Assembly: GCA_951799405.1 (NCBI GenBank)
Contig: OX637339.1
Span: 2,294,001 to 2,358,000 of the forward strand
DNA: 64,000 nucleotides
Reading direction: 5' to 3'
From: Agapetus fuscipes
Taxonomy: Eukaryota > Arthropoda > Insecta > Trichoptera > Glossosomatidae
Each line of letters begins with the position of its first letter. Within the stretch, counting starts at the first letter, position 1. Below, in pieces: positions 1-64,000 of this stretch. The position numbers and the translations under genes are program-made. The notes beneath the pieces are model-generated. The model saw only the letters and a list, made by a program, of their open reading frames with translations, was not told the DNA's origin and did no database searches.

Positions 1-295
1 CAAAACTCACCATCTCCCTCCCACATACCTACCTTGCTACCCCCTCCCTTACCACCAATAGATCCCACACCCATGTCTTAATTTTTAAGTTTGATTTTAG
101 TAATTGTTGTTACCCGATGATGGAAGGTATTCCGAAAACGTTTGTAACATACTCAAAAACAATAAAAGTGGAATAAAACAAAGTTTTTAATTTCTTTTAT
201 TTTTTAATGTTTTATTGAAAAATAATCAATTTTTTAAAATGAATTTCCACAGTGTTTCACAAAAATCTTTTCAAAATTTACAACAAATTATAATA

Positions 296-450
296 TGTAT
301 GGACATCAAAAACTAACAGAAAACAAATTCTTATTTAAAAAACCCTAGCCGCCAACATCACAGATCAACCGCTATTTCTTTCTGTCCTTACACACTTTTT
401 TACACAATTTCCTCCAGAGTCATAACCTTCTTCATACAGTCTCTCCTTTT
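296..450 (-). repeat. 3' end of an RTE-like LINE (subfamily b)
   Basis: On the minus strand this encodes the tail of a degenerate LINE reverse-transcriptase C-terminus (an 'MKEVCKDRKK'-like motif) followed by a 3' UTR containing GATCTGTAATGTTGGCGGCT. The same end recurs at 3355-3555, 15840-15985, 33780-33920, 53871-53988 and 58243-58405. It is 5'-truncated and non-functional. Confidence 0.6.
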
Positions 451-475
451 ATACATATATATCTAATATTGGTTT

Positions 476-682
476 CTTTAGATAAATGCACCGTTTTTCA
501 TATTTTCTACTAGAGAAAACACTACAAAAGTGTGAAAATTCTGTTATTGCAAAGTTTTTCATGAGCACTTCCTTATAATTAGTTCACTTACTATGAGAAG
601 TTACCATCAATAAAAATGTTTTATCCACGATTTCTCAAATCAGTGAATCAGTACTTATTCAGTTTTACGTTTTAAAGGTGGC
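476..682 (-). repeat. Unclassified repeat, pairs with 29896-30095
   Basis: The reverse complement matches 29896-30095 over roughly 200 bp, including the shared stretch GTGCTGATTCACTGATTTGA (with small differences here). I see no coding capacity, terminal repeats or tRNA-like boxes. Confidence 0.55.
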
Positions 683-700
683 GATATCATCTCTTGGTGC

Positions 701-948
701 TATAATAATCTATAATCTAAGTTGCAAGGATATATTCATTTCAAGCTCTCAAATGTATGCCCAAAAACAAACACGTGTAGTTCGCGCTTACAAATGCTGA
801 ATGTGTACTTACAAATAAAATCCAAACCTCAAATGAAGATAAGCCCTACAACTTTTGCCGACCTTGCCTGACACAGGGGCGACATTGGCAAAGTGAACCA
901 TTTTTTTACAGTATGGATGGTCAGCCTCACTCCAACCTATAAGTTGGT
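701..948 (-). mobile_element. R1 retroposon, full length, with 12-bp target duplication
   Basis: This is a complete copy of the commonest repeat in the window. In its own orientation R1 starts near CCTTGACTTATAGGTTGGTA, passes through GGTTCACTTTGCCAATGTCA and CATTTGTAAGCGCGAACTTA, and ends TTGCAACTTAGATT plus a variable ATTAG/ATAG tail. This copy is flanked by the 12-bp direct repeat ATCTCTTGGTGC at 689-700 and 949-960, which fixes its ends and indicates LINE-type integration. It has no ORF; any pol III box resemblance is weak. Confidence 0.75.
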
Positions 949-1002
949 ATCTCTTGGTGCGATTTTCTGTATTCGAATAGATCGTCCTATTGGGTAGCTT
1001 AT

Positions 1003-1055
1003 TATGGTAGGCATGGTATGCAAGCACTCTACCAACTGAGCTATCAACCGGACCA
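1003..1055 (-). repeat. S2 SINE, tRNA-like head fragment
   Basis: The reverse complement carries the S2 head with a tRNA A-box-like TAGCTCAGTTGGTAGAGTGC. The B box and body are absent, so this is a fragment, not a tRNA gene. Confidence 0.6.
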
Positions 1056-1544
1056 GAATGACTGGGCTAAAAACAATTTGAAAGATGTGTAGACTTTGCA
1101 AACTTACATCGCTATTTCAATGCCATTAGCTGGCTTAGCAACAAGGCTACACTCAGACCCGCACAATGCCTATCAGCTGTATAATACATAACTGAATATT
1201 GTATAAGCGCATGCGCAAGCAATAGACGATTGTTTCTAGGCGAAATGAGGTCGCTTGCAAGCGCAGCCTTTTGGTGCAGCGACGTCAGGGCTTTGCTTTC
1301 AACGCCCGATCCGATCCGTCACGGTTTCAGCCGATGTGAGACGAATTCAATCTTTGTAACTGGCCTGTCATTTTGTTTACGCATTTTTTAACTGACGTGG
1401 CCGAAAGTTTGTATCACCCAATGATTATTTTTTTCTACAAGCAAAGAGGCACGTAAGCAATTAATGAGTCGTGAATATTGTCCCTCGAACTTATTTTCTT
1501 TCCCTGTATCTATTTCCCCGCGGACTTCATTTGGGCTCATGGGG
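1056..1544. other. Unassigned interval
   Basis: This ~490-bp stretch is somewhat richer in GC and CpG than its surroundings. I see no convincing frame, splice structure or known repeat; it may be unique sequence. Confidence 0.4.
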
Positions 1545-2205
1545 TTCAGATATTATCATCGGATATCATCGTACCTCATCGGTCATCACTGGAAATCATT
1601 GGATATCATCGAATCTTATCGGGAATTATCGCACCTCATCGGATCTTATCGGGTATCATCGCACCTCATCGGAACTTATCGGGTATCATCGCACCTCATC
1701 GGAACACATCGGGTATCATCGGATCTTATCGGGTATCATTGCACATCATCGGATCTTATCAGGTATCATCGCACCTCATCGGAACACATCGGGTATCATC
1801 GGATCTTATCGGGTATCATTGCACATCATCGGATCTTATCAGGTATCATCGCACCTCATTGGAACCCATCGGGTATCATCGGATCTTATCGGGTATCATT
1901 GCACATCATCGGATCTTATCAGGTATCATCGCACATCATCGGATCTTATCGGCTTTCATGCAACATCATCGAATCGAACCTCATTGGTCATCACTGGAAA
2001 TCATTGGACATCATCGAATCTTATCGGGAATCATCGCACCTCATCGGGTCTTATCGGATCTCATCGGTTTTCATGCGACACCATCGAATCGAACCTCATT
2101 ATCGAACCTAATTCGACATAATCGGATCTCGTCGTTCATCATCGGATCCCATCGGACATTATCACACCTCATCGGACATCATCGGGCTTGATCGGATCTA
2201 TCGTT
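1545..2205. repeat. 10-bp-period satellite (TATCG/CATCG repeats)
   Basis: About 65 near-perfect 10-bp units of the form NNNNNTCATC run without phase change from about 1561 to 2160, in a higher-order order of units such as GGATCTTATC, GGGTATCATC and GCACCTCATC. Because 10 is not a multiple of 3 and the units avoid stops, all three forward frames stay open for over 200 codons; these are artefacts of the repeat, not genes. The edges are degenerate. Confidence 0.95.
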
Positions 2206-3354
2206 CACTTCCTAAAACGCAAAATTTCTGTACCCAAAGCACTAACGTTGATGGTCGCCTATAATGTAGTTGTTTGCGCAACAGAATCACTGGCTGATGA
2301 CTCTGCCTGCTTATGTCAGCGGCTCGCAACCAGTCACGGGGCGGTGCAACGTGACGCCGTGTGGAAGGCATTGCAACATGCACTCTCAGACTGCAACTCA
2401 AGGTTCCGTAGTGCGCTAAAAAGCGTTCACTATGACACTTTAGATGATGATGGTTTTGCAATGCCGTTAAATGACGACTCTAGGACTCTGTTTCTGTAAT
2501 TATGACACCATTACTCTAAAGATGCCCTGACCCTCTGCAGATTTGCATCCATTTATCCTTTCCATCCTTAACTCTTTCAAATCATTCATATCCATCATAT
2601 TTTTCATACCGAAGCGACGGCTAAGAGGATAAAGGGCATAAGCGACAAAAAACTAAATTGTTTAGGAGAGCAGTTTAAAGTTTGAGATTGCAGAAAAATG
2701 GACATAACTTTTTTATTTCTTATTATATCATTAAAAACAAAATAGCTCTAGAATTAAAAGAAAATAAAGACATTTATTGGCATTCCTATTAATGTGATTT
2801 TACGTTGTTTAACGAGGTTTTATATCACAAGTGCCGTTAGGACAAAAAAGGCAAAAAAAACGTCGTCGGTTACACCAAAACCTAATTTTAAAATGAAAAC
2901 TGCTCAAAATCCTCAAGAAAAAAGTTACTTTTATAATTGTCAACCAAAACTGCACAAAATAGGTAATATTTTTAAATGAAAGCAAAAATACTCTAAGGAC
3001 CGAAAACGTTCTAAATTTTATATTAAAATATACATAAAAGAGTTTCAATAAATTTTGGTTCTTTATTCATATTTTTAAGATTTTAAAATCTGATTTAAAT
3101 AAATATTCTAAATACAACGATACTCGCGATTCCTTTATTGATACAAAATCTAATTAATCAGGATTGCTCTTGAACGAATTCTAGAAACCATTCATCGTCA
3201 TCTTTATCAATGGATTTAGATGAGATTTATTTATTTCGCTTCTCTTGAATAACAATCGGGATCTGTCTGGGTTTTAAGTAAATTCGAATTATTGTTCAAT
3301 CTTGAAATCCCGAACGATAGAAGCTAAACGTTTGAACTCAACGATAGAGATCCA
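2206..3354. other. Unassigned AT-rich interval
   Basis: No known repeat or recognisable domain was found. A 103-codon frame at 2188-2499 starts inside the satellite and its product resembles nothing I know. The rest is AT-rich with homopolymer runs. Confidence 0.4.
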
Positions 3355-3555
3355 GAGTCATATTAAAAGAAGAGCCTGTATGAAAAAGATTATGAATCTG
3401 GAGGAAATGAAAGAAGTATGTAAGGACAGAAAGAAATGACGGTTGATCTGTAATGTTGGTGGCTAGGGTTTATAAAATTGGAATTTGTTTTCTGTTTTAG
3501 TTTTGATGTCCATAGATATTATTATTTATTGATTTAAAAAAAAAATTGTCGTGTA
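3355..3555 (+). pseudogene. RTE-like LINE 3' end (subfamily b)
   Basis: The reading frame gives an RRACMKKIMNLEEMKEVCKD-like peptide, the C-terminal end of RTE-like reverse transcriptases, then stops and a 3' UTR shared with other copies here. It is severely 5'-truncated and abuts R1 at 3559. Confidence 0.6.
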
Positions 3556-3558
3556 TGT

Positions 3559-3836
3559 TCCTTGTCTTATAGGTTTACCAACCTATAAGACAAGGAACAT
3601 TTGCTGACCACCCATGCTGTAAAAATGGTTCACTTTGCCTATGTTACCCCTGTCTCAGGGAAGGACGGCAAGAGTTGCAGGGTGTATGCCCATTTTAAAT
3701 TTTGGTTTTTATGTTGTAGGTTCACATGCGGCATGTGCAAGCGCAACTTGTACGTGTCTGGTTGTGAAAATGCATCCTTATGTGAATCTCCAATGTAACA
3801 TATCTTTGCAACTTAGATTAGATTAGATTAGATAGC
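3559..3836 (+). mobile_element. R1 retroposon with duplicated inverted head
   Basis: A plus-strand R1 copy ending in a (GATTA)n tail. Its 5' end is doubled as a near-perfect hairpin: TTCCTTGTCTTATAGGTT is followed at once by its reverse complement (about 3559-3599), so the first ~18 bases occur in both orientations. No coding capacity. Confidence 0.7.
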
Positions 3837-3936
3837 ATTTGCTAAAAAAAACGTATGGAAACTAAAGCCTTGGTTTTGATGTATAAAGACGAAACTGGCT
3901 TACCCTCAATGGGCTTACCCCATTGTAACATACTAC

Positions 3937-4127
3937 GACCGGTCCGTAGTCTAGTGGTTAACACTTCTAACTCTTAAATGGAAGATTGTGGGCTCGAATC
4001 CCGGCGGAGCACAAAAATATACCATTTATATTTTCAAATATGCTCTTCGCTTAATGGAAAATTCATATACCTTCACCAAAGACCGGTCACCTAAGGTCCA
4101 TCCAGCCTTGCAGCAACTAGAACCTAA
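3937..4127 (+). mobile_element. S1 SINE, 3'-truncated
   Basis: The copy starts with the tRNA-like unit CCGGTCCGTAGTCTAGTGGT and a B box near GGCTCGAATCCCGGCGGAGC, then the S1 body up to the CCATCCAGCCTTGCAGCAAC block. It lacks the LINE-derived tail and lies tail-to-tail with a minus-strand S1. Confidence 0.8.
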
Positions 4128-4131
4128 TCTT

Positions 4132-4385
4132 TTTATATTATTAATAGGATGGTTTATTTGGTGAGCGCTGTTTTTGCGTGAATCACACCTCAAGAACCCT
4201 CTGCGATCTTCGTCTTCGCTATAGAAAGCGTCAATTCTCAAGCACGACCGAGTTGCTGTAAAGCTGGATGGACCTTTGGCGACCGGCCTTGGTAAAGGTG
4301 GATGATTTTCAGTGCTCCGCCGAAATTCGAACCCACTCCCTTCCATTTACGAATCCGAAGCGTTACCATTAGACCACGGATCGGT
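4132..4385 (-). mobile_element. S1 SINE
   Basis: A near complete tRNA-plus-tail S1 copy in reverse orientation: an ATT-type tail at its left edge, the TTTGGTGAGCGCTGTTTTTG tail block, the body, and the tRNA-like unit ending near 4383. It lacks the 5S-like head. Confidence 0.8.
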
Positions 4386-4587
4386 AAGTGGGTAGGTAAG
4401 AAGAACACAAACAAGAATGAAGTGGTTCATGACGTCATAGTCTCGCTGTGAAATCCTTGACACATCTGGTGAGTGGGTAATTTGTATACATGCGCTAACG
4501 ACAGCCAGTCGTTGCATTAGTGATTAAAGGCTGGTTCTCCATACATAACGATTGCAATCAACACCATCTAACGCTGCAGACACACTG

Positions 4588-4836
4588 TCTATAATCTATA
4601 ATCTAAGTTGCAAGGATATATTCATTCAAAGCTCTCAGATGTATGCCCACAAACAAACACGTGTAGTTCGCGCTTACAAATGCTGATTGTGTACTTACAA
4701 ATAAAATCCAAACTCAAATGAACATAAGCCCTGCAACTCTTGCCGACATTCCCTGAAACAGGGGTGACATTGGCAAAGTGAACCATTTTTTACAGTATGG
4801 GTGGTCAGCCTCATACCAACCTATAAGTCAAGGAAT
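4588..4836 (-). mobile_element. R1 retroposon
   Basis: A near full-length minus-strand R1 copy with tail unit TATAATCTATAATCTAAG at its left and the CCTATAAGTCAAGGAAT end at its right. I could not identify a clear target duplication. Confidence 0.75.
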
Positions 4837-4861
4837 AGAACTGTAACTGTACTTTTTAGTG

Positions 4862-5481
4862 TTTCCACAAGAGGTGGTCAGAGTGTCTTGTCTTGTATCC
4901 TTCCGCCATTCCTCTAGGGGATGGCCAGTACCTCCACACAAGTGCCTCCACTTGACTCTGTCCTTGCATACTTCTTTCATCTCATCTAGTTTACTCACTC
5001 TTTTCATGCACGCTCTTCTCTTGTTTCCACTCTGTAGAATCCATTCATTCGCAATCTCACTTATATGATCAATCCATTCTTTCCTAGGTCTTCCCCTTCC
5101 ACGCTTACCTATTACATTCCCTTTATACCCTTTTTTTGTCAGTCGGTCTTCATTCATCCTTTCAATATGTCCAAACCATCGCATCACACTTCTTTGAACT
5201 TTCACTTTCAAGCTTTCTTTTACTCCGCATTGATTCAGAACCCATTCGTTTTTCACTTTATCTTTCAATGTTTTTCCTGTCATACTTCTCAAATGAGCCA
5301 TTTCTACGGTGCATACCTTGTTTACTTCTCTTTCATTCACCGTCCACGACTCGCTTCCATACATCAGGGTCGGCAACAATATACAATTGTGTACCGCCAT
5401 TTTCATTTTCTTGGGGATTCTTTTATTCTTCGCTATTCTACCGAACGCTCCTATCACGCATCTTCCTTTGCTGGTGTAGAG
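4862..5481 (-). pseudogene. RTE-like LINE reverse transcriptase C-terminus
   Basis: The minus strand has an open frame of about 200 residues with motifs typical of the C-terminal part of RTE-like endonuclease/reverse transcriptases: LLPTLMYGSESWTVN, then VCTVEMAHLRSMTGKTLKDK, RWFGHIERM and GRGRPRKEW. A full-length protein would be roughly 900-1000 residues with an N-terminal endonuclease and the RT core; all of that is missing, so this is a 5'-truncated copy. The end past GTGHP differs from other copies here. Dead on arrival, but comparatively little decayed. Confidence 0.8.
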
Positions 5482-5554
5482 TGTAATTACTTTTTATTTG
5501 ATTTTAATTTTTCGCTCACTAAATAACTCATCCTAATGTTAATTAGATTGTCTG

Positions 5555-5705
5555 TGACCGATATGTCGTTGACTGAAAGTTCATGTCGACGAACTGTGGT
5601 GTGACCGATTTGTGCATGGACGAGCTGTCTATGGACGAGCTGTCTATGGACGAGCTGTCTATGGACGAGCTGTCTATGGACGAGTTATCTTTGACAGATT
5701 TGTCG
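5555..5705 (+). repeat. 15-bp minisatellite within degenerate GACGAGCTGTC-type repeats
   Basis: Four nearly exact tandem copies of CTATGGACGAGCTGT (about 5627-5690) lie inside a longer degenerate series of 'gaccgatttgtc / gacgagttgtc' words. The same word style occurs at 61320-61515 and, reversed, at 60430-60650. No coding signal. Confidence 0.75.
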
Positions 5706-5884
5706 TGAACGGAATTTTACACCAAGTATAAAACTATACATTTTATTGTAGAGGCATTAACTTTGTAATCGTTCATCATTAAGTATAAAAGAAAAACGGC
5801 TTTGTTTTGTTTTTCTTTTATCCTTATACATTTTAACTCAAACATAAAGTTTCCCAAAAACTAAATGGAAACTTAATAATAATA

Positions 5885-6122
5885 ATACACGCATTTGTAT
5901 AGCGCTTTTTCGTGGCTGAGTCACTGCAAAGGCGCTTTGCAAGAGTCTTTGAAAAAGTAGGTTTTGAGCCCTTTGCTAAAAGCTGCCTCAGTCTTCAGCT
6001 CCCTGAGGGTCGCATGAAGAGAATTCTAGGCCTCCGGAGAAGCAACGCTACAGGCCCGATCACCAAACACCGTCCTCGTGGCTCTGTGCGGCAGTTGGAG
6101 CAGACTTTTATTTGAGTCCCTG
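5885..6122 (-). pseudogene. L2-like LINE C-terminus and 3' end
   Basis: On the minus strand the frame reads TVFGDRACSVASPEA, an internal stop, then LRELKTEAAFSKGLKTYFF, the characteristic C-terminal end of L2-type LINE reverse transcriptases. It is followed by AAGCGCTATACAAATGCG and an ATT repeat, the usual L2-type 3' tail. Heavily 5'-truncated. Confidence 0.75.
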
Positions 6123-6171
6123 GATTTGAGTGTCTGTTCGCGGGTAGTGACTTCCATTTTGGTGACCAGTA

Positions 6172-8035
6172 CCCTTAAGGCTGGTTCGGACAAGGCGAGT
6201 AATTTAGTCAAGTAACGAGTAATTTAGTGGCTAAACGTGTGCGAACCCCAACAATTTAGTCCAGTAGTTAAGTCAATGGTTTAGTCAAGCCGATCCATTT
6301 CATTCTATTTTTTCGGGCAAGTAGCGGCCCCGCCCACCGTCCGTGGGCGAGTGTTGCCGAGAAGCCACGGAAAAGTCCGAGTCCGAAGAGCCACGGAAAA
6401 GCCCGAGTCCGAGTCGAGTTTATTAGCGGCCGCGCCATTGGCCGCTCACTCTTGGCGGGGAAACGGAAATGCAAGAATGGCGGCAATTTAAATTGGCTGC
6501 AGTTTGAAAAGATAATGCCCGTTTTCAGCAAGAATATTTAAAGATAAAGTGCTGTTTAAAAATATTTAAGTACTTAAGAACTTCTTATATTTGCGAGCCC
6601 GATGTTCCGCTCCCTAAACTTAGCGACCTGTCAGTGAGGTTATGTCATGTTTAAACTGTAAATAAGTGGATATGCACACCGATATCCTTGGTTTTTTAGA
6701 AACTCTTGAGAATATAGAAGTTGCTAGGACTTATCTACGTCCAAAAAGTTTTGAGAAAGGTAATTTTTTTTCGATAAGAATAGTATGACATCGATTTTTG
6801 GTGCGGATATCAGCTGTCAAAAATACAATCATGTAGCTCCTTGCTGACAATAGAGCTGTACAAATATAGTTTTGGTAAAGATGTTGTGGAAATAACTATT
6901 ATCGTCCATGAATTTATTACGTATTTAAAAACATCGATCTTTTACATTGATCGATGTTTATAGGTACCTACCATAAATTTGTCATATCACAGGCCTTATT
7001 ATATCCTTCAGATGGATTGTTACTTGTTGTTTTGTACAGAAACAATTCAGTGACACACGGGGATAACTAATTAGAGGCATTACAATTTTATGCCACTGTA
7101 AGCCATCAGCTGGTATCTGTGACAGACGTGAGAGGCGTATGTAGCAGGATTGAACAAGTTTCTCGCGGTCAGCCTCTGAAAAGTTGAACCATGTTTTTTC
7201 TTTAACTTGATAATTGATTGGTGACCGCCGTGTATTTGAAAATGCCGATTTTACATGTCGAATATTGATGTTAATTGTCAACAACGAAAAACGCAACAGA
7301 GAAATGCATCTGAATGCAGCTGCAGACTACGAGCCGTATTATAGTGTGTGCATACAAAATATACTTTGTACACATCATTGAAAAGATAAAAATTCAATTA
7401 AAAAATAATGTTTGCAGCGTAAATGGTAGATATTATTATAAACATCAAATAGTCATGTGTTGTTTTTATTTAAAATGTGTATATTATTTTATAAACCATA
7501 AAATACATTTCGAATTTACAAAAGTCGAGTTTCGAAGTTGTTTGCTAAACAGGCTCCTAGCTAGGTGGCCGGGCATAAATCAGTTAATATTACCAAACTA
7601 TAGCCAATTTAAAGGGCTTTATAATAACATGATTTTAATACTCAATTAATATTTTCAAACTGCAGCCAATTCAAATTTTCCGCCATTATAGAAAGGGCTT
7701 TCTGCAGCCAACTTCGCACTTGTGTACTGTACTGGACCGTAATGCGAACGCTTCACGGGCGAGTAGCGCCCCGCCCACTACTAAATTACTCGCTACTTGA
7801 CTAAATCAGTGGCCTCGTGCGAACTAGCCTTTAGTACGAGTTGCAAAACTTGAGTAATGTAAAGTTTACGGCAATTATTAAAGAGTGATTTCCCCCAAAA
7901 ACTGCCGTTTTTGTTTGTTTGAACTTGATTTTCTTCATCACTGTAACTCTTTTGAAGTGTAAGAAACAAAAACGACAGATTTTGGGAGAAATCACTGTTT
8001 ATTATTTTCCAAGTTGTGCAACTCGAACCTAAGGG
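6172..8035. mobile_element. Long-TIR MITE (TA-target type), split by a Harbinger-like insertion
   Basis: The outer ends are CCCTTAGTACGAGTTGCAAA-like on the left (only CCCTTA precedes the insertion at 6178) and the inverse ending CCTAAGGG at 8035. The right half (7831-8035) aligns with the uninterrupted copy at 59291-59532. A flanking TA is present on the left; the right side reads TG. No protein coding. Confidence 0.75.
6178..7830. mobile_element. Harbinger/PIF-like DNA element with TTA target duplication
   Basis: The termini AGGCTGGTTCG and CGAACTAGCCT are inverted, continue as a longer imperfect inverted repeat rich in GAGTAATTTAGTCAAGTA, and are flanked by TTA at 6175-6177 and 7831-7833. 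PIF/Harbinger elements duplicate TWA, so I assign it there. The 1653 bp contain only short frames (about 100 codons or fewer) and no transposase that I can recognise, so it is probably non-autonomous. Confidence 0.75.
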
Positions 8036-8580
8036 TGCAGTTCAGACAGGTAGTGAGGTGCTGCTCCATTTAGTGTCGTGAAGATGAGTACACACAGCTT
8101 GTACTGTGTTCTCTGGAAAATCTGTCGTATTCAGCAGTGACGGCTCCAGGTAAGGTGCATCGGTGCATTGCACCCCCAGTAATAATGCCACGATCCAATA
8201 CTTACAAATTTGTTCCGCATAAAATACCGTTTGTGTCAAGTCCTATCTAATCAATGACGGCTAGTATAAAAATCACGTCACTGGTATGGTCAGTGTAATA
8301 GTTTCCATGTTTATATTTTTAGTAAACTCTACGGTTGCGTTTGTATGTTATGCTGTATACTCGGGCACTGCTACCTGCTGTTTATAAATTTTCCAGTCTG
8401 CTGGGTTACCCATTTGTTTGCACAGTATAACGTCGAGTAATTTGTTTTTTTTCCACGTCGCGTGAAGTAATTTAAAGTAATTTACTTTTTTAGATGGCGA
8501 CAACAGGGACGTAATTTTTTTTCCATATTAAAACAAATGGTCCGTTAACATCAACTAAAATAACTTTCATGAACCTACGG

Positions 8581-8680
8581 TATAATCTAAGTTGCAAGGA
8601 TATATTCATTTAAAGTTCTCAAATGCTTGCCCACAAACAAACACGTGAAGTTCGCGCTTACAAATGCTGAATGTGTACAA
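8581..8680 (-). repeat. R1 fragment (3' half)
   Basis: The R1 tail TATAATCTAAGTTGCAAGGA and adjoining GTTCGCGCTTACAAATGCTG block are present, but the 5' half is missing. Confidence 0.7.
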
Positions 8681-8732
8681 ATTTGAAAATAGTGTTTTTA
8701 TCTCGGTGAGCAAGCTTCACACACCTTTTGTG

Positions 8733-8885
8733 ACATAATTTTTCCGGTCGCTATTCCTCCAGGGGTGGGCAGTACCTCCGCAAATGTGTCTCCACTTTGT
8801 TTTCTCTTTTCACACTTATTTCATCTCCTCCACATTAACCATTCATGCTCTTTTATTTTTCTCACTCTGCAGGTTCCTATCATTT
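8733..8885 (-). pseudogene. RTE-like LINE 3' fragment
   Basis: The reverse complement is the end of the RTE-like ORF with degraded codons and the GGAGGTACTGCCCACCCCTGG region seen at other LINE ends in this window. Short and decayed. Confidence 0.6.
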
Positions 8886-8984
8886 GTCCTTAACGACCAA
8901 TAACAAAAAGATTTTTCGTTTTGGTGTTTATTTTAAATCAAAATAAATAACGGTAAGGTTTCCTCAGCCTTCACAATAAATAAG

Positions 8985-9245
8985 AAACCCTCACTGTAAC
9001 GTGACGCAGTTAGCGTGAGGCTGGCCCCGTAACATGTAAAAATAAATATGTCCCGAATCTCCACACGCGACTCGTTTGGGGATAACGCAGGCAAGAAGTT
9101 ACACTATAAGTGTAACTCAGTTGCATTTTTTTTTACTCAGGATTTACAGGGCCTTTTGAAACTTAATATGAAGAACATCGGGAGCAGGGGAACCCGCACT
9201 TCGAGTAAAGTGGTTGGCGTAAGGCAGACCTCTTTGCCTGAGAGT
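8985..9245 (+). repeat. S2 SINE 3' fragments
   Basis: 8985-9125 carries the S2 3' block (AAGAAGTTACACTATAAGTG then CAGTTGC). 9179-9240 repeats the S2 middle block (AACCCGCACTTCGAGTAAAG, GGTTGGCGTAAGGC). The order is scrambled relative to full S2 at 52119-52455. Confidence 0.6.
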
Positions 9246-9884
9246 TTGAATGATTTTTTGGGTATTTTTTTTCTGTAACTTAAACGTTTTATCAAAAACA
9301 TATAGTGCATATTCTCATCTCAAAAAATTCATCCCCAGAACTAAGATTTTTGGAAAAAAAATATACATTAAGAGGAAGTCTATATTATTTTTCAATTCTC
9401 CGTTAGTTTTCTTGCTTGAAAAAACTTGACTGTAAAATGTTTTTTAAAAAAAAATTGTACGTGCCTAAGCGCTCCCAACAACATGAGCGAATATTGCCAA
9501 TATGTGTTTTTTGACAGCTAAGTCAATTTTTCCGTTAATTCAAATATCCATCGAGCCTCTTTCGAGTATCCAGCTTAAAATTCTACGTTTAAACTAAAAA
9601 TTTCGCTTCTCAAAAAATGTATAAAAGCTGAAACAGCGCCTGTATTGAACATTCTAGTTTTCCTGTTTATTTTTGTGAAACGAAACGTTTAAGTTTACTT
9701 TTTTTTTTTACTCGGGATGCTGGTTTTTCAATATCGCAGCTACGTGCCCTAGAGGGTGTCTACGATAAGACTTAGCTCTGTCTGGGAAGGAACGAGAGGT
9801 TTTTGTTAGATAAAAAGTTACTATACATTTTGTACACCGTGTAGTATGTATGCATCGGCGTTATGAGGATCATATATTAAATAA

Positions 9885-10150
9885 CAAAGACTACAAAGTA
9901 CATATACAAAGAAAGTGTGAAAAGAAAAAGACGGAAGGGATGACCGAGAAAAGTATGGAGTGATCAGATTGAGGAGGTTGTGAAAGAATGGAATATACAA
10001 AGTGAGCGTAAAAGAAGAAAATGCATTAAAAAGGTGATGGATATGAATGAATTGAAAGAGGTACATATGTCAGGATAGGAAAAAATGGAGGCAGCTCTGC
10101 AGAGTCTCTGGCCACCCCTAGCGGAATGGCAACAGAGATGCAGTTACACA
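9885..10150 (+). pseudogene. RTE-like LINE 3' end
   Basis: Nearly identical to the last third of the LINE at 62540-63172: it encodes the 'VWSDQIEEVVKEW', 'RKRRKC' and 'KKWRQLC' motifs, with small indels, and ends just after the CCACCCCTAGCGGAATGGCA block. Confidence 0.75.
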
Positions 10151-10300
10151 TAATTTTTGACGAATCAATGTTTTTTTGCACATTGGCCACCTAACGGGAA
10201 TTTTCCATACAACAAAAGCAATAATCCATAGATCACCTACGGATCAAACGTGCTGTGAATAACCATGTTAGTCGTTAACTGAAGTATGACAGGCAACTGC

Positions 10301-10575
10301 ATATGAGTCGTATAAATGCAAACGCCGTCAACTCCTTACGCGATGATTTTGAGAAAAATAAACTTGTAAACTTGTAAAACGACAACACCAGTTGGAGATG
10401 ACGACGTTTGCACGAAATCATACTTTTTCAATTAAAATTACGAAGGATTAAGTGAGGTTTACATTATATCGCGCACAGCAAATGATTCGTTACACTGCGC
10501 AGAATCAAATTCAATCATTATCTCAAAAATCATAAATTTTGGAGATGACGGCGTTTGCGGTTATACGACTCATAT
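10301..10575. mobile_element. MITE-like element with ~37-bp inverted ends
   Basis: The left end ATATGAGTCGTATAAATGCA, continuing into AACGCCGTCAACTCC, is inverted at the right end (GGAGATGACGGCGTTTGC, then TATACGACTCATAT). A third partial copy, GGAGATGACGACGTTTGC, lies in the centre. No coding capacity; I cannot choose the target duplication. Confidence 0.6.
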
Positions 10576-10670
10576 ACTGTCTACGGCGATATCATGGCGC
10601 CCTTGAGATGGTCCTGGACCATTAAATGGCGCCACAGGAAAGAAATCATCCATCATCATCATCATCATCA

Positions 10671-11093
10671 TGTTGAAAACAGCGGTTCTCATCAGATCAC
10701 CGAAGTTAAGCAACATTGGGCGCGGATGCTACTTGGATGGGTGACCGCTAGGTACACCGCGTGTTGTTGGCATTTCTTGCACCGCGCCGGTCCGCAGTCC
10801 AGTGGCAACACTTCGGACTCGTAAATGGAAGGTTGTGGATTCGAATCTCGGCGGAGCACTACAAATATACCATTTATATTTTCAAATGTGCTCTTCGCTG
10901 GGTTGAAAAAATCATAAATCTTTACCAAAGACCGGTCACTGAAAGGTCCATCCAACCTTACAACAACTGGGTCTTGCTTGAGAATTGGCGCTTTCTACAG
11001 TGACGACCAAGCTCGCAGAGGGCTCTTGGTGTGAGGTGTGATACACACACAAAAACAGCGCTCACCAAATAAATGATCCTAATACTATTATTA
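10671..11093 (+). mobile_element. S1 SINE, full three-part copy (5S-like head + tRNA-like + LINE tail)
   Basis: 10671-10779 resembles 5S rRNA: TCAGATCACCGAAGTTAAGC, TGGATGGGTGACCGCT and CACCGCGTGTTGTTGGC match the conserved internal-promoter and 3' parts of arthropod 5S rRNA. It is followed at 10786 by the tRNA-like unit (CCGGTCCGCAGTCCAGTGGC, B box GGATTCGAATCTCGGCGGAG), the S1 body (GCTCTTCGCTGGGTTGAAAA, CTTGCTTGAGAATTGGCGCT) and a tail (CAAAAACAGCGCTCACCAAA then ATT repeats) similar to an L2/CR1-like LINE 3' end at 16793-16870. A (CAT)n run precedes it. Confidence 0.85.
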
Positions 11094-11102
11094 TTGATCC
11101 CT

Positions 11103-11440
11103 CCCCCTCGCATTTCAGAAAGGGAAACTCGTAGTACGACTCTCATTCATCCTTTAGCAGTCGATCTCAAAACTATGAGAACTTGGCGTTTTCATGACTG
11201 ATTCCTTTGCCAAACTGCCCGTTTATGGAATGATCTACCAGTATCTGTGTTTCCTTCCCAATTTAATCCGGTTTTATTCAAAACCAACATCAATCACCAC
11301 TTCCTTGCAGCGCCTTACGATAGAAGCAAGAACTCAAGCAACACTTCTGCGGCACCCTCCAGGGTGACACAGACCCCCAAGACTTTCAAGAATTGGGGAG
11401 CCTCCCGCACAGGATTCCTTAAATAGAAAAACTAGCAAAT
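11103..11440 (+). pseudogene. CR1/jockey-type LINE C-terminus and 3' UTR
   Basis: Degraded frames encode a C-terminal motif like AKLPVYGMIYQYLCFLPN-type and KPTSITT-type remnants; the better preserved minus-strand relative at 30098-30375 reads ARLWYDLPVSVFPSQFNP then KTNINRHFL, the usual 'WN.LP..F' end of CR1/jockey-type proteins. The 3' UTR contains GGGGAGCCTCCCGCACAGGA. Confidence 0.6.
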
Positions 11441-11702
11441 CCAATTGCTCGAATTGAATCTTACCAAAAATGACTTCAAATCAAATAAAGTGGAATAAAA
11501 TATGAATTCAAATGAGTTGGTTTATTCATTTAGCCGCTGGGGATATAAAATCACCATTATTTGAACGTTTGGGGAATTCCCAACTCAGTCAATCAGTTGT
11601 TATTACCATTTCTTTTTTTATTACGCGTGGCTGTGCTTGATGGGTTTACATAAAGCCTTTTTCCAATAAAAAATATTCCACATTTCAAACAGGTTTACCA
11701 AG

Positions 11703-12335
11703 TTAATGGAAGTGAAGCCTGGACAGTGAGTGAAAGTGAAATAAGTAAAGTCCATACAGTAGAAATGAACTATCTAAGAAGTATCTATCTATCTATCTAT
11801 AATCTAAGCTGCAAGGATATGTTAACATTTAAGGCTCATATGAAATGCATGCCTACAGACAGGCACATGTAGGTTCGCGCCTACACATTCTGCATGTGTG
11901 CATACAAATAAAGAAAACCTCATATGGACATAAACCTTGCAACTCCTGCCGTCGTTCCCTGAACCGTGGTGGCATTGGCAAAAGTGAACCGATTTTTACA
12001 GCACGGGTGGTCAGCCTCGTACCAACCTATCAGTCAAGGAGGTAATTTGGATGGGAGTATGATTGGGAATAAATGGAGTGATAGGGTGAGAAATGATTTT
12101 GTAAGAGAAGAATGTGGTGCAAGAGAAAGTGTGAAAGTGAAGATTAAAAGAAGTTTGTTAAGGTGGTTTGGACAATTGGAGAGAATGATGATGAAAAACT
12201 AACGAAGAAAGTATACGTTGCAAGAATAGATTAATACCGTGGTAGAGGAAGATCGAGAAAGGCATGGATGTATAAAATTCCTGAAATAGCAAATGCATGG
12301 GACATAGTATTTTATGAAGAAGGTTCAATAGTGGG
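11703..12335 (+). pseudogene. RTE-like LINE fragment split by R1
   Basis: The segment before 11790 encodes EAWTVSESEISKVHTVEMNY; the segment after 12042 resumes with NKWSDRVRNDFVREECGARE and LLRWFGQLERM. The intervening 250 bp are a minus-strand R1 copy. The LINE frame also has later frameshifts. This gives the order of events: LINE first, R1 second. Confidence 0.75.
11791..12041 (-). mobile_element. R1 retroposon inserted in a LINE
   Basis: A full-length minus-strand copy with a (TATC)n-expanded tail at its left and CCTATCAGTCAAGGA at its right. It disrupts the LINE frame described around it. Confidence 0.75.
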
Positions 12336-12344
12336 AATTGCTCC

Positions 12345-12850
12345 TCCTTAAATCAGAAGAAGTGTAGCGGTAGAGATTAAGCGTAATAAACAACACACCG
12401 ACCCTCGACATCCTATGTACGGATCTCAGGTGCGACCTCAATGCAGACTCAAGTCGAGAAGAAGTTTCCTGGAGACGACGTCCCCGGTGGTTGGCCTCCC
12501 TGGCGCCCGACGGCTGTCCCTATGGAGAGATAATACCGAGTCCACGCTGCTCCCTCAGGCGGAGGAAATATCAGTGGGGCACAAGCTACCATACACAACA
12601 TGGAGGGCACTCAATAGACTCAGAACAGGTGTCTCCCGTTGCTACAGTAACCTCAAAAAATGGGGTTACAGAGATGAAGAAACCTGCGAGTGTGGCTCCG
12701 TGCAAAACAATGAACATCTTTTCTCTTGTCCCCTGATTGGAGCGACGTGCACGCTTGAGGACGTAGTGATGGCGAGCGAGAATGGAGTTCATGTGGCCGA
12801 GTATTGGGGGCTGCACATATGATGGTGTTCCGGACACGGAAAGTAAGTAA
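12345..12850 (+). pseudogene. LINE (jockey-like) reverse transcriptase C-terminus
   Basis: A 135-codon open frame encodes WRALNRLRTGVSRCYSNLKK, then a Cys/His cluster (CECGS...EHLFSCP) and a terminal VAEYWG. This RLRTG...C.C....H....CP arrangement is the standard C-terminal zinc-cluster of jockey-type non-LTR retrotransposon proteins. The RT core and endonuclease are absent, and the start upstream is not defined, so it is a 5'-truncated copy. Confidence 0.7.
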
Positions 12851-12885
12851 GTATGAAGAAGGTCATGACAGAAAAATTCACCAGC

Positions 12886-12957
12886 CACATGCGACCCCTT
12901 CGAGGAGAATACAGCAAGAAGTTACACTATATATGTAGCTCAGTTGCGTATTAACTC
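12886..12957 (+). repeat. S2 SINE 3' fragment
   Basis: Matches the S2 end block: CACATGCGACCCCTTCG, AGCAAGAAGTTACACTATAT, GTAGCTCAGTTGCGT. Confidence 0.6.
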
Positions 12958-13251
12958 TCCAAAATTATATATTTTCATCTTTGAGTCTATTGAAATTATC
13001 GTCGGTAGGAAGCAGTAAGAATTAAAATTGTAGTAGGCACACAACGAAATGAAGTTATTATAGTAATTGCAGGTTTGTGACATTATAAATTTAAGCACCT
13101 GATTGTGTGGGACACTCACAGGTAAATTATCGATAAACGCCGGCACGGGCACAACCGCCATTAGTGTAAAATTTCAACCATCATACGAACAGAAGTTCCA
13201 GCTAATTGTATCATTAAGTTGGATTCACACATGCTAGTGTCAGACTGTACT

Positions 13252-13572
13252 GTACTGTATCCTGCCGCCGTTCCACTAGGGGTGGCCGGTACCTCCGCAG
13301 ATGCGCCTCCACTTTTTTCTGTCCTTACAAACCACTTTCATTTCCTCAATATTCATCACCTTTTTCATACATACTCTTCTCTTATTCTCACTCTGCAGGT
13401 TCCATTCTTTCGCAATCTCATCTATTCGGTCTAATCATTCTTTCCTCGGCCTTCCCCTTCCACGCTTTCCCCTGACATTTCCTGTGTACACTTTCTTCGT
13501 TAGTCGTTCATCATCCATTCTTTCGAGATGTCCGAACCATCTTATCGTACTTTTTTGTACTTTCATTCTCAT
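13252..13572 (-). pseudogene. RTE-like LINE 3' end
   Basis: The reverse complement is homologous to the end of the LINE at 62540-63172 (RWFGH.ERM, GRPRK, a WRRICGGTGHP-like end), with frameshifts. 5'-truncated. Confidence 0.7.
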
Positions 13573-13711
13573 ATTCTCTTTTATAACAGAGATAATGTAT
13601 ATTCAATTGTTTTGGGCACTATTTTTTTATTTTTTTTCCTTTTTTTTTTGTCAAGCTAATAAGAGTCCTTAGCAACCTATTATCTAATTTTTAAAGTCGT
13701 AGCAAATTAGA

Positions 13712-14105
13712 TTAGTTCATGTTAAATGTATGCCCACTTGACACGTATAAGTTCGCGCTTACAAATACTATGTATATGTAAACTTACTACATGTAAGTTA
13801 CATAAAAAACAAAATAAAGAGCCAAATCTCAAATTATCATAAACCCTACAACTCTTGCCGACCTTCCATGAAACAGATGTGACATTGACAAAGCAAATCA
13901 TTTATACAGTATGTGCTATTCCTTGACTTATATGTTGGTATGACGCTGACCACCCATACTGTTTCATTTTCACTTCACTTTGACAATGTCACCTCTGTTT
14001 CATCGAAGATCGGAAGAAGTTGCAGAGTATATGTTCATTTGATATTTGGTTTTAATTTGTAAATACACATGCGGCACTCTTAAGCGCAAACTTACACATA
14101 TTTGG
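13712..14105. repeat. Head-to-head pair of R1 copies
   Basis: A minus-strand R1 (13712-13912) missing its first bases abuts a plus-strand R1 (13917-14105) that begins CCTTGACTTATATGTTGGTA and is truncated before its tail. The pair forms a large inverted repeat. Confidence 0.65.
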
Positions 14106-14334
14106 TGACAATATTCCTCACTCAACTTCAACTCGCTTTCTATCGTTCCTATCACAAACACTGTACACCAACCCTAACCAGACAATCGATTAGACCAATT
14201 TCTGAGTCAGCTGTTTCGTTCACGTGTCTACCACAATCAGCTGATCGTACAACAAGTAGACTCTACCCCAAGTACAGAACTCTTCGTTTATACTCTACCA
14301 AAAATAAAACACTCACAAGAAGTGCTACTTTAGA

Positions 14335-14574
14335 CTATAATCTAAGTTGCAAGGATATATTCATTCAAAGCTCTCAGATGTATGCCCACAAACCAACACG
14401 TGTAGTTCGCGCTTACAAATGCTGATTGTGTACTTACAAATAAAATCCAAACCTCAAATGAACATAAGCCCTGCAACTATTGCCGACATTCCCTGAAACA
14501 GGGGTGACATTGACAAAGTGAACCATTTTTTACAGTATGGGTGGTCAGCCTCATACCAACCTATAAGTCAAGGA
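14335..14574 (-). mobile_element. R1 retroposon
   Basis: Near full length and closely similar to the copy at 4588-4836, including the AAACCAACACGTGTAGTTCG block. Confidence 0.75.
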
Positions 14575-14739
14575 CTCCGTGTATTTTTTTGGTTTCCTGC
14601 CCAAAAGCCTTTTCTTTTGCAATTCTATGAGCTTTTTTAATTTTATGGACAGGCATCCGTATTTTATATTTAGGCATAAACACGCTACTACTACTAAACT
14701 ACACATAAAATGGATCTTCTTGCCTAAACCTATTTAAAC

Positions 14740-14912
14740 AAGGCGACTGGTACTCATTTCTTGTGAAGGCTAATTCAAGTTTTCCGGTATTTTATTTTGG
14801 GTTTGAAGTAAACATCGAAACGGGAAATCATTTCTGACACTCTCCGTGGAATTGGAACCAGCTCACGGCATGATATTCAAGCACTCTACCAACTGAGCTA
14901 TCGACCGGGGGC
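14740..14912 (-). repeat. S2 SINE 5' part
   Basis: The reverse complement starts CCCGGTCGATAGCTCAGTTG, keeps the TAGAGTGCTTGAATATCATG head and the AATGATTTCCCGTTTCGATG body, and stops before the S2 3' block. Confidence 0.65.
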
Positions 14913-15087
14913 AAAACATAATGCAAAATAACCCAGAAATCACTTTATTTATAATAAATTCCCAGAGCCACCTCCTGTACAACAATTTTTAGTTGATCGT
15001 TTGAATTTATAAAAGAGAGAAGAATAAGGAGTTTTTGTTTTTTTTGGTATACGCTATATTTGAGTCGAGACGTATAGTTTTAGATTT

Positions 15088-15147
15088 GGGTGGGGTGGAT
15101 TAAGGTGGGGGAGGGGGAGGGGGGTGTCTGGGGGGTGTTGGGTGGGC
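15088..15147 (+). other. G-rich tract, potential G-quadruplex
   Basis: At least six runs of three or more G with short loops occur within 60 bp (for example GGTGGGGGAGGGGGAGGGGG), enough to form a G-quadruplex on the plus strand. I see no promoter or gene next to it. Confidence 0.7.
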
Positions 15148-15364
15148 AAGACAATAGCAACGACAGCACAATATTAAATAATTCACCGCCTTTACCTCAA
15201 CCCCGAGAAGTTTTCCCATATTTTCATTTCGCGTTATGAAAGTTAGCGCGTAAATCAAATTCTGATTTAACCAATGCGTAGTTGCCTTATAATCTGTTTA
15301 GTTTTTCTTGTTTTGAGATTTTTTACGCGGTATTTGTTTTTGGCTTAGAGGAAGACGGCCAAGA

Positions 15365-15460
15365 CATCATACGTTTAAAGGAAGTAGGTTTAAAGAAAGT
15401 AGGTTTAAAGGAAGTAGGTTTAAAGAAAGTAGGTTTAAAGGAAGTAGGTTTAAAGGTGGA
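15365..15460 (+). repeat. 15-bp minisatellite
   Basis: About six tandem copies of GTAGGTTTAAAGGAA/GTAGGTTTAAAGAAA. They keep a 73-codon frame open as repeated KEVGL/KKVGL pentapeptides; I regard that as a repeat effect. Confidence 0.8.
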
Positions 15461-15582
15461 TGTAATAGAAAAAAAGAGAGCAACCTACGAGGACACTCGA
15501 TAAGACAGACCACATTTCTTTAAGAAAATTTTTGAAGTAAAAATCTTGACAAGATGAACAAGAGATTGCCCAAGCACTTCAT

Positions 15583-15801
15583 CTAAATCTAAGTTGCAAA
15601 GATATGTATCATTTGAGATTCATATTAAATGCATTCCCACAAGCAGACACACATGCCGCATGTGGACCTACAATATAAAAACCCAATCTCAAATGAACAT
15701 AAGCCCTGCAGCTCTTGCCGACCTTCCCTGAAACAGTGGTGACATTGGAAAAGTTAACCATTTATTACAGTGTGGGTGGTCAGCCCTATAAGTCAAGGAA
15801 T
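15583..15801 (-). mobile_element. R1 retroposon
   Basis: Nearly full length with a short internal deletion around the GTTCGCGCTTA block; followed by LINE subfamily-b 3' sequence. Confidence 0.7.
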
Positions 15802-15839
15802 ACAAGCAATTAATTACATCCAGTTATACAAACAAACAA

Positions 15840-15985
15840 ACACTAGAAAATCTACAAAACATCTATAAAAATGAAAATTGATTCTTGGCCTTAGCCGCCT
15901 ACATTTCAGATCAGCTGCCACTTTTTTCGGTCGTTTCATACTTCTTTCGTTTCATCCAGAGTCGTAACTTTTTTCTCCTTTATGA
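15840..15985 (-). repeat. RTE-like LINE 3' end (subfamily b)
   Basis: The reverse complement contains CCGAAAAAAGTGGCAGCTGA and GCGGCTAAGG, homologous to 3355-3555 and 53871-53988. No open frame. Confidence 0.55.
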
Positions 15986-16166
15986 AAAAAGCGTAATTGC
16001 CTTCTAGATAACGCATACAAGATATACATTCTTCATCACAAGCTGCGTTTTTAGATTTTAAATATTCGTAGAGGTAATAAATGTCAGTTACTTTTTAAAA
16101 TTAATTTCGTATTTAATTTCTATTTGTGAATGACCACTTTTAAAGTTCTACGAGCCACGAGTATAT

Positions 16167-16962
16167 TGTGATGTTTTTTGGGTTCGGAAAGTCTCTAAAT
16201 TAAAACATACAGGTCTTCTTTCAGGATCTTTATTTGCACTTAATTTATTTTTACAATTTGTATTTATTTTTTAACACTTTCAGTAACTCAAATTTATTTT
16301 CACAGTTCAGTAACGCTTACACTCTTCAACTAAAGGCAACTATCTCACTGTCTTTGTGCACTCAATTTTGCTCCTTATATACTTCAGAGACAGAAGTCTC
16401 AAGTGACTAATTTTGCCAGTAAGCTCGCGAACATTCTACCAACTTCAAGAGTACAAAAGTATCATTTAATTTGTAGATTTCTTAGGCCTATAATTATTGC
16501 TACCTACGATGTACACCTATATTAATCTACTTTTGACATAACATAATTGACATGTTCTCACCTATTGAGATAGATTTGAGACGCCAAACTCTCAGATCTG
16601 CAGGGTGTGGGGTGGTTGACTTAGTCCAGCCGTCACGTCAGACACGCACTAATTTTGGGGACCGTGCTTTCCGGTTTGCGGGCCCAATGGAGTGGAACAG
16701 ACTACCACCTAATGTGAGGAAGGCAGAAACTGTTGGTGTCTTTAAAGGAGCACTAAAGACGCATCTTTACAAAAAATCTTATCCGTGATTTGAGAGGGCC
16801 CTTGAGGTGTGACACACACAAAAACGGCGCTCTTCAATTATGTGTACCTTATAAATAAATTATCCTTGTATATATATATATAACACTATAATAACTATCA
16901 CTACCTACGATGTACACCTATATTAATCTACTATTTACATAAAAATATTAACTTTCAGATAA
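16167..16962 (-). mobile_element. Solo LTR, split by an L2-like LINE
   Basis: The reverse complement aligns with the solo LTR at 51146-51586 (shared AGAAGACCTGTATGTTTTAA end, AGTATATAAGGAGC TATA region, TAGATTAATATAGGTGTACA start). 16167-16547 carries most of it and about 16880-16962 carries the outer end; the gap holds LINE sequence. No internal retrotransposon coding region is attached. Confidence 0.75.
16550..16878 (+). pseudogene. L2/CR1-like LINE C-terminus with the S1-type 3' end
   Basis: A 78-codon frame encodes RTNFGDRAFRFAGPMEWNRL, then FKGALKTHLYKKSY and a stop: the typical C-terminus of L2/CR1-like reverse transcriptases (GDR.F...P..WN.LP......FK..LKTHL). The 3' UTR (16793-16870) contains GGCCCTTGAGGTGTGACACA and CAAAAACGGCGCTC, then AATAAATTATCC and a TA repeat. 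The same block, with few changes, forms the end of S1 SINEs. The copy lies inside the solo LTR. Confidence 0.8.
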
Positions 16963-17205
16963 TGGCGTAAAATGTTTAACCAAGCGCCCTTTTGCTTTAC
17001 AAACATCTTTTAGACTACACTAACGAATTTTGCATTTTTCTCTACGCCCTACGTATTATTCCTCGGCCCGTAGCACCCTCCACTGGAGTGCACCTCTCAG
17101 GGCTACGACGCGTAGAGCCTAGGCATGGAAATGCTACGATCCTATGATGCCATACAAGACCTAGAACACTGTAGCATACAAAATTGTAAAGCAAAAAAAA
17201 CTGAT

Positions 17206-17600
17206 TCTTTAAAATTAACTTTTCAATTGAGCCCACGCTTTGACAAACTAATGATGTGTTTCTATAAAGATCTGTCAATTTAAGATGGCCGCAGGTGAAC
17301 AGCTGATTAGTCTTCATACAAATATTACCAAAATTCGGTAGATAGATAAGACAAAATTTGTTTTATGACAGTGTGTCACTACAAAGGCGCTTGTCCGTAT
17401 GATTGGACGAAGAGGTGAGTCTTGAGACCTCTTTTAAATGGTCTCTCCATATCCAGTTCCCTTAGTGAGGCGGGAATAGCGTTCCAAGTCAAAGGTCAGT
17501 AGGTAGGAATGACCGTGGTGATGAGACTTTCAGTCCAGGCATCATTAGTTTGTCAAAGCGTTGGCTCAACCGACGATTAAAATGTTTAAGAATAGCCCCG
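17206..17600. mobile_element. MITE (TTAGACATTTTAGTCG family), split by an L2-like fragment
   Basis: The left end (degenerate) continues into GAGCCCACGCTTTGACAAAC; the right end is its inverse, finishing TTTAAGAATAGCCCC. Relatives at 28895-29105 and 32635-32863 lack the central insertion. No coding capacity. Confidence 0.75.
17338..17508 (-). pseudogene. L2-like LINE C-terminus
   Basis: The minus strand encodes WNAIPASLRELDMERPFKRG then LKTHLFVQSYGQAPL and a stop, a clear L2-type C-terminal end, inserted between the CGGTAGATAGATAAG and TAGGTAGGAATGACCG halves of the surrounding MITE. Confidence 0.75.
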
Positions 17601-17725
17601 TAGGGATCTATGACACTTGTTGTAGTGCCACACAGGTGTTGGCGATGTGGTGGTTGATGTCCTGATTCTTTGTAGCAGGGATGTTAACTGCTTAGTGTTG
17701 TATGATGTGTTCAGTTGTGCTTTGT
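17600..17725 (-). repeat. LINE 3' UTR fragment
   Basis: GGGATCTATGACACTTGTTG and the following bases match the 3' UTR block at 30405-30497. No coding. Confidence 0.45.
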
Positions 17726-17852
17726 TTTGAGAGACAAAACATGAATAAGGAAAAAATGTTATTTATTTATACTCGTATCTTTTTACAGTAAAAAAATGCT
17801 AACACGGTTTTATCACACACACCATTAAAAAACACAAACTATAAACAATAAA

Positions 17853-18048
17853 CATCGGCAAAAAGTGAGCCTGTTCAGGAAAGGTCGGCAAGAATTGCAG
17901 GTCTTAGGTCCATTTGGGATATGAGTTTGTATTTTTTTAGTCCACATGCTTACTTAAGCGCGAATTTATAAATGTTTGTTTTTGGACTTGTATTTTATAT
18001 TCATTCCTAATGTCAATATGTCTTTGCAACTTAGATTATAGATTTGAG
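17853..18048 (+). repeat. R1 fragment
   Basis: Begins inside R1 (AAAGGTCGGCAAGAATTGCA) and ends with the R1 tail TTGCAACTTAGATTATAGAT. Confidence 0.7.
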
Positions 18049-18423
18049 TTTTAATTAACTATTTATTCAGTGACGCTGATAGCAATATGTCTAAAAATAA
18101 ATTGAAAATTCTGATTTTATCTCTAGCTACAAACTTCTGACTTATTTCAATGTTTTTTTTACGTAACAAAAAATACAGTTACAGCTTCTTCCGAACTACG
18201 CGTCAGTGTGCCCTGTCTACGAACGCCAACAGCTGACGATCCGTCTGTGACGTCACTGCAAATACCCGCATTTTCAAACGACCTTGACCCAGAGTTGTCA
18301 AGGTCAAATGAAACTACTTTAATTCTGTTGCTACCTACCACATTCATTCTTCTTTTCTTACCACACATTTTTCCTTCATCAAAAAAACACTACATTAACA
18401 CCGATTTTACTATTCTATAGTCT

Positions 18424-19087
18424 GTAATCTAATCTAAGTTGCAAAGATATGTTACATTGGAGATTCACATTACATGCATTTTCACAAGCAGACACGTACA
18501 AGTTCGCGCTTGCACATGCCGCATGTGAACCTACAAAATAAATAAAACAAATCTCAAATGGACATGCACTCTGCAACTCTTGCCGTCCTTCCCTGAGACA
18601 GGGGTGACATTGTCAAAGTGAACCATTTTTACAGTATGGGTGGTCAGCCGCATACCAACCTATAAGTCAAGGAACAAGGAAAATCTAAGCAGCAAATACA
18701 TATTGATATTTAAGGCTCATATTTTATGAATTCCCACGAGCAACTGCATGTGAGTTCGCGCTTACAAATGCTGCATGCGTAATTACAAATTAAAATCTAA
18801 GCCTCAAATTAACGTAAACCCTGCAACCTTTGCCGACCTTTACTGAAACAGTGGTGACATTGGAAAAAGCGCAAGTTTTACAAATCTTTAATTATCTAAG
18901 TTGCAAAGATATTATATTTAAGATTCATATCACGAGCATTCTCACAAGCAGACAGCATGTGAACTAACAACATAAAAATCCAAATCTCAAATGAACATAT
19001 GCCATGCACCGTTTGGATGAAACAGGTGTGGCATCGGCAAAGTGAACCAAGTTTTTACAGGATAGGACGTCAGCGTCATACCAAACA
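18424..19087 (-). repeat. Three consecutive R1 copies
   Basis: Three minus-strand copies, 18424-18674, 18681-18870 and 18890-19087, each restart with an AATCTAAGTTGC-type tail. They differ by many substitutions, so this is repeated insertion into one spot or an old tandem duplication rather than a recent array. Confidence 0.7.
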
Positions 19088-19285
19088 TAATTTTAATCAG
19101 ATTGAGGAGATTGTTAAAGAGTGGGATGTACAAAGCGAGCGCAAAAGAAGAAAATGCATGAAAAAGGTGATGGATATGAATGAATTGAAAGAGGTATGTA
19201 AGGATAGGAAGAAATGGAGGCAGCTCTGCAGAGGCTCTGGCCACCCCTAGCGAAATGGCAACAGAGTTACAGTTACAGTTGCAGA
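19088..19285 (+). pseudogene. RTE-like LINE 3' end
   Basis: Encodes the IEEIVKEWDVQSERKRRKCM end motif and the KKWRQLCRGSGHP terminus and stop seen at 62540-63172, then an (ACAGTT)n-type tail. Extreme 5' truncation. Confidence 0.8.
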
Positions 19286-19853
19286 AACCGCTTTGTAATA
19301 AATTCCCAAACCCACCTTTCGTAGAACAACTTCAGTTTATTAGATTCCTGATGGAAAACTTTTTTAATTCCTTGAAGCCTCTAGTTTATTATTCGAGGAG
19401 GTTGAAGTTAACACTTTGTATTTCACGGAATATCAAATTTAATAGCACGCTTTGTTACAGCAATTTACATCTGTTTCATTTTAAAGTATTCAAATGAAAT
19501 TGAATACAAAAAAAACTTTTTTCATTTTTCCTTGTGAGTCACCTGTTGCTAAGTTTTTGTTTAACTAAGGGTGCCCAGAGCCACTACAAGTTACACCTTC
19601 TGTAAGAGAATGAGAGAGGAAAACCGAGCGGTGTAGATGTATACATTTCTGAAATAGCGAACGAATGGGATATCCACACCCGTCCGTCTATCGTAACTAA
19701 GCTGCACATAAACCGCGAAATACCCGTCAGGGAGGCTTTCCCGTCAGGCACATTAGCTTCAGTAACATACCGGTCCGTAGTTCAGTGGTAGCACATCGGA
19801 CTGTGAATTGGAAGGTTGTGGGTTTGATTCCCGGTGGAGCAAAAAAAATATAC

Positions 19854-20370
19854 TGTTATGTAAATATAAATATTGAAATAAGTATGGGTAGTTATAGTGT
19901 TATGTAAATATAAATATTGAAATAAGTATGGATAGTTATAGTTATAAGAATCCTCAAAAGTATTGGTAGGTAAGATCGATAATTATGTATAAGTGTAGAA
20001 TTCTCTAGGCTAAGTAGGTATTTGTTATAATTATAGGAATACTGTGTTACATTTGTAGGTAGGATTTTGGTTGTATCTCTAGGTAGTACGTGAAGCGTCG
20101 AGAAGTAATAATTACTCTGGAACCGTCTGGCGACTTTAGTTCTGGATCATACTGCTCTGAAGAGTATAAAGGTGCGAATGGCCTGCAGAGCGGGGCAGTA
20201 TCATAGCGACTAACAAACACATCGAAGCCATCTGATCAGTGAACCGAAACCAATGGAATAATCGAGAAAGTAGTGTGAAAATAAATTTTGTAACTGTGTA
20301 AAATAAATAACTATTGAAGAAGACCTGTGTATTTTTAATTTGAAGACAATTGAACCCTAATTTCGTAACA
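19854..20370 (+). repeat. Element A 5' LTR
   Basis: Starts TGTTATG and ends CGTAACA. The first 44 bp are duplicated in tandem (units at 19854 and 19898, one mismatch). A TATAAA lies at 20165-20170, and AATAAA-type signals occur near 20280-20305. Confidence 0.95.
20165..20170 (+). promoter_or_regulatory. Probable TATA box of element A LTR
   Basis: TATAAA inside GAAGAGTATAAAGGTGCG, about 205 bp before the LTR end, a plausible distance for a U3/R border roughly 25-30 bp downstream. The same box lies in the 3' LTR at 26925-26930. Confidence 0.6.
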
Positions 20371-21034
20371 ATTGGCGTCAGGTGCGGAATTGTCAAGAAA
20401 AATTAAGATCTTCTGTCTAAAAATAAATAAAATAAATTAAATAGTGTTAAAATGAACTTTATTCAAATTGAACTTTGTGTGAACTGACTTTTGTGAAAAC
20501 AAGTGTTTAAATAAATTTTTGTTAAAAGAAAAGACGCAAAAGCAAGTTGCTTATAAATTCTGGAACATCATATGGAACATAATTCTGGACATAACATAAT
20601 GACTATTTTACCGCATTGAGAAAGTCATCAAATTGGACCATAGTTTTTTTTATTATTGTGTGTGATTAAAAAAAATAAAATAAATAAATAAAAATCTTGA
20701 AAAATATTACAAAAGAACGTTCCAGATTCATCGAGAAAAAGTTTTTGAATAACTATCCTTTGTTTACAAGTGTGTGAATGTACATTAAGTACCTACCTGT
20801 GTGTTTGAAAGACTTGAGACGAAATAAATAATTATGTACTATCAGACATTATTATGTTAAAAATATTGGTGATTTAAAAATAAATATTAAAAGACAGTAC
20901 CTACCAATCAGTGTAATCAGATAAATTATTATTTTGCTAAAGTACGTATTCAAAACAGCTATATATATAAAACTCAAAACTTGTATTAAATAAATTTAAA
21001 AATATTTTCGTTTTGAAGTAAATTTTGAAAAAAA
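20371..21034 (+). other. Element A untranslated leader
   Basis: AT-rich leader of about 660 bp between the primer site and the gag start, with many short A/T runs and no sizeable frame. Confidence 0.8.
20373..20387 (+). other. Element A primer-binding site
   Basis: TGGCGTCAGGTGCGG begins two bases after the LTR, where a tRNA 3' end ending in CCA would pair. The TCAGG element suggests a leucine-type tRNA, but I have not matched it to a tRNA. Confidence 0.65.
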
Positions 21035-22396
21035 ATGGCAACCAAAGTGAACATCAAGGACCTCAAAGTCACTGAGCTTAAAAATGAGCTTCTGGAGAGG
21101 GACCTGGAGACCTCAGGAGGGAAGGCGGCCTTACAGGCACGCCTCATGGAGGCCTTAGAACAGTCAGGCGAAGACCCGGCATATTTTGTCATGGCGTCTG
21201 GAGGGGACCGCGCCTTGGACGAGCTAAACCTCAGCATCACCGGAAACTTCACTTCCATGGAGGAAAAGCTGAAGACTGAGATGGCTGACAACGCCAAGAC
21301 CGTGAAGGAGGACCTGACCGGGCTGGAGGAGAAGATGGCTGACAACGCCAAGACCCTGAAGGAGGACCTGACCGGGCTGGAGGAGAAGATGACCACCAAC
21401 CTGAAGGAAGTGGTGACCGACCTGAAGGTGGAAATGGCTGACAACGCCAGGAATCTGGAGGAAAAGGTGTCCCGAAATCTCACAACCCTGAAAGGAGAAA
21501 TGGAAGAGAAGATGACAGCCCTGAAGGGGGAAATGGAGACTCGTATATCAAGCCTGGAGGACCGTCTGCGTGCCGAGCTGGCTGACAAGTGCCAGATGGA
21601 GTCCACCAGAATATCCCCCAAAGACGGCCTTCACGACGAGACCGACCAGGGATGCTCAACTCCAACCAGGGTCACTAGAGGGGATGACGACCCTTCGCTG
21701 TCGAAGCACAACCTTCCGACCTTCGACGGGAAGACGTCGTGGGAGGAGTATTTGACCCTCTTTGAGACGGCTGCCATGATGGGAGCCTGGAGCCAGCAGA
21801 AGAAGGCTTCGGTTCTCAGCCTGTCGCTCCGAGGAGACGCTCTCAGGGTTCTGCAGGCCATACCCCTGGACAACCGTGGTGACTTTGGGCAGCTGAAGCA
21901 GCGCTTGGATATGCGCTATGGCCACAAGTGCCTGGAGCAGCTGTACAAGTCGCAGCTGAACACAAGGGTGCAGAAGCCCAACGAGAGCCTCCAGGAGTTT
22001 GAAATGGACATCGCCCGCCTGGTACGAGACGCTTACCCGACAGCCTCCGACGACATCTGTGAGAGCTTGGCAGTGGACAAGTTCCTAAATGGATTGCGGG
22101 AATGGGAGACGCAACAAGCCGTAAAACTGGCCCATCCCAAGGCTTTGAACGAGGCGCTCAGCCAAGCTCTCGAGTTTGAGGCTGTCAAACAGTCCATCAG
22201 GGGCCACGCCAGGGTTCGTGCAGTCGAGGCAGAGGAGGTCAAGCTACCTACAACCGAGGAGCTAATTGAAAAAGTGCTGGAACGTCTGAGACCTCGAAGA
22301 CGAGACCCACGCTGCTGGAACTGCGGACAGCTGGGCCACCTTAGCACCAAGTGTCCCAAGCCTCAGAAACCCAGAAAACAGGCTGCGGAAAACTAG
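21035..22396 (+). CDS. gag: Element A Gag with N-terminal SAP-like motif
   Basis: A 453-residue structural protein that would form the particle and bind element RNA. Residues about 5-43 (ending TSGGKAALQARLMEAL) fit a SAP motif, the helix-turn-helix-like DNA-binding fold of SAF-A/PIAS-type proteins; this is unusual in gag. Residues about 65-187 are a predicted coiled coil with an 18-residue tandem repeat (MADNAKT... at 83 and 101, partial at 134). Residues about 227-398 (from LPTFDG) look like a Ty3/gypsy gag capsid domain with an LQEF-type motif. A CCHC knuckle follows: C427, C430, H435, C440. The start ATG lies in an AAAAATGG context after the long leader. The last 52 nt overlap pol in the -1 frame. 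Much more GC-rich than the surrounding DNA. Confidence 0.92.
   Translation: MATKVNIKDLKVTELKNELLERDLETSGGKAALQARLMEALEQSGEDPAYFVMASGGDRALDELNLSITGNFTSMEEKLKTEMADNAKTVKEDLTGLEEKMADNAKTLKEDLTGLEEKMTTNLKEVVTDLKVEMADNARNLEEKVSRNLTTLKGEMEEKMTALKGEMETRISSLEDRLRAELADKCQMESTRISPKDGLHDETDQGCSTPTRVTRGDDDPSLSKHNLPTFDGKTSWEEYLTLFETAAMMGAWSQQKKASVLSLSLRGDALRVLQAIPLDNRGDFGQLKQRLDMRYGHKCLEQLYKSQLNTRVQKPNESLQEFEMDIARLVRDAYPTASDDICESLAVDKFLNGLREWETQQAVKLAHPKALNEALSQALEFEAVKQSIRGHARVRAVEAEEVKLPTTEELIEKVLERLRPRRRDPRCWNCGQLGHLSTKCPKPQKPRKQAAEN
22345..22396 (+). promoter_or_regulatory. Gag-pol overlap, presumed -1 frameshift region
   Basis: The pol frame opens after a TAG at 22342-22344 and gag stops at 22394-22396; pol has no ATG in the overlap. 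GGAAAAC at 22387-22393 directly before the gag stop is the most likely slip site, although it does not fully match the XXXYYYZ rule. Confidence 0.5.
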
Positions 22397-25300
22397 AAAG
22401 GGTTAATGGGAAGGGGCAACCGTTGACCCACGCTGGAGAGGCCCTGAAATCTGCTGCTACTGTCGCAACCGTGAGAGGAAAAGCCAGCAGCATTTTTATC
22501 AATGGCATAATAGATGGAGTAACTCGTGAACTACTGGTGGACACGGGAGCAACCAGGACAATTCTGAGACGCGACATAGTGGCACGAGGTAAGCAGATTG
22601 CACCAACAAAGTGGTCTCTGCACACCGCCACGGGAGAGTCAGCACAGGTGTATGGGGAGACGATTGCCACCTTCCAAATTGGCAGCACCACTTTTGATCA
22701 TCGGACGTTGGTGGCCAACATTGAAGAAGACGTTATATTGGGAATGGACATACTGGACAGATTTGGGTGCAGTTTAAATTTAAAGAAAGGGTCCATTAAA
22801 ATTGGAAATGAAGAAGTCATCCTGCAAAGACGGAAAGAACTGGCTGCACGTGTTATCCTAGCCAAGAATACCGAAGTGAAGGGGCGATCCGAGATGATAG
22901 TGAGTGCCCGCCTGGATTCCAGTAGTACAAATGACCAAATCTGTATGATAGAACCGGAGAACATGGACAATGTTAACAAAGGAGTCATGGTGGCAAGAAC
23001 AGTGATTCGCGCAAAGGAGACCATTCCTGTCAAGATCATGAATGTGAACAGCTACCCAGTTAAAATGAATGAAGGTTTTGTTTTGGGCAGATGTGAGAGG
23101 ATAACTTCCATTGTGCAACAGATGACAAACATGTCATGCGAAGGAAACAAATTGTCAACACAATTGGAAGCCCTGGTCCACGACGCTTCCCAAGGTCTAA
23201 CCGAGGAAAACAAACGGAGAGTGAGGAGTTTGATCTGCCGCTACCAGAACATTTTCGAGGACTCTAATGGCCGTCTGGGAAGAACCAAGGTAGTGCGACA
23301 TAGCATAGACACCGGAGAAGCGAGACCAATAAAACAGGCTCCAAGAAGACTACCCTTTGCAAAGCGGGAAGAAGCTGACAAGATCATCAAAGACATGAGC
23401 AAGGATGGCATCATAGAACCATCAAGTAGCCCTTGGACATCCCCGGTGGTACTGGTGAAAAAGAAGGATGGTACCACGAGATTTTGTGTGGACTACAGAC
23501 TGCTCAACGATGTTACGAAAAAGGATAGTTACCCTCTGCCAAGGATTGACGACACCTTGGACACATTGGCAGGATGCACCATTTTTTCCACATTGGACCT
23601 GAAAAGTGGCTACTGGCAAGTTGAATTGGATGCCAAAGATAAGGAGAAAACTGCATTCTCGACTGGATCTGGACTTTGGCAGTTCACCGTGATGCCATTT
23701 GGCTTATGCAATGCCCCCGCCACGTTTGAAAGGCTGATGGAGAATGTGCTGCGAGGACTGTCATGGGAAACCTGCCTGGTATACTTGGATGACATAATCA
23801 TCCTGGGAAAGGACTTCAACCATCAGTTGAGAAATCTGGAGCAAGTTTTCGGGCGACTACAAGACGCTGGACTGAAGCTCAACCCGAAAAAGTGTAACCT
23901 GTTCAAGAAACAAGTAAATTACCTGGGACACATAGTTTCTCAACGTGGAGTTGAAGTTGACCCTGCCAAAATCAAGGCAGTAAGAGACTGGCCCGTGCTG
24001 AAGGACAAACATGAAACTAGGAGTTTCCTGGGGCTGTGCACTTATTACAGGAGGTTTGTGCCAAGATTTGCGGACATTGCAAAACCGCTCACCAAGCTTA
24101 CGGAAGAAAACACTCGCTTCCATTGGAGTGATTCCTGCGCACAAGCATTTGAAGAGCTTAAGGGAAGATTAACAAGTGCCCCCATCTTAAGCTACCCACG
24201 AAAAGATGGAAAGTTCATCCTGGATACCGACGCTAGTAATGTGGGGATAGGAGGCGTCCTTTCCCAAATACAGGATGGGCATGAGACTGTTCTGGGTTAC
24301 TTCAGTAAAGTGCTTTCCAAGCCAGAACGAAATTATTGCGTGACCAGACGAGAGCTTCTTGCCGTGATAAAATCAGTGGAACACTTCCGCAAATACTTGT
24401 ACGGGAGAAAATTCACACTACGGACTGATCATGCTGCACTGGTTTGGCTTCTGAAATTCAAAAACCCAGAAGGGCAAGTGGCTAGATGGATTGAAAGGCT
24501 CCAGGAGTATGATTATGACTCCGAACATAGACCTGGCACGCTTCATCGAAATGCGGATGCATTATCCAGACGACCATGCGCCAGTGACTGCAAACATTGC
24601 AGCAAGATGGAGGACAAGGTAGCAATTGTCCAAAGGACGACCACCGAAGATGAGGACTGGCAAGATGAAAAATTGGCGCAAGACCAACTGAATGATCCGG
24701 ACTTGAAGTATGTGATGGAATGGGCGCGAGAAGGAGAAAGGCCAACCTGGGAAAAACTCGCCCCCTTATCACCAACTGTCAAGGCTTATTGGGCTCAATG
24801 GGGATCCATAGTGATAGAAGGAGGGTTTCTGAAACGAAAGATCGAGAAGGAAGACGGCACACTTAGAAGAAAGCAAACCCTCGTTCCGAGGAGCCGAGTA
24901 CCGGAAATCCTTGGACTGCTGCATGGAGGAACTTCTGGAGGACATCTAGGCGTTAAGAAGACGCTGGAGAAAGTGAAAGAGCGATTTTACTGGATCAACT
25001 GCAGCGAAGACGTCAAAGATTGGTGTCGAAAATGTGTAACCTGTGCAACGGCCAATGGACCGCAAAGGAAAAGGCGAGCACCAATGCGTCAGTACAATGT
25101 TGGCAGCCCCTTTGAAAGAATTGCCATCGACATAGCTGGCCCATTTCCTACAACTGAGAAGGGTAACAAGTACATCATGGTGGTGATGGATTACTTCAGC
25201 AAGTGGGTGGAAGCTTACTCAATCCCTAACCAAGAGGCCGTAACCGTGACTGAAGTTCTAGTTACCGAATTTATCAGCAGATTTGGCGTACCCCTGGAAT

Positions 25301-26613
25301 TACATTCTGATCAGGGAAGGAACTTTGAAGCTGCTATCTTCCAGCAAATGTGTGAGCGGCTAGGGATCTACAAGACCAGGACCACTGCGCTACATCCACA
25401 GTCTGATGGAATGGTGGAAAGGATGAACCGTACCGTGGGGAGGTACTTAGCCAAAGTAGTGTCCAGCCATCAGCGGGACTGGGACCGACATCTGCCTTTG
25501 TTCTTATTGGCTTACCGGTCGGCTGTTCAGGAAACGACGAAGAAGACTCCCAGCAGCATACTGTTTGGGCGAGAAATGCGACTTCCTTGTGATCTCAAAT
25601 TTGGCTGCAAACCAGGTGAAGACCTAGCCGGAGAAGACTATGTGACAGACCTTCGCAGGAGGCTGGATGACATCCATGATCAGGTCCGCATGAACATCGG
25701 GGAAGCCAGCGATCAAATGAAGGAGCGCTATGACACCAGAGCTGACAGCATGGGGTACAAAGCTGGTGACTGGGTGTGGCTTTTTGACCCCAAGAGGCGC
25801 CAAGGATACTGTCCGAAACTTCAGCGTTCCTGGGACGGGCCGTACGAGATCTTGGAGCGCATCAACGATGTGGTCTACCGCATAAAAAAGAGACCAAACG
25901 GAAAACCAAGGGTCGTGCACTACAATCGCCTCTCACCATACCTAGGCGATAATGATGACCAACCAGCCCAAAAAGTACGACAGTGCGTCGCATCCGAAAG
26001 ATCACCAGCCTTTGAGACGTTTTGGGAGAACGCGAAGGCAGGGCAGAAGTTTCGCCATGGAGTGACCACAGAAGTCCACAAGGACTTATTTGAGGTCACT
26101 AGGGACCACACGCTGGCATGCAGTGTACCGGAAGATCTAGATATGTCTAGAGGGATTGCACGGGTCTTCCGATACAAATTCGGAGAACCGCAACCCTCGA
26201 GCAGCCCGCAAGGAAGAGCTCTGAGACTACCGAAGGGGCGTCAACAAGCATACTGCCTGATTGTCCCGGATTCCAGCAACCTGGAAGAGGACTACAAGGC
26301 ATTGTGGGACGGCCTTGTTGAGCTGCGTGACTACATGTTGGAGGATCAGCAGGCGCGTCTGGCAATACCGAAGATGGGTGGCGGCCGCGCTAATCGAGAC
26401 TGGCGGATAATCCGGAGTATGATTGAAGCAGTGTTCTCGGGAGTCGGCATCAGCGTCATGGTGTGCTGCGAGCAAGCGCAGCCGAGAGCCAGTGGGGAGA
26501 AATCCGTGGACTGCCACTTCTTCCTGACCACAGGGTGTCGACGTGGATCAGCATGCCCCTACCTACACAGAGTCAAGACTGTTCCGGGACGAAACAGTCT
26601 AGGTGGGGGGTAG
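22345..26613 (+). CDS. pol: Element A Pol with C-terminal macrodomain and CCCH zinc finger
   Basis: Residue numbers count from the GTG codon at 22351 (1420 residues). Protease DTG at 64-66; reverse transcriptase with YLDD at 478-481; RNase H acidic residues D627, E668, D693; integrase zinc site H858/H866/C895/C898 and catalytic D927, D987, E1023 (D-35-E); a GPY module at 1163-1165. About 70 residues later the chain continues into a region (about 1238-1375) that by eye matches a TARG1/OARD1-type ADP-ribose macrodomain: KDLF (1244-1247), SVPEDLDMSRGIA (1258-1270), FRYKFG, an IP.MGGG loop (1339-1345) and W1351. Positions equivalent to the TARG1 catalytic Lys and Asp appear to be Pro/Asp (1306-1307) and Ala (1347), suggesting binding rather than hydrolysis. 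A C-X7-C-X5-C-X3-H zinc finger follows (C1388, C1396, C1402, H1406). The stop codon ends at the base before the 3' LTR. Core functions are certain; the macrodomain is strong by motif but unverified. Confidence 0.93.
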   Translation, partial: HQVSQASETQKTGCGKLERVNGKGQPLTHAGEALKSAATVATVRGKASSIFINGIIDGVTRELLVDTGATRTILRRDIVARGKQIAPTKWSLHTATGESAQVYGETIATFQIGSTTFDHRTLVANIEEDVILGMDILDRFGCSLNLKKGSIKIGNEEVILQRRKELAARVILAKNTEVKGRSEMIVSARLDSSSTNDQICMIEPENMDNVNKGVMVARTVIRAKETIPVKIMNVNSYPVKMNEGFVLGRCERITSIVQQMTNMSCEGNKLSTQLEALVHDASQGLTEENKRRVRSLICRYQNIFEDSNGRLGRTKVVRHSIDTGEARPIKQAPRRLPFAKREEADKIIKDMSKDGIIEPSSSPWTSPVVLVKKKDGTTRFCVDYRLLNDVTKKDSYPLPRIDDTLDTLAGCTIFSTLDLKSGYWQVELDAKDKEKTAFSTGSGLWQFTVMPFGLCNAPATFERLMENVLRGLSWETCLVYLDDIIILGKDFNHQLRNLEQVFGRLQDAGLKLNPKKCNLFKKQVNYLGHIVSQRGVEVDPAKIKAVRDWPVLKDKHETRSFLGLCTYYRRFVPRFADIAKPLTKLTEENTRFHWSDSCAQAFEELKGRLTSAPILSYPRKDGKFILDTDASNVGIGGVLSQIQDGHETVLGYFSKVLSKPERNYCVTRRELLAVIKSVEHFRKYLYGRKFTLRTDHAALVWLLKFKNPEGQVARWIERLQEYDYDSEHRPGTLHRNADALSRRPCASDCKHCSKMEDKVAIVQRTTTEDEDWQDEKLAQDQLNDPDLKYVMEWAREGERPTWEKLAPLSPTVKAYWAQWGSIVIEGGFLKRKIEKEDGTLRRKQTLVPRSRVPEILGLLHGGTSGGHLGVKKTLEKVKERFYWINCSEDVKDWCRKCVTCATANGPQRKRRAPMRQYNVGSPFERIAIDIAGPFPTTEKGNKYIMVVMDYFSKWVEAYSIPNQEAVTVTEVLVTEFISRFGVPLELHSDQGRNFEAAIFQQMCERLGIYKTRTTALHPQSDGMVERMNRTVGRYLAKVVSSHQRDWDRHLPLFLLAYRSAVQETTKKTPSSILFGREMRLPCDLKFGCKPGEDLAGEDYVTDLRRRLDDIHDQVRMNIGEASDQMKERYDTRADSMGYKAGDWVWLFDPKRRQGYCPKLQRSWDGPYEILERINDVVYRIKKRPNGKPRVVHYNRLSPYLGDNDDQPAQKVRQCVASERSPAFETFWENAKAGQKFRHGVTTEVHKDLFEVTRDHTLACSVPEDLDMSRGIARVFRYKFGEPQPSSSPQGRALRLPKGRQQAYCLIVPDSSNLEEDYKALWDGLVELRDYMLEDQQARLAIPKMGGGRANRDWRIIRSMIEAVFSGVGISVMVCCEQAQPRASGEKSVDCHFFLTTGCRRGSACPYLHRVKTVPGRNSLGGG
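26601..26613 (+). other. Element A polypurine tract
   Basis: AGGTGGGGGGTAG directly precedes the 3' LTR and also encodes the last pol codons (Gly-Gly-Gly-stop), so primer site and coding end overlap. Confidence 0.75.
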
Positions 26614-27130
26614 TGTTATGTAAATATAAATATTGAAATAAGTATGGGTAGTTATAGTGTTATGTAAATATAAATATTGAAATAAGTATGGATAGTTATA
26701 GTTATAAGAATCCTCAAAAGTATTGGTAGGTAAGATCGATAATTATGTATAAGTGTAGAATTCTCTAGGCTAAGTAGGTATTTGTTATAATTATAGGAAT
26801 ACTGTGTTACATTTGTAGGTAGGATTTTGGTTGTATCTCTAGGTAGTACGTGAAGCGTCGAGAAGTAATAATTACTCTGGAACCGTCTGGCGACTTTAGT
26901 TCTGGATCATACTGCTCTGAAGAGTATAAAGGTGCGAATGGCCTGCAGAGCGGGGCAGTATCATAGCGACTAACAAACACATCGAAGCCATCTGATCAGT
27001 GAACCGAAACCAATGGAATAATCGAGAAAGAAGTGTGAAAATAAATTTTGTAACTGTGTAAAATAAATAACTATTGAAGAAGACCTGTGTATTTTTAATT
27101 TGAAGACAATTGAACCCTAATTTCGTAACA
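26614..27130 (+). repeat. Element A 3' LTR
   Basis: 517 bp, identical to the 5' LTR except A at 27031 (T in the 5' LTR at 20271). It contains the same duplicated 44-bp start. Confidence 0.95.
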
Positions 27131-27472
27131 ATACCATTTATATTTTCAAATTTGCTCTTCGCTGGGTTGAAAAATTCATAAAACCTTTACCAATGACCGG
27201 TCACCAAAGGTCCATCCAGCCTTACAGCAACTGGATTTTTCTTGAGAAATGGCGCTTTCTACAGCGACAAACAAGCTCGCAGAGGGCTCTTGAAGTGTGA
27301 TACACATAAAAATAGCGTTAAACAAATAAATTATCCTAATATTTTTATTACATGGGGCCACGGTCCTTATCAAGCAATAACAAAGTATTAGTTTACCCTT
27401 TCCATAGCAACCCGGCAGAGTGACGACACAATTTTCTCTAAATCAATACGTGTGCGGACCTCATTAATATTG

Positions 27473-27720
27473 ACACAACAATCACTTTATTCGGGCTGTG
27501 TAGCCGCGGTCTGGTTGATTCTTTCCGGACAGTTTCGCCCATTACTCCGATGGGCATTATCAGCGGTTGGCTAGTCGCTGTGATCTTCTTACAGGATCTG
27601 GTGTACATCTTCGGAGCAATGGGCGAAACTGTCGTGAAAGAATCAACCAGACTTCGGTTACATAGCCCGAATAAAGTGAATGTTGTGTCAACAAGAACCG
27701 GCCGTGAAAGCTTCAATGTA
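27473..27720. mobile_element. Palindromic insertion P1 with hammerhead-like core
   Basis: The 248-bp insert is flanked by CTCATTAATATTG at 27460-27472 and 27721-27733. Its arms (about 27473-27550 and 27611-27691) are inverted copies with a few mismatches. On the minus strand 27532-27563 reads CTGATAA, a GCCC/GGGC stem and GAAAC, resembling the hammerhead pattern CUGANGA-stem-GAAA that is known in Penelope-like elements. The right-hand extra bases (AACCGGCCGTGAAAGCTTC) resemble the reverse complement of the left end of the insert at 44637. No coding. Confidence 0.75.
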
Positions 27721-27984
27721 CTCATTAATATTGTTCTACGTCGGTTTTTTTTTCCATCAGAATTTTATAAAGTTTTGTTTATGGAGTTTCCACGATATTG
27801 GGAACGTGTCCAGTCGTCCAAGGTTGCTTTACGCGCCCTTGGAAGTCTTTTGTTCGTCTGGCCACCCCTCCCACCCACCCATCCACCCACCACCCCCTAT
27901 TCCTGTGACACATAAATTAGGTGCGTATGTACCAACATGTATGTCTGTGGACTAGAAATTATTTTGACGAAATATATATATACT

Positions 27985-28601
27985 TAAAGAATGAAAAAAA
28001 CGGACTTTACTGACCGTGCAAAAGAGAAGAACGATTTTCTCTATCATATCCGTCTATAACATATCCGACGTCCTCAGGAGACGTGTGTCCTCTATAAGGA
28101 GGATCCACGAACTGTTGAATTATTGTTGTAAGATCGAGGCCGAAGGTTGTAGGTATTTTTAGTAACCTTCGGAGATACATCCATAGATGTCGCTATAGCT
28201 CCTATTTTATACTTGTTTTTTGGAATGAAAAAAAAAACGGATGTTACTGACAGTGTGTAAAGAGAAGAACGATTTTCTCTACGTTTCATCGGAGTCATAT
28301 TCGACGTCTTCTGGAGACGTGTGTCTTCTACAAGGAAAAAACACGAACTGTTGAATTATTGTTGTTTGCTCGAGGTCGAAGGTTGTAGGTACATTTATTG
28401 ACCTTCGGTGATGCTTCCATAGATGTCGCAATAGCTCCACTTGTACAGAATGATGATATTATGTCTTCGTTTGAAACCGTCCGTTTAATGAAGGGTGACT
28501 GGAAAGTTTGTAGCTGTCATCTCTGTTGAAGTACACACGGTCAGTAATATCCTTTTTTTTTCATTCCAAAAAATGTCCGTAATCATAATTTAAAATCTTT
28601 A
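27985..28601. mobile_element. Two 237-bp tandem units with an inverted end copy
   Basis: Units starting at about 27991 and 28225 are offset by 237 bp and share TCTCTA, CGACGTC, GAGACGTGTGTC and GAACTGTTGAATTATTGTTG. At 28535-28580 the start of the unit returns inverted (GGTCAGTAATATCC, TTTCATTCCAAAAAA). TATATACTT on both sides may be the target duplication. The minus strand contains a CCAGAAGACGTCG...GATGAAACG block related to the core at 31584-31614. Confidence 0.6.
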
Positions 28602-28894
28602 ATTATATACTTGATCCAACTTACTAACGAAAGTGGTCCTTAGTAAGAAAGACAACAAAGAATTTCACAGTTACATTTCCATGTGTACAAAAAAACTCGG
28701 GCGAATGTAAAAATGTTTCTAGAAAGGTGGCAACTTTATATTCCGTGATCTGTGGTGGCAACATTACCGTTATAAATCTTGTGATCGATGAAATTGACGA
28801 ATTGTAAAGGAAAAGGGCATTATTTTAAGACATTATGGCGTGTTTTAAAATTGGGTGTCAAAACAGAAAATGGAGAAAGCAAGGAGACCACGGT
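28602..28894. other. Unassigned interval
   Basis: A 40-codon frame at 28835 (MACFKIGCQNRKWRKQ) has a Cys-rich start but runs into the MITE; I cannot assign it. Otherwise AT-rich with no repeat recognised. Confidence 0.35.
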
Positions 28895-29105
28895 TGTATT
28901 CTTAGACATTTTAGTCGTCCGTTGAGCCCACGCTTTGACAAATTAATGAAGCACTAGTAGAAGTGAACAGCTGATTTGTCTTCATACAAATATTACCAAT
29001 TCGGTAGGTAAGAATGACCGTGGTGATGTGACTTCCAGCCCAGGCATCATCAATTTGTCAAAACGTGGGCTCAACGGACGACTAAAATGTCTAAGAATAG
29101 CACCG
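28895..29105. mobile_element. MITE (TTAGACATTTTAGTCG family)
   Basis: Inverted ends of over 40 bp: TTAGACATTTTAGTCGTCCG with GAGCCCACGCTTTGACAAAT, mirrored on the right. Middle contains GTAAGAATGACCGTGGTGAT as in its relatives. Confidence 0.8.
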
Positions 29106-29387
29106 ATAGAATTTGACACGTAAAAACATGTTTCGTATGACTATACCACTGCAACGTTTGACAGGACTGAGACGAATGTGGTCTATAGTGTGTATCAATG
29201 CATTTAGTTAGTTTCTGCTCCTCTTTGTTATTACTCAATGCTATGTACCAATATGTGTGTCTGTATGTAGACTCCTCGTCCAGACTAGACGCGCGATGTC
29301 CGCCCATACAAATCAATAAAATTATTATTATATACACTTGACCAGCTACGCATCAGACTTGCAGTTTTTTTTTAATTTCGAAGTCCG

Positions 29388-29600
29388 GTCGATAGCTCAG
29401 TTGGTAGAGTGCTTGCATTCCATACCGAGAGCTCGGGTTCGAATCCCACTGAGGGTGTGAAATTATTTCCCATTTCAGTGTCTATTTCACAACCATAATA
29501 AATTGTTTACTCAGTTTACTCGACAAGGTTTACTCGGGAGCTGAAAAACCCCCACTTCAACTGACATGGTTGTAAATAAAAAAAAGGTCCCACTCGAGAA
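29388..29600 (+). mobile_element. S2 SINE, 3'-truncated
   Basis: The head GGTCGATAGCTCAGTTGGTA plus B-box GGGTTCGAATCCC form a tRNA-like unit of about 72 nt, followed by the TTATTTCCCATTTCAGTGTC body and the AACCCCCACTTCAACTGACA block. The 3' block is missing. Confidence 0.8.
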
Positions 29601-29671
29601 CGCGGCAAAAAGTAACATGAAATGCGTAGCTTAGTGGCGTTTTTTAGCAATGTTTGCCATAACAAACATTG

Positions 29672-29853
29672 GTAAAAGGCTAACCACCCATACTGTAAAA
29701 AGATGGTTCACTTTGTCAATGTCACGCCTGTTTCCAGGAAGGTCGGCAAAAGTTTGCGGAGTTTTATGTTCATTTGAGGTTTGGATTTTTATTCGTAAAT
29801 ACACATGCTGCATTTGTAAGCGCGAACTTACAGGTGTCTGCACTCATTTTATA
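29672..29853 (+). repeat. R1 copy, tail missing
   Basis: Runs from GGCTAACCACCCATACTGTA to GCGCGAACTTACAGGTGTCTG and stops before the TTGCAACTTAGATT tail. Confidence 0.7.
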
Positions 29854-29895
29854 TGTCGCCACCCAAGGCCATACTAGAGATAAGTACGGCCTTGG

Positions 29896-30095
29896 TCGCC
29901 ACCTTAAAGGTAAAACTAAATAAGTGCTGATTCACTGATTTGAGAAATCGTGGATTAAATATTTTATCGGGTGTAACTTCTCATAGTAAGTGAACTAATT
30001 ATAGGAAATGCCCATGACACACTCCTTAACAACAGATTTTTCACGCTTTCTTAGTGTAGAAAATAGAAAAAATATGCATTTATCTGAGAAACCCA
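29896..30095 (+). repeat. Unclassified repeat, pairs with 476-682
   Basis: Matches the reverse complement of 476-682 across about 200 bp. A small hairpin AAGGCC...GGCCTT lies just before it (29864-29896). Confidence 0.55.
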
Positions 30096-30097
30096 TG

Positions 30098-30375
30098 TTT
30101 TTTTTTTTAAAGGAATCCTGTGCGGGAGGCTCCCCAATTCTTGAAAGTCTTGGGGGTCTATGTCACCCTGGAAGGGTGCCGCAGAGGTGTTGCTTGTGTT
30201 GTTGCTTCTGTCGTTAGGCGCTGCAAGGAAGTGGCGATTGATGTTGGTTTTGCATAAATTCGGATTAAATTGGGAAGGGAACACTGATACTGGTAGATCA
30301 TACCATAAACGAGCAGTTTGGCAACGGAATGCGTCATAAAAACGCCAAGTTCTCATAGTTTTGAGATCAACTGCA
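30098..30375 (-). pseudogene. CR1/jockey-type LINE C-terminus and 3' UTR
   Basis: The minus frame encodes CQTARLWYDLPVSVFPSQFN then CKTNINRHFLAAPNDRSNNT, a C-terminal 'W.DLP..VFP..FN...K.NINRH' end of a CR1/jockey-type LINE, continuing into a GSLPHRIPLK end and a run of T. Related copies: 11103-11440 and, as UTR only, 30405-30497. Confidence 0.65.
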
Positions 30376-30404
30376 AATGGATGCTAGTTTCACATGTCAC
30401 TTAT

Positions 30405-30497
30405 CTAGTTTTTTTTTTTTAAGAAATCCTGTGCGGGAGACTCCCTAGATTCTAAAGACTCTAGGGGTCTATGACACTTGTTGTAGTGCCGCAGAGG
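30405..30497 (-). repeat. LINE 3' UTR fragment
   Basis: AAGAAATCCTGTGCGGGAGA and following bases repeat the 3' UTR of the preceding LINE fragment, with an adjacent T run (poly-A on the minus strand). Confidence 0.55.
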
Positions 30498-30852
30498 TGT
30501 ACGAGCTTGGTCGTCGCTACAAAGCGCCAATACTCAAGCAAGACCCAGTTGCTGTAAGGCTGGATGGACCTTTGATGACCGGTCATTGGTAAAGGTTTAT
30601 GAATTTTTCAGCCCAGCGAAGAGCACATTCGAAATATAAATGGTATGTTTTTGTGCTCCGCCGGGATCCGAATCCACAACCTTCCATTTACGAGTCCGAA
30701 GTGTTGCCACTGCGGACTACGGACGGGTCCAAGATGCCAACGACACGCGGTGTACCTGAGCGGTTACCCATCCAAGCACTGACCACGCCCAATGTTGCTT
30801 AACTTCGGTGATCTATGGGAACCGGTGCTTTCAACATGGTAACGTCGTTGAC
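30498..30852 (-). mobile_element. S1 SINE with 5S-like head
   Basis: Reading the minus strand: GTCAACGAC, then a 5S-like block (GATCACCGAAGTTAAGCAAC, GGATGGGTAACCGCTCAGGT, CCGCGTGTCGTTGGC), the tRNA-like unit and body to GGCGCTTTGTAGCGACGACC. The LINE-like tail is missing. Confidence 0.8.
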
Positions 30853-31197
30853 AGTTTTACCTTTAAGGTATCGATATATTAAAGAAGAGAATCATAACGC
30901 CACATTTTCACGCTTTGCCGTCTACCTTCCCCTTTATGGGGTGCACCTTTTAAGGCTGTAGTGTGTTGCAATTAATTTTAACGACGGTATTTTGTTGCAG
31001 CAACAACGCAGTACATTTGTTGTTATCTTTATGCCGCTCTCGATGCAGCCGGGTTGATAGGGGAAGCGTCCAATTATGTTTTATGTCCATCCCGGCACGC
31101 CTCTTCTTGCAAAAGCTCTCTTTTCTCCATATTGGATCTGACAGAACGGACACTTAACTAAAACCCTTCTTATTTTTCTTTCTAAGTACATTCCTGG

Positions 31198-31755
31198 ACC
31201 GATCCACAGTCTAAAGATAACGCTTCGGACTTGTATATGGAAGGTCAGGGGTTCGAATCTCGATGGAGCACGAAAATATACCATTTATATTTTCAAATAT
31301 GCTCTTCTCTGGGTTGTAAAATTTATATACGTACCTATACTTACTTAAATTTACATACCGGTCACCAAAGGTCGATCAAGCCCTTCAGTAAGTGGGTCTT
31401 GCTTGAGAATTGGCGCTTTCTATAGCCACGACCAAGCTCGCAGAGAGCTCTTGAGGTGTGTTAGGCTTAAGTTAGAATTACGGTCGTTTGACATTTTGAC
31501 AATTATATTAATTTTTAAAACTGAACAATTTCAAAACTTAATTTAAATCGGATACTCAGTCGCCGTACAGAGAGGATGTTCTCCTGAAGACGTCGGCTAC
31601 GTCGCTGACGAAACGTCGAAAATTATGTAAGTTCTCTCTAAACGGTTCGTTAAATATCCGATTTAAATTAAGTTTTGAAATTGTTCACTCTTGAGGTGTG
31701 ATTCGCACAAAAACAGCGCTCATCAAATACATCATCCTTATATTATTATTATTTT
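31198..31755 (+). mobile_element. S1 SINE split by palindromic insertion P2
   Basis: tRNA-like unit and body at 31198-31461, tail at 31687-31755 (TTCGCACAAAAACAGCGCTC then ATT repeats). CTCTTGAGGTGTG occurs on both sides of the gap, so the original S1 can be reconstructed directly. Confidence 0.85.
31462..31686. mobile_element. Palindromic insertion P2 with hammerhead-like core
   Basis: A 225-bp insert with a 13-bp target duplication CTCTTGAGGTGTG. Its last 33 bp are a perfect inverse of an internal stretch (TGAACAATTTCAAAACTTAA onward). The spacer carries CTGAAGA at 31584-31590 and GAAAC at 31610-31614, enclosing a short GTC/GAC stem. No coding. Confidence 0.8.
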
Positions 31756-31759
31756 TCTT

Positions 31760-32559
31760 GAACTTCTTCAATCTTCTCATTGTTTTTCAAATCGACTGCT
31801 GTGGTTACCTTATTTGAATATATATTTCAATGTTTATTGGAGGGAGTTGGCAACATGTCACAACATCTACCAGACGGGTTGGTGACTACATGTTGGTCAC
31901 CTGGGACTATTTTATTTCATCCCTACCCTCCGAGCAAGCCTGGCGAGCATTCACCTATACGCCGTTTATGGAACTCGCTGTCTACTGGTTACAGGTTCCT
32001 CTCCTCTTTACCTGTAGAAATAAATCGATTCCACGTGTCATCATAAAACACACTGGGTTTTGCTTTATATGTTTGTGGAAAAAAATCCTTGTATTTTCAG
32101 CAATCTTATCGAAATTTAATGTTTCCTGGGTGAGAAGCCTTTACTTATTTAGCGATAGCATCAGTAGATAGCCAGCAAGAAAACATGGCGGCCTGTGAAC
32201 AGCTGATCACGCAGTCCACACAATGTTTATGGAGGATATTTGACTGCCCAATCAACTGTTCGCGCGCCTAAATAGATAAGTGGAGACTGCAGAGGCCGGG
32301 CATGATATTTCGTCAAAGTCAAATTTCAACCACCTTAAAATCTTGAATTTTAGCTCAACAAAGAATATCGTGATTTGTAAAATATTTTTGTATGATGCTC
32401 ATAAAAATTTATGTTGTGTTTTCGCCACTCCAGGCGCGCACCGATGGTATCAAGAGTTGTTTTCTTGGAGTAAACCATAAAAGAAAAAACGCCCCAACCA
32501 AACATGGATCAAGTGTGTAAAATACGTTTCACCATATCATCTCTTTCATAAACCTACTT
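31760..32559. other. Unassigned interval
   Basis: About 800 bp of moderately AT-rich DNA. Overlapping frames of up to 113 codons show no motif I recognise; no repeat identified. Confidence 0.35.
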
Positions 32560-32634
32560 TGAATGAAATAAAGGAAATATGTAAGGATCGAAAAAAAAAT
32601 CGGTTGATCTGTAATGTTGGCGGCTAAGATTAAC
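32560..32634 (+). repeat. RTE-like LINE 3' fragment (subfamily b)
   Basis: Contains AAGGAAATATGTAAGGATCG and GTTGATCTGTAATGTTGGCG, as in other subfamily-b ends. Confidence 0.6.
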
Positions 32635-32863
32635 GGGGCTATTCTTAGACATTTTAGTCGTTAGTTGAATCCACGCTTTGACAAACTAATGATGCATTTG
32701 TATTAAGACCTGTCAATCCAAAATGGCCGCAAGTGAACAGCTGATTTGTTTTCATACAAATATTACAAAATTCGGTAGGTAAGAATGACCGTGGTGATGA
32801 AATTTTCAGATCGGGCACCATTTGTTTGTCAAAGCGTGGGCTCAACCGACGACTAAAATGTCT
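32635..32863. mobile_element. MITE (TTAGACATTTTAGTCG family)
   Basis: Begins GGGGCTATTCTTAGACATTT and ends with the inverse GGCTCAACCGACGACTAAAA TGTCT; about 229 bp, no coding. The right end is clipped relative to the copy at 17206-17600. Confidence 0.8.
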
Positions 32864-32969
32864 GTAAGGCTTTAATTTTTTTTAAATATCTTTTTCTAGA
32901 TATTTTAATTTTATTAGTTTACTTAGTGTTTGTTTTACATATAAGTACTTTAATGTAATTAATTATTTG

Positions 32970-33232
32970 TGTTCCTTGACTTATATGTAGGTATGAGGCT
33001 GACCACCCATACCGTAAAAAAATGTTCACTTTGTCAATACCATCCCTGTTTCAGGGAAGATCGGCAAGAGTTATTTTGTTCATTTGAGGTTTGGTTTTTA
33101 TGGTGTAAGTACCTACACTTGCAGCATTTCTAAGCGCGAATTTACACGTTTCTGTTTATGAGCGTGCATTTAATGTTAATTTTAAATTTTAATATATATT
33201 TTTGATTTACATAGATTATAGATTATAGGATA
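32970..33232 (+). mobile_element. R1 retroposon
   Basis: Full length from TTCCTTGACTTATATGTAGG to an ATAGATTATAGATTATAGG tail. Confidence 0.75.
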
Positions 33233-33265
33233 CTCAACGTGATGTGGCAATACTTTTAAGAATCA

Positions 33266-33322
33266 AACTCTAGACTTCTCGCTCTAGACGCAAGCACTCT
33301 TCCAACTAAGCTACCGACCGTT
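33266..33322 (-). repeat. S2 SINE head fragment
   Basis: The reverse complement reads CGGTCGGTAGCTTAGTTGGA, AGAGTGCTTGCG, the S2 tRNA-like head only. Confidence 0.55.
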
Positions 33323-33477
33323 TGTTTGATTAAACATAAATATTATTTTATAAATTTTAAAATCTTTAACCTCTGGCATGACCTCTGCCTTTGTGAAAGG
33401 CTTATGAATACTATATTTGGGATTTCTAATTAACTCTTCAGTACTTCGAGTATAAAAGATTACGTTCACTCCCCTCG

Positions 33478-33577
33478 ATCAAGTAAATGTAAAAAAAAAT
33501 GTATGGAAACTAAATCACCCACTAAGAGTGCCGTTATTGTTTCCATACAATTTTCTGTTTACGTAATCGAGGGGAGT
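33478..33577. mobile_element. 100-bp MITE (ACTCCCCTCGAT family)
   Basis: ACTCCCCTCGATCAAGTAAA... is inverted as ...GTTTACGTAATCGAGGGGAGT; nearly the whole element is stem. A relative lies at 40674-40772. Confidence 0.7.
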
Positions 33578-33779
33578 TAAAGCTTTGCTTTATACTAGAG
33601 GTACAGTTCACGGGAAAACCTCACTCTGACGAAATTCAAAAGCTAAATAAATATTCATGAAAAGTTAATGGAAAAAAAAACATTTTACGCTATTGTTATG
33701 TTCTGCCCATACTTCGACGGAAAAACGCACTGAAATTTTCAGGTTTCATCAGTACTGGAAGATAAAAAGTTTTTTTTTT

Positions 33780-34670
33780 ATAGTGATGAATAAGATATAG
33801 AAATGGCGGTTGATCTGTAATGTTGGCGGCTAGGACTGGGTTTATTAAATTAGAATTTTGTATGCTGTATTTGTTTTAATGTGTATACATATTATTTATT
33901 TATTTATTTCAGATTATTATTTGTTCCTTGACTTATAGGTTGGTATGCGGCTGACCACCCATACTGTAAAAAATTGTTCACTTTGCCAATGTCACCCCTG
34001 TTTCAGGGAAGGACGGCAAGAGTTGCAGAGCTTATGTTCATTTGAGATTGGATATTTATATTGTAGGTCCACATGCGGTATGTGTTAGCGCGAAATTATA
34101 CATGTCTGCTTGTGGGAATGCATTTAATATAAATCTAAAATGATATATATCTTTGCAGCTTAGATTAGATTAGATTATTTGTGATTTAAAAATGTAACTT
34201 GTTGTATATGTTCCTTTTAAAGGTTGGTATGCGGCTGACCACCCATGCTGTACAAAATGGTTCACTTTGCCAATGTCACCTCTGTTTCAGGGAAGGTCGA
34301 CAAAAGTTGCAGGGCTTAGTATATGTTGATTTTAGGTTTGTTTTTTGAATTGCAAGTACACATGCAGCATTTGTTACTGAGAACTTACACGTGTCTGTTT
34401 GTGAGCATGCATTTAATTTGAATTTAAAATGCGTAGTGTAGTTGCGTTGCGGTTGCTAAAGTCATACACGTGTAAAGTTGAAATCGGTTCACTCTTGCTA
34501 ATGCCACCCCTGTTTCAAGGCCGCAAAAGTTGCAGGGCTTATGTTCATATGTATATGGTTTGGGTTTTCTGTTATAAGTACATATGAGGCATTTGTAAAC
34601 GAGAACTTACACATATCTGGTTGTAGGGTTGCATTAAATATTAATCGTACACGTCAATAAGTCTAAATTT
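33780..34670 (+). repeat. LINE 3' end followed by three R1 copies
   Basis: 33780-33920 is a subfamily-b LINE 3' end (GATCTGTAATGTTGGCGGCT). R1 copies follow at 33922-34178 (full length, (GATTA)n tail), 34209-34440 and 34484-34670 (5'-truncated, diverged). Confidence 0.7.
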
Positions 34671-34714
34671 AGTTCGAGATTTTAAATTATAAAAGCAGCA
34701 GTTGAAGATTGTAA

Positions 34715-35001
34715 TGGGGCTTCCACACGCTTGCCAACCCATCTCAAGTCAAGCGCACAGTGTGTCGTCTAGAACATGCTAGCTGGACAAAATTTTGTCT
34801 GATGGACTCATTTTGTCCAGCTAGCATGTTCTAGACGACACTCTGTGCGCTCGGCTACAAGGCAAGCGCACAGTGTGTCGTCTAGAACATGCTAGCTGGA
34901 CAAAATTAGTCCATTAGACAAATTTTTGTCCAGCTAGCATGTTCTATACGACACACTGTGCGCTTGACTTGTGAATGGTTGGCAAGCGTGTGGACGCCCC
35001 A
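34715..35001. mobile_element. Harbinger-like fold-back MITE, TAA target duplication
   Basis: The ends TGGGGCTTCCACACGCTTGC and GCAAGCGTGTGGACGCCCCA are inverted with one mismatch and flanked by TAA on both sides. Inside, the block TAGAACATGCTAGCTGGACA occurs four times as two inverted pairs, so the element folds into a nested cruciform. No coding. Confidence 0.85.
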
Positions 35002-35020
35002 TAAAGTAAATGACATTTAT

Positions 35021-35099
35021 TTTGTGCTCCGCCACAAATTGAACCCAGACCCTTCCTGTTATCTTCCTGAAGCGTTAACCACTGGACTATGGACCGGTC
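35021..35099 (-). repeat. S1 SINE tRNA-like unit only
   Basis: Reverse complement: GACCGGTCCATAGTCCAGTG, a degraded B box and GCGGAGCACAAAA. Isolated head fragment. Confidence 0.65.
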
Positions 35100-35326
35100 T
35101 ATAATCCGAAATCACTTTAAAAAAAAAACCATTACAATTTATACTGTTTTTTTTCCTATATTGATTTAAAAATGAATAAAACCTGTTCGTTTATTTAACA
35201 AACCTCATTAAACATGGGCACTTCCTGTATACACTTTTAATTACTAGACCATAAAATAAAATTGTGGTTCTCACGACTTATCTTGTTATTTCTATATCGC
35301 TTAGATTCATATATATCGACTTCCTT

Positions 35327-35563
35327 GACCGGTCCGTAGTCCATTGGTAACACTTTGGACTCGTAAATGGAAGGTTGTGGGCTCGAATCCCGGCGGAGCA
35401 CAAAAAAATACAATTTATATTTTCAAATTTGCTCTTCGCTGGGTTGAGAAATTCATAAACCTTTACCAATGACCGGTCACCAAAGGTCCATCCAGCCCTA
35501 CAGCAACTGGGTCTTGCCTGAGAATTGGCGCTTTGTAGCGACGACGACCAAGCTCGTAAAAAG
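35327..35563 (+). mobile_element. S1 SINE joined to S2
   Basis: S1 tRNA-like unit and body (GGCTCGAATCCCGGCGGAGC to GACGACCAAGCTCGTAAAAA) ends abruptly at the S2 head; the junction suggests S2 inserted in, or recombined with, S1. Confidence 0.75.
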
Positions 35564-35815
35564 CTCAATAGCTCAATTGGTAGAATGCTTGCATTCCATG
35601 CAGAGAGCAAGGGTTCGATCTCAAGGCTTACTCAGCCTTCACAAGAAATGAAAACCAGCCCCCCCGGGAGCTGGGAAACCCCCACTTCAACTGAAAGTGG
35701 TTGGTGTGAGGCCGGCCCCTTTACCCTTAAAAATAAATAGTTCCCGAATCACCACATGCAACCCCTTCGGGCAAGGAGTTACACTATATGTGTAGCTTAG
35801 TTGCGTTACGTTACT
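35564..35815 (+). mobile_element. S2 SINE
   Basis: Head GCTCAATAGCTCAATTGGTA with B box GGGTTCGATCTC, middle AACCCCCACTTCAACTGAAA, 3' end AAGGAGTTACACTATATGTG then TAGTTGCGTTACGTTAC. The GATTTCCCGTTTCGGTG part of the body is missing. Confidence 0.75.
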
Positions 35816-35829
35816 TATATTTTCAAATA

Positions 35830-35905
35830 AAAAAGTGGAGACGCATATGCGGAGGTACCGGCCACCCCTAGTGGAACGCCGGTAAGATACAGTGCAGTAC
35901 TAGAT
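35830..35905 (+). repeat. RTE-like LINE terminal fragment
   Basis: GTGGAGACGCATATGCGGAG and ACCGGCCACCCCTAGTGGAA match the last codons and stop of the RTE-like family. Confidence 0.6.
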
Positions 35906-36241
35906 GGACCTTCTGTCAAATCATTCCGTTGAGTTTTTTTTCTGGATTTTTTTATTGTTTAATTTTTTTTTTGCTCTTGAATATCGAAACTTCAAACTCC
36001 TTTGTGTCTGGAGTTGGGTGTGACCTCTAAATTGCGCTGACCTTGGAACTATGATTTGGACCCCATCCTATCACTCGTCAGCTTTTAACTTTGCCCTATC
36101 ACCACATCTAAATAGTCTCTTTTCAAAACGGTCACTTGTTACTTGATAGCGTTAGTTATACTTTTCAGGTTCATAATTTCGGACATATAAAAAAAAACCA
36201 CTGTAGATTTATTTTATTACTTTTACATTTATTCTTCAACT

Positions 36242-36790
36242 TATGTTACTTGACTTATACGTTGGTATGAGGCTGATCCCTTTTACTATAATAAATGTTT
36301 TACTTTACCAATGCCACCCCTGTTTCAGTCAAAGTCGATAAAAGTAAGGCTTTTGTTCATTTGAGGTTCAAATTTAAAATTTGTAAATTCACGTTTCTTC
36401 CCTTGACTTATAGGTTGGTATGAGGCTGATCCGTCATACTGTAAAAATGCTTCACTTTGCCAATATCATCCGTATTTTATGGAAGGTCGTCAAAAGTTGT
36501 AAGGCTTCTGTTCATTTGAGTTTGGGATTCATCTTCTAAAATCAGGTGAAAACACCCGCAAGTCGAGTATCTAAATTTAAATCTTAAGATTGGTTCACTT
36601 TTGCCAATAACACCTCTGTTTCAGGGAAGGTCGGCAGAAGTTGCAAGGCTTCTGTTCATTTGAATTTTTATTTTTAAATGCGCATGCAGCGTTTGTAACC
36701 GCGAACTTACATGTTCCTGCTTGTGGGCATGCATTAAATATGAGCCTTAAATGTAAGTATATCTTTGTAACATAGATTATAGTTTATTAG
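36242..36790 (+). repeat. Three consecutive R1 copies
   Basis: Diverged copies at 36242-36395, 36396-36560 and 36590-36790; the first two begin at the R1 head (CTTGACTTATA.GTTGGTAT), the third begins internally and reaches the tail. Confidence 0.65.
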
Positions 36791-37289
36791 GGTCAGCCTC
36801 ACACCAACCTTTTGTGTCATGGAATACAAAACAATCAAATAAAAGAAAATACAAAATTGTTTTTTTTTTTTAATCTGTTTGGTGTATTTCCCATGGTGAT
36901 AAAAAAAGGGTAGACAGGTCGTCCCACCTGCGGGATTTGGATCGTCCTGAAGCTTAACTTTTGCCTCCTTTTACTGAAAAGGGGTGGCATCGGATACTCG
37001 GCGAGGATTGGCATTCCAGGCACACACCAGTCAAAGAAAAACTTGTAGAAATGTAATTTCGTGAATTTTTTCACAAAGCTTACATTTTTTTGACATTATG
37101 ATATAAGTACCTACTAAACTGGAACCAAAATAGAATCTACAATTTTTTTTGGCGGGCATGCGTACCACATTTCTGTAAGACTGCAGTGCTTAGCAACAAA
37201 AAACGAAATGATTGTTTGCATTTTCCTCCAGCAACCCAACCGTGTGACTTCACAATTTTGTTGTGTTTGTAATAATATTAGAAGGATTT
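36791..37289. other. Unassigned interval
   Basis: AT-rich; an S2/R1-like TCAGCCTCACACCAACCTTT remnant at its start. A 79-codon minus-strand frame has no recognisable motif. Confidence 0.35.
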
Positions 37290-37479
37290 ATCAATGTCAC
37301 CCCTGTTACAGGGAAGGACGGCAAGAGTTGCAGGGTGTATGTCCATTTGAGATTTGGTTCTTGTGTTGTAGGCTCACATGAAGCATGTGCAAGCGCAAAC
37401 TTGTACATGTCTGGTTGTGAGAATACATGTAATGTGAATCTCCAATGTAACATATCTTTACAACTTAGATTAGATTATA
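37290..37479 (+). repeat. R1 copy, 5'-truncated
   Basis: Starts at the TCAATGTCACCCCTGTTACA block and ends ACAACTTAGATTAGATTATA. Abuts S1. Confidence 0.7.
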
Positions 37480-37481
37480 GG

Positions 37482-37708
37482 TTCAGCGCTGTTTTTGTGT
37501 GAATCACACCGCAAGAGCCCTTTGCGAGCTGAGTCGACGCTATAGAAATCGACAATTCTCAAGCAAAACCCAATTTTTTGTAAGTCTGGATGGACCTATG
37601 GCAATTGGTATTTGGTGAAAATATAAATGGTATATTTTTGTGCTCCGCCGGGATTCGAACTCACAACCTTCCATTTACGAGTCTGAAACGTTGCCACTAG
37701 ACTGCGTA
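37482..37708 (-). mobile_element. S1 SINE with internal deletion
   Basis: Tail block GCGCTGTTTTTGTGTGAATC at the left, tRNA-like unit (CCGCCGGGATTCGAACTCAC) at the right. About 50 bp of the body are missing. Confidence 0.75.
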
Positions 37709-37915
37709 GTGGTGGTATTAGTATCGTTTCCATTTTACATGATAAAATACTTGTGTATACGTAAGTACGTTTGGTTTGTTTTTTTTTCGTATTTCAAATG
37801 AAATTTTAACATTACCCAAATGTATTTTTCTATCAACGCTGAAACGATATCTGCCTTAGATTAACGCTAACCAAAACGGTTAGTAAGTTGTCTGAGTGTA
37901 GACGGCTCACCCCCC

Positions 37916-38777
37916 CAGTTCTTGTTTGCCGTATACACCAATTTTGTCAAATATGACCTTTTAATGCAGTTGTCTTAAGAATCAAATTCTACACAATCTG
38001 AACTAAGAAAAATACGTATTTGTCTTGAAATGTGCGAGCTATTCAACATTTTCACATACGGCATTCTGTGTTCGAAATTTTATTTCAGTTCTTGAGTGCC
38101 GTATAGCCAGCGAACGCTGGAGGCGCATGCGTGACTGTCACGTGACTGCATAATCTGCCAATCACAGACGCGCGTGGGCATGACGTCACACCGACACATT
38201 GTTGTATGTTATATGTATTTTACAAAAAGATTGTCGCGAGCGTCCGGTCAAAGTCCAATATTTTGCCGTATATCCACTTTACGTAATTTTCGTTGCGCAT
38301 CTTTGGCGTATATCTATATTTTAAAACGCTTTTTTTTAGTATTAAACGTAAAATTATAATGATTTGTATGGATTATTATAATGCCAGACCTGCAGTCTAA
38401 ATCTAAATCTAAATCTAAGCTGCAAAGATATGCATCATTTGAAATTCATATTAAATGCATTCCCACAAGCAGACATGCATAATTTCTCGCTTACACATGT
38501 CGCATGTGGACCTACAATATAAATAAACCCAACTCTCAAATGAACATAAGCTCTGCAAGTTTTGCCGACCTTCCCTGAAGCAGGGGTGACATTGGCAAAG
38601 TGAACCATTTTTTACAGTATGGGTGGTCAGCCGCATACCAACCTATCAGTCAAGGAATTACTTTCGATAAAATAGGTAATTGAATTCCGAGTTGGTCAAT
38701 TACAATAATAAAACACAAAAACATTGCTCCTGTAAAATTTGCTTAATGGTCTACGTATATACGGCAAACAAGAACTA
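37916..38777. mobile_element. Possible TIR element carrying an R1 copy
   Basis: AGTTCTTGTTTGCCGTATA near 37917 is repeated inverted as TATACGGCAAACAAGAACT near 38759-38777. About 860 bp lie between, of which 260 bp are R1. No transposase recognised; target duplication not identified. A third TTCTTGAGTGCCGTATAG copy lies at 38090. Confidence 0.45.
38396..38656 (-). mobile_element. R1 retroposon
   Basis: Full length with a (CTAAAT)n tail at the left and TATCAGTCAAGGAATTA at the right. Confidence 0.75.
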
Positions 38778-38982
38778 AGGCAGCGAGCTTGCAACTTTTT
38801 ATTGGCGCGCACCTCAAAAGCGCCAGGAGCTACGCCTTAGCCTTAGACTTGTTCGCCTCCGCACAAATTGAGCGCAATGTCATTTCCAGTCTTGTATTTT
38901 TATTGCCCTTTTGATAACTCTTTCTGTCTGCCAGTGGCGTCACTACAATTGCTTTTTTTACCCATGGATTTTTTAAGAATAA

Positions 38983-39611
38983 ATAATAATAATAATATTA
39001 AGATGACTTATTTGGTGAGCGCTGTTTTGTGTGTATCTAACATCAAGAGCCCTCTGCGAGCTTGGTCGTCGCTGTAGAAAGCGCCATTTCTCAAGCAAGA
39101 CCCAGTTGTTGTAAGGCTGGATGGGCCTTTCAGTGACCGGTCTTTGGTAAAGATTTATGATGTTTCAAGTACGGCGTGATCAGATTGAGGAGGTTGTGAA
39201 AGAATGATTATACAAAGTGAGCGTAAAAGAAGAAAATGCATGAAAAAGGTGATGGATATGAATGAATTGAAAGAGGTATGTCAGGATGGGAAAAAATGGA
39301 GGCAACTCTGCAGAGGCTCTGGCCACCCCTAGCGGAATGGCGACAGAGTTACAGTTACAGTCAACCCAGAGCACATTTGGAAATATAAATGTGTATATTT
39401 TTTGTGCTCTGCCGGGATTCGAATCCACAACCTTCCATTTACGAGTCCGAAGTGTTGCCACTGGACTACGGACCGGTCCAAGAAATGCCAAATGCACGCG
39501 GAGTACCTGAGCGGTCACCCATCCAAGTACTATCCGCGCCCAATGTTGCTTAACTTCGGTGATCTGATGAGAACCGGTGCTTTCAACATGGTATCGTCGC
39601 GTCGTTGACAA
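38983..39611 (-). mobile_element. S1 SINE with 5S-like head, split by a LINE fragment
   Basis: Minus-strand order: the longest 5S-like head in the window (39486-39608; GATCACCGAAGTTAAGCAAC, TACTTGGATGGGTGACCGCT), tRNA-like unit (B box GGATTCGAATCCCGGC), then the body resumes beyond a plus-strand LINE fragment, and the tail ends in ATT repeats at 38983. It demonstrates all S1 parts in one locus. Confidence 0.85.
39172..39358 (+). pseudogene. 5'-truncated RTE-like LINE inserted in S1
   Basis: Encodes the terminal SERKRRKCMKKVMDMNELKE-type end and ends GGCGACAGAGTTACAGTTAC. It interrupts the S1 body between TTTATGATGTTTCAA and TCAACCCAG; the shared TCAA may be part of the target duplication. 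Confidence 0.8.
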
Positions 39612-39628
39612 GAAATTAGATATTTACT

Positions 39629-39665
39629 GTCCGGTAGACAGTTCAGTTGTTAGAGTGCTTGCGGA
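39629..39665 (+). repeat. S2 head remnant
   Basis: CCGGTAGACAGTTCAGTTGTTAGAGTGCTTGC resembles the S2 tRNA-like A-box region only. Confidence 0.4.
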
Positions 39666-39804
39666 GACGTGCATCACATACAGGCACATGCGCCTAATAG
39701 GTAGGCAATATAAGTTAAAAAAAAAAAAAACATTTCAGCTTTATATTCAGATTTAAAATTCAAAGAACCATCGTAAGCATTTCAGTGAGAAAATATTTAT
39801 TGTG

Positions 39805-40335
39805 AAATGTATTTCCTTAATTTACAGGTTGTTATGAGGCTGACCACCCACACTGTAAAAAATGGTTCACTTTACCAGTGTCAACCCTGTATGACATTGG
39901 AAAAAGTAAAGCTTCATTACATATGTCAAGGTTGTTGCTTGATAATCTATAGGAGTAGGAGTGGATGTGTCGACGACAAAAAACATGGCGGCGTTTCAAC
40001 AGTTTATCTATTTTATATGAAACAATGATCAGCTGGAAAGGCACAGTCATATTTTATTCCGTCCTATCTTCAAATATATACAGTAAGATCTACCAACGGC
40101 CGTCCAGACATCGACCCCAGTACTCTAATGCTATGCGTGCCTACTAAATACTAACTAATTAGATGGTAGAAGGTTAGAGTTTCAGGGAAGGTAGGCAAAA
40201 GTTGCTGAGTTTATGTTCATTTGATTATTTAGCATTTTAAGCGCGAACTTATGCGTGTCTGTTTGTGGGAATGCATTTGATATAAGTTTTGAATGTTACT
40301 ATATCTTTGCAACTTAGATTATCGATTAAAGATTA
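39805..40335 (+). repeat. R1 copy interrupted by ~270 bp
   Basis: The R1 head (GGTTGTTATGAGGCTGACCA to TTTACCAGTGTCAACCCTGT) lies at 39826-39895; the 3' half (TTTCAGGGAAGGTAGGCAAA to the TTGCAACTTAGATTATCG tail) lies at about 40180-40335. The insert between them is unassigned. Confidence 0.6.
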
Positions 40336-40404
40336 TATAATTACTCATTACCATACAAAAAAAACAATTATTAGTTAAAAATCTTAAACCTGTTTCTGAC
40401 CATG

Positions 40405-40455
40405 CAAAAATAGGTTGGTGAATTGCATTCCAAAATTAAATTCTTTTTTTTTCAA
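40405..40455 (+). repeat. S3 tail fragment
   Basis: GCAAAAATAGGTTGGTGAAT TGCATTCC matches the end of the tRNA-headed repeat at 57711-57930. Confidence 0.5.
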
Positions 40456-40673
40456 ATGCACCCAGTACACTGTTGGCATCCATTGACCTCGCATTTTTAG
40501 CAGTTTGATTTTTTTTCTACAGTCCACAATTAAAAAAAAAAAAAAAAACATGGCAGTACGACACCTCTTACCACCTGAGTACGCCTCTGTCGTCTGCCTG
40601 ACTTTTGTACCGCTCGTCTCATTTTATTGCTCTCTACTCCGAGTACGAACACACCACTTCTTAAACTCCCCTC

Positions 40674-40772
40674 GATCGCGTAAACACAAAAATGTACCGA
40701 AAATACAACCGCACCTCTATTGAGTGATTTACTTTTCATACATTTTTGGTATTTACGCGTTATAAGGGAGTT
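40674..40772. mobile_element. ~100-bp MITE (ACTCCCCTCGAT family)
   Basis: AACTCCCCTCGATCGCGTAA is inverted as TTACGCGTTATAAGGGAGTT; TA flanks both ends. Relative of 33478-33577. Confidence 0.65.
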
Positions 40773-40933
40773 TACGCGACATTTTATTTTATTTACAGGC
40801 TTCACTAGTTTGCACAACTTTTCTGTCGCAAAAAAATTATACACAGCATTCCACAACACGCTAAACAGACTGCCATAAAAATTAATAGCGACGACAGTTT
40901 GCGGGGCCGAGGCTTGATTAAACCTCTGCCATC

Positions 40934-41264
40934 TGTAATCTAAGTTGCAAAGATAAATTAATATTTAGGATTCATATAAAATGTACGCCCACAAACATAT
41001 GCGTGTAATTTCATGCTGAATCATGCTTTTGCTGTAAAAATCTTGATAAATTGTATATCTCCAAAATTCGTATCTAATCTAATCTAAACCACAAAATATA
41101 AGTGACATTAGAGATTCACACTATATGCATTTTCACAAAACAGACATGTTTAAGTTCGCACTTAAACATGCCGCATGTGGACCTACAAATAAAAAACCCA
41201 ATCTCAAATGAACATAAGCCCTGCAACTCTTGCCGACATTGGCAAAGTGAACCATTTTTTACTG
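40934..41264 (-). repeat. Two R1 fragments
   Basis: 40934-41028 has the R1 tail and start of the 3' half; 41072-41264 runs from a (TAATC)n tail to GGCAAAGTGAACCATTTTTT, lacking the R1 5' end, where it meets a MITE fragment. Confidence 0.65.
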
Positions 41265-41267
41265 TAA

Positions 41268-41564
41268 GCCACGCCCCCGAATCTTGGAAATAATTAAAAT
41301 GCCAATCAAAAGCTTTAAAACAAACAACTATTCATAAAAATCAAATGCCTAACCTTCATTAAGCTGGAAAACGAGACAAAATATGATCAGTTTGCAACAA
41401 TTTTGATGTATCCTTACATTAAAAAAGAACAAGCGCCGCCATCTTGAAAATCGTAAGTTAAAGTTACTAAATATTTACTGGTGAAATTCGGTGAGTGAAA
41501 TATTATGATGATTTAACTAAAATTGCATTTTAGTTATCTTTACGATACTTCAAAATACCGGGCC
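41268..41564 (-). mobile_element. MITE (GGCCCGGTATTTTGAAG family), truncated
   Basis: The reverse complement aligns with 58615-59015 except its distal ~100 bp. It ends CTTCAAAATACCGGGCC at 41564, followed by TAA, consistent with a TWA target. Confidence 0.7.
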
Positions 41565-41566
41565 TA

Positions 41567-41918
41567 AGAAATAGCTGATTAACGCGTGGCGCTAAGTCAT
41601 ATAAATGCTACAGACAGACACAGAATTAGACAGACCATAATCTAACTGAATGAAACGGCGCCGTTTCGTGGAATGGCTTTTAGCGCAGAGTGAAACAACT
41701 CGGCATTTTGAACGGCAATAACGCGAAAGAATGTACGGCGAGCATTCGCGAAATTTCATCAATTTTCCTTTGTAAGTGCCCTGGCGCTCCGCCCCCGCCC
41801 CCTCCGCCTACTCACGATAATCCGCCCTAGAGCAAGGCGGCTGGAGGTCGCTCCTCACTTCCAGACTCACTACGTTCTGAGTTGTCGATGGCCAACACGC
41901 GGTATGCGAGCCGCAATA
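41567..41918. other. Unassigned GC-richer interval
   Basis: Contains several CpG-rich words (ACGGCGCCGTTTCGTGGA, CTCCGCCCCCGCCCCCTCCG). No frame or repeat recognised; a candidate for unique sequence. Confidence 0.35.
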
Positions 41919-42184
41919 TCTAATCTAATCTAATCTAATCTAAGCTGCAAGGATATACATATATCATTTAAGATTTATATGAAGTGCATTCCCACAAGCA
42001 GACATGTATAATTTCGCGCTAACACATGCCGCATGTGGACCTACATTATAAGAACCCATCTCAAATGAACATAGTACCCTGCAACTCTTGCCGTCCTTCC
42101 CTGAGACAGGGGTGACATTGGCAAAGTGAACCATTTTTTCACAGTATGGGTGGTCAGCCGCATCCCAACCTATAAGTCAAGGAA
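41919..42184 (-). mobile_element. R1 retroposon
   Basis: Full length with a five-unit TAATC tail. A second, 5'/3'-clipped copy follows at 42335-42447. Confidence 0.75.
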
Positions 42185-42555
42185 CATACATGACAAACAA
42201 CTCGGCATATATGCGTGATATAATTCATATTATTTCAGTCTTGTAACGAAAGGATTGGATAGGTATGTAGGGAAAATAAAGAATGTAGGGAAATTTTGAA
42301 TGTGGGATAGAAAAACAAAAGATGATCGACAAGCGATCGCATGTGGACCTACAATATAAAATCCCCATCTCAAATGAACATAAGCCCTGCAACTCTTGCC
42401 GACCTTCCCTAAAACAGGGGTGACATTGGCAAAGTGAACTAATCTTAACAGATCAAATCTGGATACTCGACTTGCAGGTGTTTTCCCTAATTTTACAGAA
42501 TGATTTTTCACTTCACAGTTCAGTTCTTTTATATTCCTAAGTGTTATTTATTATT

Positions 42556-42832
42556 TGTATTCCTTGCCTTATAGGTTGGTATAACGTTGACCAACCATAC
42601 TGTAAAAATGATTCTGTTTGGTAATGTCACCTCTGTTTCACGGAATTTCGGCAAAAGTTGCTGGGTGTATGTTCATTTGAGGCATAGATTTTAATTTGTA
42701 AATACACATGCAGCATTTGTAAGCGCGAAATTACACGTGCATGTATGTGGGCATGTATTTAATAATTATTTTAAATGTTAATGTAATCTTGCAACTTAGA
42801 TTCTTTTATTATAATAGATTATAGAAGTCATC
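42556..42832 (+). mobile_element. R1 retroposon
   Basis: Full length from TTCCTTGCCTTATAGGTTGG to CTTGCAACTTAGATTCTTTT with a degraded tail. Confidence 0.7.
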
Positions 42833-43293
42833 TGATAATAATTATTCAAGTTTATACAACACTGGGTAACCCTGGCTTCTGTTTTATTTAACATACTTTT
42901 CAGGGCTTCTTGTAACATCTTTCTATACTGAAAAATTGTAGATTAGATCACGACGTTTCGTTTTTACGAGCAGAAAGCATTCTCAAGGCTGGCTATCAAA
43001 CGGCGTAGCGGTCATCGCGTCCGCTTATAGTTGGTGACTCGTCCGGATATTATACTTTAAATGGGCCGACTGAAATCAAGCCGGCCAATTCAAAGGTTGA
43101 CCATCCATGTCGTAGACTCTGTTAGGTATAAAACAGTTAGTTATGTGATAGTGGGATAGTCAGATATGTACGCAGTTCTGGGGTGCTTACATATACAGTC
43201 GCTCCTGTTCGCGCACCAGCACGATGTAGACATCATAAATTTGTGTGAAAGCAACTACGCCGAACTAATCCCCATGTACGTACCCGCCTTCTT
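42833..43293. other. Unassigned interval with a GAAAC-type motif
   Basis: On the minus strand 42950-42993 reads GAGAATGC...AACGAAACGTCGTG, resembling the cores in the palindromic insertions, but I see no palindromic arms or target duplication. The rest is unassigned. Confidence 0.35.
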
Positions 43294-43735
43294 ATCTAAT
43301 CTAATCTAAGTTGCAAAGATATGTTGATGATGATGATGATGATGATTTCTTTATCAGCGCCGTTTCGTTACTCAATGTCACTCCAAGGGCGCTTAGTAGT
43401 TTACTGGGCGAAAAAAAAATATCTTCATCCTCCTCTTTAGGTCCTCAATCGTCTTAGACCTCCGGATTTCTGGTGGTAGTTGATTCCAGGTCGCAGGGCA
43501 GGGTAGGTCAATGTATTGGAGATTCACATTACATGCATTCCTACAACCAGACACGTACAAGTACGTACAAGTTCAAATGTTATTTAATTAAATTTTGCCC
43601 ACAGGCAGGCGCGAGTAAGTTCGCGCTTACACATGCTGCATGTGTGCAGACAAAAAAAAAACAAACATAACATAAACCTTGAAACTCCTGCCAATGACAC
43701 CGGGGTGGCATTGACAAAAGTGAACCTAGATTTCA
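43294..43735 (-). repeat. R1 split by an L2-like fragment, then a second R1 part
   Basis: The R1 tail and AAGTTGCAAAGATATGTT end at 43325; R1 resumes at 43515 with ATTGGAGATTCACATTACAT. A further R1 piece (43580-43735) has the GTTCGCGCTTACACATGCTG and GTGGCATTGACAAAAGTGAA blocks. Confidence 0.65.
43326..43514 (-). pseudogene. L2-like LINE 3' end
   Basis: The reverse complement encodes a WNQLPPEIRR-like and TIEDLKRRMK-like remnant (frames broken), then GCGCTGATAAAGAAATCATC and a (CATCAT)n tail, as in L2-type 3' ends. Inserted in R1. Confidence 0.6.
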
Positions 43736-43785
43736 TAGCATAGGTGATTTTACAAAAACCTGAAACACCATATTTATCGCAAATC

Positions 43786-44078
43786 TCCGGTCCGTAGTCC
43801 AGTGGTAACACTTCCGACTCGTAAATGGAAGGTTGTCGGTTTGAGTCCCGGCGCATACCATTTATATTTTCAAATTTGCTCTTCACTGGGTTGAAAAATT
43901 AATAAACATTTACCAAAGAACGGTTATCAAAAGGCCCCATCCAGCCTTACAGCAACTGGGTCTTGCTTGAGAATTGGCGCTTACTACAGCGACGACCAAT
44001 CTCGCAGAGGGCTCATGAGGTGTGATACACACAAAAACAGCGCTCACCTAATAAATCAGCCTATTTTATTTTATTTTT
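43786..44078 (+). mobile_element. S1 SINE
   Basis: tRNA-like unit (CCGGTCCGTAGTCCAGTGGT), body, and complete LINE-like tail (CTCATGAGGTGTGATACACA, CAAAAACAGCGCTCACCTAA, TAAATCAGCC then TTTTA repeats). No 5S head. Confidence 0.85.
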
Positions 44079-44636
44079 GAATCTGTGAGAACAGTGACAC
44101 TAAAAAGAGAAACCTAAAAAATGAAATATAAGTTGAAATACTCGTAAATAAACCTTTACTTAGATTGTTTTCTCTTTGATTCGCAGGTAAGCCGACATGA
44201 GGAATGGTCTGCCATATTTGCGTCCCATTGGATTATAGACCAATTTCCCAGAAAGCTTCTTCAGGTAAAAGACACAACACACAATATTTACTTCTGTCAA
44301 TTTTAACCCTGAAAAAGGGTATTTCCATATTGTATTTATAAAAAAATAATACGAGAAATTTCTTTTTTTTTGTTATTTTTCAAGTCATACTAATTTTACA
44401 ACGATTATTATTTAGTTTAAATATTTATGATGTTTTTTGCTGAAGAGTTGCATTTTTTAGTTACCAACCTTCACATCAACCCTCCAAAAATCACCCATTG
44501 ACCAACTCGCAACTCGTAATTGCAACTCGCATGGGCTAAGAAAAAAACTCCCGTGAACTGTTCCTGTTTATAATTTTTAACGCCTTTAAACCATGTGATC
44601 GAGCGACATACAATTTTCAAAACTTCTCAGTTTTAT

Positions 44637-44912
44637 AAGTGTTTTTAGGCTTTCATGGCCGGCTTCAGATGATGATGATAAGGATGTTGAATCCATCTTT
44701 CCGGGCTTGTAGACCATGGTCCAATAATTCTTTTGTAGGCTGCTTTATTCTTTTTGAATGAGACTAGTCTAAGTACAAGCCCTAAAAGTCAGTCGTATGT
44801 TACTGACGAAATGTAGCAGCCTTCCAAAAATAATAAAGCAGCCTACAAAAGAATTATTGGACCATGGTCTACAAGCCCGGAAAGATGGATTCTACATCCT
44901 TATCATCATCAT
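44637..44912. mobile_element. Palindromic insertion P3
   Basis: A 276-bp insert between CTTCTCAGTTTTAT at 44623-44636 and 44913-44926. Arms of more than 80 bp (44672-44755 and about 44829-44910) are inverted copies with very few mismatches. The spacer contains CTGACGAAATG at 44803-44813. The left end GGCTTTCATGGCCGGCTTC resembles the reversed right end of P1. Confidence 0.8.
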
Positions 44913-45061
44913 CTTCTCAGTTTTATTTTCCCTGGGAATATTATCAATGGTATTATTAACTGGCAAAATGATTCAGATAAAGAAAAGCACACTCGCAACC
45001 AAACAAAAGTCACTCGCAATTTGCGAGCTAGCGAGTAGAATTTTGGAGGGTTGGTTTCTAT

Positions 45062-45300
45062 GTCATATTGGCCAGAGTTAAGCCATTAAAACGGAGCTCC
45101 TGATGAATGGATTCGTTGGTACGTCTAGCCGTCCATGGGATTCGGAGCATGTGCCTCCAGTACAGCATTTCGAAAGCAATTCAATTTTTCTCCTTTCTGC
45201 TGCTTTTATGGTCCATGTCTCAGCAGCATAGAGAAAAATAGAGTTGACCAGACTCCTGAAAAGCTTGGTGTTGTTACTCACACCCTATTCTTTCACAGAA
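45062..45300 (-). pseudogene. RTE/BovB-like LINE fragment
   Basis: Minus-strand frames give SLVNSIFLYAAETWTIKAAE RRKIE and, after a frameshift, AFEMLYWRHMLRIPWTARRT NESI, typical of the region after the RT core in RTE/BovB-type LINEs. Confidence 0.75.
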
Positions 45301-45302
45301 AG

Positions 45303-45735
45303 CTAGCTTAGCTTTAGCTTTCTTTGGCTCATAAGCCTTGAAAGCTCAGGGCCTCCCGCACCACAATCCTCTAGAACTCTGTCTTGTGCTGCTTCCCTCC
45401 ATGGTCCCCTCACTCCCAGAATTTCGGCGTCGGCTTCAACGTTGTCTGCCCATCGCATCCTGGGACGTCCGAGTGGTCTAACACCTGAGGGGGCACCATC
45501 CAAGCCTGTTCTGATGATCCTGGAGTCCTCTGCGCGTGCTACATGTCCGGCCCACTGGAGTCTTCTTTATTTCATTACCGACACTATGTTTGAATCTTGA
45601 AACATGGACATCAGCTCCGCGTTGGTCCGGATACGCCACCTGTCATCTCCAAATACAGGTCCGAGAATGCTACGAAGCATTTTGTTCTCAAAGACCTGGA
45701 GAGATTTCTCTTCAAAGAAAGCTACAATGAATTAA
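45303..45735 (-). pseudogene. RTE-like LINE C-terminus (second family)
   Basis: The minus strand encodes LQVFENKMLRSILGPVFGDD, RWRIRTNAELMSMFQDSNIV, an in-frame stop, RLQWAGHVARAEDSR and RPLGRPRMRWADNVEADAEI LGVRGPWREAAQDR, a LINE RT C-terminus distinct from the 62540 family. One internal stop; 5'-truncated. Confidence 0.75.
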
Positions 45736-46476
45736 TACTACAGTCATTAAATTTTTTCTCTATTCTAAAGCGATTTTTCAGCTGCCTGAAACAACATCCA
45801 GGCTATCCTCATTACCACTGATAACAGAAATTACGTGTCCAAAAAAACGGAAGAGTACACCGTGTAAATATAAATTCTTTTGCGTAGGTTACATGCATTC
45901 ATGCTTTATAATTTGTTCGCTAACATGATTACCATAAGAGACGAAATAATCGTCTATCTGGAAATTGCGTCGTCTCGAGATGTATCCCGTCAGCGTTTCT
46001 TCCACACTCTAAACTTTCTTGTAACCCGAAGAGTCAAGTGGCGACGAGAACTTCTCGTAGAAGGGCTCAAAGAAATTATCGTAGCTTGTCGAATTTCATT
46101 GGAAAATCCCGCGAGGGCAGCCATTCGCCACCCTAAGTTATGTCCAATCTAGGATGTTCAATTTAAGACGAACCAGAAATGATTTTCGATCTCGGCATCG
46201 ATCCCATAGACAACAAAATTGTTAGGTCACACGCTCGCGTAGTTGGGGATAAGGACAACTAATATTTTTTTATTTGTTTCTAGGGATCCTAGCGTGTGAC
46301 GTTTGCTAGCTGAGAAAAAAATAGTTTTGAAAACACAAGCTTTATAAATAATAAATATTATAAAGAGACAATCATAAATGAATGCATGGACTTTATTTAA
46401 CTGTTGCATATCTGAAAAATTACAGCTCAAATCTCATAAAAATCTATTTCATATATCCGCAATAGACATCTTTCTG
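45736..46476. other. Unassigned interval
   Basis: AT-rich with a 90-codon frame at 45880-46152 lacking known motifs. No repeat recognised. Confidence 0.35.
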
Positions 46477-46628
46477 TTTCAAAGGTCTATCCAGCCTTGT
46501 AGAAACTGGATATTGCTTGAGAAGTAGCGTTTTCTATAGCGACGACCAAGCTCGCAGATGGCTCTTGCGGTGTGATTCACTCAAAAATAGCGCGCACCTA
46601 ATAATTCATCCTAATATTATTAGATAAT
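46477..46628 (+). repeat. S1 SINE 3' part
   Basis: From AAAGGTCTATCCAGCCTTGT to the AATAATTCATCCTAATATTA tail; tRNA-like unit missing. Confidence 0.7.
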
Positions 46629-46672
46629 CCTAAATAATTTCACAACCGTTAATCTCAAACTGGTTTTAATAC

Positions 46673-46905
46673 TGTAATGTATAATTATGATATGATTATT
46701 TAGAGTAGGTAATATCATATATAAGGTAATGTATTATTGTAATATAATATTATTAGAGATTATTATTGCTTCACTGGTCAGTCTGGTTTTGTCTCTCGCC
46801 TTGTAAACACTGAAATGGAATAATACATCACATTGAAACCAAGACTCATCTGTTCGTCTGATTGATATCCCCCATCCACAATAAACATCCCCAAAATACA
46901 TCACA
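46673..46905 (+). repeat. Element B 5' LTR
   Basis: Starts TGTAATG, ends CATCACA. A TATATAA at 46718-46724 may be the TATA box and AATAAA at 46880-46885 the polyadenylation signal. Confidence 0.93.
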
Positions 46906-46906
46906 G

Positions 46907-46923
46907 TGGCGCAGTCAGGATAA
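46907..46923 (+). other. Element B primer-binding site
   Basis: TGGCGCAGTCAGGATAA, one base after the LTR, resembles the serine-type TGGCGCAGTCGG primer sites of some insect gypsy elements. Confidence 0.65.
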
Positions 46924-47376
46924 AGAAGAACCATATAAAACGGGATAAAAAAAATTTTTTTGGAAGAAATAAAATAATATTGTTGCAAGAGCAACATGTG
47001 GGAATCTTCGAGAAGGAAGAAGGATCTGAAGACTGAGGATCACGAAGCCAGCTGAGGCGAGGTTGCTGCAGGGAGAACTGGAAGAAGTCTGAAGAGAAGG
47101 AGCGGTTTTCTTCAAGAGGAAGAGAACTCACGGAGCCAAGAGGAATCGCTGCAGGGAGTTACTGCAGCGGTTTTTTTTTCAAGAGGAGAGGATCCAACTG
47201 GGGCGGAGTGCTGCAGGGAGTACTGCAGGAGCTGGGAGCCTTGAGGGTCGGTTTCCTGGAGGTGACTGCTGCAGGGAGTGGAAGCCACTTTCTGAGGGTC
47301 ACGTAGGCGTTTCCTGGACTGTCGGACGCAGAAGCAGATAAGATTTTTGTTTTCTTTCTTTCTGCCGTTTCAGACT
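46924..47376 (+). other. Element B leader
   Basis: Purine-rich leader of about 450 bp with repeated CTGCAGGGAG and TTCAAGAGGA words and no long frame. Confidence 0.75.
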
Positions 47377-50300
47377 ATGGAGGGAACACGGAGGAGTCTA
47401 AGTCCTTTTTGCCATAGGACTGGAGATTGGGATGTCTTCAGACTTCGGCTCGACCAAGTCCTCATTTTGTATGATGAGAAGTTTTTAACTGAAGAACGCA
47501 GAAGGGCTGTTCTATTATCGTCTCTCACCAAGGAGACTTTTCAGACGGTGTCTGATCTATGTTTTCCGAAAAAGATTTCGGAGGCAAAATTCGAGGAGTT
47601 GATTGATATTATTGGGGGTCATTGTGGGGTAAAAAAAAATATATTTGAGTATAGGGAGTCATTTTATTCATGTAAACAGCTCGAAACCGAGTCAATTAAG
47701 GATTATATAGCTAGATTGAAAAAAATTGCGGTAGACTGTAAATTTGAGGATAGATTGGAGGCAAATTTGAAGGATATATTTTTAATAGGTATCAGACAGA
47801 ACAAAATAAAGCAGAGAATATTTTTAAAAGCAACGGAATTGAAATTATCTGAATGTGTAGAATTAGCGAGAACAATGGAACATTTGTGTGGTCAAAACAA
47901 TTCAGAAAGTATAAATTTAATGAGTTCGTGTAATTCGAGGGATTCCACAGAAACTCGGAAGTCAAGGGATAGACAGCGAAATTCTGAAATCAAGCGAAAT
48001 AATTCAAATGATAGTAAGAAATCTATTTTTAGACATGCAAGTATTTCAAGTGATAGGAATAATAATTATAAATGCTTTAACTGTGGTAAATTCGGTCATA
48101 AACAAAATGCATGCAAGTTTTTAAATAAAAATAATAATAATATTAAATGCTTTAAATGTAACAAATCTGGTCATTATGCAAATAAATGCAAGTTTCGAAG
48201 AATAAATACAATAATGGCCATTAATGAGATGGATGGTCCCATTTTTTTAAACGTAAAGGTAAATGATACAGATCTAAAAATGATTTTAGATACGGGTTCT
48301 GGGGTGACTATTATTCCTTGGCACATATTTAATGTACATTTTTCAAATATTAAGTTAGAACATTGTGATTTGAAATTATCAAGCTATGATGGTACTCAAC
48401 TACAAGTAAAAGGTCGTAAGTACATGAGAGTAGAATATCAAGGAAGTAAAGAGTACATAGAAATAATTGTTGTATATAAAGGGTCGTCTTCTTTATTAGG
48501 TCGGAATTTTTTGAATACTTTTAAAATAAATTCATTCAATGTTAGCGATAATATTTATTCAGTAGGAAATAATAATACGAATTATAATGCAGATTTTTTT
48601 TCTAGTATGAGAAAAAAATATCCAGCTGTTTTTGAGAGTAAAGCAGGTACTTTTAAAAATTTTGAAGCGGAGATAGAAGTTATAAAAGACTTTAAGGCAA
48701 AATTTGTTAACCCGAGGCCAATTCCTTTTAATTTGAGAATAAGGGTAGAAAAAGAAATAGATCGCATGTTACAAGAAGGTATTATTGAGAAAGTAGAGAC
48801 TAGTGAAATGGCAAGTCCAATAGTGATTGTGAAAAAAAAAAATGATGAAATCAGAATATGTGCCGATTTTAAAAATACTTTGAATCCAATGTTAAAAAAA
48901 ATAAAGTACCCGTTACCTAGAGTAGAAGATTTAATAAATAGAGTAAATGGAGCAAAATTTTATGCAAAATTAGATTTGAGAAATGCTTTTTCTCAAATTA
49001 GGTTGTCGGAGGAGTCGAGAAATCTTTGTGTGATTTCGTCACCATTTGGGTTATTTAGGTACAAGGTACTTCCTTTTGGTCTCACGACGTCACCAGCGAT
49101 ATTTAGCAGAGCTTTATATTCGGCAATTCAAGGGTTGGATGCGATAGCATTTATGGATGATTTGTTAATTTATGGGAATACATTGCAAGAATTGGAGAAG
49201 GCAACGGAAGAGGTAATTAAGCGTTTAGAACGTAGTGGATTTAGTGTTAATTTACAAAAATGTGAATTTGGGTTGACAGAAGTTGAATATTTGGGATTTC
49301 AAATATCGAGGGATGGTGTGAAACCACTTCAACATAAAGTTGTTCCGTCAAAGGATAATAAAGCAGATTTTTTGTCGAGGTTACCAATGAGTAGTACGGA
49401 TAATGAGGGGGAAGATAATATTGAGATCATAAATGAGATAAACATTGAGGATGTTGAAGGAGAATTTTTAAACTGTATTGCAGTAGAAACAAATTTAAAT
49501 GTAGAATGCATCAAGGAAGCATCTCGTAATGACAAGGTCATTTGTGAGATAAAGGAGTATTTGAAAACAGGGTGGCCAAATAAATCCAAAATGACAAATG
49601 GATTGGTAAAATGGTGGTTTTTAAGAGAAAAGTTAAGCGAATCAAATGATTGTTTATTTTATGAAAACAGATTGGTAATACCATTGGCATTAAGGGAAGA
49701 TATTTTGAAGTTTATTCACAAATCTCACATGGGAATTGTAAAAACGAAAACTTTGGCTAGAAATTATTTTTTTTGGTTAGGGATGAATACAGAAATTGAG
49801 AAAACAGTGAGAGAATGTACACAATGTGCAAGAAATATGGGATCTCCAGATAAAGTCGAGTTGAAAAGTTGGCCGGTAGAACAACATATTTGGAAAAGGA
49901 TACATTTAGATTTTTTCGGGCCGCTAGCAGGAAAATATTTTTTAGTCGTAGTAGACGCAGCATCAAATTGGATAGATGCTGTAAAAGTTGATAAAATTGA
50001 TGCAAGGCATACAATTAGAGAGTTGAAGAGAATATTTTCAGTGTTAGGTATTCCAAGTTGCATTGTAACGGATAATGGGACGGCATTTACATCAGTAGAT
50101 TTTCAAAGGTTTTGCAAAAATTTAAATATTAAGCATTTAACTTCAGCAGTAAATCACCCAGCGTCAAACGGTTTGGCGGAGAATACGGTAAAAACAACAA
50201 AAAGTTTTTTAAAAAAAATTATGAAAAATGGTATGTTTCCTAACGATTATGAAGATAAGCTTTTGGAATTTTTAGTAGATCATAGAAATGCACCATCATT

Positions 50301-50790
50301 AGCAACAGGGATGGAGCCGAGCGTGCTTATGATAGGTAGAAAAATAAGATCCATTTTTGATACAGTAGTGCCTGGGGAGAAATCATTTAAAAAGACGGGG
50401 AGAAAGGTATGTGTTTTTAAAAAGAGAAATCAGGAAAATCAACAAAGGAATTACAGGGGAAGAAAGATTAAAGGACTATTCAGAATTGGACAAAAGGTAA
50501 TGACTAAGGATTTCAGAAATGTAGGGAAGTGGGTTCCATGCATTATATTTAAAACATTGGGAAACAGGATTTACTTGGTAAAAGCTGGAAATCAGATTTG
50601 GAAAAGACATCATGATCAGATTTCCGGAAGAAGGGTGTCTTGGGAGGATGAGTCTGACAATGACCTGGGGTTGGGTCAGCTGTTGGATGAGGCAGGACAG
50701 ATCTCTAATGACTCGGGTGTTTCCAGGTTCCAACCATGGTCGGAGCGCCTGCGTCCGAGGGGGGAGAACCGCCTGCGGTACCCAAGATGA
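47377..50790 (+). CDS. gag-pol: Element B Gag-Pol fusion with RNase H deleted
   Basis: The first ATG is at 47377, giving 1137 residues; the frame opens 30 nt earlier without ATG. Gag part (about 1-225) has a capsid-like region; two CCHC knuckles follow (C233/C236/H241/C246 and C258/C261/H266/C271). Protease DTGS at 305-308. Reverse transcriptase runs about 440-645 with FMDD at 592-595 and YLGFQISRDGVKP. At residues about 653-656 the chain jumps from GVKPLQHKV to VPSKDNKADFLSR; the latter is the usual end of RNase H, so the RT connection and nearly all RNase H (some 230-260 residues) are missing in frame. Integrase is complete: H781/H784 and C814/C817 zinc site, D845, D899, E935. A single fused frame needs no frameshift. 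Presumably unable to finish reverse transcription alone. Confidence 0.93.
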   Translation: MEGTRRSLSPFCHRTGDWDVFRLRLDQVLILYDEKFLTEERRRAVLLSSLTKETFQTVSDLCFPKKISEAKFEELIDIIGGHCGVKKNIFEYRESFYSCKQLETESIKDYIARLKKIAVDCKFEDRLEANLKDIFLIGIRQNKIKQRIFLKATELKLSECVELARTMEHLCGQNNSESINLMSSCNSRDSTETRKSRDRQRNSEIKRNNSNDSKKSIFRHASISSDRNNNYKCFNCGKFGHKQNACKFLNKNNNNIKCFKCNKSGHYANKCKFRRINTIMAINEMDGPIFLNVKVNDTDLKMILDTGSGVTIIPWHIFNVHFSNIKLEHCDLKLSSYDGTQLQVKGRKYMRVEYQGSKEYIEIIVVYKGSSSLLGRNFLNTFKINSFNVSDNIYSVGNNNTNYNADFFSSMRKKYPAVFESKAGTFKNFEAEIEVIKDFKAKFVNPRPIPFNLRIRVEKEIDRMLQEGIIEKVETSEMASPIVIVKKKNDEIRICADFKNTLNPMLKKIKYPLPRVEDLINRVNGAKFYAKLDLRNAFSQIRLSEESRNLCVISSPFGLFRYKVLPFGLTTSPAIFSRALYSAIQGLDAIAFMDDLLIYGNTLQELEKATEEVIKRLERSGFSVNLQKCEFGLTEVEYLGFQISRDGVKPLQHKVVPSKDNKADFLSRLPMSSTDNEGEDNIEIINEINIEDVEGEFLNCIAVETNLNVECIKEASRNDKVICEIKEYLKTGWPNKSKMTNGLVKWWFLREKLSESNDCLFYENRLVIPLALREDILKFIHKSHMGIVKTKTLARNYFFWLGMNTEIEKTVRECTQCARNMGSPDKVELKSWPVEQHIWKRIHLDFFGPLAGKYFLVVVDAASNWIDAVKVDKIDARHTIRELKRIFSVLGIPSCIVTDNGTAFTSVDFQRFCKNLNIKHLTSAVNHPASNGLAENTVKTTKSFLKKIMKNGMFPNDYEDKLLEFLVDHRNAPSLATGMEPSVLMIGRKIRSIFDTVVPGEKSFKKTGRKVCVFKKRNQENQQRNYRGRKIKGLFRIGQKVMTKDFRNVGKWVPCIIFKTLGNRIYLVKAGNQIWKRHHDQISGRRVSWEDESDNDLGLGQLLDEAGQISNDSGVSRFQPWSERLRPRGENRLRYPR

Positions 50791-50890
50791 AAGAAGATGA
50801 AATTGTATAAGATATAATTTTTATTGATATAATATGTTATAATGATAAGTATGATAAGTATGATATAATGTAATGTAGATTCGTCATTTA

Positions 50891-50900
50891 GTGAGGGAGG
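50891..50900 (+). other. Element B polypurine tract
   Basis: GTGAGGGAGG directly before the 3' LTR, about 100 bp after the stop codon. Confidence 0.7.
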
Positions 50901-51133
50901 TGTAATGTATAATTATGATATGATTATTTAGAGTAGGTAATATCATATATAAGGTAATGTATTATTGTAATATAATATTATTAGAGATTATTATTGCTTC
51001 ACTGGTCAGTCTGGTTTTGTCTCTCGCCTTGTAAACACTGAAATGGAATAATACATCACATTGAAACCAAGACTCATCTGTTCGTCTGATTGATATCCCC
51101 CATCCACAATAAACATCCCCAAAATACATCACA
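50901..51133 (+). repeat. Element B 3' LTR
   Basis: 233 bp, identical base for base to the 5' LTR on my comparison, followed by the AATAC duplication. Confidence 0.95.
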
Positions 51134-51145
51134 AATACATGGTAT

Positions 51146-51586
51146 TGTAATGTAAATACATAGTAGATTAATATAGGTGTACATCGTAGGTAGTAATAGT
51201 TATTATGGCATTATGTCAAAAGTAAATTAATATAGATGTACACCGTAGGTAGCAATAATTATAGACCTAAGAAATCTAGAAATTAAATGATCCTTTTGTA
51301 CTCTTGAACTTGGTAGAATATTCGCGAATGTGCTGGCAAAATTAGTCACTGGAGAGTTCTGTCTGTGAAGTATATAAGGCGTAGAATTGAGTGCGCTAAG
51401 CCAGTGAGATAGTTGCCATTGATTTGAAGAGTGTAAGCGATACTTAACTGTGAAAATATTTTTTTGTAACCGAAAGTGTTAAAAATAAATAGAAATTGTA
51501 AAAATAAATTAAGTGCAAATAAAGATCCTGAAAGAAGACCTGTATGTTTTAATTCAGAGACTTTTCGAACCCCAAAAAACACTACA
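51146..51586 (+). mobile_element. Solo LTR of a third LTR family
   Basis: 441 bp from TGTAATG to CACTACA, flanked by GTAT at 51142-51145 and 51587-51590. It has a TATATAAGG near 51370 and several AATAAA. An internal direct duplication repeats TAGATTAATATAGGTGTACA. The reverse-complement relative is at 16167-16962. No internal region, so probably formed by LTR-LTR recombination. Confidence 0.88.
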
Positions 51587-51590
51587 GTAT

Positions 51591-52035
51591 ATATCTAAAT
51601 CCAGATCTGAAATTTAATATACAAAGCATCTCTTTAAAAAGCAATATAGGGATGTGAGTGTACATATACATTGTATAAACAAAACAAACGTAGGTACAGA
51701 TGTTTCCATCAAATTCCTTCTAAGACCGCACGAAGCCGTGGCTTTACATCAAAAATAAATAGCGCCGCATTTCCACTCGGAGCGAGCCTGAAACTTTCCT
51801 GCCAAAAGCATTTCAGGGTTTTGAGAAAAACTTTCAGCGAATTCATCGCAGCAATTTGGGTTCTGAATATAATATATTTGAGCGCGTAAAAAAGTTGTGT
51901 GCCTTTTGTATGTATACATACTTTATGCTTGTATTATATATTTTAACATATGTACATTTTTATGGGGCTTTCTATAATCTCTATAATGTAAGTTGCAAAA
52001 ATATATTAATATTCAAAACTGTTATTTATTGTGTA
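51591..52035. other. Unassigned interval
   Basis: AT-rich; small frames without motifs; a partial R1-like tail word at 51990. Nothing else seen. Confidence 0.35.
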
Positions 52036-52560
52036 AGTTCCTTAACTTATAGGTTGGTATGCGGCTGACCACCCATACTGTGAAAAATGGCTTACTTTGC
52101 CAATTTCATCCCTGTTTTTTGTTCGATCGATAGCTCAGTTGGTAGAGTGCTTGCATTCCATGCCGTGAGCTCGGGTTCGAAACCCACCGAGGGTGTCAGA
52201 AATGATTTCCCGTTTCGGTGTTTATTTCAGACCCCAAAATAAAATACTGGCAAGGCTTACTCAGCCTTTACAAGAAGTGAGTACCAGCCCTCTCGGGAGT
52301 TGGGAAACCCCCACTTCAACTGAAGGGGATGGCGTAAGGCCCGGCCCCCTTACCTGTATAAATAAGTAGGTTAAATTCGCCATATGCGAACCCTTCGGGG
52401 ATATCGCGGCAAGAAGTTACACTATATGTGTAGCTTAGTTGCGTTGCGTTTTTTTGCGTTTCAGGCAAGGTTGGCAAGATTCGCAGGGCATATTATGTTC
52501 ATTTGAGATTGAGTCTTTATGTTGAATGTCCACATGCAACATTTGTAAGCGCAAACTTAT
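52036..52560 (+). mobile_element. R1 retroposon split by S2
   Basis: R1 5' part at 52036-52118 (CCTTAACTTATAGGTTGGTA to TTCATCCCTGTTT), 3' part from 52460 (TTTCAGGCAAGGTTGGCAAG) to 52560. The interruption lies within the R1 CCTGTTTCAGGG motif. Confidence 0.8.
52119..52455 (+). mobile_element. S2 SINE, full length
   Basis: The reference copy for S2: tRNA-like head (ATCGATAGCTCAGTTGGTAG, B box GGGTTCGAAACCC), body (AATGATTTCCCGTTTCGGTG, AACCCCCACTTCAACTGAAG, CGTAAGGCCCGGCCCCCTTA) and end (AGCAAGAAGTTACACTATAT, TTAGTTGCGTTGCGTTT). About 335 bp. Not a tRNA gene: the acceptor stem does not pair and the body continues. Confidence 0.85.
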
Positions 52561-52858
52561 TCTATAATCCATAATATAAGCTGCAAATATATGTTAACAT
52601 TTAAGGATCATATTAAATGCATGCCCACAAACATGCACTTTTAAGTTCGCGCTGAAAAATGCTGCATATGTAATTGCAATTCAAAAACCAAACTTCAAAT
52701 GAAAATAAGCCCTGCAACTTTCGACGACCTTCCCTGAAACAGGGGTGAAATTGGCTAAGTGAACGCCATACCAACTGTTTCGTGTCTGCTTATGGGAATG
52801 CATGTAATATGAATCTTAAATGTAATATATCTTTGCAACTTAGATTATAGATTAAGCT
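52561..52858. repeat. Two R1 fragments in opposite orientation
   Basis: 52561-52772 is a minus-strand copy nearly reaching its 5' end; 52785-52858 is the plus-strand 3' end with TTGCAACTTAGATTATAG. Confidence 0.7.
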
Positions 52859-53713
52859 CACTTAATTATCGCTGAAACAACTGCTTCCAAGTGTCGTGTC
52901 TGTTGATTACAAAGAGGGATCGTTTTTCAGGAATATCAGCCAGGGGATGGGCAAGGAGAGCTGTCACTGACAGCCTCAAACTTTTCACGAGTTTCACTTC
53001 AAGTCCGGAGCGGATAAATGAATTTGAAACTTGGAGTAATTATATCCTGTAATCTCGTCGGAAATTGATATTTCTAATTATTTTAAATGAGTTTATTTTT
53101 TTTGTGATGAAGATGAGAAATTCAAATTGTAATTTGAGTTTAAATGGTAAGCCAAAAAACAACTTTGTTGTACTTAAATTTCAAAAATGCTTTACTTTCC
53201 TTAAGGATCTGGGACTGAATCTATAATCTAAGTTGCAAGGATATATTAATTTAAAGCTCTCCGATGTATGCCCACAAACACAAACTGAATAGATCCCAAA
53301 TAAATGGATTTCTGGAAAGACTAACAAAGGCGGCCATCTCGGGATCATACCACATTTGGCTGCGAAGATCTGAGAGCCCAGACACCTCTGGACATGCAAT
53401 GTAGTTAATCGTACTAACATATTGGAAGGAAGGATGAGTTGGGAGGAATTGGGAACGTTGTCATGACGAAAGGATCCTTAACCAACCAGCGACAGGTCGT
53501 AAGTCCTGTGACTCCCATCTCATCCTGACTCCGTGCGGCGGGCCTGAGTTTGGGTCTTGGATTTTCAAAATTAGAGACCTGACTCGGTGAGACCGTGGAT
53601 GCTCAGCTATTTCTTGGGTTCTTCAGAAACAAGAAGTTCTCCTTCGATCTGGTGCCTTCATCCATATTCTACTTTGATAACAATTCCAAAATACCCTATT
53701 CATTTTTGGAATC
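52859..53713. other. Mostly unassigned; R1 fragment at 53220-53286
   Basis: Only the R1 tail piece is recognisable. The 53300-53640 stretch is less AT-rich, with GCGGCGGGCCTGAG-like words, but no frame or repeat that I can name. Confidence 0.4.
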
Positions 53714-54045
53714 TATCTATAATCTAAGTTGCAAAGATACATTACATTTGAGATTCATACTAAATGCATTCCCGCAAGCAGACATACCATAGATATACCA
53801 ACCTATAAGCCAAGGAATACAAACAATTATTTACATCCATCTATATAAAACTAACTAGCACTTAGCTCTAACAATTAGACTAAAATCTATAAAAAGCGAA
53901 AAATTTAAACTTCAACACCTTAACGTCAGCCGCCTACATTACAAATCAGCCGCCATTTTTTTCGGTTCTTACATACTTCTTTCGTTTTCACACAAAAACA
54001 GGTCTCACGAAATAAATCATCCTAATATTATTGTTATCGTTATCT
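53714..54045 (-). repeat. R1 (deleted), LINE 3' end and S1 tail remnants
   Basis: 53714-53819 has both R1 ends but lacks the middle. 53871-53988 is a minus-strand subfamily-b LINE end. 53989-54045 is a plus-strand S1 tail (AAATAAATCATCCTAATATT). Confidence 0.6.
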
Positions 54046-54944
54046 CATTCATCTTGGTCCTTTTTCCATATATATTTTTTTTTATATCCAATTCATTCAC
54101 ATTTTTTTTATACGTAGGTACCTATTTGATTCAAGTAATACTAACACTCATCACAAGATGTCTGCTCAGCTTATTACGTAATCTACTTCTCACACACACA
54201 TTCACATATAACACACAAACACACATACTAACACACATATAAGCCATGTTCTATAACATTGAGTAATAACATAGGGGAACGGAAACTAACATGCTGAATT
54301 GATACATAATTGCCACCACTTGCGTTCCTCTCCTGTCAAACGTTGCAGTGGTGCCCCCAATGTACGGCGGCAACAATTACAAAATATTACGCTTTAACTA
54401 TCACAATAGTTTTAATGCAATGAGTGAGACAGTTAAAATATGAATACACACCTTGAAAATATGAAATATTGACATCAATTTTGCGAATCACAATATTTAT
54501 AACGCGTGTTATCTGTCAACTCTAGCTATTTCCGGTCTAGTCGGCAGCCGTTATTAGCAATGGTACCAACATTCAAGTTTTTTTTTCGTTCTACCTAGTT
54601 TTTTGTACATTTGGAAATGCAACTGTGAAGTTCTTTGTTCTCTATCTTACTAATGACCATTTTCGTAAGTAAGTTGAGACAGATATACCTGTATATGTCT
54701 ATTTTCGTTAAAGTAATTTCTAGTCCACAGATATTATAAGGCAATGTTCTATACTAATGATACATATACTCCAGACAGTGTGTACTCCATCTCGTCATAT
54801 TAAGTGGAAATTTTGTACATTTTCTTGTGTAAACACGACTCTAGACGAGCTAATTTATTGTAAGGCAAACATGCGCAGAACATGTCGGGTTCGTAGTCAT
54901 TATTATTAAATACTTAAGAATAGTGTTGTACAATACGACATCAA
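54046..54944. other. Unassigned AT-rich interval
   Basis: Includes a CA-rich simple repeat near 54188-54240. No gene or named repeat seen in the remaining ~850 bp. Confidence 0.4.
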
Positions 54945-55215
54945 GGCCTGGTATTTTCAACGTTAGCAAAGCGACTTTAAACTGAATGAAAAGGACGCAC
55001 CTATGTTATTCGTGTGGCTATTTTTTTTGTCAATTTAAGTCAAGTAAGCTAACGTTGAAAATACCAGAAAAGCTGTTCTGTTAAATTCCTTACACTTTGG
55101 ATATCAATCCAAGTCGGAACTCCATAGATAACAAAATCACAGTACACCATATTTTTGGACACAAATCGCTATATCGTCGCCTTAAGATAGTAAGGAATTT
55201 AGCAGAATAGCGTTT
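54945..55215. mobile_element. MITE with a second inverted-repeat element at its right end
   Basis: GGCCTGGTATTTTCAACGTT AGC at 54945 is inverted as GCTAACGTTGAAAATACCAG ending at 55067, similar to the GGCCCGGTATTTT family. Directly after, GCTGTTCTGTTAAATTCCTT AC pairs with GTAAGGAATTTAGCAGAATAG (to about 55212), a second fold-back of about 147 bp. Confidence 0.6.
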
Positions 55216-55232
55216 CAAGCCTAAGGTATGTT

Positions 55233-55468
55233 ATATTATCTAGATTTTGGGCAGTAACTTTGTGAAAGCACATTTTAATTAATTAAAATACTTTTTTAAC
55301 TTTGTTACAATTCACTTGAGTTTTATTTTTTAAAAAACTTTTGATTTTTATGTTAGTTGATATTTACACCTGAAGATGGGAGGTACTGCTTCTCCCGAAA
55401 CTGGTTGTGTTTTTTAAAAAATAAAACTCAAGTGAATTGTAACAAAGTTAAAAAAGTATTTTAATTAA
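55233..55468. mobile_element. Palindromic insertion P4 with hammerhead-like core
   Basis: A 236-bp insert flanked by CTAAGGTATGTT at 55221-55232 and 55469-55480. The arms (55275-55335 and 55408-55468) are essentially perfect inverse copies of about 60 bp. The spacer has CTGAAGA at 55370-55376, a GGGAG/CTCCC stem and GAAAC at 55397-55401, the cleanest core in the window. Confidence 0.82.
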
Positions 55469-55480
55469 CTAAGGTATGTT

Positions 55481-56299
55481 GCTTCAGCAATAGTTAAAGA
55501 GAAACACATAGTTAAGGTACAAGGTTATGTACAACTTCTTTGTAATAAAAAAAAAATACAAAGGACTGACAGTGAAAAGATAAAACATATTTATAATTAA
55601 AAAAATTTAAGTAACAATTTTGATAAAACATTGCTTTATTTTCGCTTATATTATTTAAAAAAAAAATTACGTTTTGAAAATCTTATCTTCGTCAGGTAAT
55701 AAAAGTCATAATGGTACCAGAATAAAATAATTATATATAAAGATGTGTTTTATTGGAATTGTTCTTAAGAATAAAAATATTGATAAATATGAATTTTCAC
55801 AGTGTTAATACACCAACAATACAAAATATTATTAGGGAATCGAATCCCGCATCAAGATCTCGATCCCGCGAATCTGAGGGATTTTTGGTGATTACAAAAA
55901 AGTTATAATTTTTAATTAATAGGCAGCTATTTCCATAAGTTTGTAAAGATCTGTAAGAAAACGTGCAGCTTAAATTACAACAAAAAAATCTATTTTTTAT
56001 TGATTTCATGTTAATTCGGTACAATGTTAATTACCGTATAAAGCGGCACAGTTAACTATTATATCGTTAACTCTAAACATTAACTTTATAGTTAAGTATT
56101 TTTTACGCCCGTGTAAAGTATAATTTTATGACTCATTCCCCGTCTAGACCGAATAAAATGGAAAAACAATAAAATGTTGGCAACCTATGTGTTCTTGCAC
56201 GCATAGAAAAATTTATACATAACATATTTTACCTGTGTTTAAATTATTCTCATTGTTTTAAAGATATAATGATACTAATAAAAGGATAATTAAATTTAT
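55481..56299. other. Unassigned AT-rich interval
   Basis: The minus strand near 55665-55697 contains CCTGACGAAGATAAG...TTTTGAAAACG-like sequence that may be a decayed relative of the palindromic insert cores; GAATTTTCACAGTGTTAATA (55790) recurs at 61232. Nothing else assigned. Confidence 0.35.
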
Positions 56300-56862
56300 T
56301 AATGAGTACTGTTTTTGTGTGAATCACACCTCAAGTCCCTTTTGCAAGCTTGGTCATCGCTGTAGAAAGCGAAAATTCTCAATCAAGACCCAGCAACTGG
56401 GTGTCTGATCTTTGGTAAAGGTAGAATAATTATTTAATCCAGTGAGAGCATACTCGTATTTCAAAATATAAATCATATCATTTTTTCGGCTCCGTTGGGA
56501 TTCGAACCCACGTTCTTCCATTTTCAAATCCAAAGTGGTACCGCTAGACTACGGACCGGTCATAATCTAAGCTGCAAAGATATATTATATAATATATATT
56601 AGGATGATTTATTTGGTGAGCGCTGTTTTTGTGTGTATCCCCTCAAGCTGTAGAAAGCGCCAATTCTCAAGCAAGACCCAGTTGTTGTAAGGTTGGATGG
56701 ACCTTTCAGTGACCGGTCTTTGGTACAGGTTTATGAATTTTTCAACTCAGCGAGAGCACATTCGAAATATAAATGGTATATTTTTTGTGCTCCGCCGGGA
56801 TTCGAATCCACAACCTTCCATTTACGAGTCCGAAGTGTTGCCACTGGACTACGGACCGGTCC
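56300..56862 (-). mobile_element. Two consecutive S1 SINEs
   Basis: Copies at 56300-56561 and 56600-56862, both minus, each from tail (GCGCTGTTTTTGTGTG) to tRNA-like unit (CTACGGACCGGTC). A short R1 tail (TCTAAGCTGCAAAGATATAT) lies between. No 5S heads. Confidence 0.8.
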
Positions 56863-57446
56863 AAGAATATGGTCATTTAAGAGTCACTTCGACTTTACAA
56901 AGTAAACCAAACCTCAAAAACATAAACCTTGCAACTGACGCCGCCTTTCCCTGTAACCGGATTTAAATATTGAAGATAAATTGACGGTAAAAGCTTATAT
57001 TTAAAGCACGCCCACGCAGACAAAAGCAAGTTCTATTTTGCAAAATAAACTTTGTAAATCCTACCGCCCCCAGATACCGGGGTGACATTGGCAAAAGCAT
57101 ATTTTATTTTAATACTTATCTAACCTATCACGATATAATCCCACAAAAAGTGACACAAAAACCCCTACCAGGATCAAATTCAAAAAGCCTTGTGGGCATT
57201 TCATTTTTATCTCAGACTTTTTTTTTCTCACAACAAATTGGTAACGTTATCTTCTTATCCAAAATTGTATTATAAATGTTATTTTATTTGACATATTACT
57301 CTGTATTCTCCAATGTCAAATCGTACATTTTATTTTTTACAATTTTATGGAACATTAAGGCTACACCCTTATTCTTCTTCTTTTAGTTACACTTTTCCAT
57401 AATTCCTTCTTCTTGTGCATTGACGGTATTAGTAGTTCGGTCGTTA
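56863..57446. other. R1 remnants and unassigned DNA
   Basis: 56895-57090 holds decayed R1 pieces (AACCTTGCAACTGACGCCGC; GATACCGGGGTGACATTGGC). The rest is AT-rich with no assignment. Confidence 0.45.
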
Positions 57447-57622
57447 ATAATAAAAATAATATTAGGATGATTTATTTCGTGAGCGCTGTTTTTGTGTGTA
57501 TCACACCTCAAGAGATAGCTCAGTTGATAGGGTGCTTGAATTCCATGCCGAGAGCTAGGGTTTGAATCCCACCGAGGGTGTCAGAAATGATTTACCGAAA
57601 TAAAATACCGGAATGCTTTACT
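57447..57622. repeat. S1 tail (minus) joined to S2 fragment (plus)
   Basis: 57447-57513 is an S1 tail with its ATT run; S2 starts at once with AGATAGCTCAGTTGATAGGG and ends near 57622 after the GATTTACCG part. Confidence 0.65.
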
Positions 57623-57710
57623 CAGCTAATCTAATCTAAGTTGCAAATATTTTTCTTCTTCTTTTTGTGCCACTTTTATCGAAGATCGGCGATCATCATT
57701 AGTCGGTGTT

Positions 57711-57930
57711 ATGGCCGCGGGGATCAAGACAGGTTATTTGGAACCGGATAACGCTGGTTCGAATCCCGCGACGATAACTTCGACCCTGGTTCAACAGATG
57801 CCGTTGCATGCACACAAGCTTCTGCTTTCGCATGAAGACAACTGGCCAGGCAAAATAGGTTGGTGGATTGCATTCCTTTCCACAAATCTATTTTTTTTTA
57901 AAAAAAAAAAATCATGGCTATTTTGACTTT
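57711..57930 (+). mobile_element. S3: third tRNA-headed SINE-like repeat
   Basis: 57708-57779 can fold as a tRNA-like unit: six of seven acceptor pairs (GTTATGG with CGATAAC) and a B box CTGGTTCGAATCCCGC. It continues into ATGCACACAAGCTTCTGCTT and AAAATAGGTTGGTGGATTGC, then a T/A run; the end recurs at 40405-40455. A decayed tRNA gene is the alternative. Confidence 0.55.
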
Positions 57931-58040
57931 AGATGCTGCGGCTCGAAACAGGGACTTGGTGCTTCTGCCGAACCACTGTCGCAGGTTCTTCAGCCACGAT
58001 GTGCTTCGGCGTCCCTTAGATCTTCTCCCCTCAATCTTAC

Positions 58041-58405
58041 CCTGCAAATATATGTCACATTAAAGATTCACATTATATGCATTTTCACAAGCAGACCCGA
58101 ATCTCAAATGAAAATACTCCCTGCAACTCCTGCCGACCTTCCCTGAAACAGGGGTGATATTGGCAAAGTGAACCATTTTCTACAGCATGGGTGGTCAGCC
58201 GCATACCAACCTATAAGTCAAGGAACATACACAACAGATAACATTTTAAAAATCAATAAACAATAATAATATATATGGACATCACAAAGTAAACAAATTT
58301 AAAAAAACCCTAGCCGCCACATTACAGATCAGCCGCTATTTCTTCCTGTCCTTACACACTTCTTTCATTTCCTCAAGAGTCATAACCTTCTTCATACAGG
58401 CACAG
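58041..58405 (-). repeat. R1 copy followed by LINE 3' end
   Basis: R1 (58041-58225) lacks the GTTCGCGCTTA block; 58243-58405 is a subfamily-b LINE end with CCTAGCCGCC and GATCAGCCGCTATTTCTTCC. Confidence 0.65.
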
Positions 58406-58614
58406 CACCTTCTCTCAGGGTCAGTCTCCCGTCTACTGACCCACGCCCTGCATATCCATCCCATCCGGGGATGTGTCACAGGACTCGCATGCAGAAGTTA
58501 TGTGAGATGCGAGTGGCAGAAGGCCCTCCCGTGAAGCTACACTTTCCCAAGTGTTTACACAAAGCAAAGGAGGCACAGGAGAAATATTAATGGAAGAGGT
58601 TCTGGCCACACTTA

Positions 58615-59015
58615 GGCCCGGTATTTTGAAGTACAGTAAAGTTAACTAAAATGCAGTTTTAGTTAAACCATCATAATATTTCATTCACTTTATTTCGCCA
58701 GTAAATATTTAGTAACTTTAACTTTCGATTTTCAAGATGGCGGCGCTTCACTGACAGCAGCTGTTCTTTTTGTATGTAAGGATACATCAAAATTGTTGCA
58801 AACTAAACATTTTTTGTGTCGTTTTCTAGCTTAATCAAGGTTAGGTATATGATTTTTATGAATAGTTGTTTGTTTTAAAGCTTTTGAATGACATTTGGGG
58901 GCGAGGCTTCATACTTCAGTAATTTTCGGTTTTAGTTAACTCGAACTTGAGTATTTTGAATAAGAGTTCAAGTAATAGTTAACTAAAATATTACTACACT
59001 TCAATATACCGGGCC
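58615..59015. mobile_element. MITE (GGCCCGGTATTTTGAAG family), full length
   Basis: 401 bp with inverted ends GGCCCGGTATTTTGAAGT / ACTTCAATATACCGGGCC and TTA on both sides (58612-58614, 59016-59018), consistent with PIF/Harbinger-type targets. A second inverted pair (GTTAACTAAAAT / ATTTTAGTTAAC words) lies inside. No coding. Confidence 0.82.
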
Positions 59016-59290
59016 TTAGTAGGACGGTGACAGAGCCACAGTTTGAACATGCAGCCTTAATTCTTGGCCAGGTGGGCGCTGTACAATATACTTAATTTCC
59101 AAAATGGATTCCCTCTAAGACCTAATACAATTATCATTTTCCTTTCCAATAGAGAGCTCTTCTCAAATTTTAAAATCCCCTCGATCTCCAAGAGCAGACG
59201 CTTTTTATCCATTTACTGTTTTTTTGCTCGCAAATGGAATTAGAGCGAGGAATTTTAAAACGTTTTAGAATGTGAAAGATTCTGCGTACT

Positions 59291-59532
59291 GTACCCTTAG
59301 TACGAGTTGCAAAACTTGAGAAAAGTAAAGTTTAAGAAAAATATTAAAACGGGATTTCGCCCAAAATCTGCCGTTTTTGTTTCTTACACTTTATGGTCTT
59401 AGCAAAAGAGTTACAGAGATGAAGAAAATCAAGTTCAAACAAACAAAAACGGCTGATTTTGGGGGATATCACTCTTTAATAATTGCTGTAAACTTTACAT
59501 TACTCAAGTTTTGCAACTCGTACTAAGGGTAC
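59291..59532. mobile_element. Long-TIR MITE, uninterrupted copy
   Basis: The first 30 bp (GTACCCTTAGTACGAGTTGC on) are the exact inverse of the last 30, and the similarity continues for most of each half, so the 242 bp form one long hairpin. TA target likely (Tc1/mariner-type). This is the empty-site reference for 6172-8035. Confidence 0.85.
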
Positions 59533-59560
59533 TGACAACCCATACTATATCGTATTTATA

Positions 59561-59973
59561 ATAATAATAACAATATTAGGAGGATTTATTTGGTGAGCTC
59601 TGTTTTTGTGTGAATCACACCTCAAGGAGAAAGCGATCAGGTTCCTACTTGCACAGCGCCTCTGACATAACTGTTTTATTACAAATAGACATTTAAATTG
59701 TTTAAATTAGCATTATTTTTGCTTAATAAAAAATAGCCCTCTGTGAGTTTAGTTGTCGCTATAAAAAGCGTCGATTCTCAAGCAAGACCCAGTTGCTTTA
59801 AGGCTGGATGAACCTTTGGTGACCAGTCTTTGGTAAAACTATATCAATTTTTCAACCCAGTGAAGAGCATATTTGAAAATATAAATGGGATATCTATTGT
59901 GCTCTGCCGGGATTCAAACCCACGATCTTCCATTTACGAGTCCGAGCGTTACCACGAGACTACGGACCGGTCA
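59561..59973 (-). mobile_element. S1 SINE with a ~105-bp insertion
   Basis: Tail (TTTATTTGGTGAGCTCTGTT) at the left and tRNA-like unit to 59973; between CACCTCAAGG and AGCCCTCTGTGAG about 105 bp of unrelated sequence (59627-59733) interrupt it. Confidence 0.7.
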
Positions 59974-60090
59974 ATATTTCATTAACTAACCTAAGTTTAC
60001 AATATAGAATTTGTAAGAAAGTGAAATCAATTTAAATACTCGTACCTATATGAAGACACGAGAGATGATTTTCTCATAAACGCTGCTAAT

Positions 60091-60190
60091 CTACACACAA
60101 AGTGCAACTTCTTGCTGCGCTTTCACATGTGGCGTGTGGAACCTAATTATTTTTACTTGTATGGAGGCTGGCTTTACTCCAACCACTTCA
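60091..60190 (-). repeat. S2 SINE 3' fragment
   Basis: AAAGTGCAACTTCTTGCTGC and CTCCAACCACTTCAGTTACA are the reverse of S2 end and middle blocks. Confidence 0.6.
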
Positions 60191-60429
60191 GTTACAGTAC
60201 AGTCAGCTGAAATGTTAAAATTTAAGATTTTTTTAAAAGAAAAACAAAATAAAACCTATGAATTGTGTAAATTTGAAGACCCTCAAGTCAAAACAACGCC
60301 CTCCTTTATCTGTCATCTAAATTCACTAATATCCGTGTGGGTTATTCTATTAGATCGCTCTTGGGACTTCAAAGCTCGCACACTGTATTCGTCAGTATAC
60401 AATATACATGTCTTTAATGGTAGAACAGT

Positions 60430-60650
60430 GTCTTCGTCAGGTGTCACTTACATTTCTCCGCAAGACCTTGGAGTACGTATGTCTCAAAGTCGGTTCCACG
60501 ACATTTCGGTCCCAGACAACTCAGCCATAGATAACTCGTCCACAGACACACCATCACATCGGTCAACAAACGACAGTTCGTCCTCACGACAATTGGGTCA
60601 GATACAATGTATTGTTCACAGACAGCTAGCAAAACTTACTAAGCACAACT
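60430..60650 (-). repeat. Degenerate GACGAGTTGTC-type repeat region
   Basis: Reverse complement of the word series seen at 5555-5705 and 61320-61515 (ATAACTCGTCCACAGACACA, ACAACTCAGCC). It keeps a 172-codon frame open that I do not regard as a gene. Confidence 0.55.
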
Positions 60651-60651
60651 A

Positions 60652-61013
60652 AGCTACATATATAGTTTAACTTCTTGTCTGCGTTATCCATGAAGGGGTC
60701 GCATTTGGTGATACGGACCTATTTATTTTTAAAGGTAAGGGGGCCGACCTCACGCCAACATCTTCAGTTGCAGTGGCAGTTTCACAACTTCTGAGAGGAC
60801 TGGTTCTCATTTCTTGTGAAGGCTGAATAAGCCTTGCAAACACCGACACTGGAAAAAAATTCTGACTACCTCTGTGGGGATCGAACCCCTGCTGTCGGCA
60901 TGGAATGCAAGCATTCTACCAACTGACCTATCAACCGGACTTCTTACGATCTTGGTCGTCGCTACGAAGCGTCAATTCTCAAGCAAGACTCAGTTGCTTT
61001 AAGGCTGGATGGA
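60652..61013 (-). mobile_element. S2 SINE (full) and S1 fragment
   Basis: 60652-60942 is a nearly full-length minus S2 (ends AGGCTTATTCAGCCTTCACA in the body; head GTCCGGTTGATAGGTCAGTT). 60947-61013 is an S1 body fragment with GGTCGTCGCTACGAAGCGTC. Confidence 0.75.
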
Positions 61014-61046
61014 CCTCATCCATCACAGAACACTATAATTCATTAA

Positions 61047-61270
61047 TCTTTAAGTTATTAAAACACTGTTTTTTATTTTCACTCTTTATTTTTTAATTAC
61101 TTGGACACAAAAGTTTTCGACTACACAGTAATCATCATCATAACTGTGTAGTCGAAATGGTTTGTGTCCAAATAATTAAAAAATAAAGAGTGAAAATAAA
61201 AAACAGTGTTTTAATAACTTAAAGATAAGATGAATTTTCACAGTGTTAATGCATCGACCATCCAAAATAC
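61047..61270. mobile_element. Palindromic insertion P5
   Basis: A 224-bp insert between AATTCATTAA at 61037-61046 and 61271-61280. Arms of about 75 bp (61050-61130, 61142-61225) are inverse copies around ATCATCATCAT. A TAGTCGAAATGG motif lies where the others have GAAAC, but no clear CTGANGA. Confidence 0.7.
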
Positions 61271-61319
61271 AATTCATTAAAACTACCGTAATTAGAAAAT
61301 ATTTTTTGGAAATCCAGTT

Positions 61320-61515
61320 TTATGTGATGGAACTGTCTGTAAGCGAAATGTCGTTGGCTGAGAAGTCAAGTGGACTACCTGTCGTGTGACAACATTATCT
61401 GTGACCAAAATGTTGCTGACTTAAAATTCATGTAGACAAATTGTCGTGTGACCGATTTGTGAATGGACGAGCTGTCTGTGGACGAGTTGTCGTGTGACCG
61501 ATTTGTCGTGGCACG
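61320..61515 (+). repeat. Degenerate GACGAGTTGTC-type repeat region
   Basis: Series of related words: GTGGACGAGTTGTCGTGTGA, CCGATTTGTCGTG, ATGGACGAGCTGTCTGT. Same style as 5555-5705; no unit is exactly repeated more than twice here. Confidence 0.55.
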
Positions 61516-61715
61516 CTCAAAGTCTCTCCATTAGTTGTACTAATCATCCACGTAAACTAACACAACACAGCCCTTGAGATGTGACACACTGGCTGACATG
61601 GACCTGTCTTTATTAAATTCAAAATTAACAATTGTCTCGTGCAAAATCAACCCGATGTCGTATAAACAGGAACCTAGAACAACAATCTGTATGTAGAATA
61701 ATCAAGAATATAATT

Positions 61716-62010
61716 GATCCGTAGTATAGTGGTTAACACTTCTGACTCGTAAATGGAAGGTTGTGGGTTCGAATCCCGGCGGAACACAAAAATATACAAT
61801 TTATATTTTTAAATATGCTCTTCGCTGGATAAAAAAATCATAAACCTTTTTCTAAAGACCGGTCACTAAAGGTCCATCCAGCCTTACAGCAACTGGGTCT
61901 TGCTTGAGAATCGGCGCTTTCTACAGCGATGACCAAGCTCGCATAGGGCTCTTGAGGTGTGAGACACACAAAAACAGCACCCACCAAATAAATTATACTA
62001 ATATTATTAT
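61716..62010 (+). mobile_element. S1 SINE
   Basis: tRNA-like unit (GATCCGTAGTATAGTGGTTA, B box GGGTTCGAATCCC), body and complete tail (CAAAAACAGCACCCACCAAA, ATT repeats). No 5S head. Confidence 0.85.
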
Positions 62011-62034
62011 TTGTCTTTTATTTATAAGTATACT

Positions 62035-62192
62035 AACATTTAAGATTCATATTTAATGCATTCCCAAAAGCAGACATGTAAAAATACATGCTTATCTTGT
62101 CGCATGTGAACTTGCCACTTACAAAAACCCTGTGTCAAATGAACATAAGCCCTAAAACTGTTGCCAACCATATTGGCTAAGTGAATTGTTTT
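62035..62192 (-). repeat. R1 fragment
   Basis: Decayed 3' and middle part of R1: TTTAAGATTCATATTTAATG, AATGAACATAAGCCCTAAAA. Confidence 0.6.
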
Positions 62193-62539
62193 TTTTACAT
62201 TGGTTTGGATTAGGTATACGCGTACTTGGAGTCGAAACTCCATTTTTCTTTTTAAAAAATGCATCTGCGTTTTAAAACAAATTATATCTGACTTAGTTTT
62301 TAAATTACAGCTCTGTAAAATTCGCCCATTTTCGATTTCCGCTAAAACAGCTCATTTTTTATTTAGGCGGATGTGACGTCAATGGATCTCACGATGTATG
62401 GAGTGTACCGTTAGGTCTTCTAAGACCGATGGATCCATCTACGTAATTTTGACGTCACAGCGTGTTTCTTCGGTCCCAATGCGTTTTGGCGGGATTCAAA
62501 TTCTTTTACATTTTATTTTTGAAAATTATCAATGATATA

Positions 62540-63172
62540 GAAGAATGGAAAGATGACAAGAGAACTTGAGAATAGGATGTGTAAGGGCAAGCAAGTGGTC
62601 GGTGCAATAGGAAGAATAGCAAAGAACAAGCGATTGACGATGGATCTGAGAATGGCGGTACACAATGGCATATTGTTACCGACTTTGATGTATGGAAGTG
62701 AAGCATGGACAGTGAACGATAGCGAAATGAGTAAAGTATGTACGGTGGAAATGAAGCATTTGAGAAGCATGACAGGAAAAACTCTGAGGGATAGAGTTAG
62801 GAATGAATGGGTAAAAAAAGAATGTAATTTGAAAGAGGATGTGAAAGTTAAGGTACAAAAGAATGTGATGAGATGGTTTGGGCATGTGGAAAGAATGAAA
62901 GATGATAGACTGACAAAGTATGTATACAAAGAAAGTGTGAAAGGAAAAAGAGGGAAGGGACGACCGAGAAAAGTATGGAGTGATCAGATTGAGGAGATTG
63001 TGAAAGAATGGGATATACAAAGTGAGCGTAAAAGAAGAAAATGCATGAAAAAGGTGATGGATATGAATGAATTGAAAGAGATATGTAAGGATAGGAAAAA
63101 ATGGAGGCAACTCTGCAGAGGCTCTGGCCACCCCTAGCGGAATGGCGACAGAGTTACAGTTACAGTTACAGT
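62540..63172 (+). pseudogene. RTE-like LINE C-terminus, longest open copy
   Basis: An open frame of about 195 residues to a stop at 63135-63137 encodes the C-terminal third of an RTE-like reverse transcriptase: VVGAIGRIAKNKR, LLPTLMYGSEAWTVNDSEMS, HLRSMTGKTLRDRVRNEW, MRWFGHVERM, GKGRPRKVWSDQIEEIVKEW and KKWRQLCRGSGHP. Endonuclease and RT core are absent (5' truncation), so it cannot act alone. The end carries a GTTACA repeat tail (about 63150-63172), which would be the family's 3' terminus. Because it has no frameshift it is the youngest member here and a good query for the family. Confidence 0.85.
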
Positions 63173-63574
63173 ATATCTTTATTTTTACTATATAAAAAAT
63201 ATATGGTTGTGATCCTTGAAATGTACTCTACACAACCATAGTGCTATAAACCGTTTTCCCCACCACTGCAATCACCCTATTACGACACGATCTACTTTTC
63301 AACATTTTGCGTTAATCACCTCCTTTGATTCACTCTCTGCTTCGTGTCTGGCTAAGGCGCTGTTGGCACATGCCAGCCGTCATATAATTAGGCTATTTGC
63401 GTCCAGCCCGACTATCAATATTTGTCTGTCAATACACGGATACAACATTTTTGACCGGATCGAGTCTGGCGGTGAACGGTGAACACTACAGTCTAGGCCA
63501 GTGCATGCCAACCTGTGGGCCGCGTAAATTTCGTAAAAGCTAATCTAATTTAAGTCGCAAAGATACCTACTGTT

Positions 63575-64000
63575 GTTTTTCAGGTTCTAATATTTTGAAT
63601 ATCAAAAACTGATCTTCTTTTAGAGCATTTATTTTGCACTTAGATTTATTTTTTACAGTTATATTTACGCTTTTACATTTATTTAGCAATTTGCATTTAT
63701 TTCACAGATGGTTTGTGTTCACTTATACTGTCTTTTGTGTTTCAAAGTAGAGTGTCGTATGAAGACTGTCTGCCTGCAAGCTGTTCGCGCCCTTTTATAC
63801 CTCAGCAATATAAATTGCTAGAGGTGGATTTCGCTAGAATCTTCTCGAAGCACATAATCTAGTGGCGTCTTTCTAAAATTTATTTTCCCTAGGTACTTAT
63901 AATAATTAATCCTACTTATTTACAACTCTCATCAGCTATAAACGATGTACCTACCTACCTACCTAAATATTTATATGTATTTGCTATTTACATAATAATA
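63575..64000 (-). mobile_element. LTR-like fragment related to the solo-LTR family, cut by window end
   Basis: The reverse complement has a similar layout to 51146-51586: TATTATGTAAATAGCAAATA start, ACATCGTTTATAG, a GAGGTATAAAAGGG TATA region and AATAAA-rich end. It lies after a truncated R1 tail (63539-63567). Similarity is partial, so it may be a separate subfamily. Confidence 0.5.

What the first reader, a model, noticed from the sequence alone, without database searches (positions are those of the whole stretch)
26060..26485. ADP-ribose macrodomain fused to the C-terminus of a gypsy Pol
Residues about 1238-1375 of element A pol carry the conserved blocks of TARG1/OARD1-type macrodomains in the right order (KDLF; SVPEDLDMSRGIA; FRYKFG; a Y.LI strand; an IP.MGGG loop; W1351). 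Some macrodomains remove or bind ADP-ribose, and viral ones counter host PARP-based defence, so capture by an LTR retrotransposon would be notable. By eye the catalytic Lys and Asp of TARG1 are replaced here, suggesting a reader. I do not know whether this fusion is already described.
Basis: partly seen in the sequence, partly recalled or inferred. Interest (0 to 1): 0.92.

Follow-up and report, generated by a model that had tools for sequence, protein, structure and literature searches.

The report
ADP-ribose domain captured by gypsy Pol
A very young, high-copy jumping gene in a probable beetle genome ends its polymerase protein with a domain related to the human ADP-ribose-removing enzyme TARG1 plus a zinc finger, which suggests that some mobile elements carry a tool for dealing with the host's ADP-ribose marks.

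The parts
19854..20370 (+). 5' LTR (517 bp, TG...CA)
   Evidence: differs from the 3' LTR at 1 of 517 sites
19850..19853 (+). target site duplication ATAC, left copy
21035..22396 (+). gag ORF (453 aa): N-terminal SAP domain, Retrotrans_gag, CCHC knuckle
22351..26613 (+). pol ORF (1420 aa by the mechanical start; overlaps gag, other frame): protease, RT, RNase H, integrase, integrase C-terminal domain, macrodomain, CCCH
24883..25056 (+). integrase H2C2 zinc domain
   Evidence: PF17921 E 2e-18
25108..25383 (+). integrase catalytic core
   Evidence: rve E 1e-15
25837..25938 (+). integrase C-terminal domain (GPY/F region; that name recalled)
   Evidence: PF22938 E 7.2e-13
26047..26472 (+). TARG1/OARD1-type macrodomain; K84 and D125 equivalents replaced by P and A
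26500..26568 (+). CCCH zinc finger
26614..27130 (+). 3' LTR (517 bp)
27131..27134 (+). target site duplication ATAC, right copy

Best explanation
The tail is a TARG1-class (ALC1-like) macrodomain taken, probably from cellular RNA, by the ancestor of one gypsy lineage that is now seen mainly in beetles, and kept at the C-terminus of Pol behind the integrase, often with an RNA-binding-type CCCH finger. In most of the lineage it keeps the TARG1 Lys/Asp dyad and most likely works as an eraser: it removes ADP-ribose that host PARP-type enzymes put on the element's RNA, cDNA or Pol, or on proteins at the integration site. In the window's lineage the dyad is gone while the fold, the Asp of the GDLF-type motif (Asp20) and strong purifying selection remain, so it most likely works as an ADP-ribose binder. 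It would hold the integrase/cDNA complex on ADP-ribosylated chromatin or nucleic acid, or cover the mark. Shown: domain identity, position, clustering in one clade, dyad distribution, selection, youth of the element. Inferred: source, substrate, eraser/reader activity and advantage to the element.
For: Identity. Family: human OARD1 hits 33 of 121 proteins (32 of the 120 listed, plus P0002) at E<=0.01 and none of the other 88. One 32-row integrase clade (SH-aLRT 100, quick method) holds all 29 tail rows with an integrase piece of 400 aa or more, i.e. the window and 28 of the 32; macro and integrase distances correlate (Mantel r 0.60, 0 of 2000 permutations, n=25). Dyad: both K and D in 26 of 32 rows readable at both sites, 26 of 30 without the window and P0002; D20 34 of 34; W129 31 of 31 readable. 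Selection after the loss: window copy against the five dyad-less genomic copies of its own type among ten fetched loci, omega 0.15-0.24 at dS 0.09-0.86. Youth: (no stop in the tail in any of 150 scored copies). RNA-level capture: the host-like TARG1 gene has an intron inside the domain (L013), the tail has none. CCCH in 22 of 34 tail rows. Chemistry: TARG1 acts on protein esters and on ADP-ribose at nucleic acid ends, and a review suggests RNA ADP-ribosylation may help recognise transposon-derived or viral RNA (PMC7050489, passages); human TARG1 and Drosophila Targ1 and Targ3 reverse uracil ADP-ribosylation (PMC13036486, abstract and one section).
Against: No binding or catalysis was measured. 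The window lineage, without the dyad, is very abundant, so catalysis is not needed for success. Its macrodomain evolves faster than its integrase (stem 1.26 against 0.37 for P0003, 0.87 against 0.52 once subfamily A2 is added; integrase 0.27 against 0.20), which also fits partial relaxation. Within-genome ratios are noisy: among A2 copies pN/pS was 0.24 in the macrodomain but 0.81 in the integrase piece, on few changes. Three members of the clade lack the tail (P0028, P0029, P0033), and 12 of 34 rows lack the finger, some by truncation, so neither part is indispensable. SCO6735 lacks both residues and is still a hydrolase (PMC9411070, passages), so missing K/D does not prove a reader. Copies in one genome are not independent samples.
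Confidence: 0.58

Rival explanations
1. Targeting reader from the start: like the chromodomain at the C-terminus of chromovirus integrases (recalled), the macrodomain always served to tether the integrase to ADP-ribosylated chromatin, and catalysis is incidental.
For: Position directly behind the integrase C-terminal domain; the dyad-less lineage is abundant and conserved.
Against: The Lys/Asp dyad is kept in 26 of 30 readable relatives, which a pure binder would not need. No insertion-site preference was tested.
Confidence: 0.25
2. Passenger or relic: the domain was captured by chance, is tolerated, and is decaying in the window lineage.
For: Loss of both catalytic residues, faster evolution, a few tail-less relatives, and some broken copies in the genome.
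Against: omega 0.15-0.24 after the loss; no stop in 150 of 150 scored copies, which are however the best-scoring of 1397 candidates; presence throughout most of a clade.
Confidence: 0.12
3. RNA-handling tail: macrodomain plus CCCH act together as an RNA-binding or packaging module, unrelated to ADP-ribose.
For: CCCH in 22 of 34 tail rows.
Against: A subclade (P0009, P0014, P0018, P0022, P0024, P0026; support 83) keeps the macrodomain and its dyad without the finger.
Confidence: 0.1

Closest known systems
TARG1/OARD1/C6orf130 (ALC1-like macrodomain hydrolase)
   Same: Whole-domain homology and fold; 26 of 30 readable relatives keep Lys84 and Asp125
   Different: Fused to a gypsy Pol; the window copy lacks both catalytic residues; a CCCH finger follows
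DarG macrodomain and SCO6735
   Same: Same ALC1-like class; DarG follows TARG1 in profile and structure comparisons and its NCBIfam model matches weakly, far below cut-off. SCO6735 also lacks the dyad
   Different: Bacterial; DarG keeps the Lys
Macro-domain ORFs of fish epsilon-like endogenous retroviruses (Basta et al. 2009, seen only as cited in a passage of PMC4977317)
   Same: Macro domain captured by a reverse-transcribing element
   Different: Vertebrate retroviruses; described there as additional ORFs; macrodomain class not seen by me
Chromoviruses (integrase C-terminal chromodomain; recalled)
   Same: Extra, possibly chromatin-reading domain behind the integrase C-terminal domain
   Different: Other fold, other ligand; no chromodomain hit here

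Membership tests
TARG1/OARD1 macrodomain family (fold and homology) | Significant whole-domain homology to OARD1 | tested here: met
   E 2.7e-11; profile of window tail and 28 relatives, E 2.1e-41
TARG1/OARD1 macrodomain family (fold and homology) | Macro fold closest to TARG1 | tested here: met
TARG1-type hydrolase | Catalytic Lys84 | tested here: not met
   P in the window copy; K in 28 of 34 aligned rows
TARG1-type hydrolase | Catalytic Asp125 | tested here: not met
   A in the window copy; D in 27 of 34 aligned rows
TARG1-type hydrolase | ADP-ribose binding and de-ADP-ribosylation | not testable with these tools
   needs purified protein
Ty3/gypsy LTR retrotransposon | LTRs, target site duplication, gag, and Pol order PR-RT-RH-IN | tested here: met
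Chromovirus | C-terminal chromodomain | tested here: inconclusive
   no chromodomain among Pfam hits at E<=1 for the Pol tail; no reverse-transcriptase clade test was done
CCCH zinc finger proteins | C-x7-9-C-x5-C-x3-H with profile support | tested here: met
   24.9 bits on the C-terminal piece, 19.6 on the longer piece (cut-off 20.5); motif in 22 of 34 rows

The most novel reading that the evidence does not exclude
TARG1-type erasers have been captured more than once by unrelated gypsy-type elements of insects (C-terminal with a CCCH finger in the window's lineage; between RNase H and integrase in an env-bearing, errantivirus-like lineage of the same genome). That would imply that insects mark retroelement RNA, cDNA or integration complexes with ADP-ribose as a defence, and that the elements counter it.
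Probability: 0.35. Interest if true: 0.92.

Novelty: new variant of a known kind. Interest (0 to 1): 0.78.

Why it matters
It links ADP-ribosylation, a known front between viruses and hosts, to LTR retrotransposons. The family seems old, mostly keeps a catalytic dyad, and has a young, very abundant branch that lost the dyad but kept the domain: a natural comparison of eraser and binder. Together with the internal TARG1 domain in a second gypsy lineage, it makes testable whether insects ADP-ribosylate retroelement nucleic acid or integration complexes. Pfam overlooks the domain: the Macro model misses the window copy, reached its cut-off on one of five relatives scanned, and by my reading is in none of the 120 precomputed domain lists.

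Tried and rejected
Chance similarity: rejected (with a profile that contains the window row). A domain peculiar to this copy: rejected. A reader module throughout the family: weakened by dyad conservation. 'Decaying relic': weakened.

Led nowhere: protein searches with the tail alone found only P0002, a 98% identical fragment, or nothing, although one search then listed 32 tail-bearing relatives; this search tool therefore misses relatives, and absence from it means little. Viral-contig scans with the tail, the integrase and P0025 found no relative; genome contigs: none. Viral scan with profile A2 gave two free-standing macrodomains, no retroelement motif. Literature: no paper on a macrodomain in a gypsy Pol in searches (listings; passages of PMC4977317 and PMC12859917 seen); one search was on TARG1 itself. 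The eLife 2025 paper on envelope-carrying retrotransposons, seen only as a reference, was not held; it may describe the internal domain. Independent capture in the two gypsy lineages is not shown: the macro tree even joins them (96/84) against three outside rows, with the internal group on a branch of 2.22. LTRs of the env-bearing family were not found between two flanking pieces. The number of its copies was never obtained (calls below). Rows dropped: P0023, P0027, P0030, P0037 from the first macro tree, P0010 also from the second; P0025, P0031, P0032, P0034 had too short an integrase piece; P0064 and P0094 had long unrelated C-termini and were left out by hand, confirmed; P0002 and seven listed rows had no anchor motif. 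In one search several pairs have near-saturated dS. Of ten loci fetched, five are of the window type and were used; the other five are subfamily A2 (R and A at the two sites), two of them with a stop in the frame.

Full report
WHAT IS THERE. The window holds a Ty3/gypsy element with open gag and pol frames: 5' LTR 19854-20370, gag 21035-22396, pol 22351-26613, 3' LTR 26614-27130, LTRs differing at 1 of 517 sites, and a 4-bp target duplication ATAC. Pol has aspartic protease, RT, RNase H, H2C2, integrase core and integrase C-terminal domain. About 200 further residues follow; the stop codon abuts the LTR, so no room for env remains between pol and the 3' LTR.

THE ZINC FINGER. A CCCH finger at 26500-26568 follows. 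PF00642 scores 24.9 bits (cut-off 20.5) on the C-terminal 42 residues and 19.6 on the longer piece. The motif occurs in 22 of 34 tail rows. The twelve without it include truncated rows and a subclade (P0009, P0014, P0018, P0022, P0024, P0026). The model is less sure there (pLDDT 68-82 per ten residues from 151 to 190).

RELATIVES. One search reports 1640 proteins and lists 120. Human OARD1 hits 32 of these 120 (plus P0002) at E<=0.01 and none of the other 88. Eleven of the 32 have a named organism: nine are from beetles (Callosobruchus, Molorchus, Harmonia, Diabrotica, Aromia), two are filed under the mildew Erysiphe pulchra, which may be contamination (inference). On an integrase tree of 110 rows (quick method) the 29 usable tail rows, the window among them, sit in one 32-row clade (SH-aLRT 100). 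Inside it are three rows without the tail: P0028, P0033 and P0029, which seems to keep finger-like residues after a deletion (by eye). The tree needs four changes of the label, for example one gain and three losses. Macro and integrase distances correlate (r 0.60; 0 of 2000 permutations; n=25). One capture followed by descent and a few losses is the simplest reading.

ERASER FAMILY, BINDER BRANCH. Both Lys and Asp are kept in 26 of 32 rows readable at both sites, 26 of 30 without the window and P0002. The rows that lost one or both and were (window, P0010, P0017, P0019) have macro/integrase distance ratios of 1.81, 1.77, 1.61 and 1.67; all other rows lie at 1.28-1.67, the 1.67 being P0003, which keeps both. 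In the window's genome a second subfamily (A2, L023 and others) has R and A at these sites and keeps the finger. Yet the domain is not simply drifting: the window copy against five dyad-less copies of its own type gives omega 0.15-0.24 at dS 0.09-0.86. Window type against A2 gives 0.21 with dS saturated; its integrase 0.05; among A2 copies pN/pS is 0.24 in the macrodomain but 0.81 in the integrase piece, on few changes. In L048 the zinc region is much closer to the window (dS 0.13, omega 0.36 on eight changes) than the macro part (dS 0.86), so subfamilies may recombine.

COPY NUMBER. In the 618-Mb genome 150 of 1397 candidates were scored, the window's own among them. All 150 are 99-100% identical over the tail with no stop in it, and by my count 110 print a 1422-aa open frame. 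These are the best-scoring copies, so this says nothing about decayed ones; copies with stops appear.

A SECOND PLACEMENT. Searching the genome with human OARD1 (150 of 995 candidates scored) also returned (i) exons of a spliced, host-like TARG1 gene with both catalytic residues (L011-L013), and (ii) nine loci (L014-L022) of a gypsy Pol with a TARG1 domain; in eight of them the frame runs on into integrase. Pfam on two, L014 and L020, shows integrase H2C2 and core behind it, and on L014 RNase H before it. The domain hits OARD1 at E 1.5e-20 (L020), keeps K and D, folds as TARG1 (Foldseek E 1.3e-13, TMt 0.88), and evolves at omega 0.10-0.14 (dS 1.2-1.6). Pfam itself shows no macro hit there. Beside the one copy examined lie a gag-like ORF and an env of the Baculo_F type (E 2e-43), as in errantiviruses (family name recalled). 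Its integrase is far from the window lineage (path about 5.5; bootstrap not settled). Two captures are plausible from position and integrase distance, but the macro tree does not show them.

MECHANISM. TARG1 removes ADP-ribose from acidic residues and from nucleic acid ends, and a review suggests that RNA ADP-ribosylation may help recognise transposon-derived or viral RNA (PMC7050489). Human TARG1 and Drosophila Targ1 and Targ3 reverse uracil ADP-ribosylation (PMC13036486). PARP2 takes part in LINE-1 integration (Miyoshi et al. 2019, title seen in the reference list of PMC12859917). I infer that dyad-keeping tails erase ADP-ribose from the element's nucleic acid or integration complex, and that the window's branch binds it, tethering or shielding. 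Neither step is shown.

KNOWN OR NEW. Macro-domain ORFs in fish retroviruses are known. I found no report of a TARG1 domain in a gypsy Pol in the searches named under Tried and rejected, in an open-licence library only; one directly relevant 2025 paper could not be read.

CHECK. 

Noticed in passing
own-genome loci L014-L022 (G000: C21, C6, C143 twice, C14, C147, C12, C30, C1): A different gypsy-type Pol with a TARG1 macrodomain between RNase H and integrase, dyad kept; one copy has a Baculo_F-type env ORF downstream (L042:138-1475).
   Followed up: partly
L011-L013 (G000:C31:352918, C52:33000, C31:266644): Host-like TARG1 exon in three near copies, both catalytic residues kept; L013 also shows the first exon upstream.
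   Followed up: partly
21053-21160: SAP domain at the N-terminus of gag (PF02037 E 2.9e-8); also precomputed on relative P0072.
   Followed up: no
47347-50790: A second, distant gypsy-type Gag-Pol ORF (1147 aa) with zinc knuckle, RT and integrase and no macrodomain hit.
   Followed up: partly
19790-19850: The element sits next to an A-rich stretch preceded by a sequence resembling a tRNA-type B box, perhaps a SINE end (by eye).
   Followed up: no
BFVD entry A0A8E0KJF2: Best viral structural match of the tail is a Kadipiro virus VP8 model (E 4.8e-10), suggesting a TARG1-like domain in that RNA virus too.
   Followed up: no
L009 (IMGVR_UViG_3300033149_001257), L010 (IMGVR_UViG_3300018429_000011): Free-standing macrodomain proteins on two viral contigs (39% and 29% to the query), no reverse-transcriptase motif beside L009 and only one loose match beside L010.
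   Followed up: partly
L048 (G000:C31:8255950-8256800): A further subfamily of the window type whose macro part is diverged (73% identity) but whose zinc region is nearly the window's, suggesting recombination between subfamilies.
   Followed up: partly
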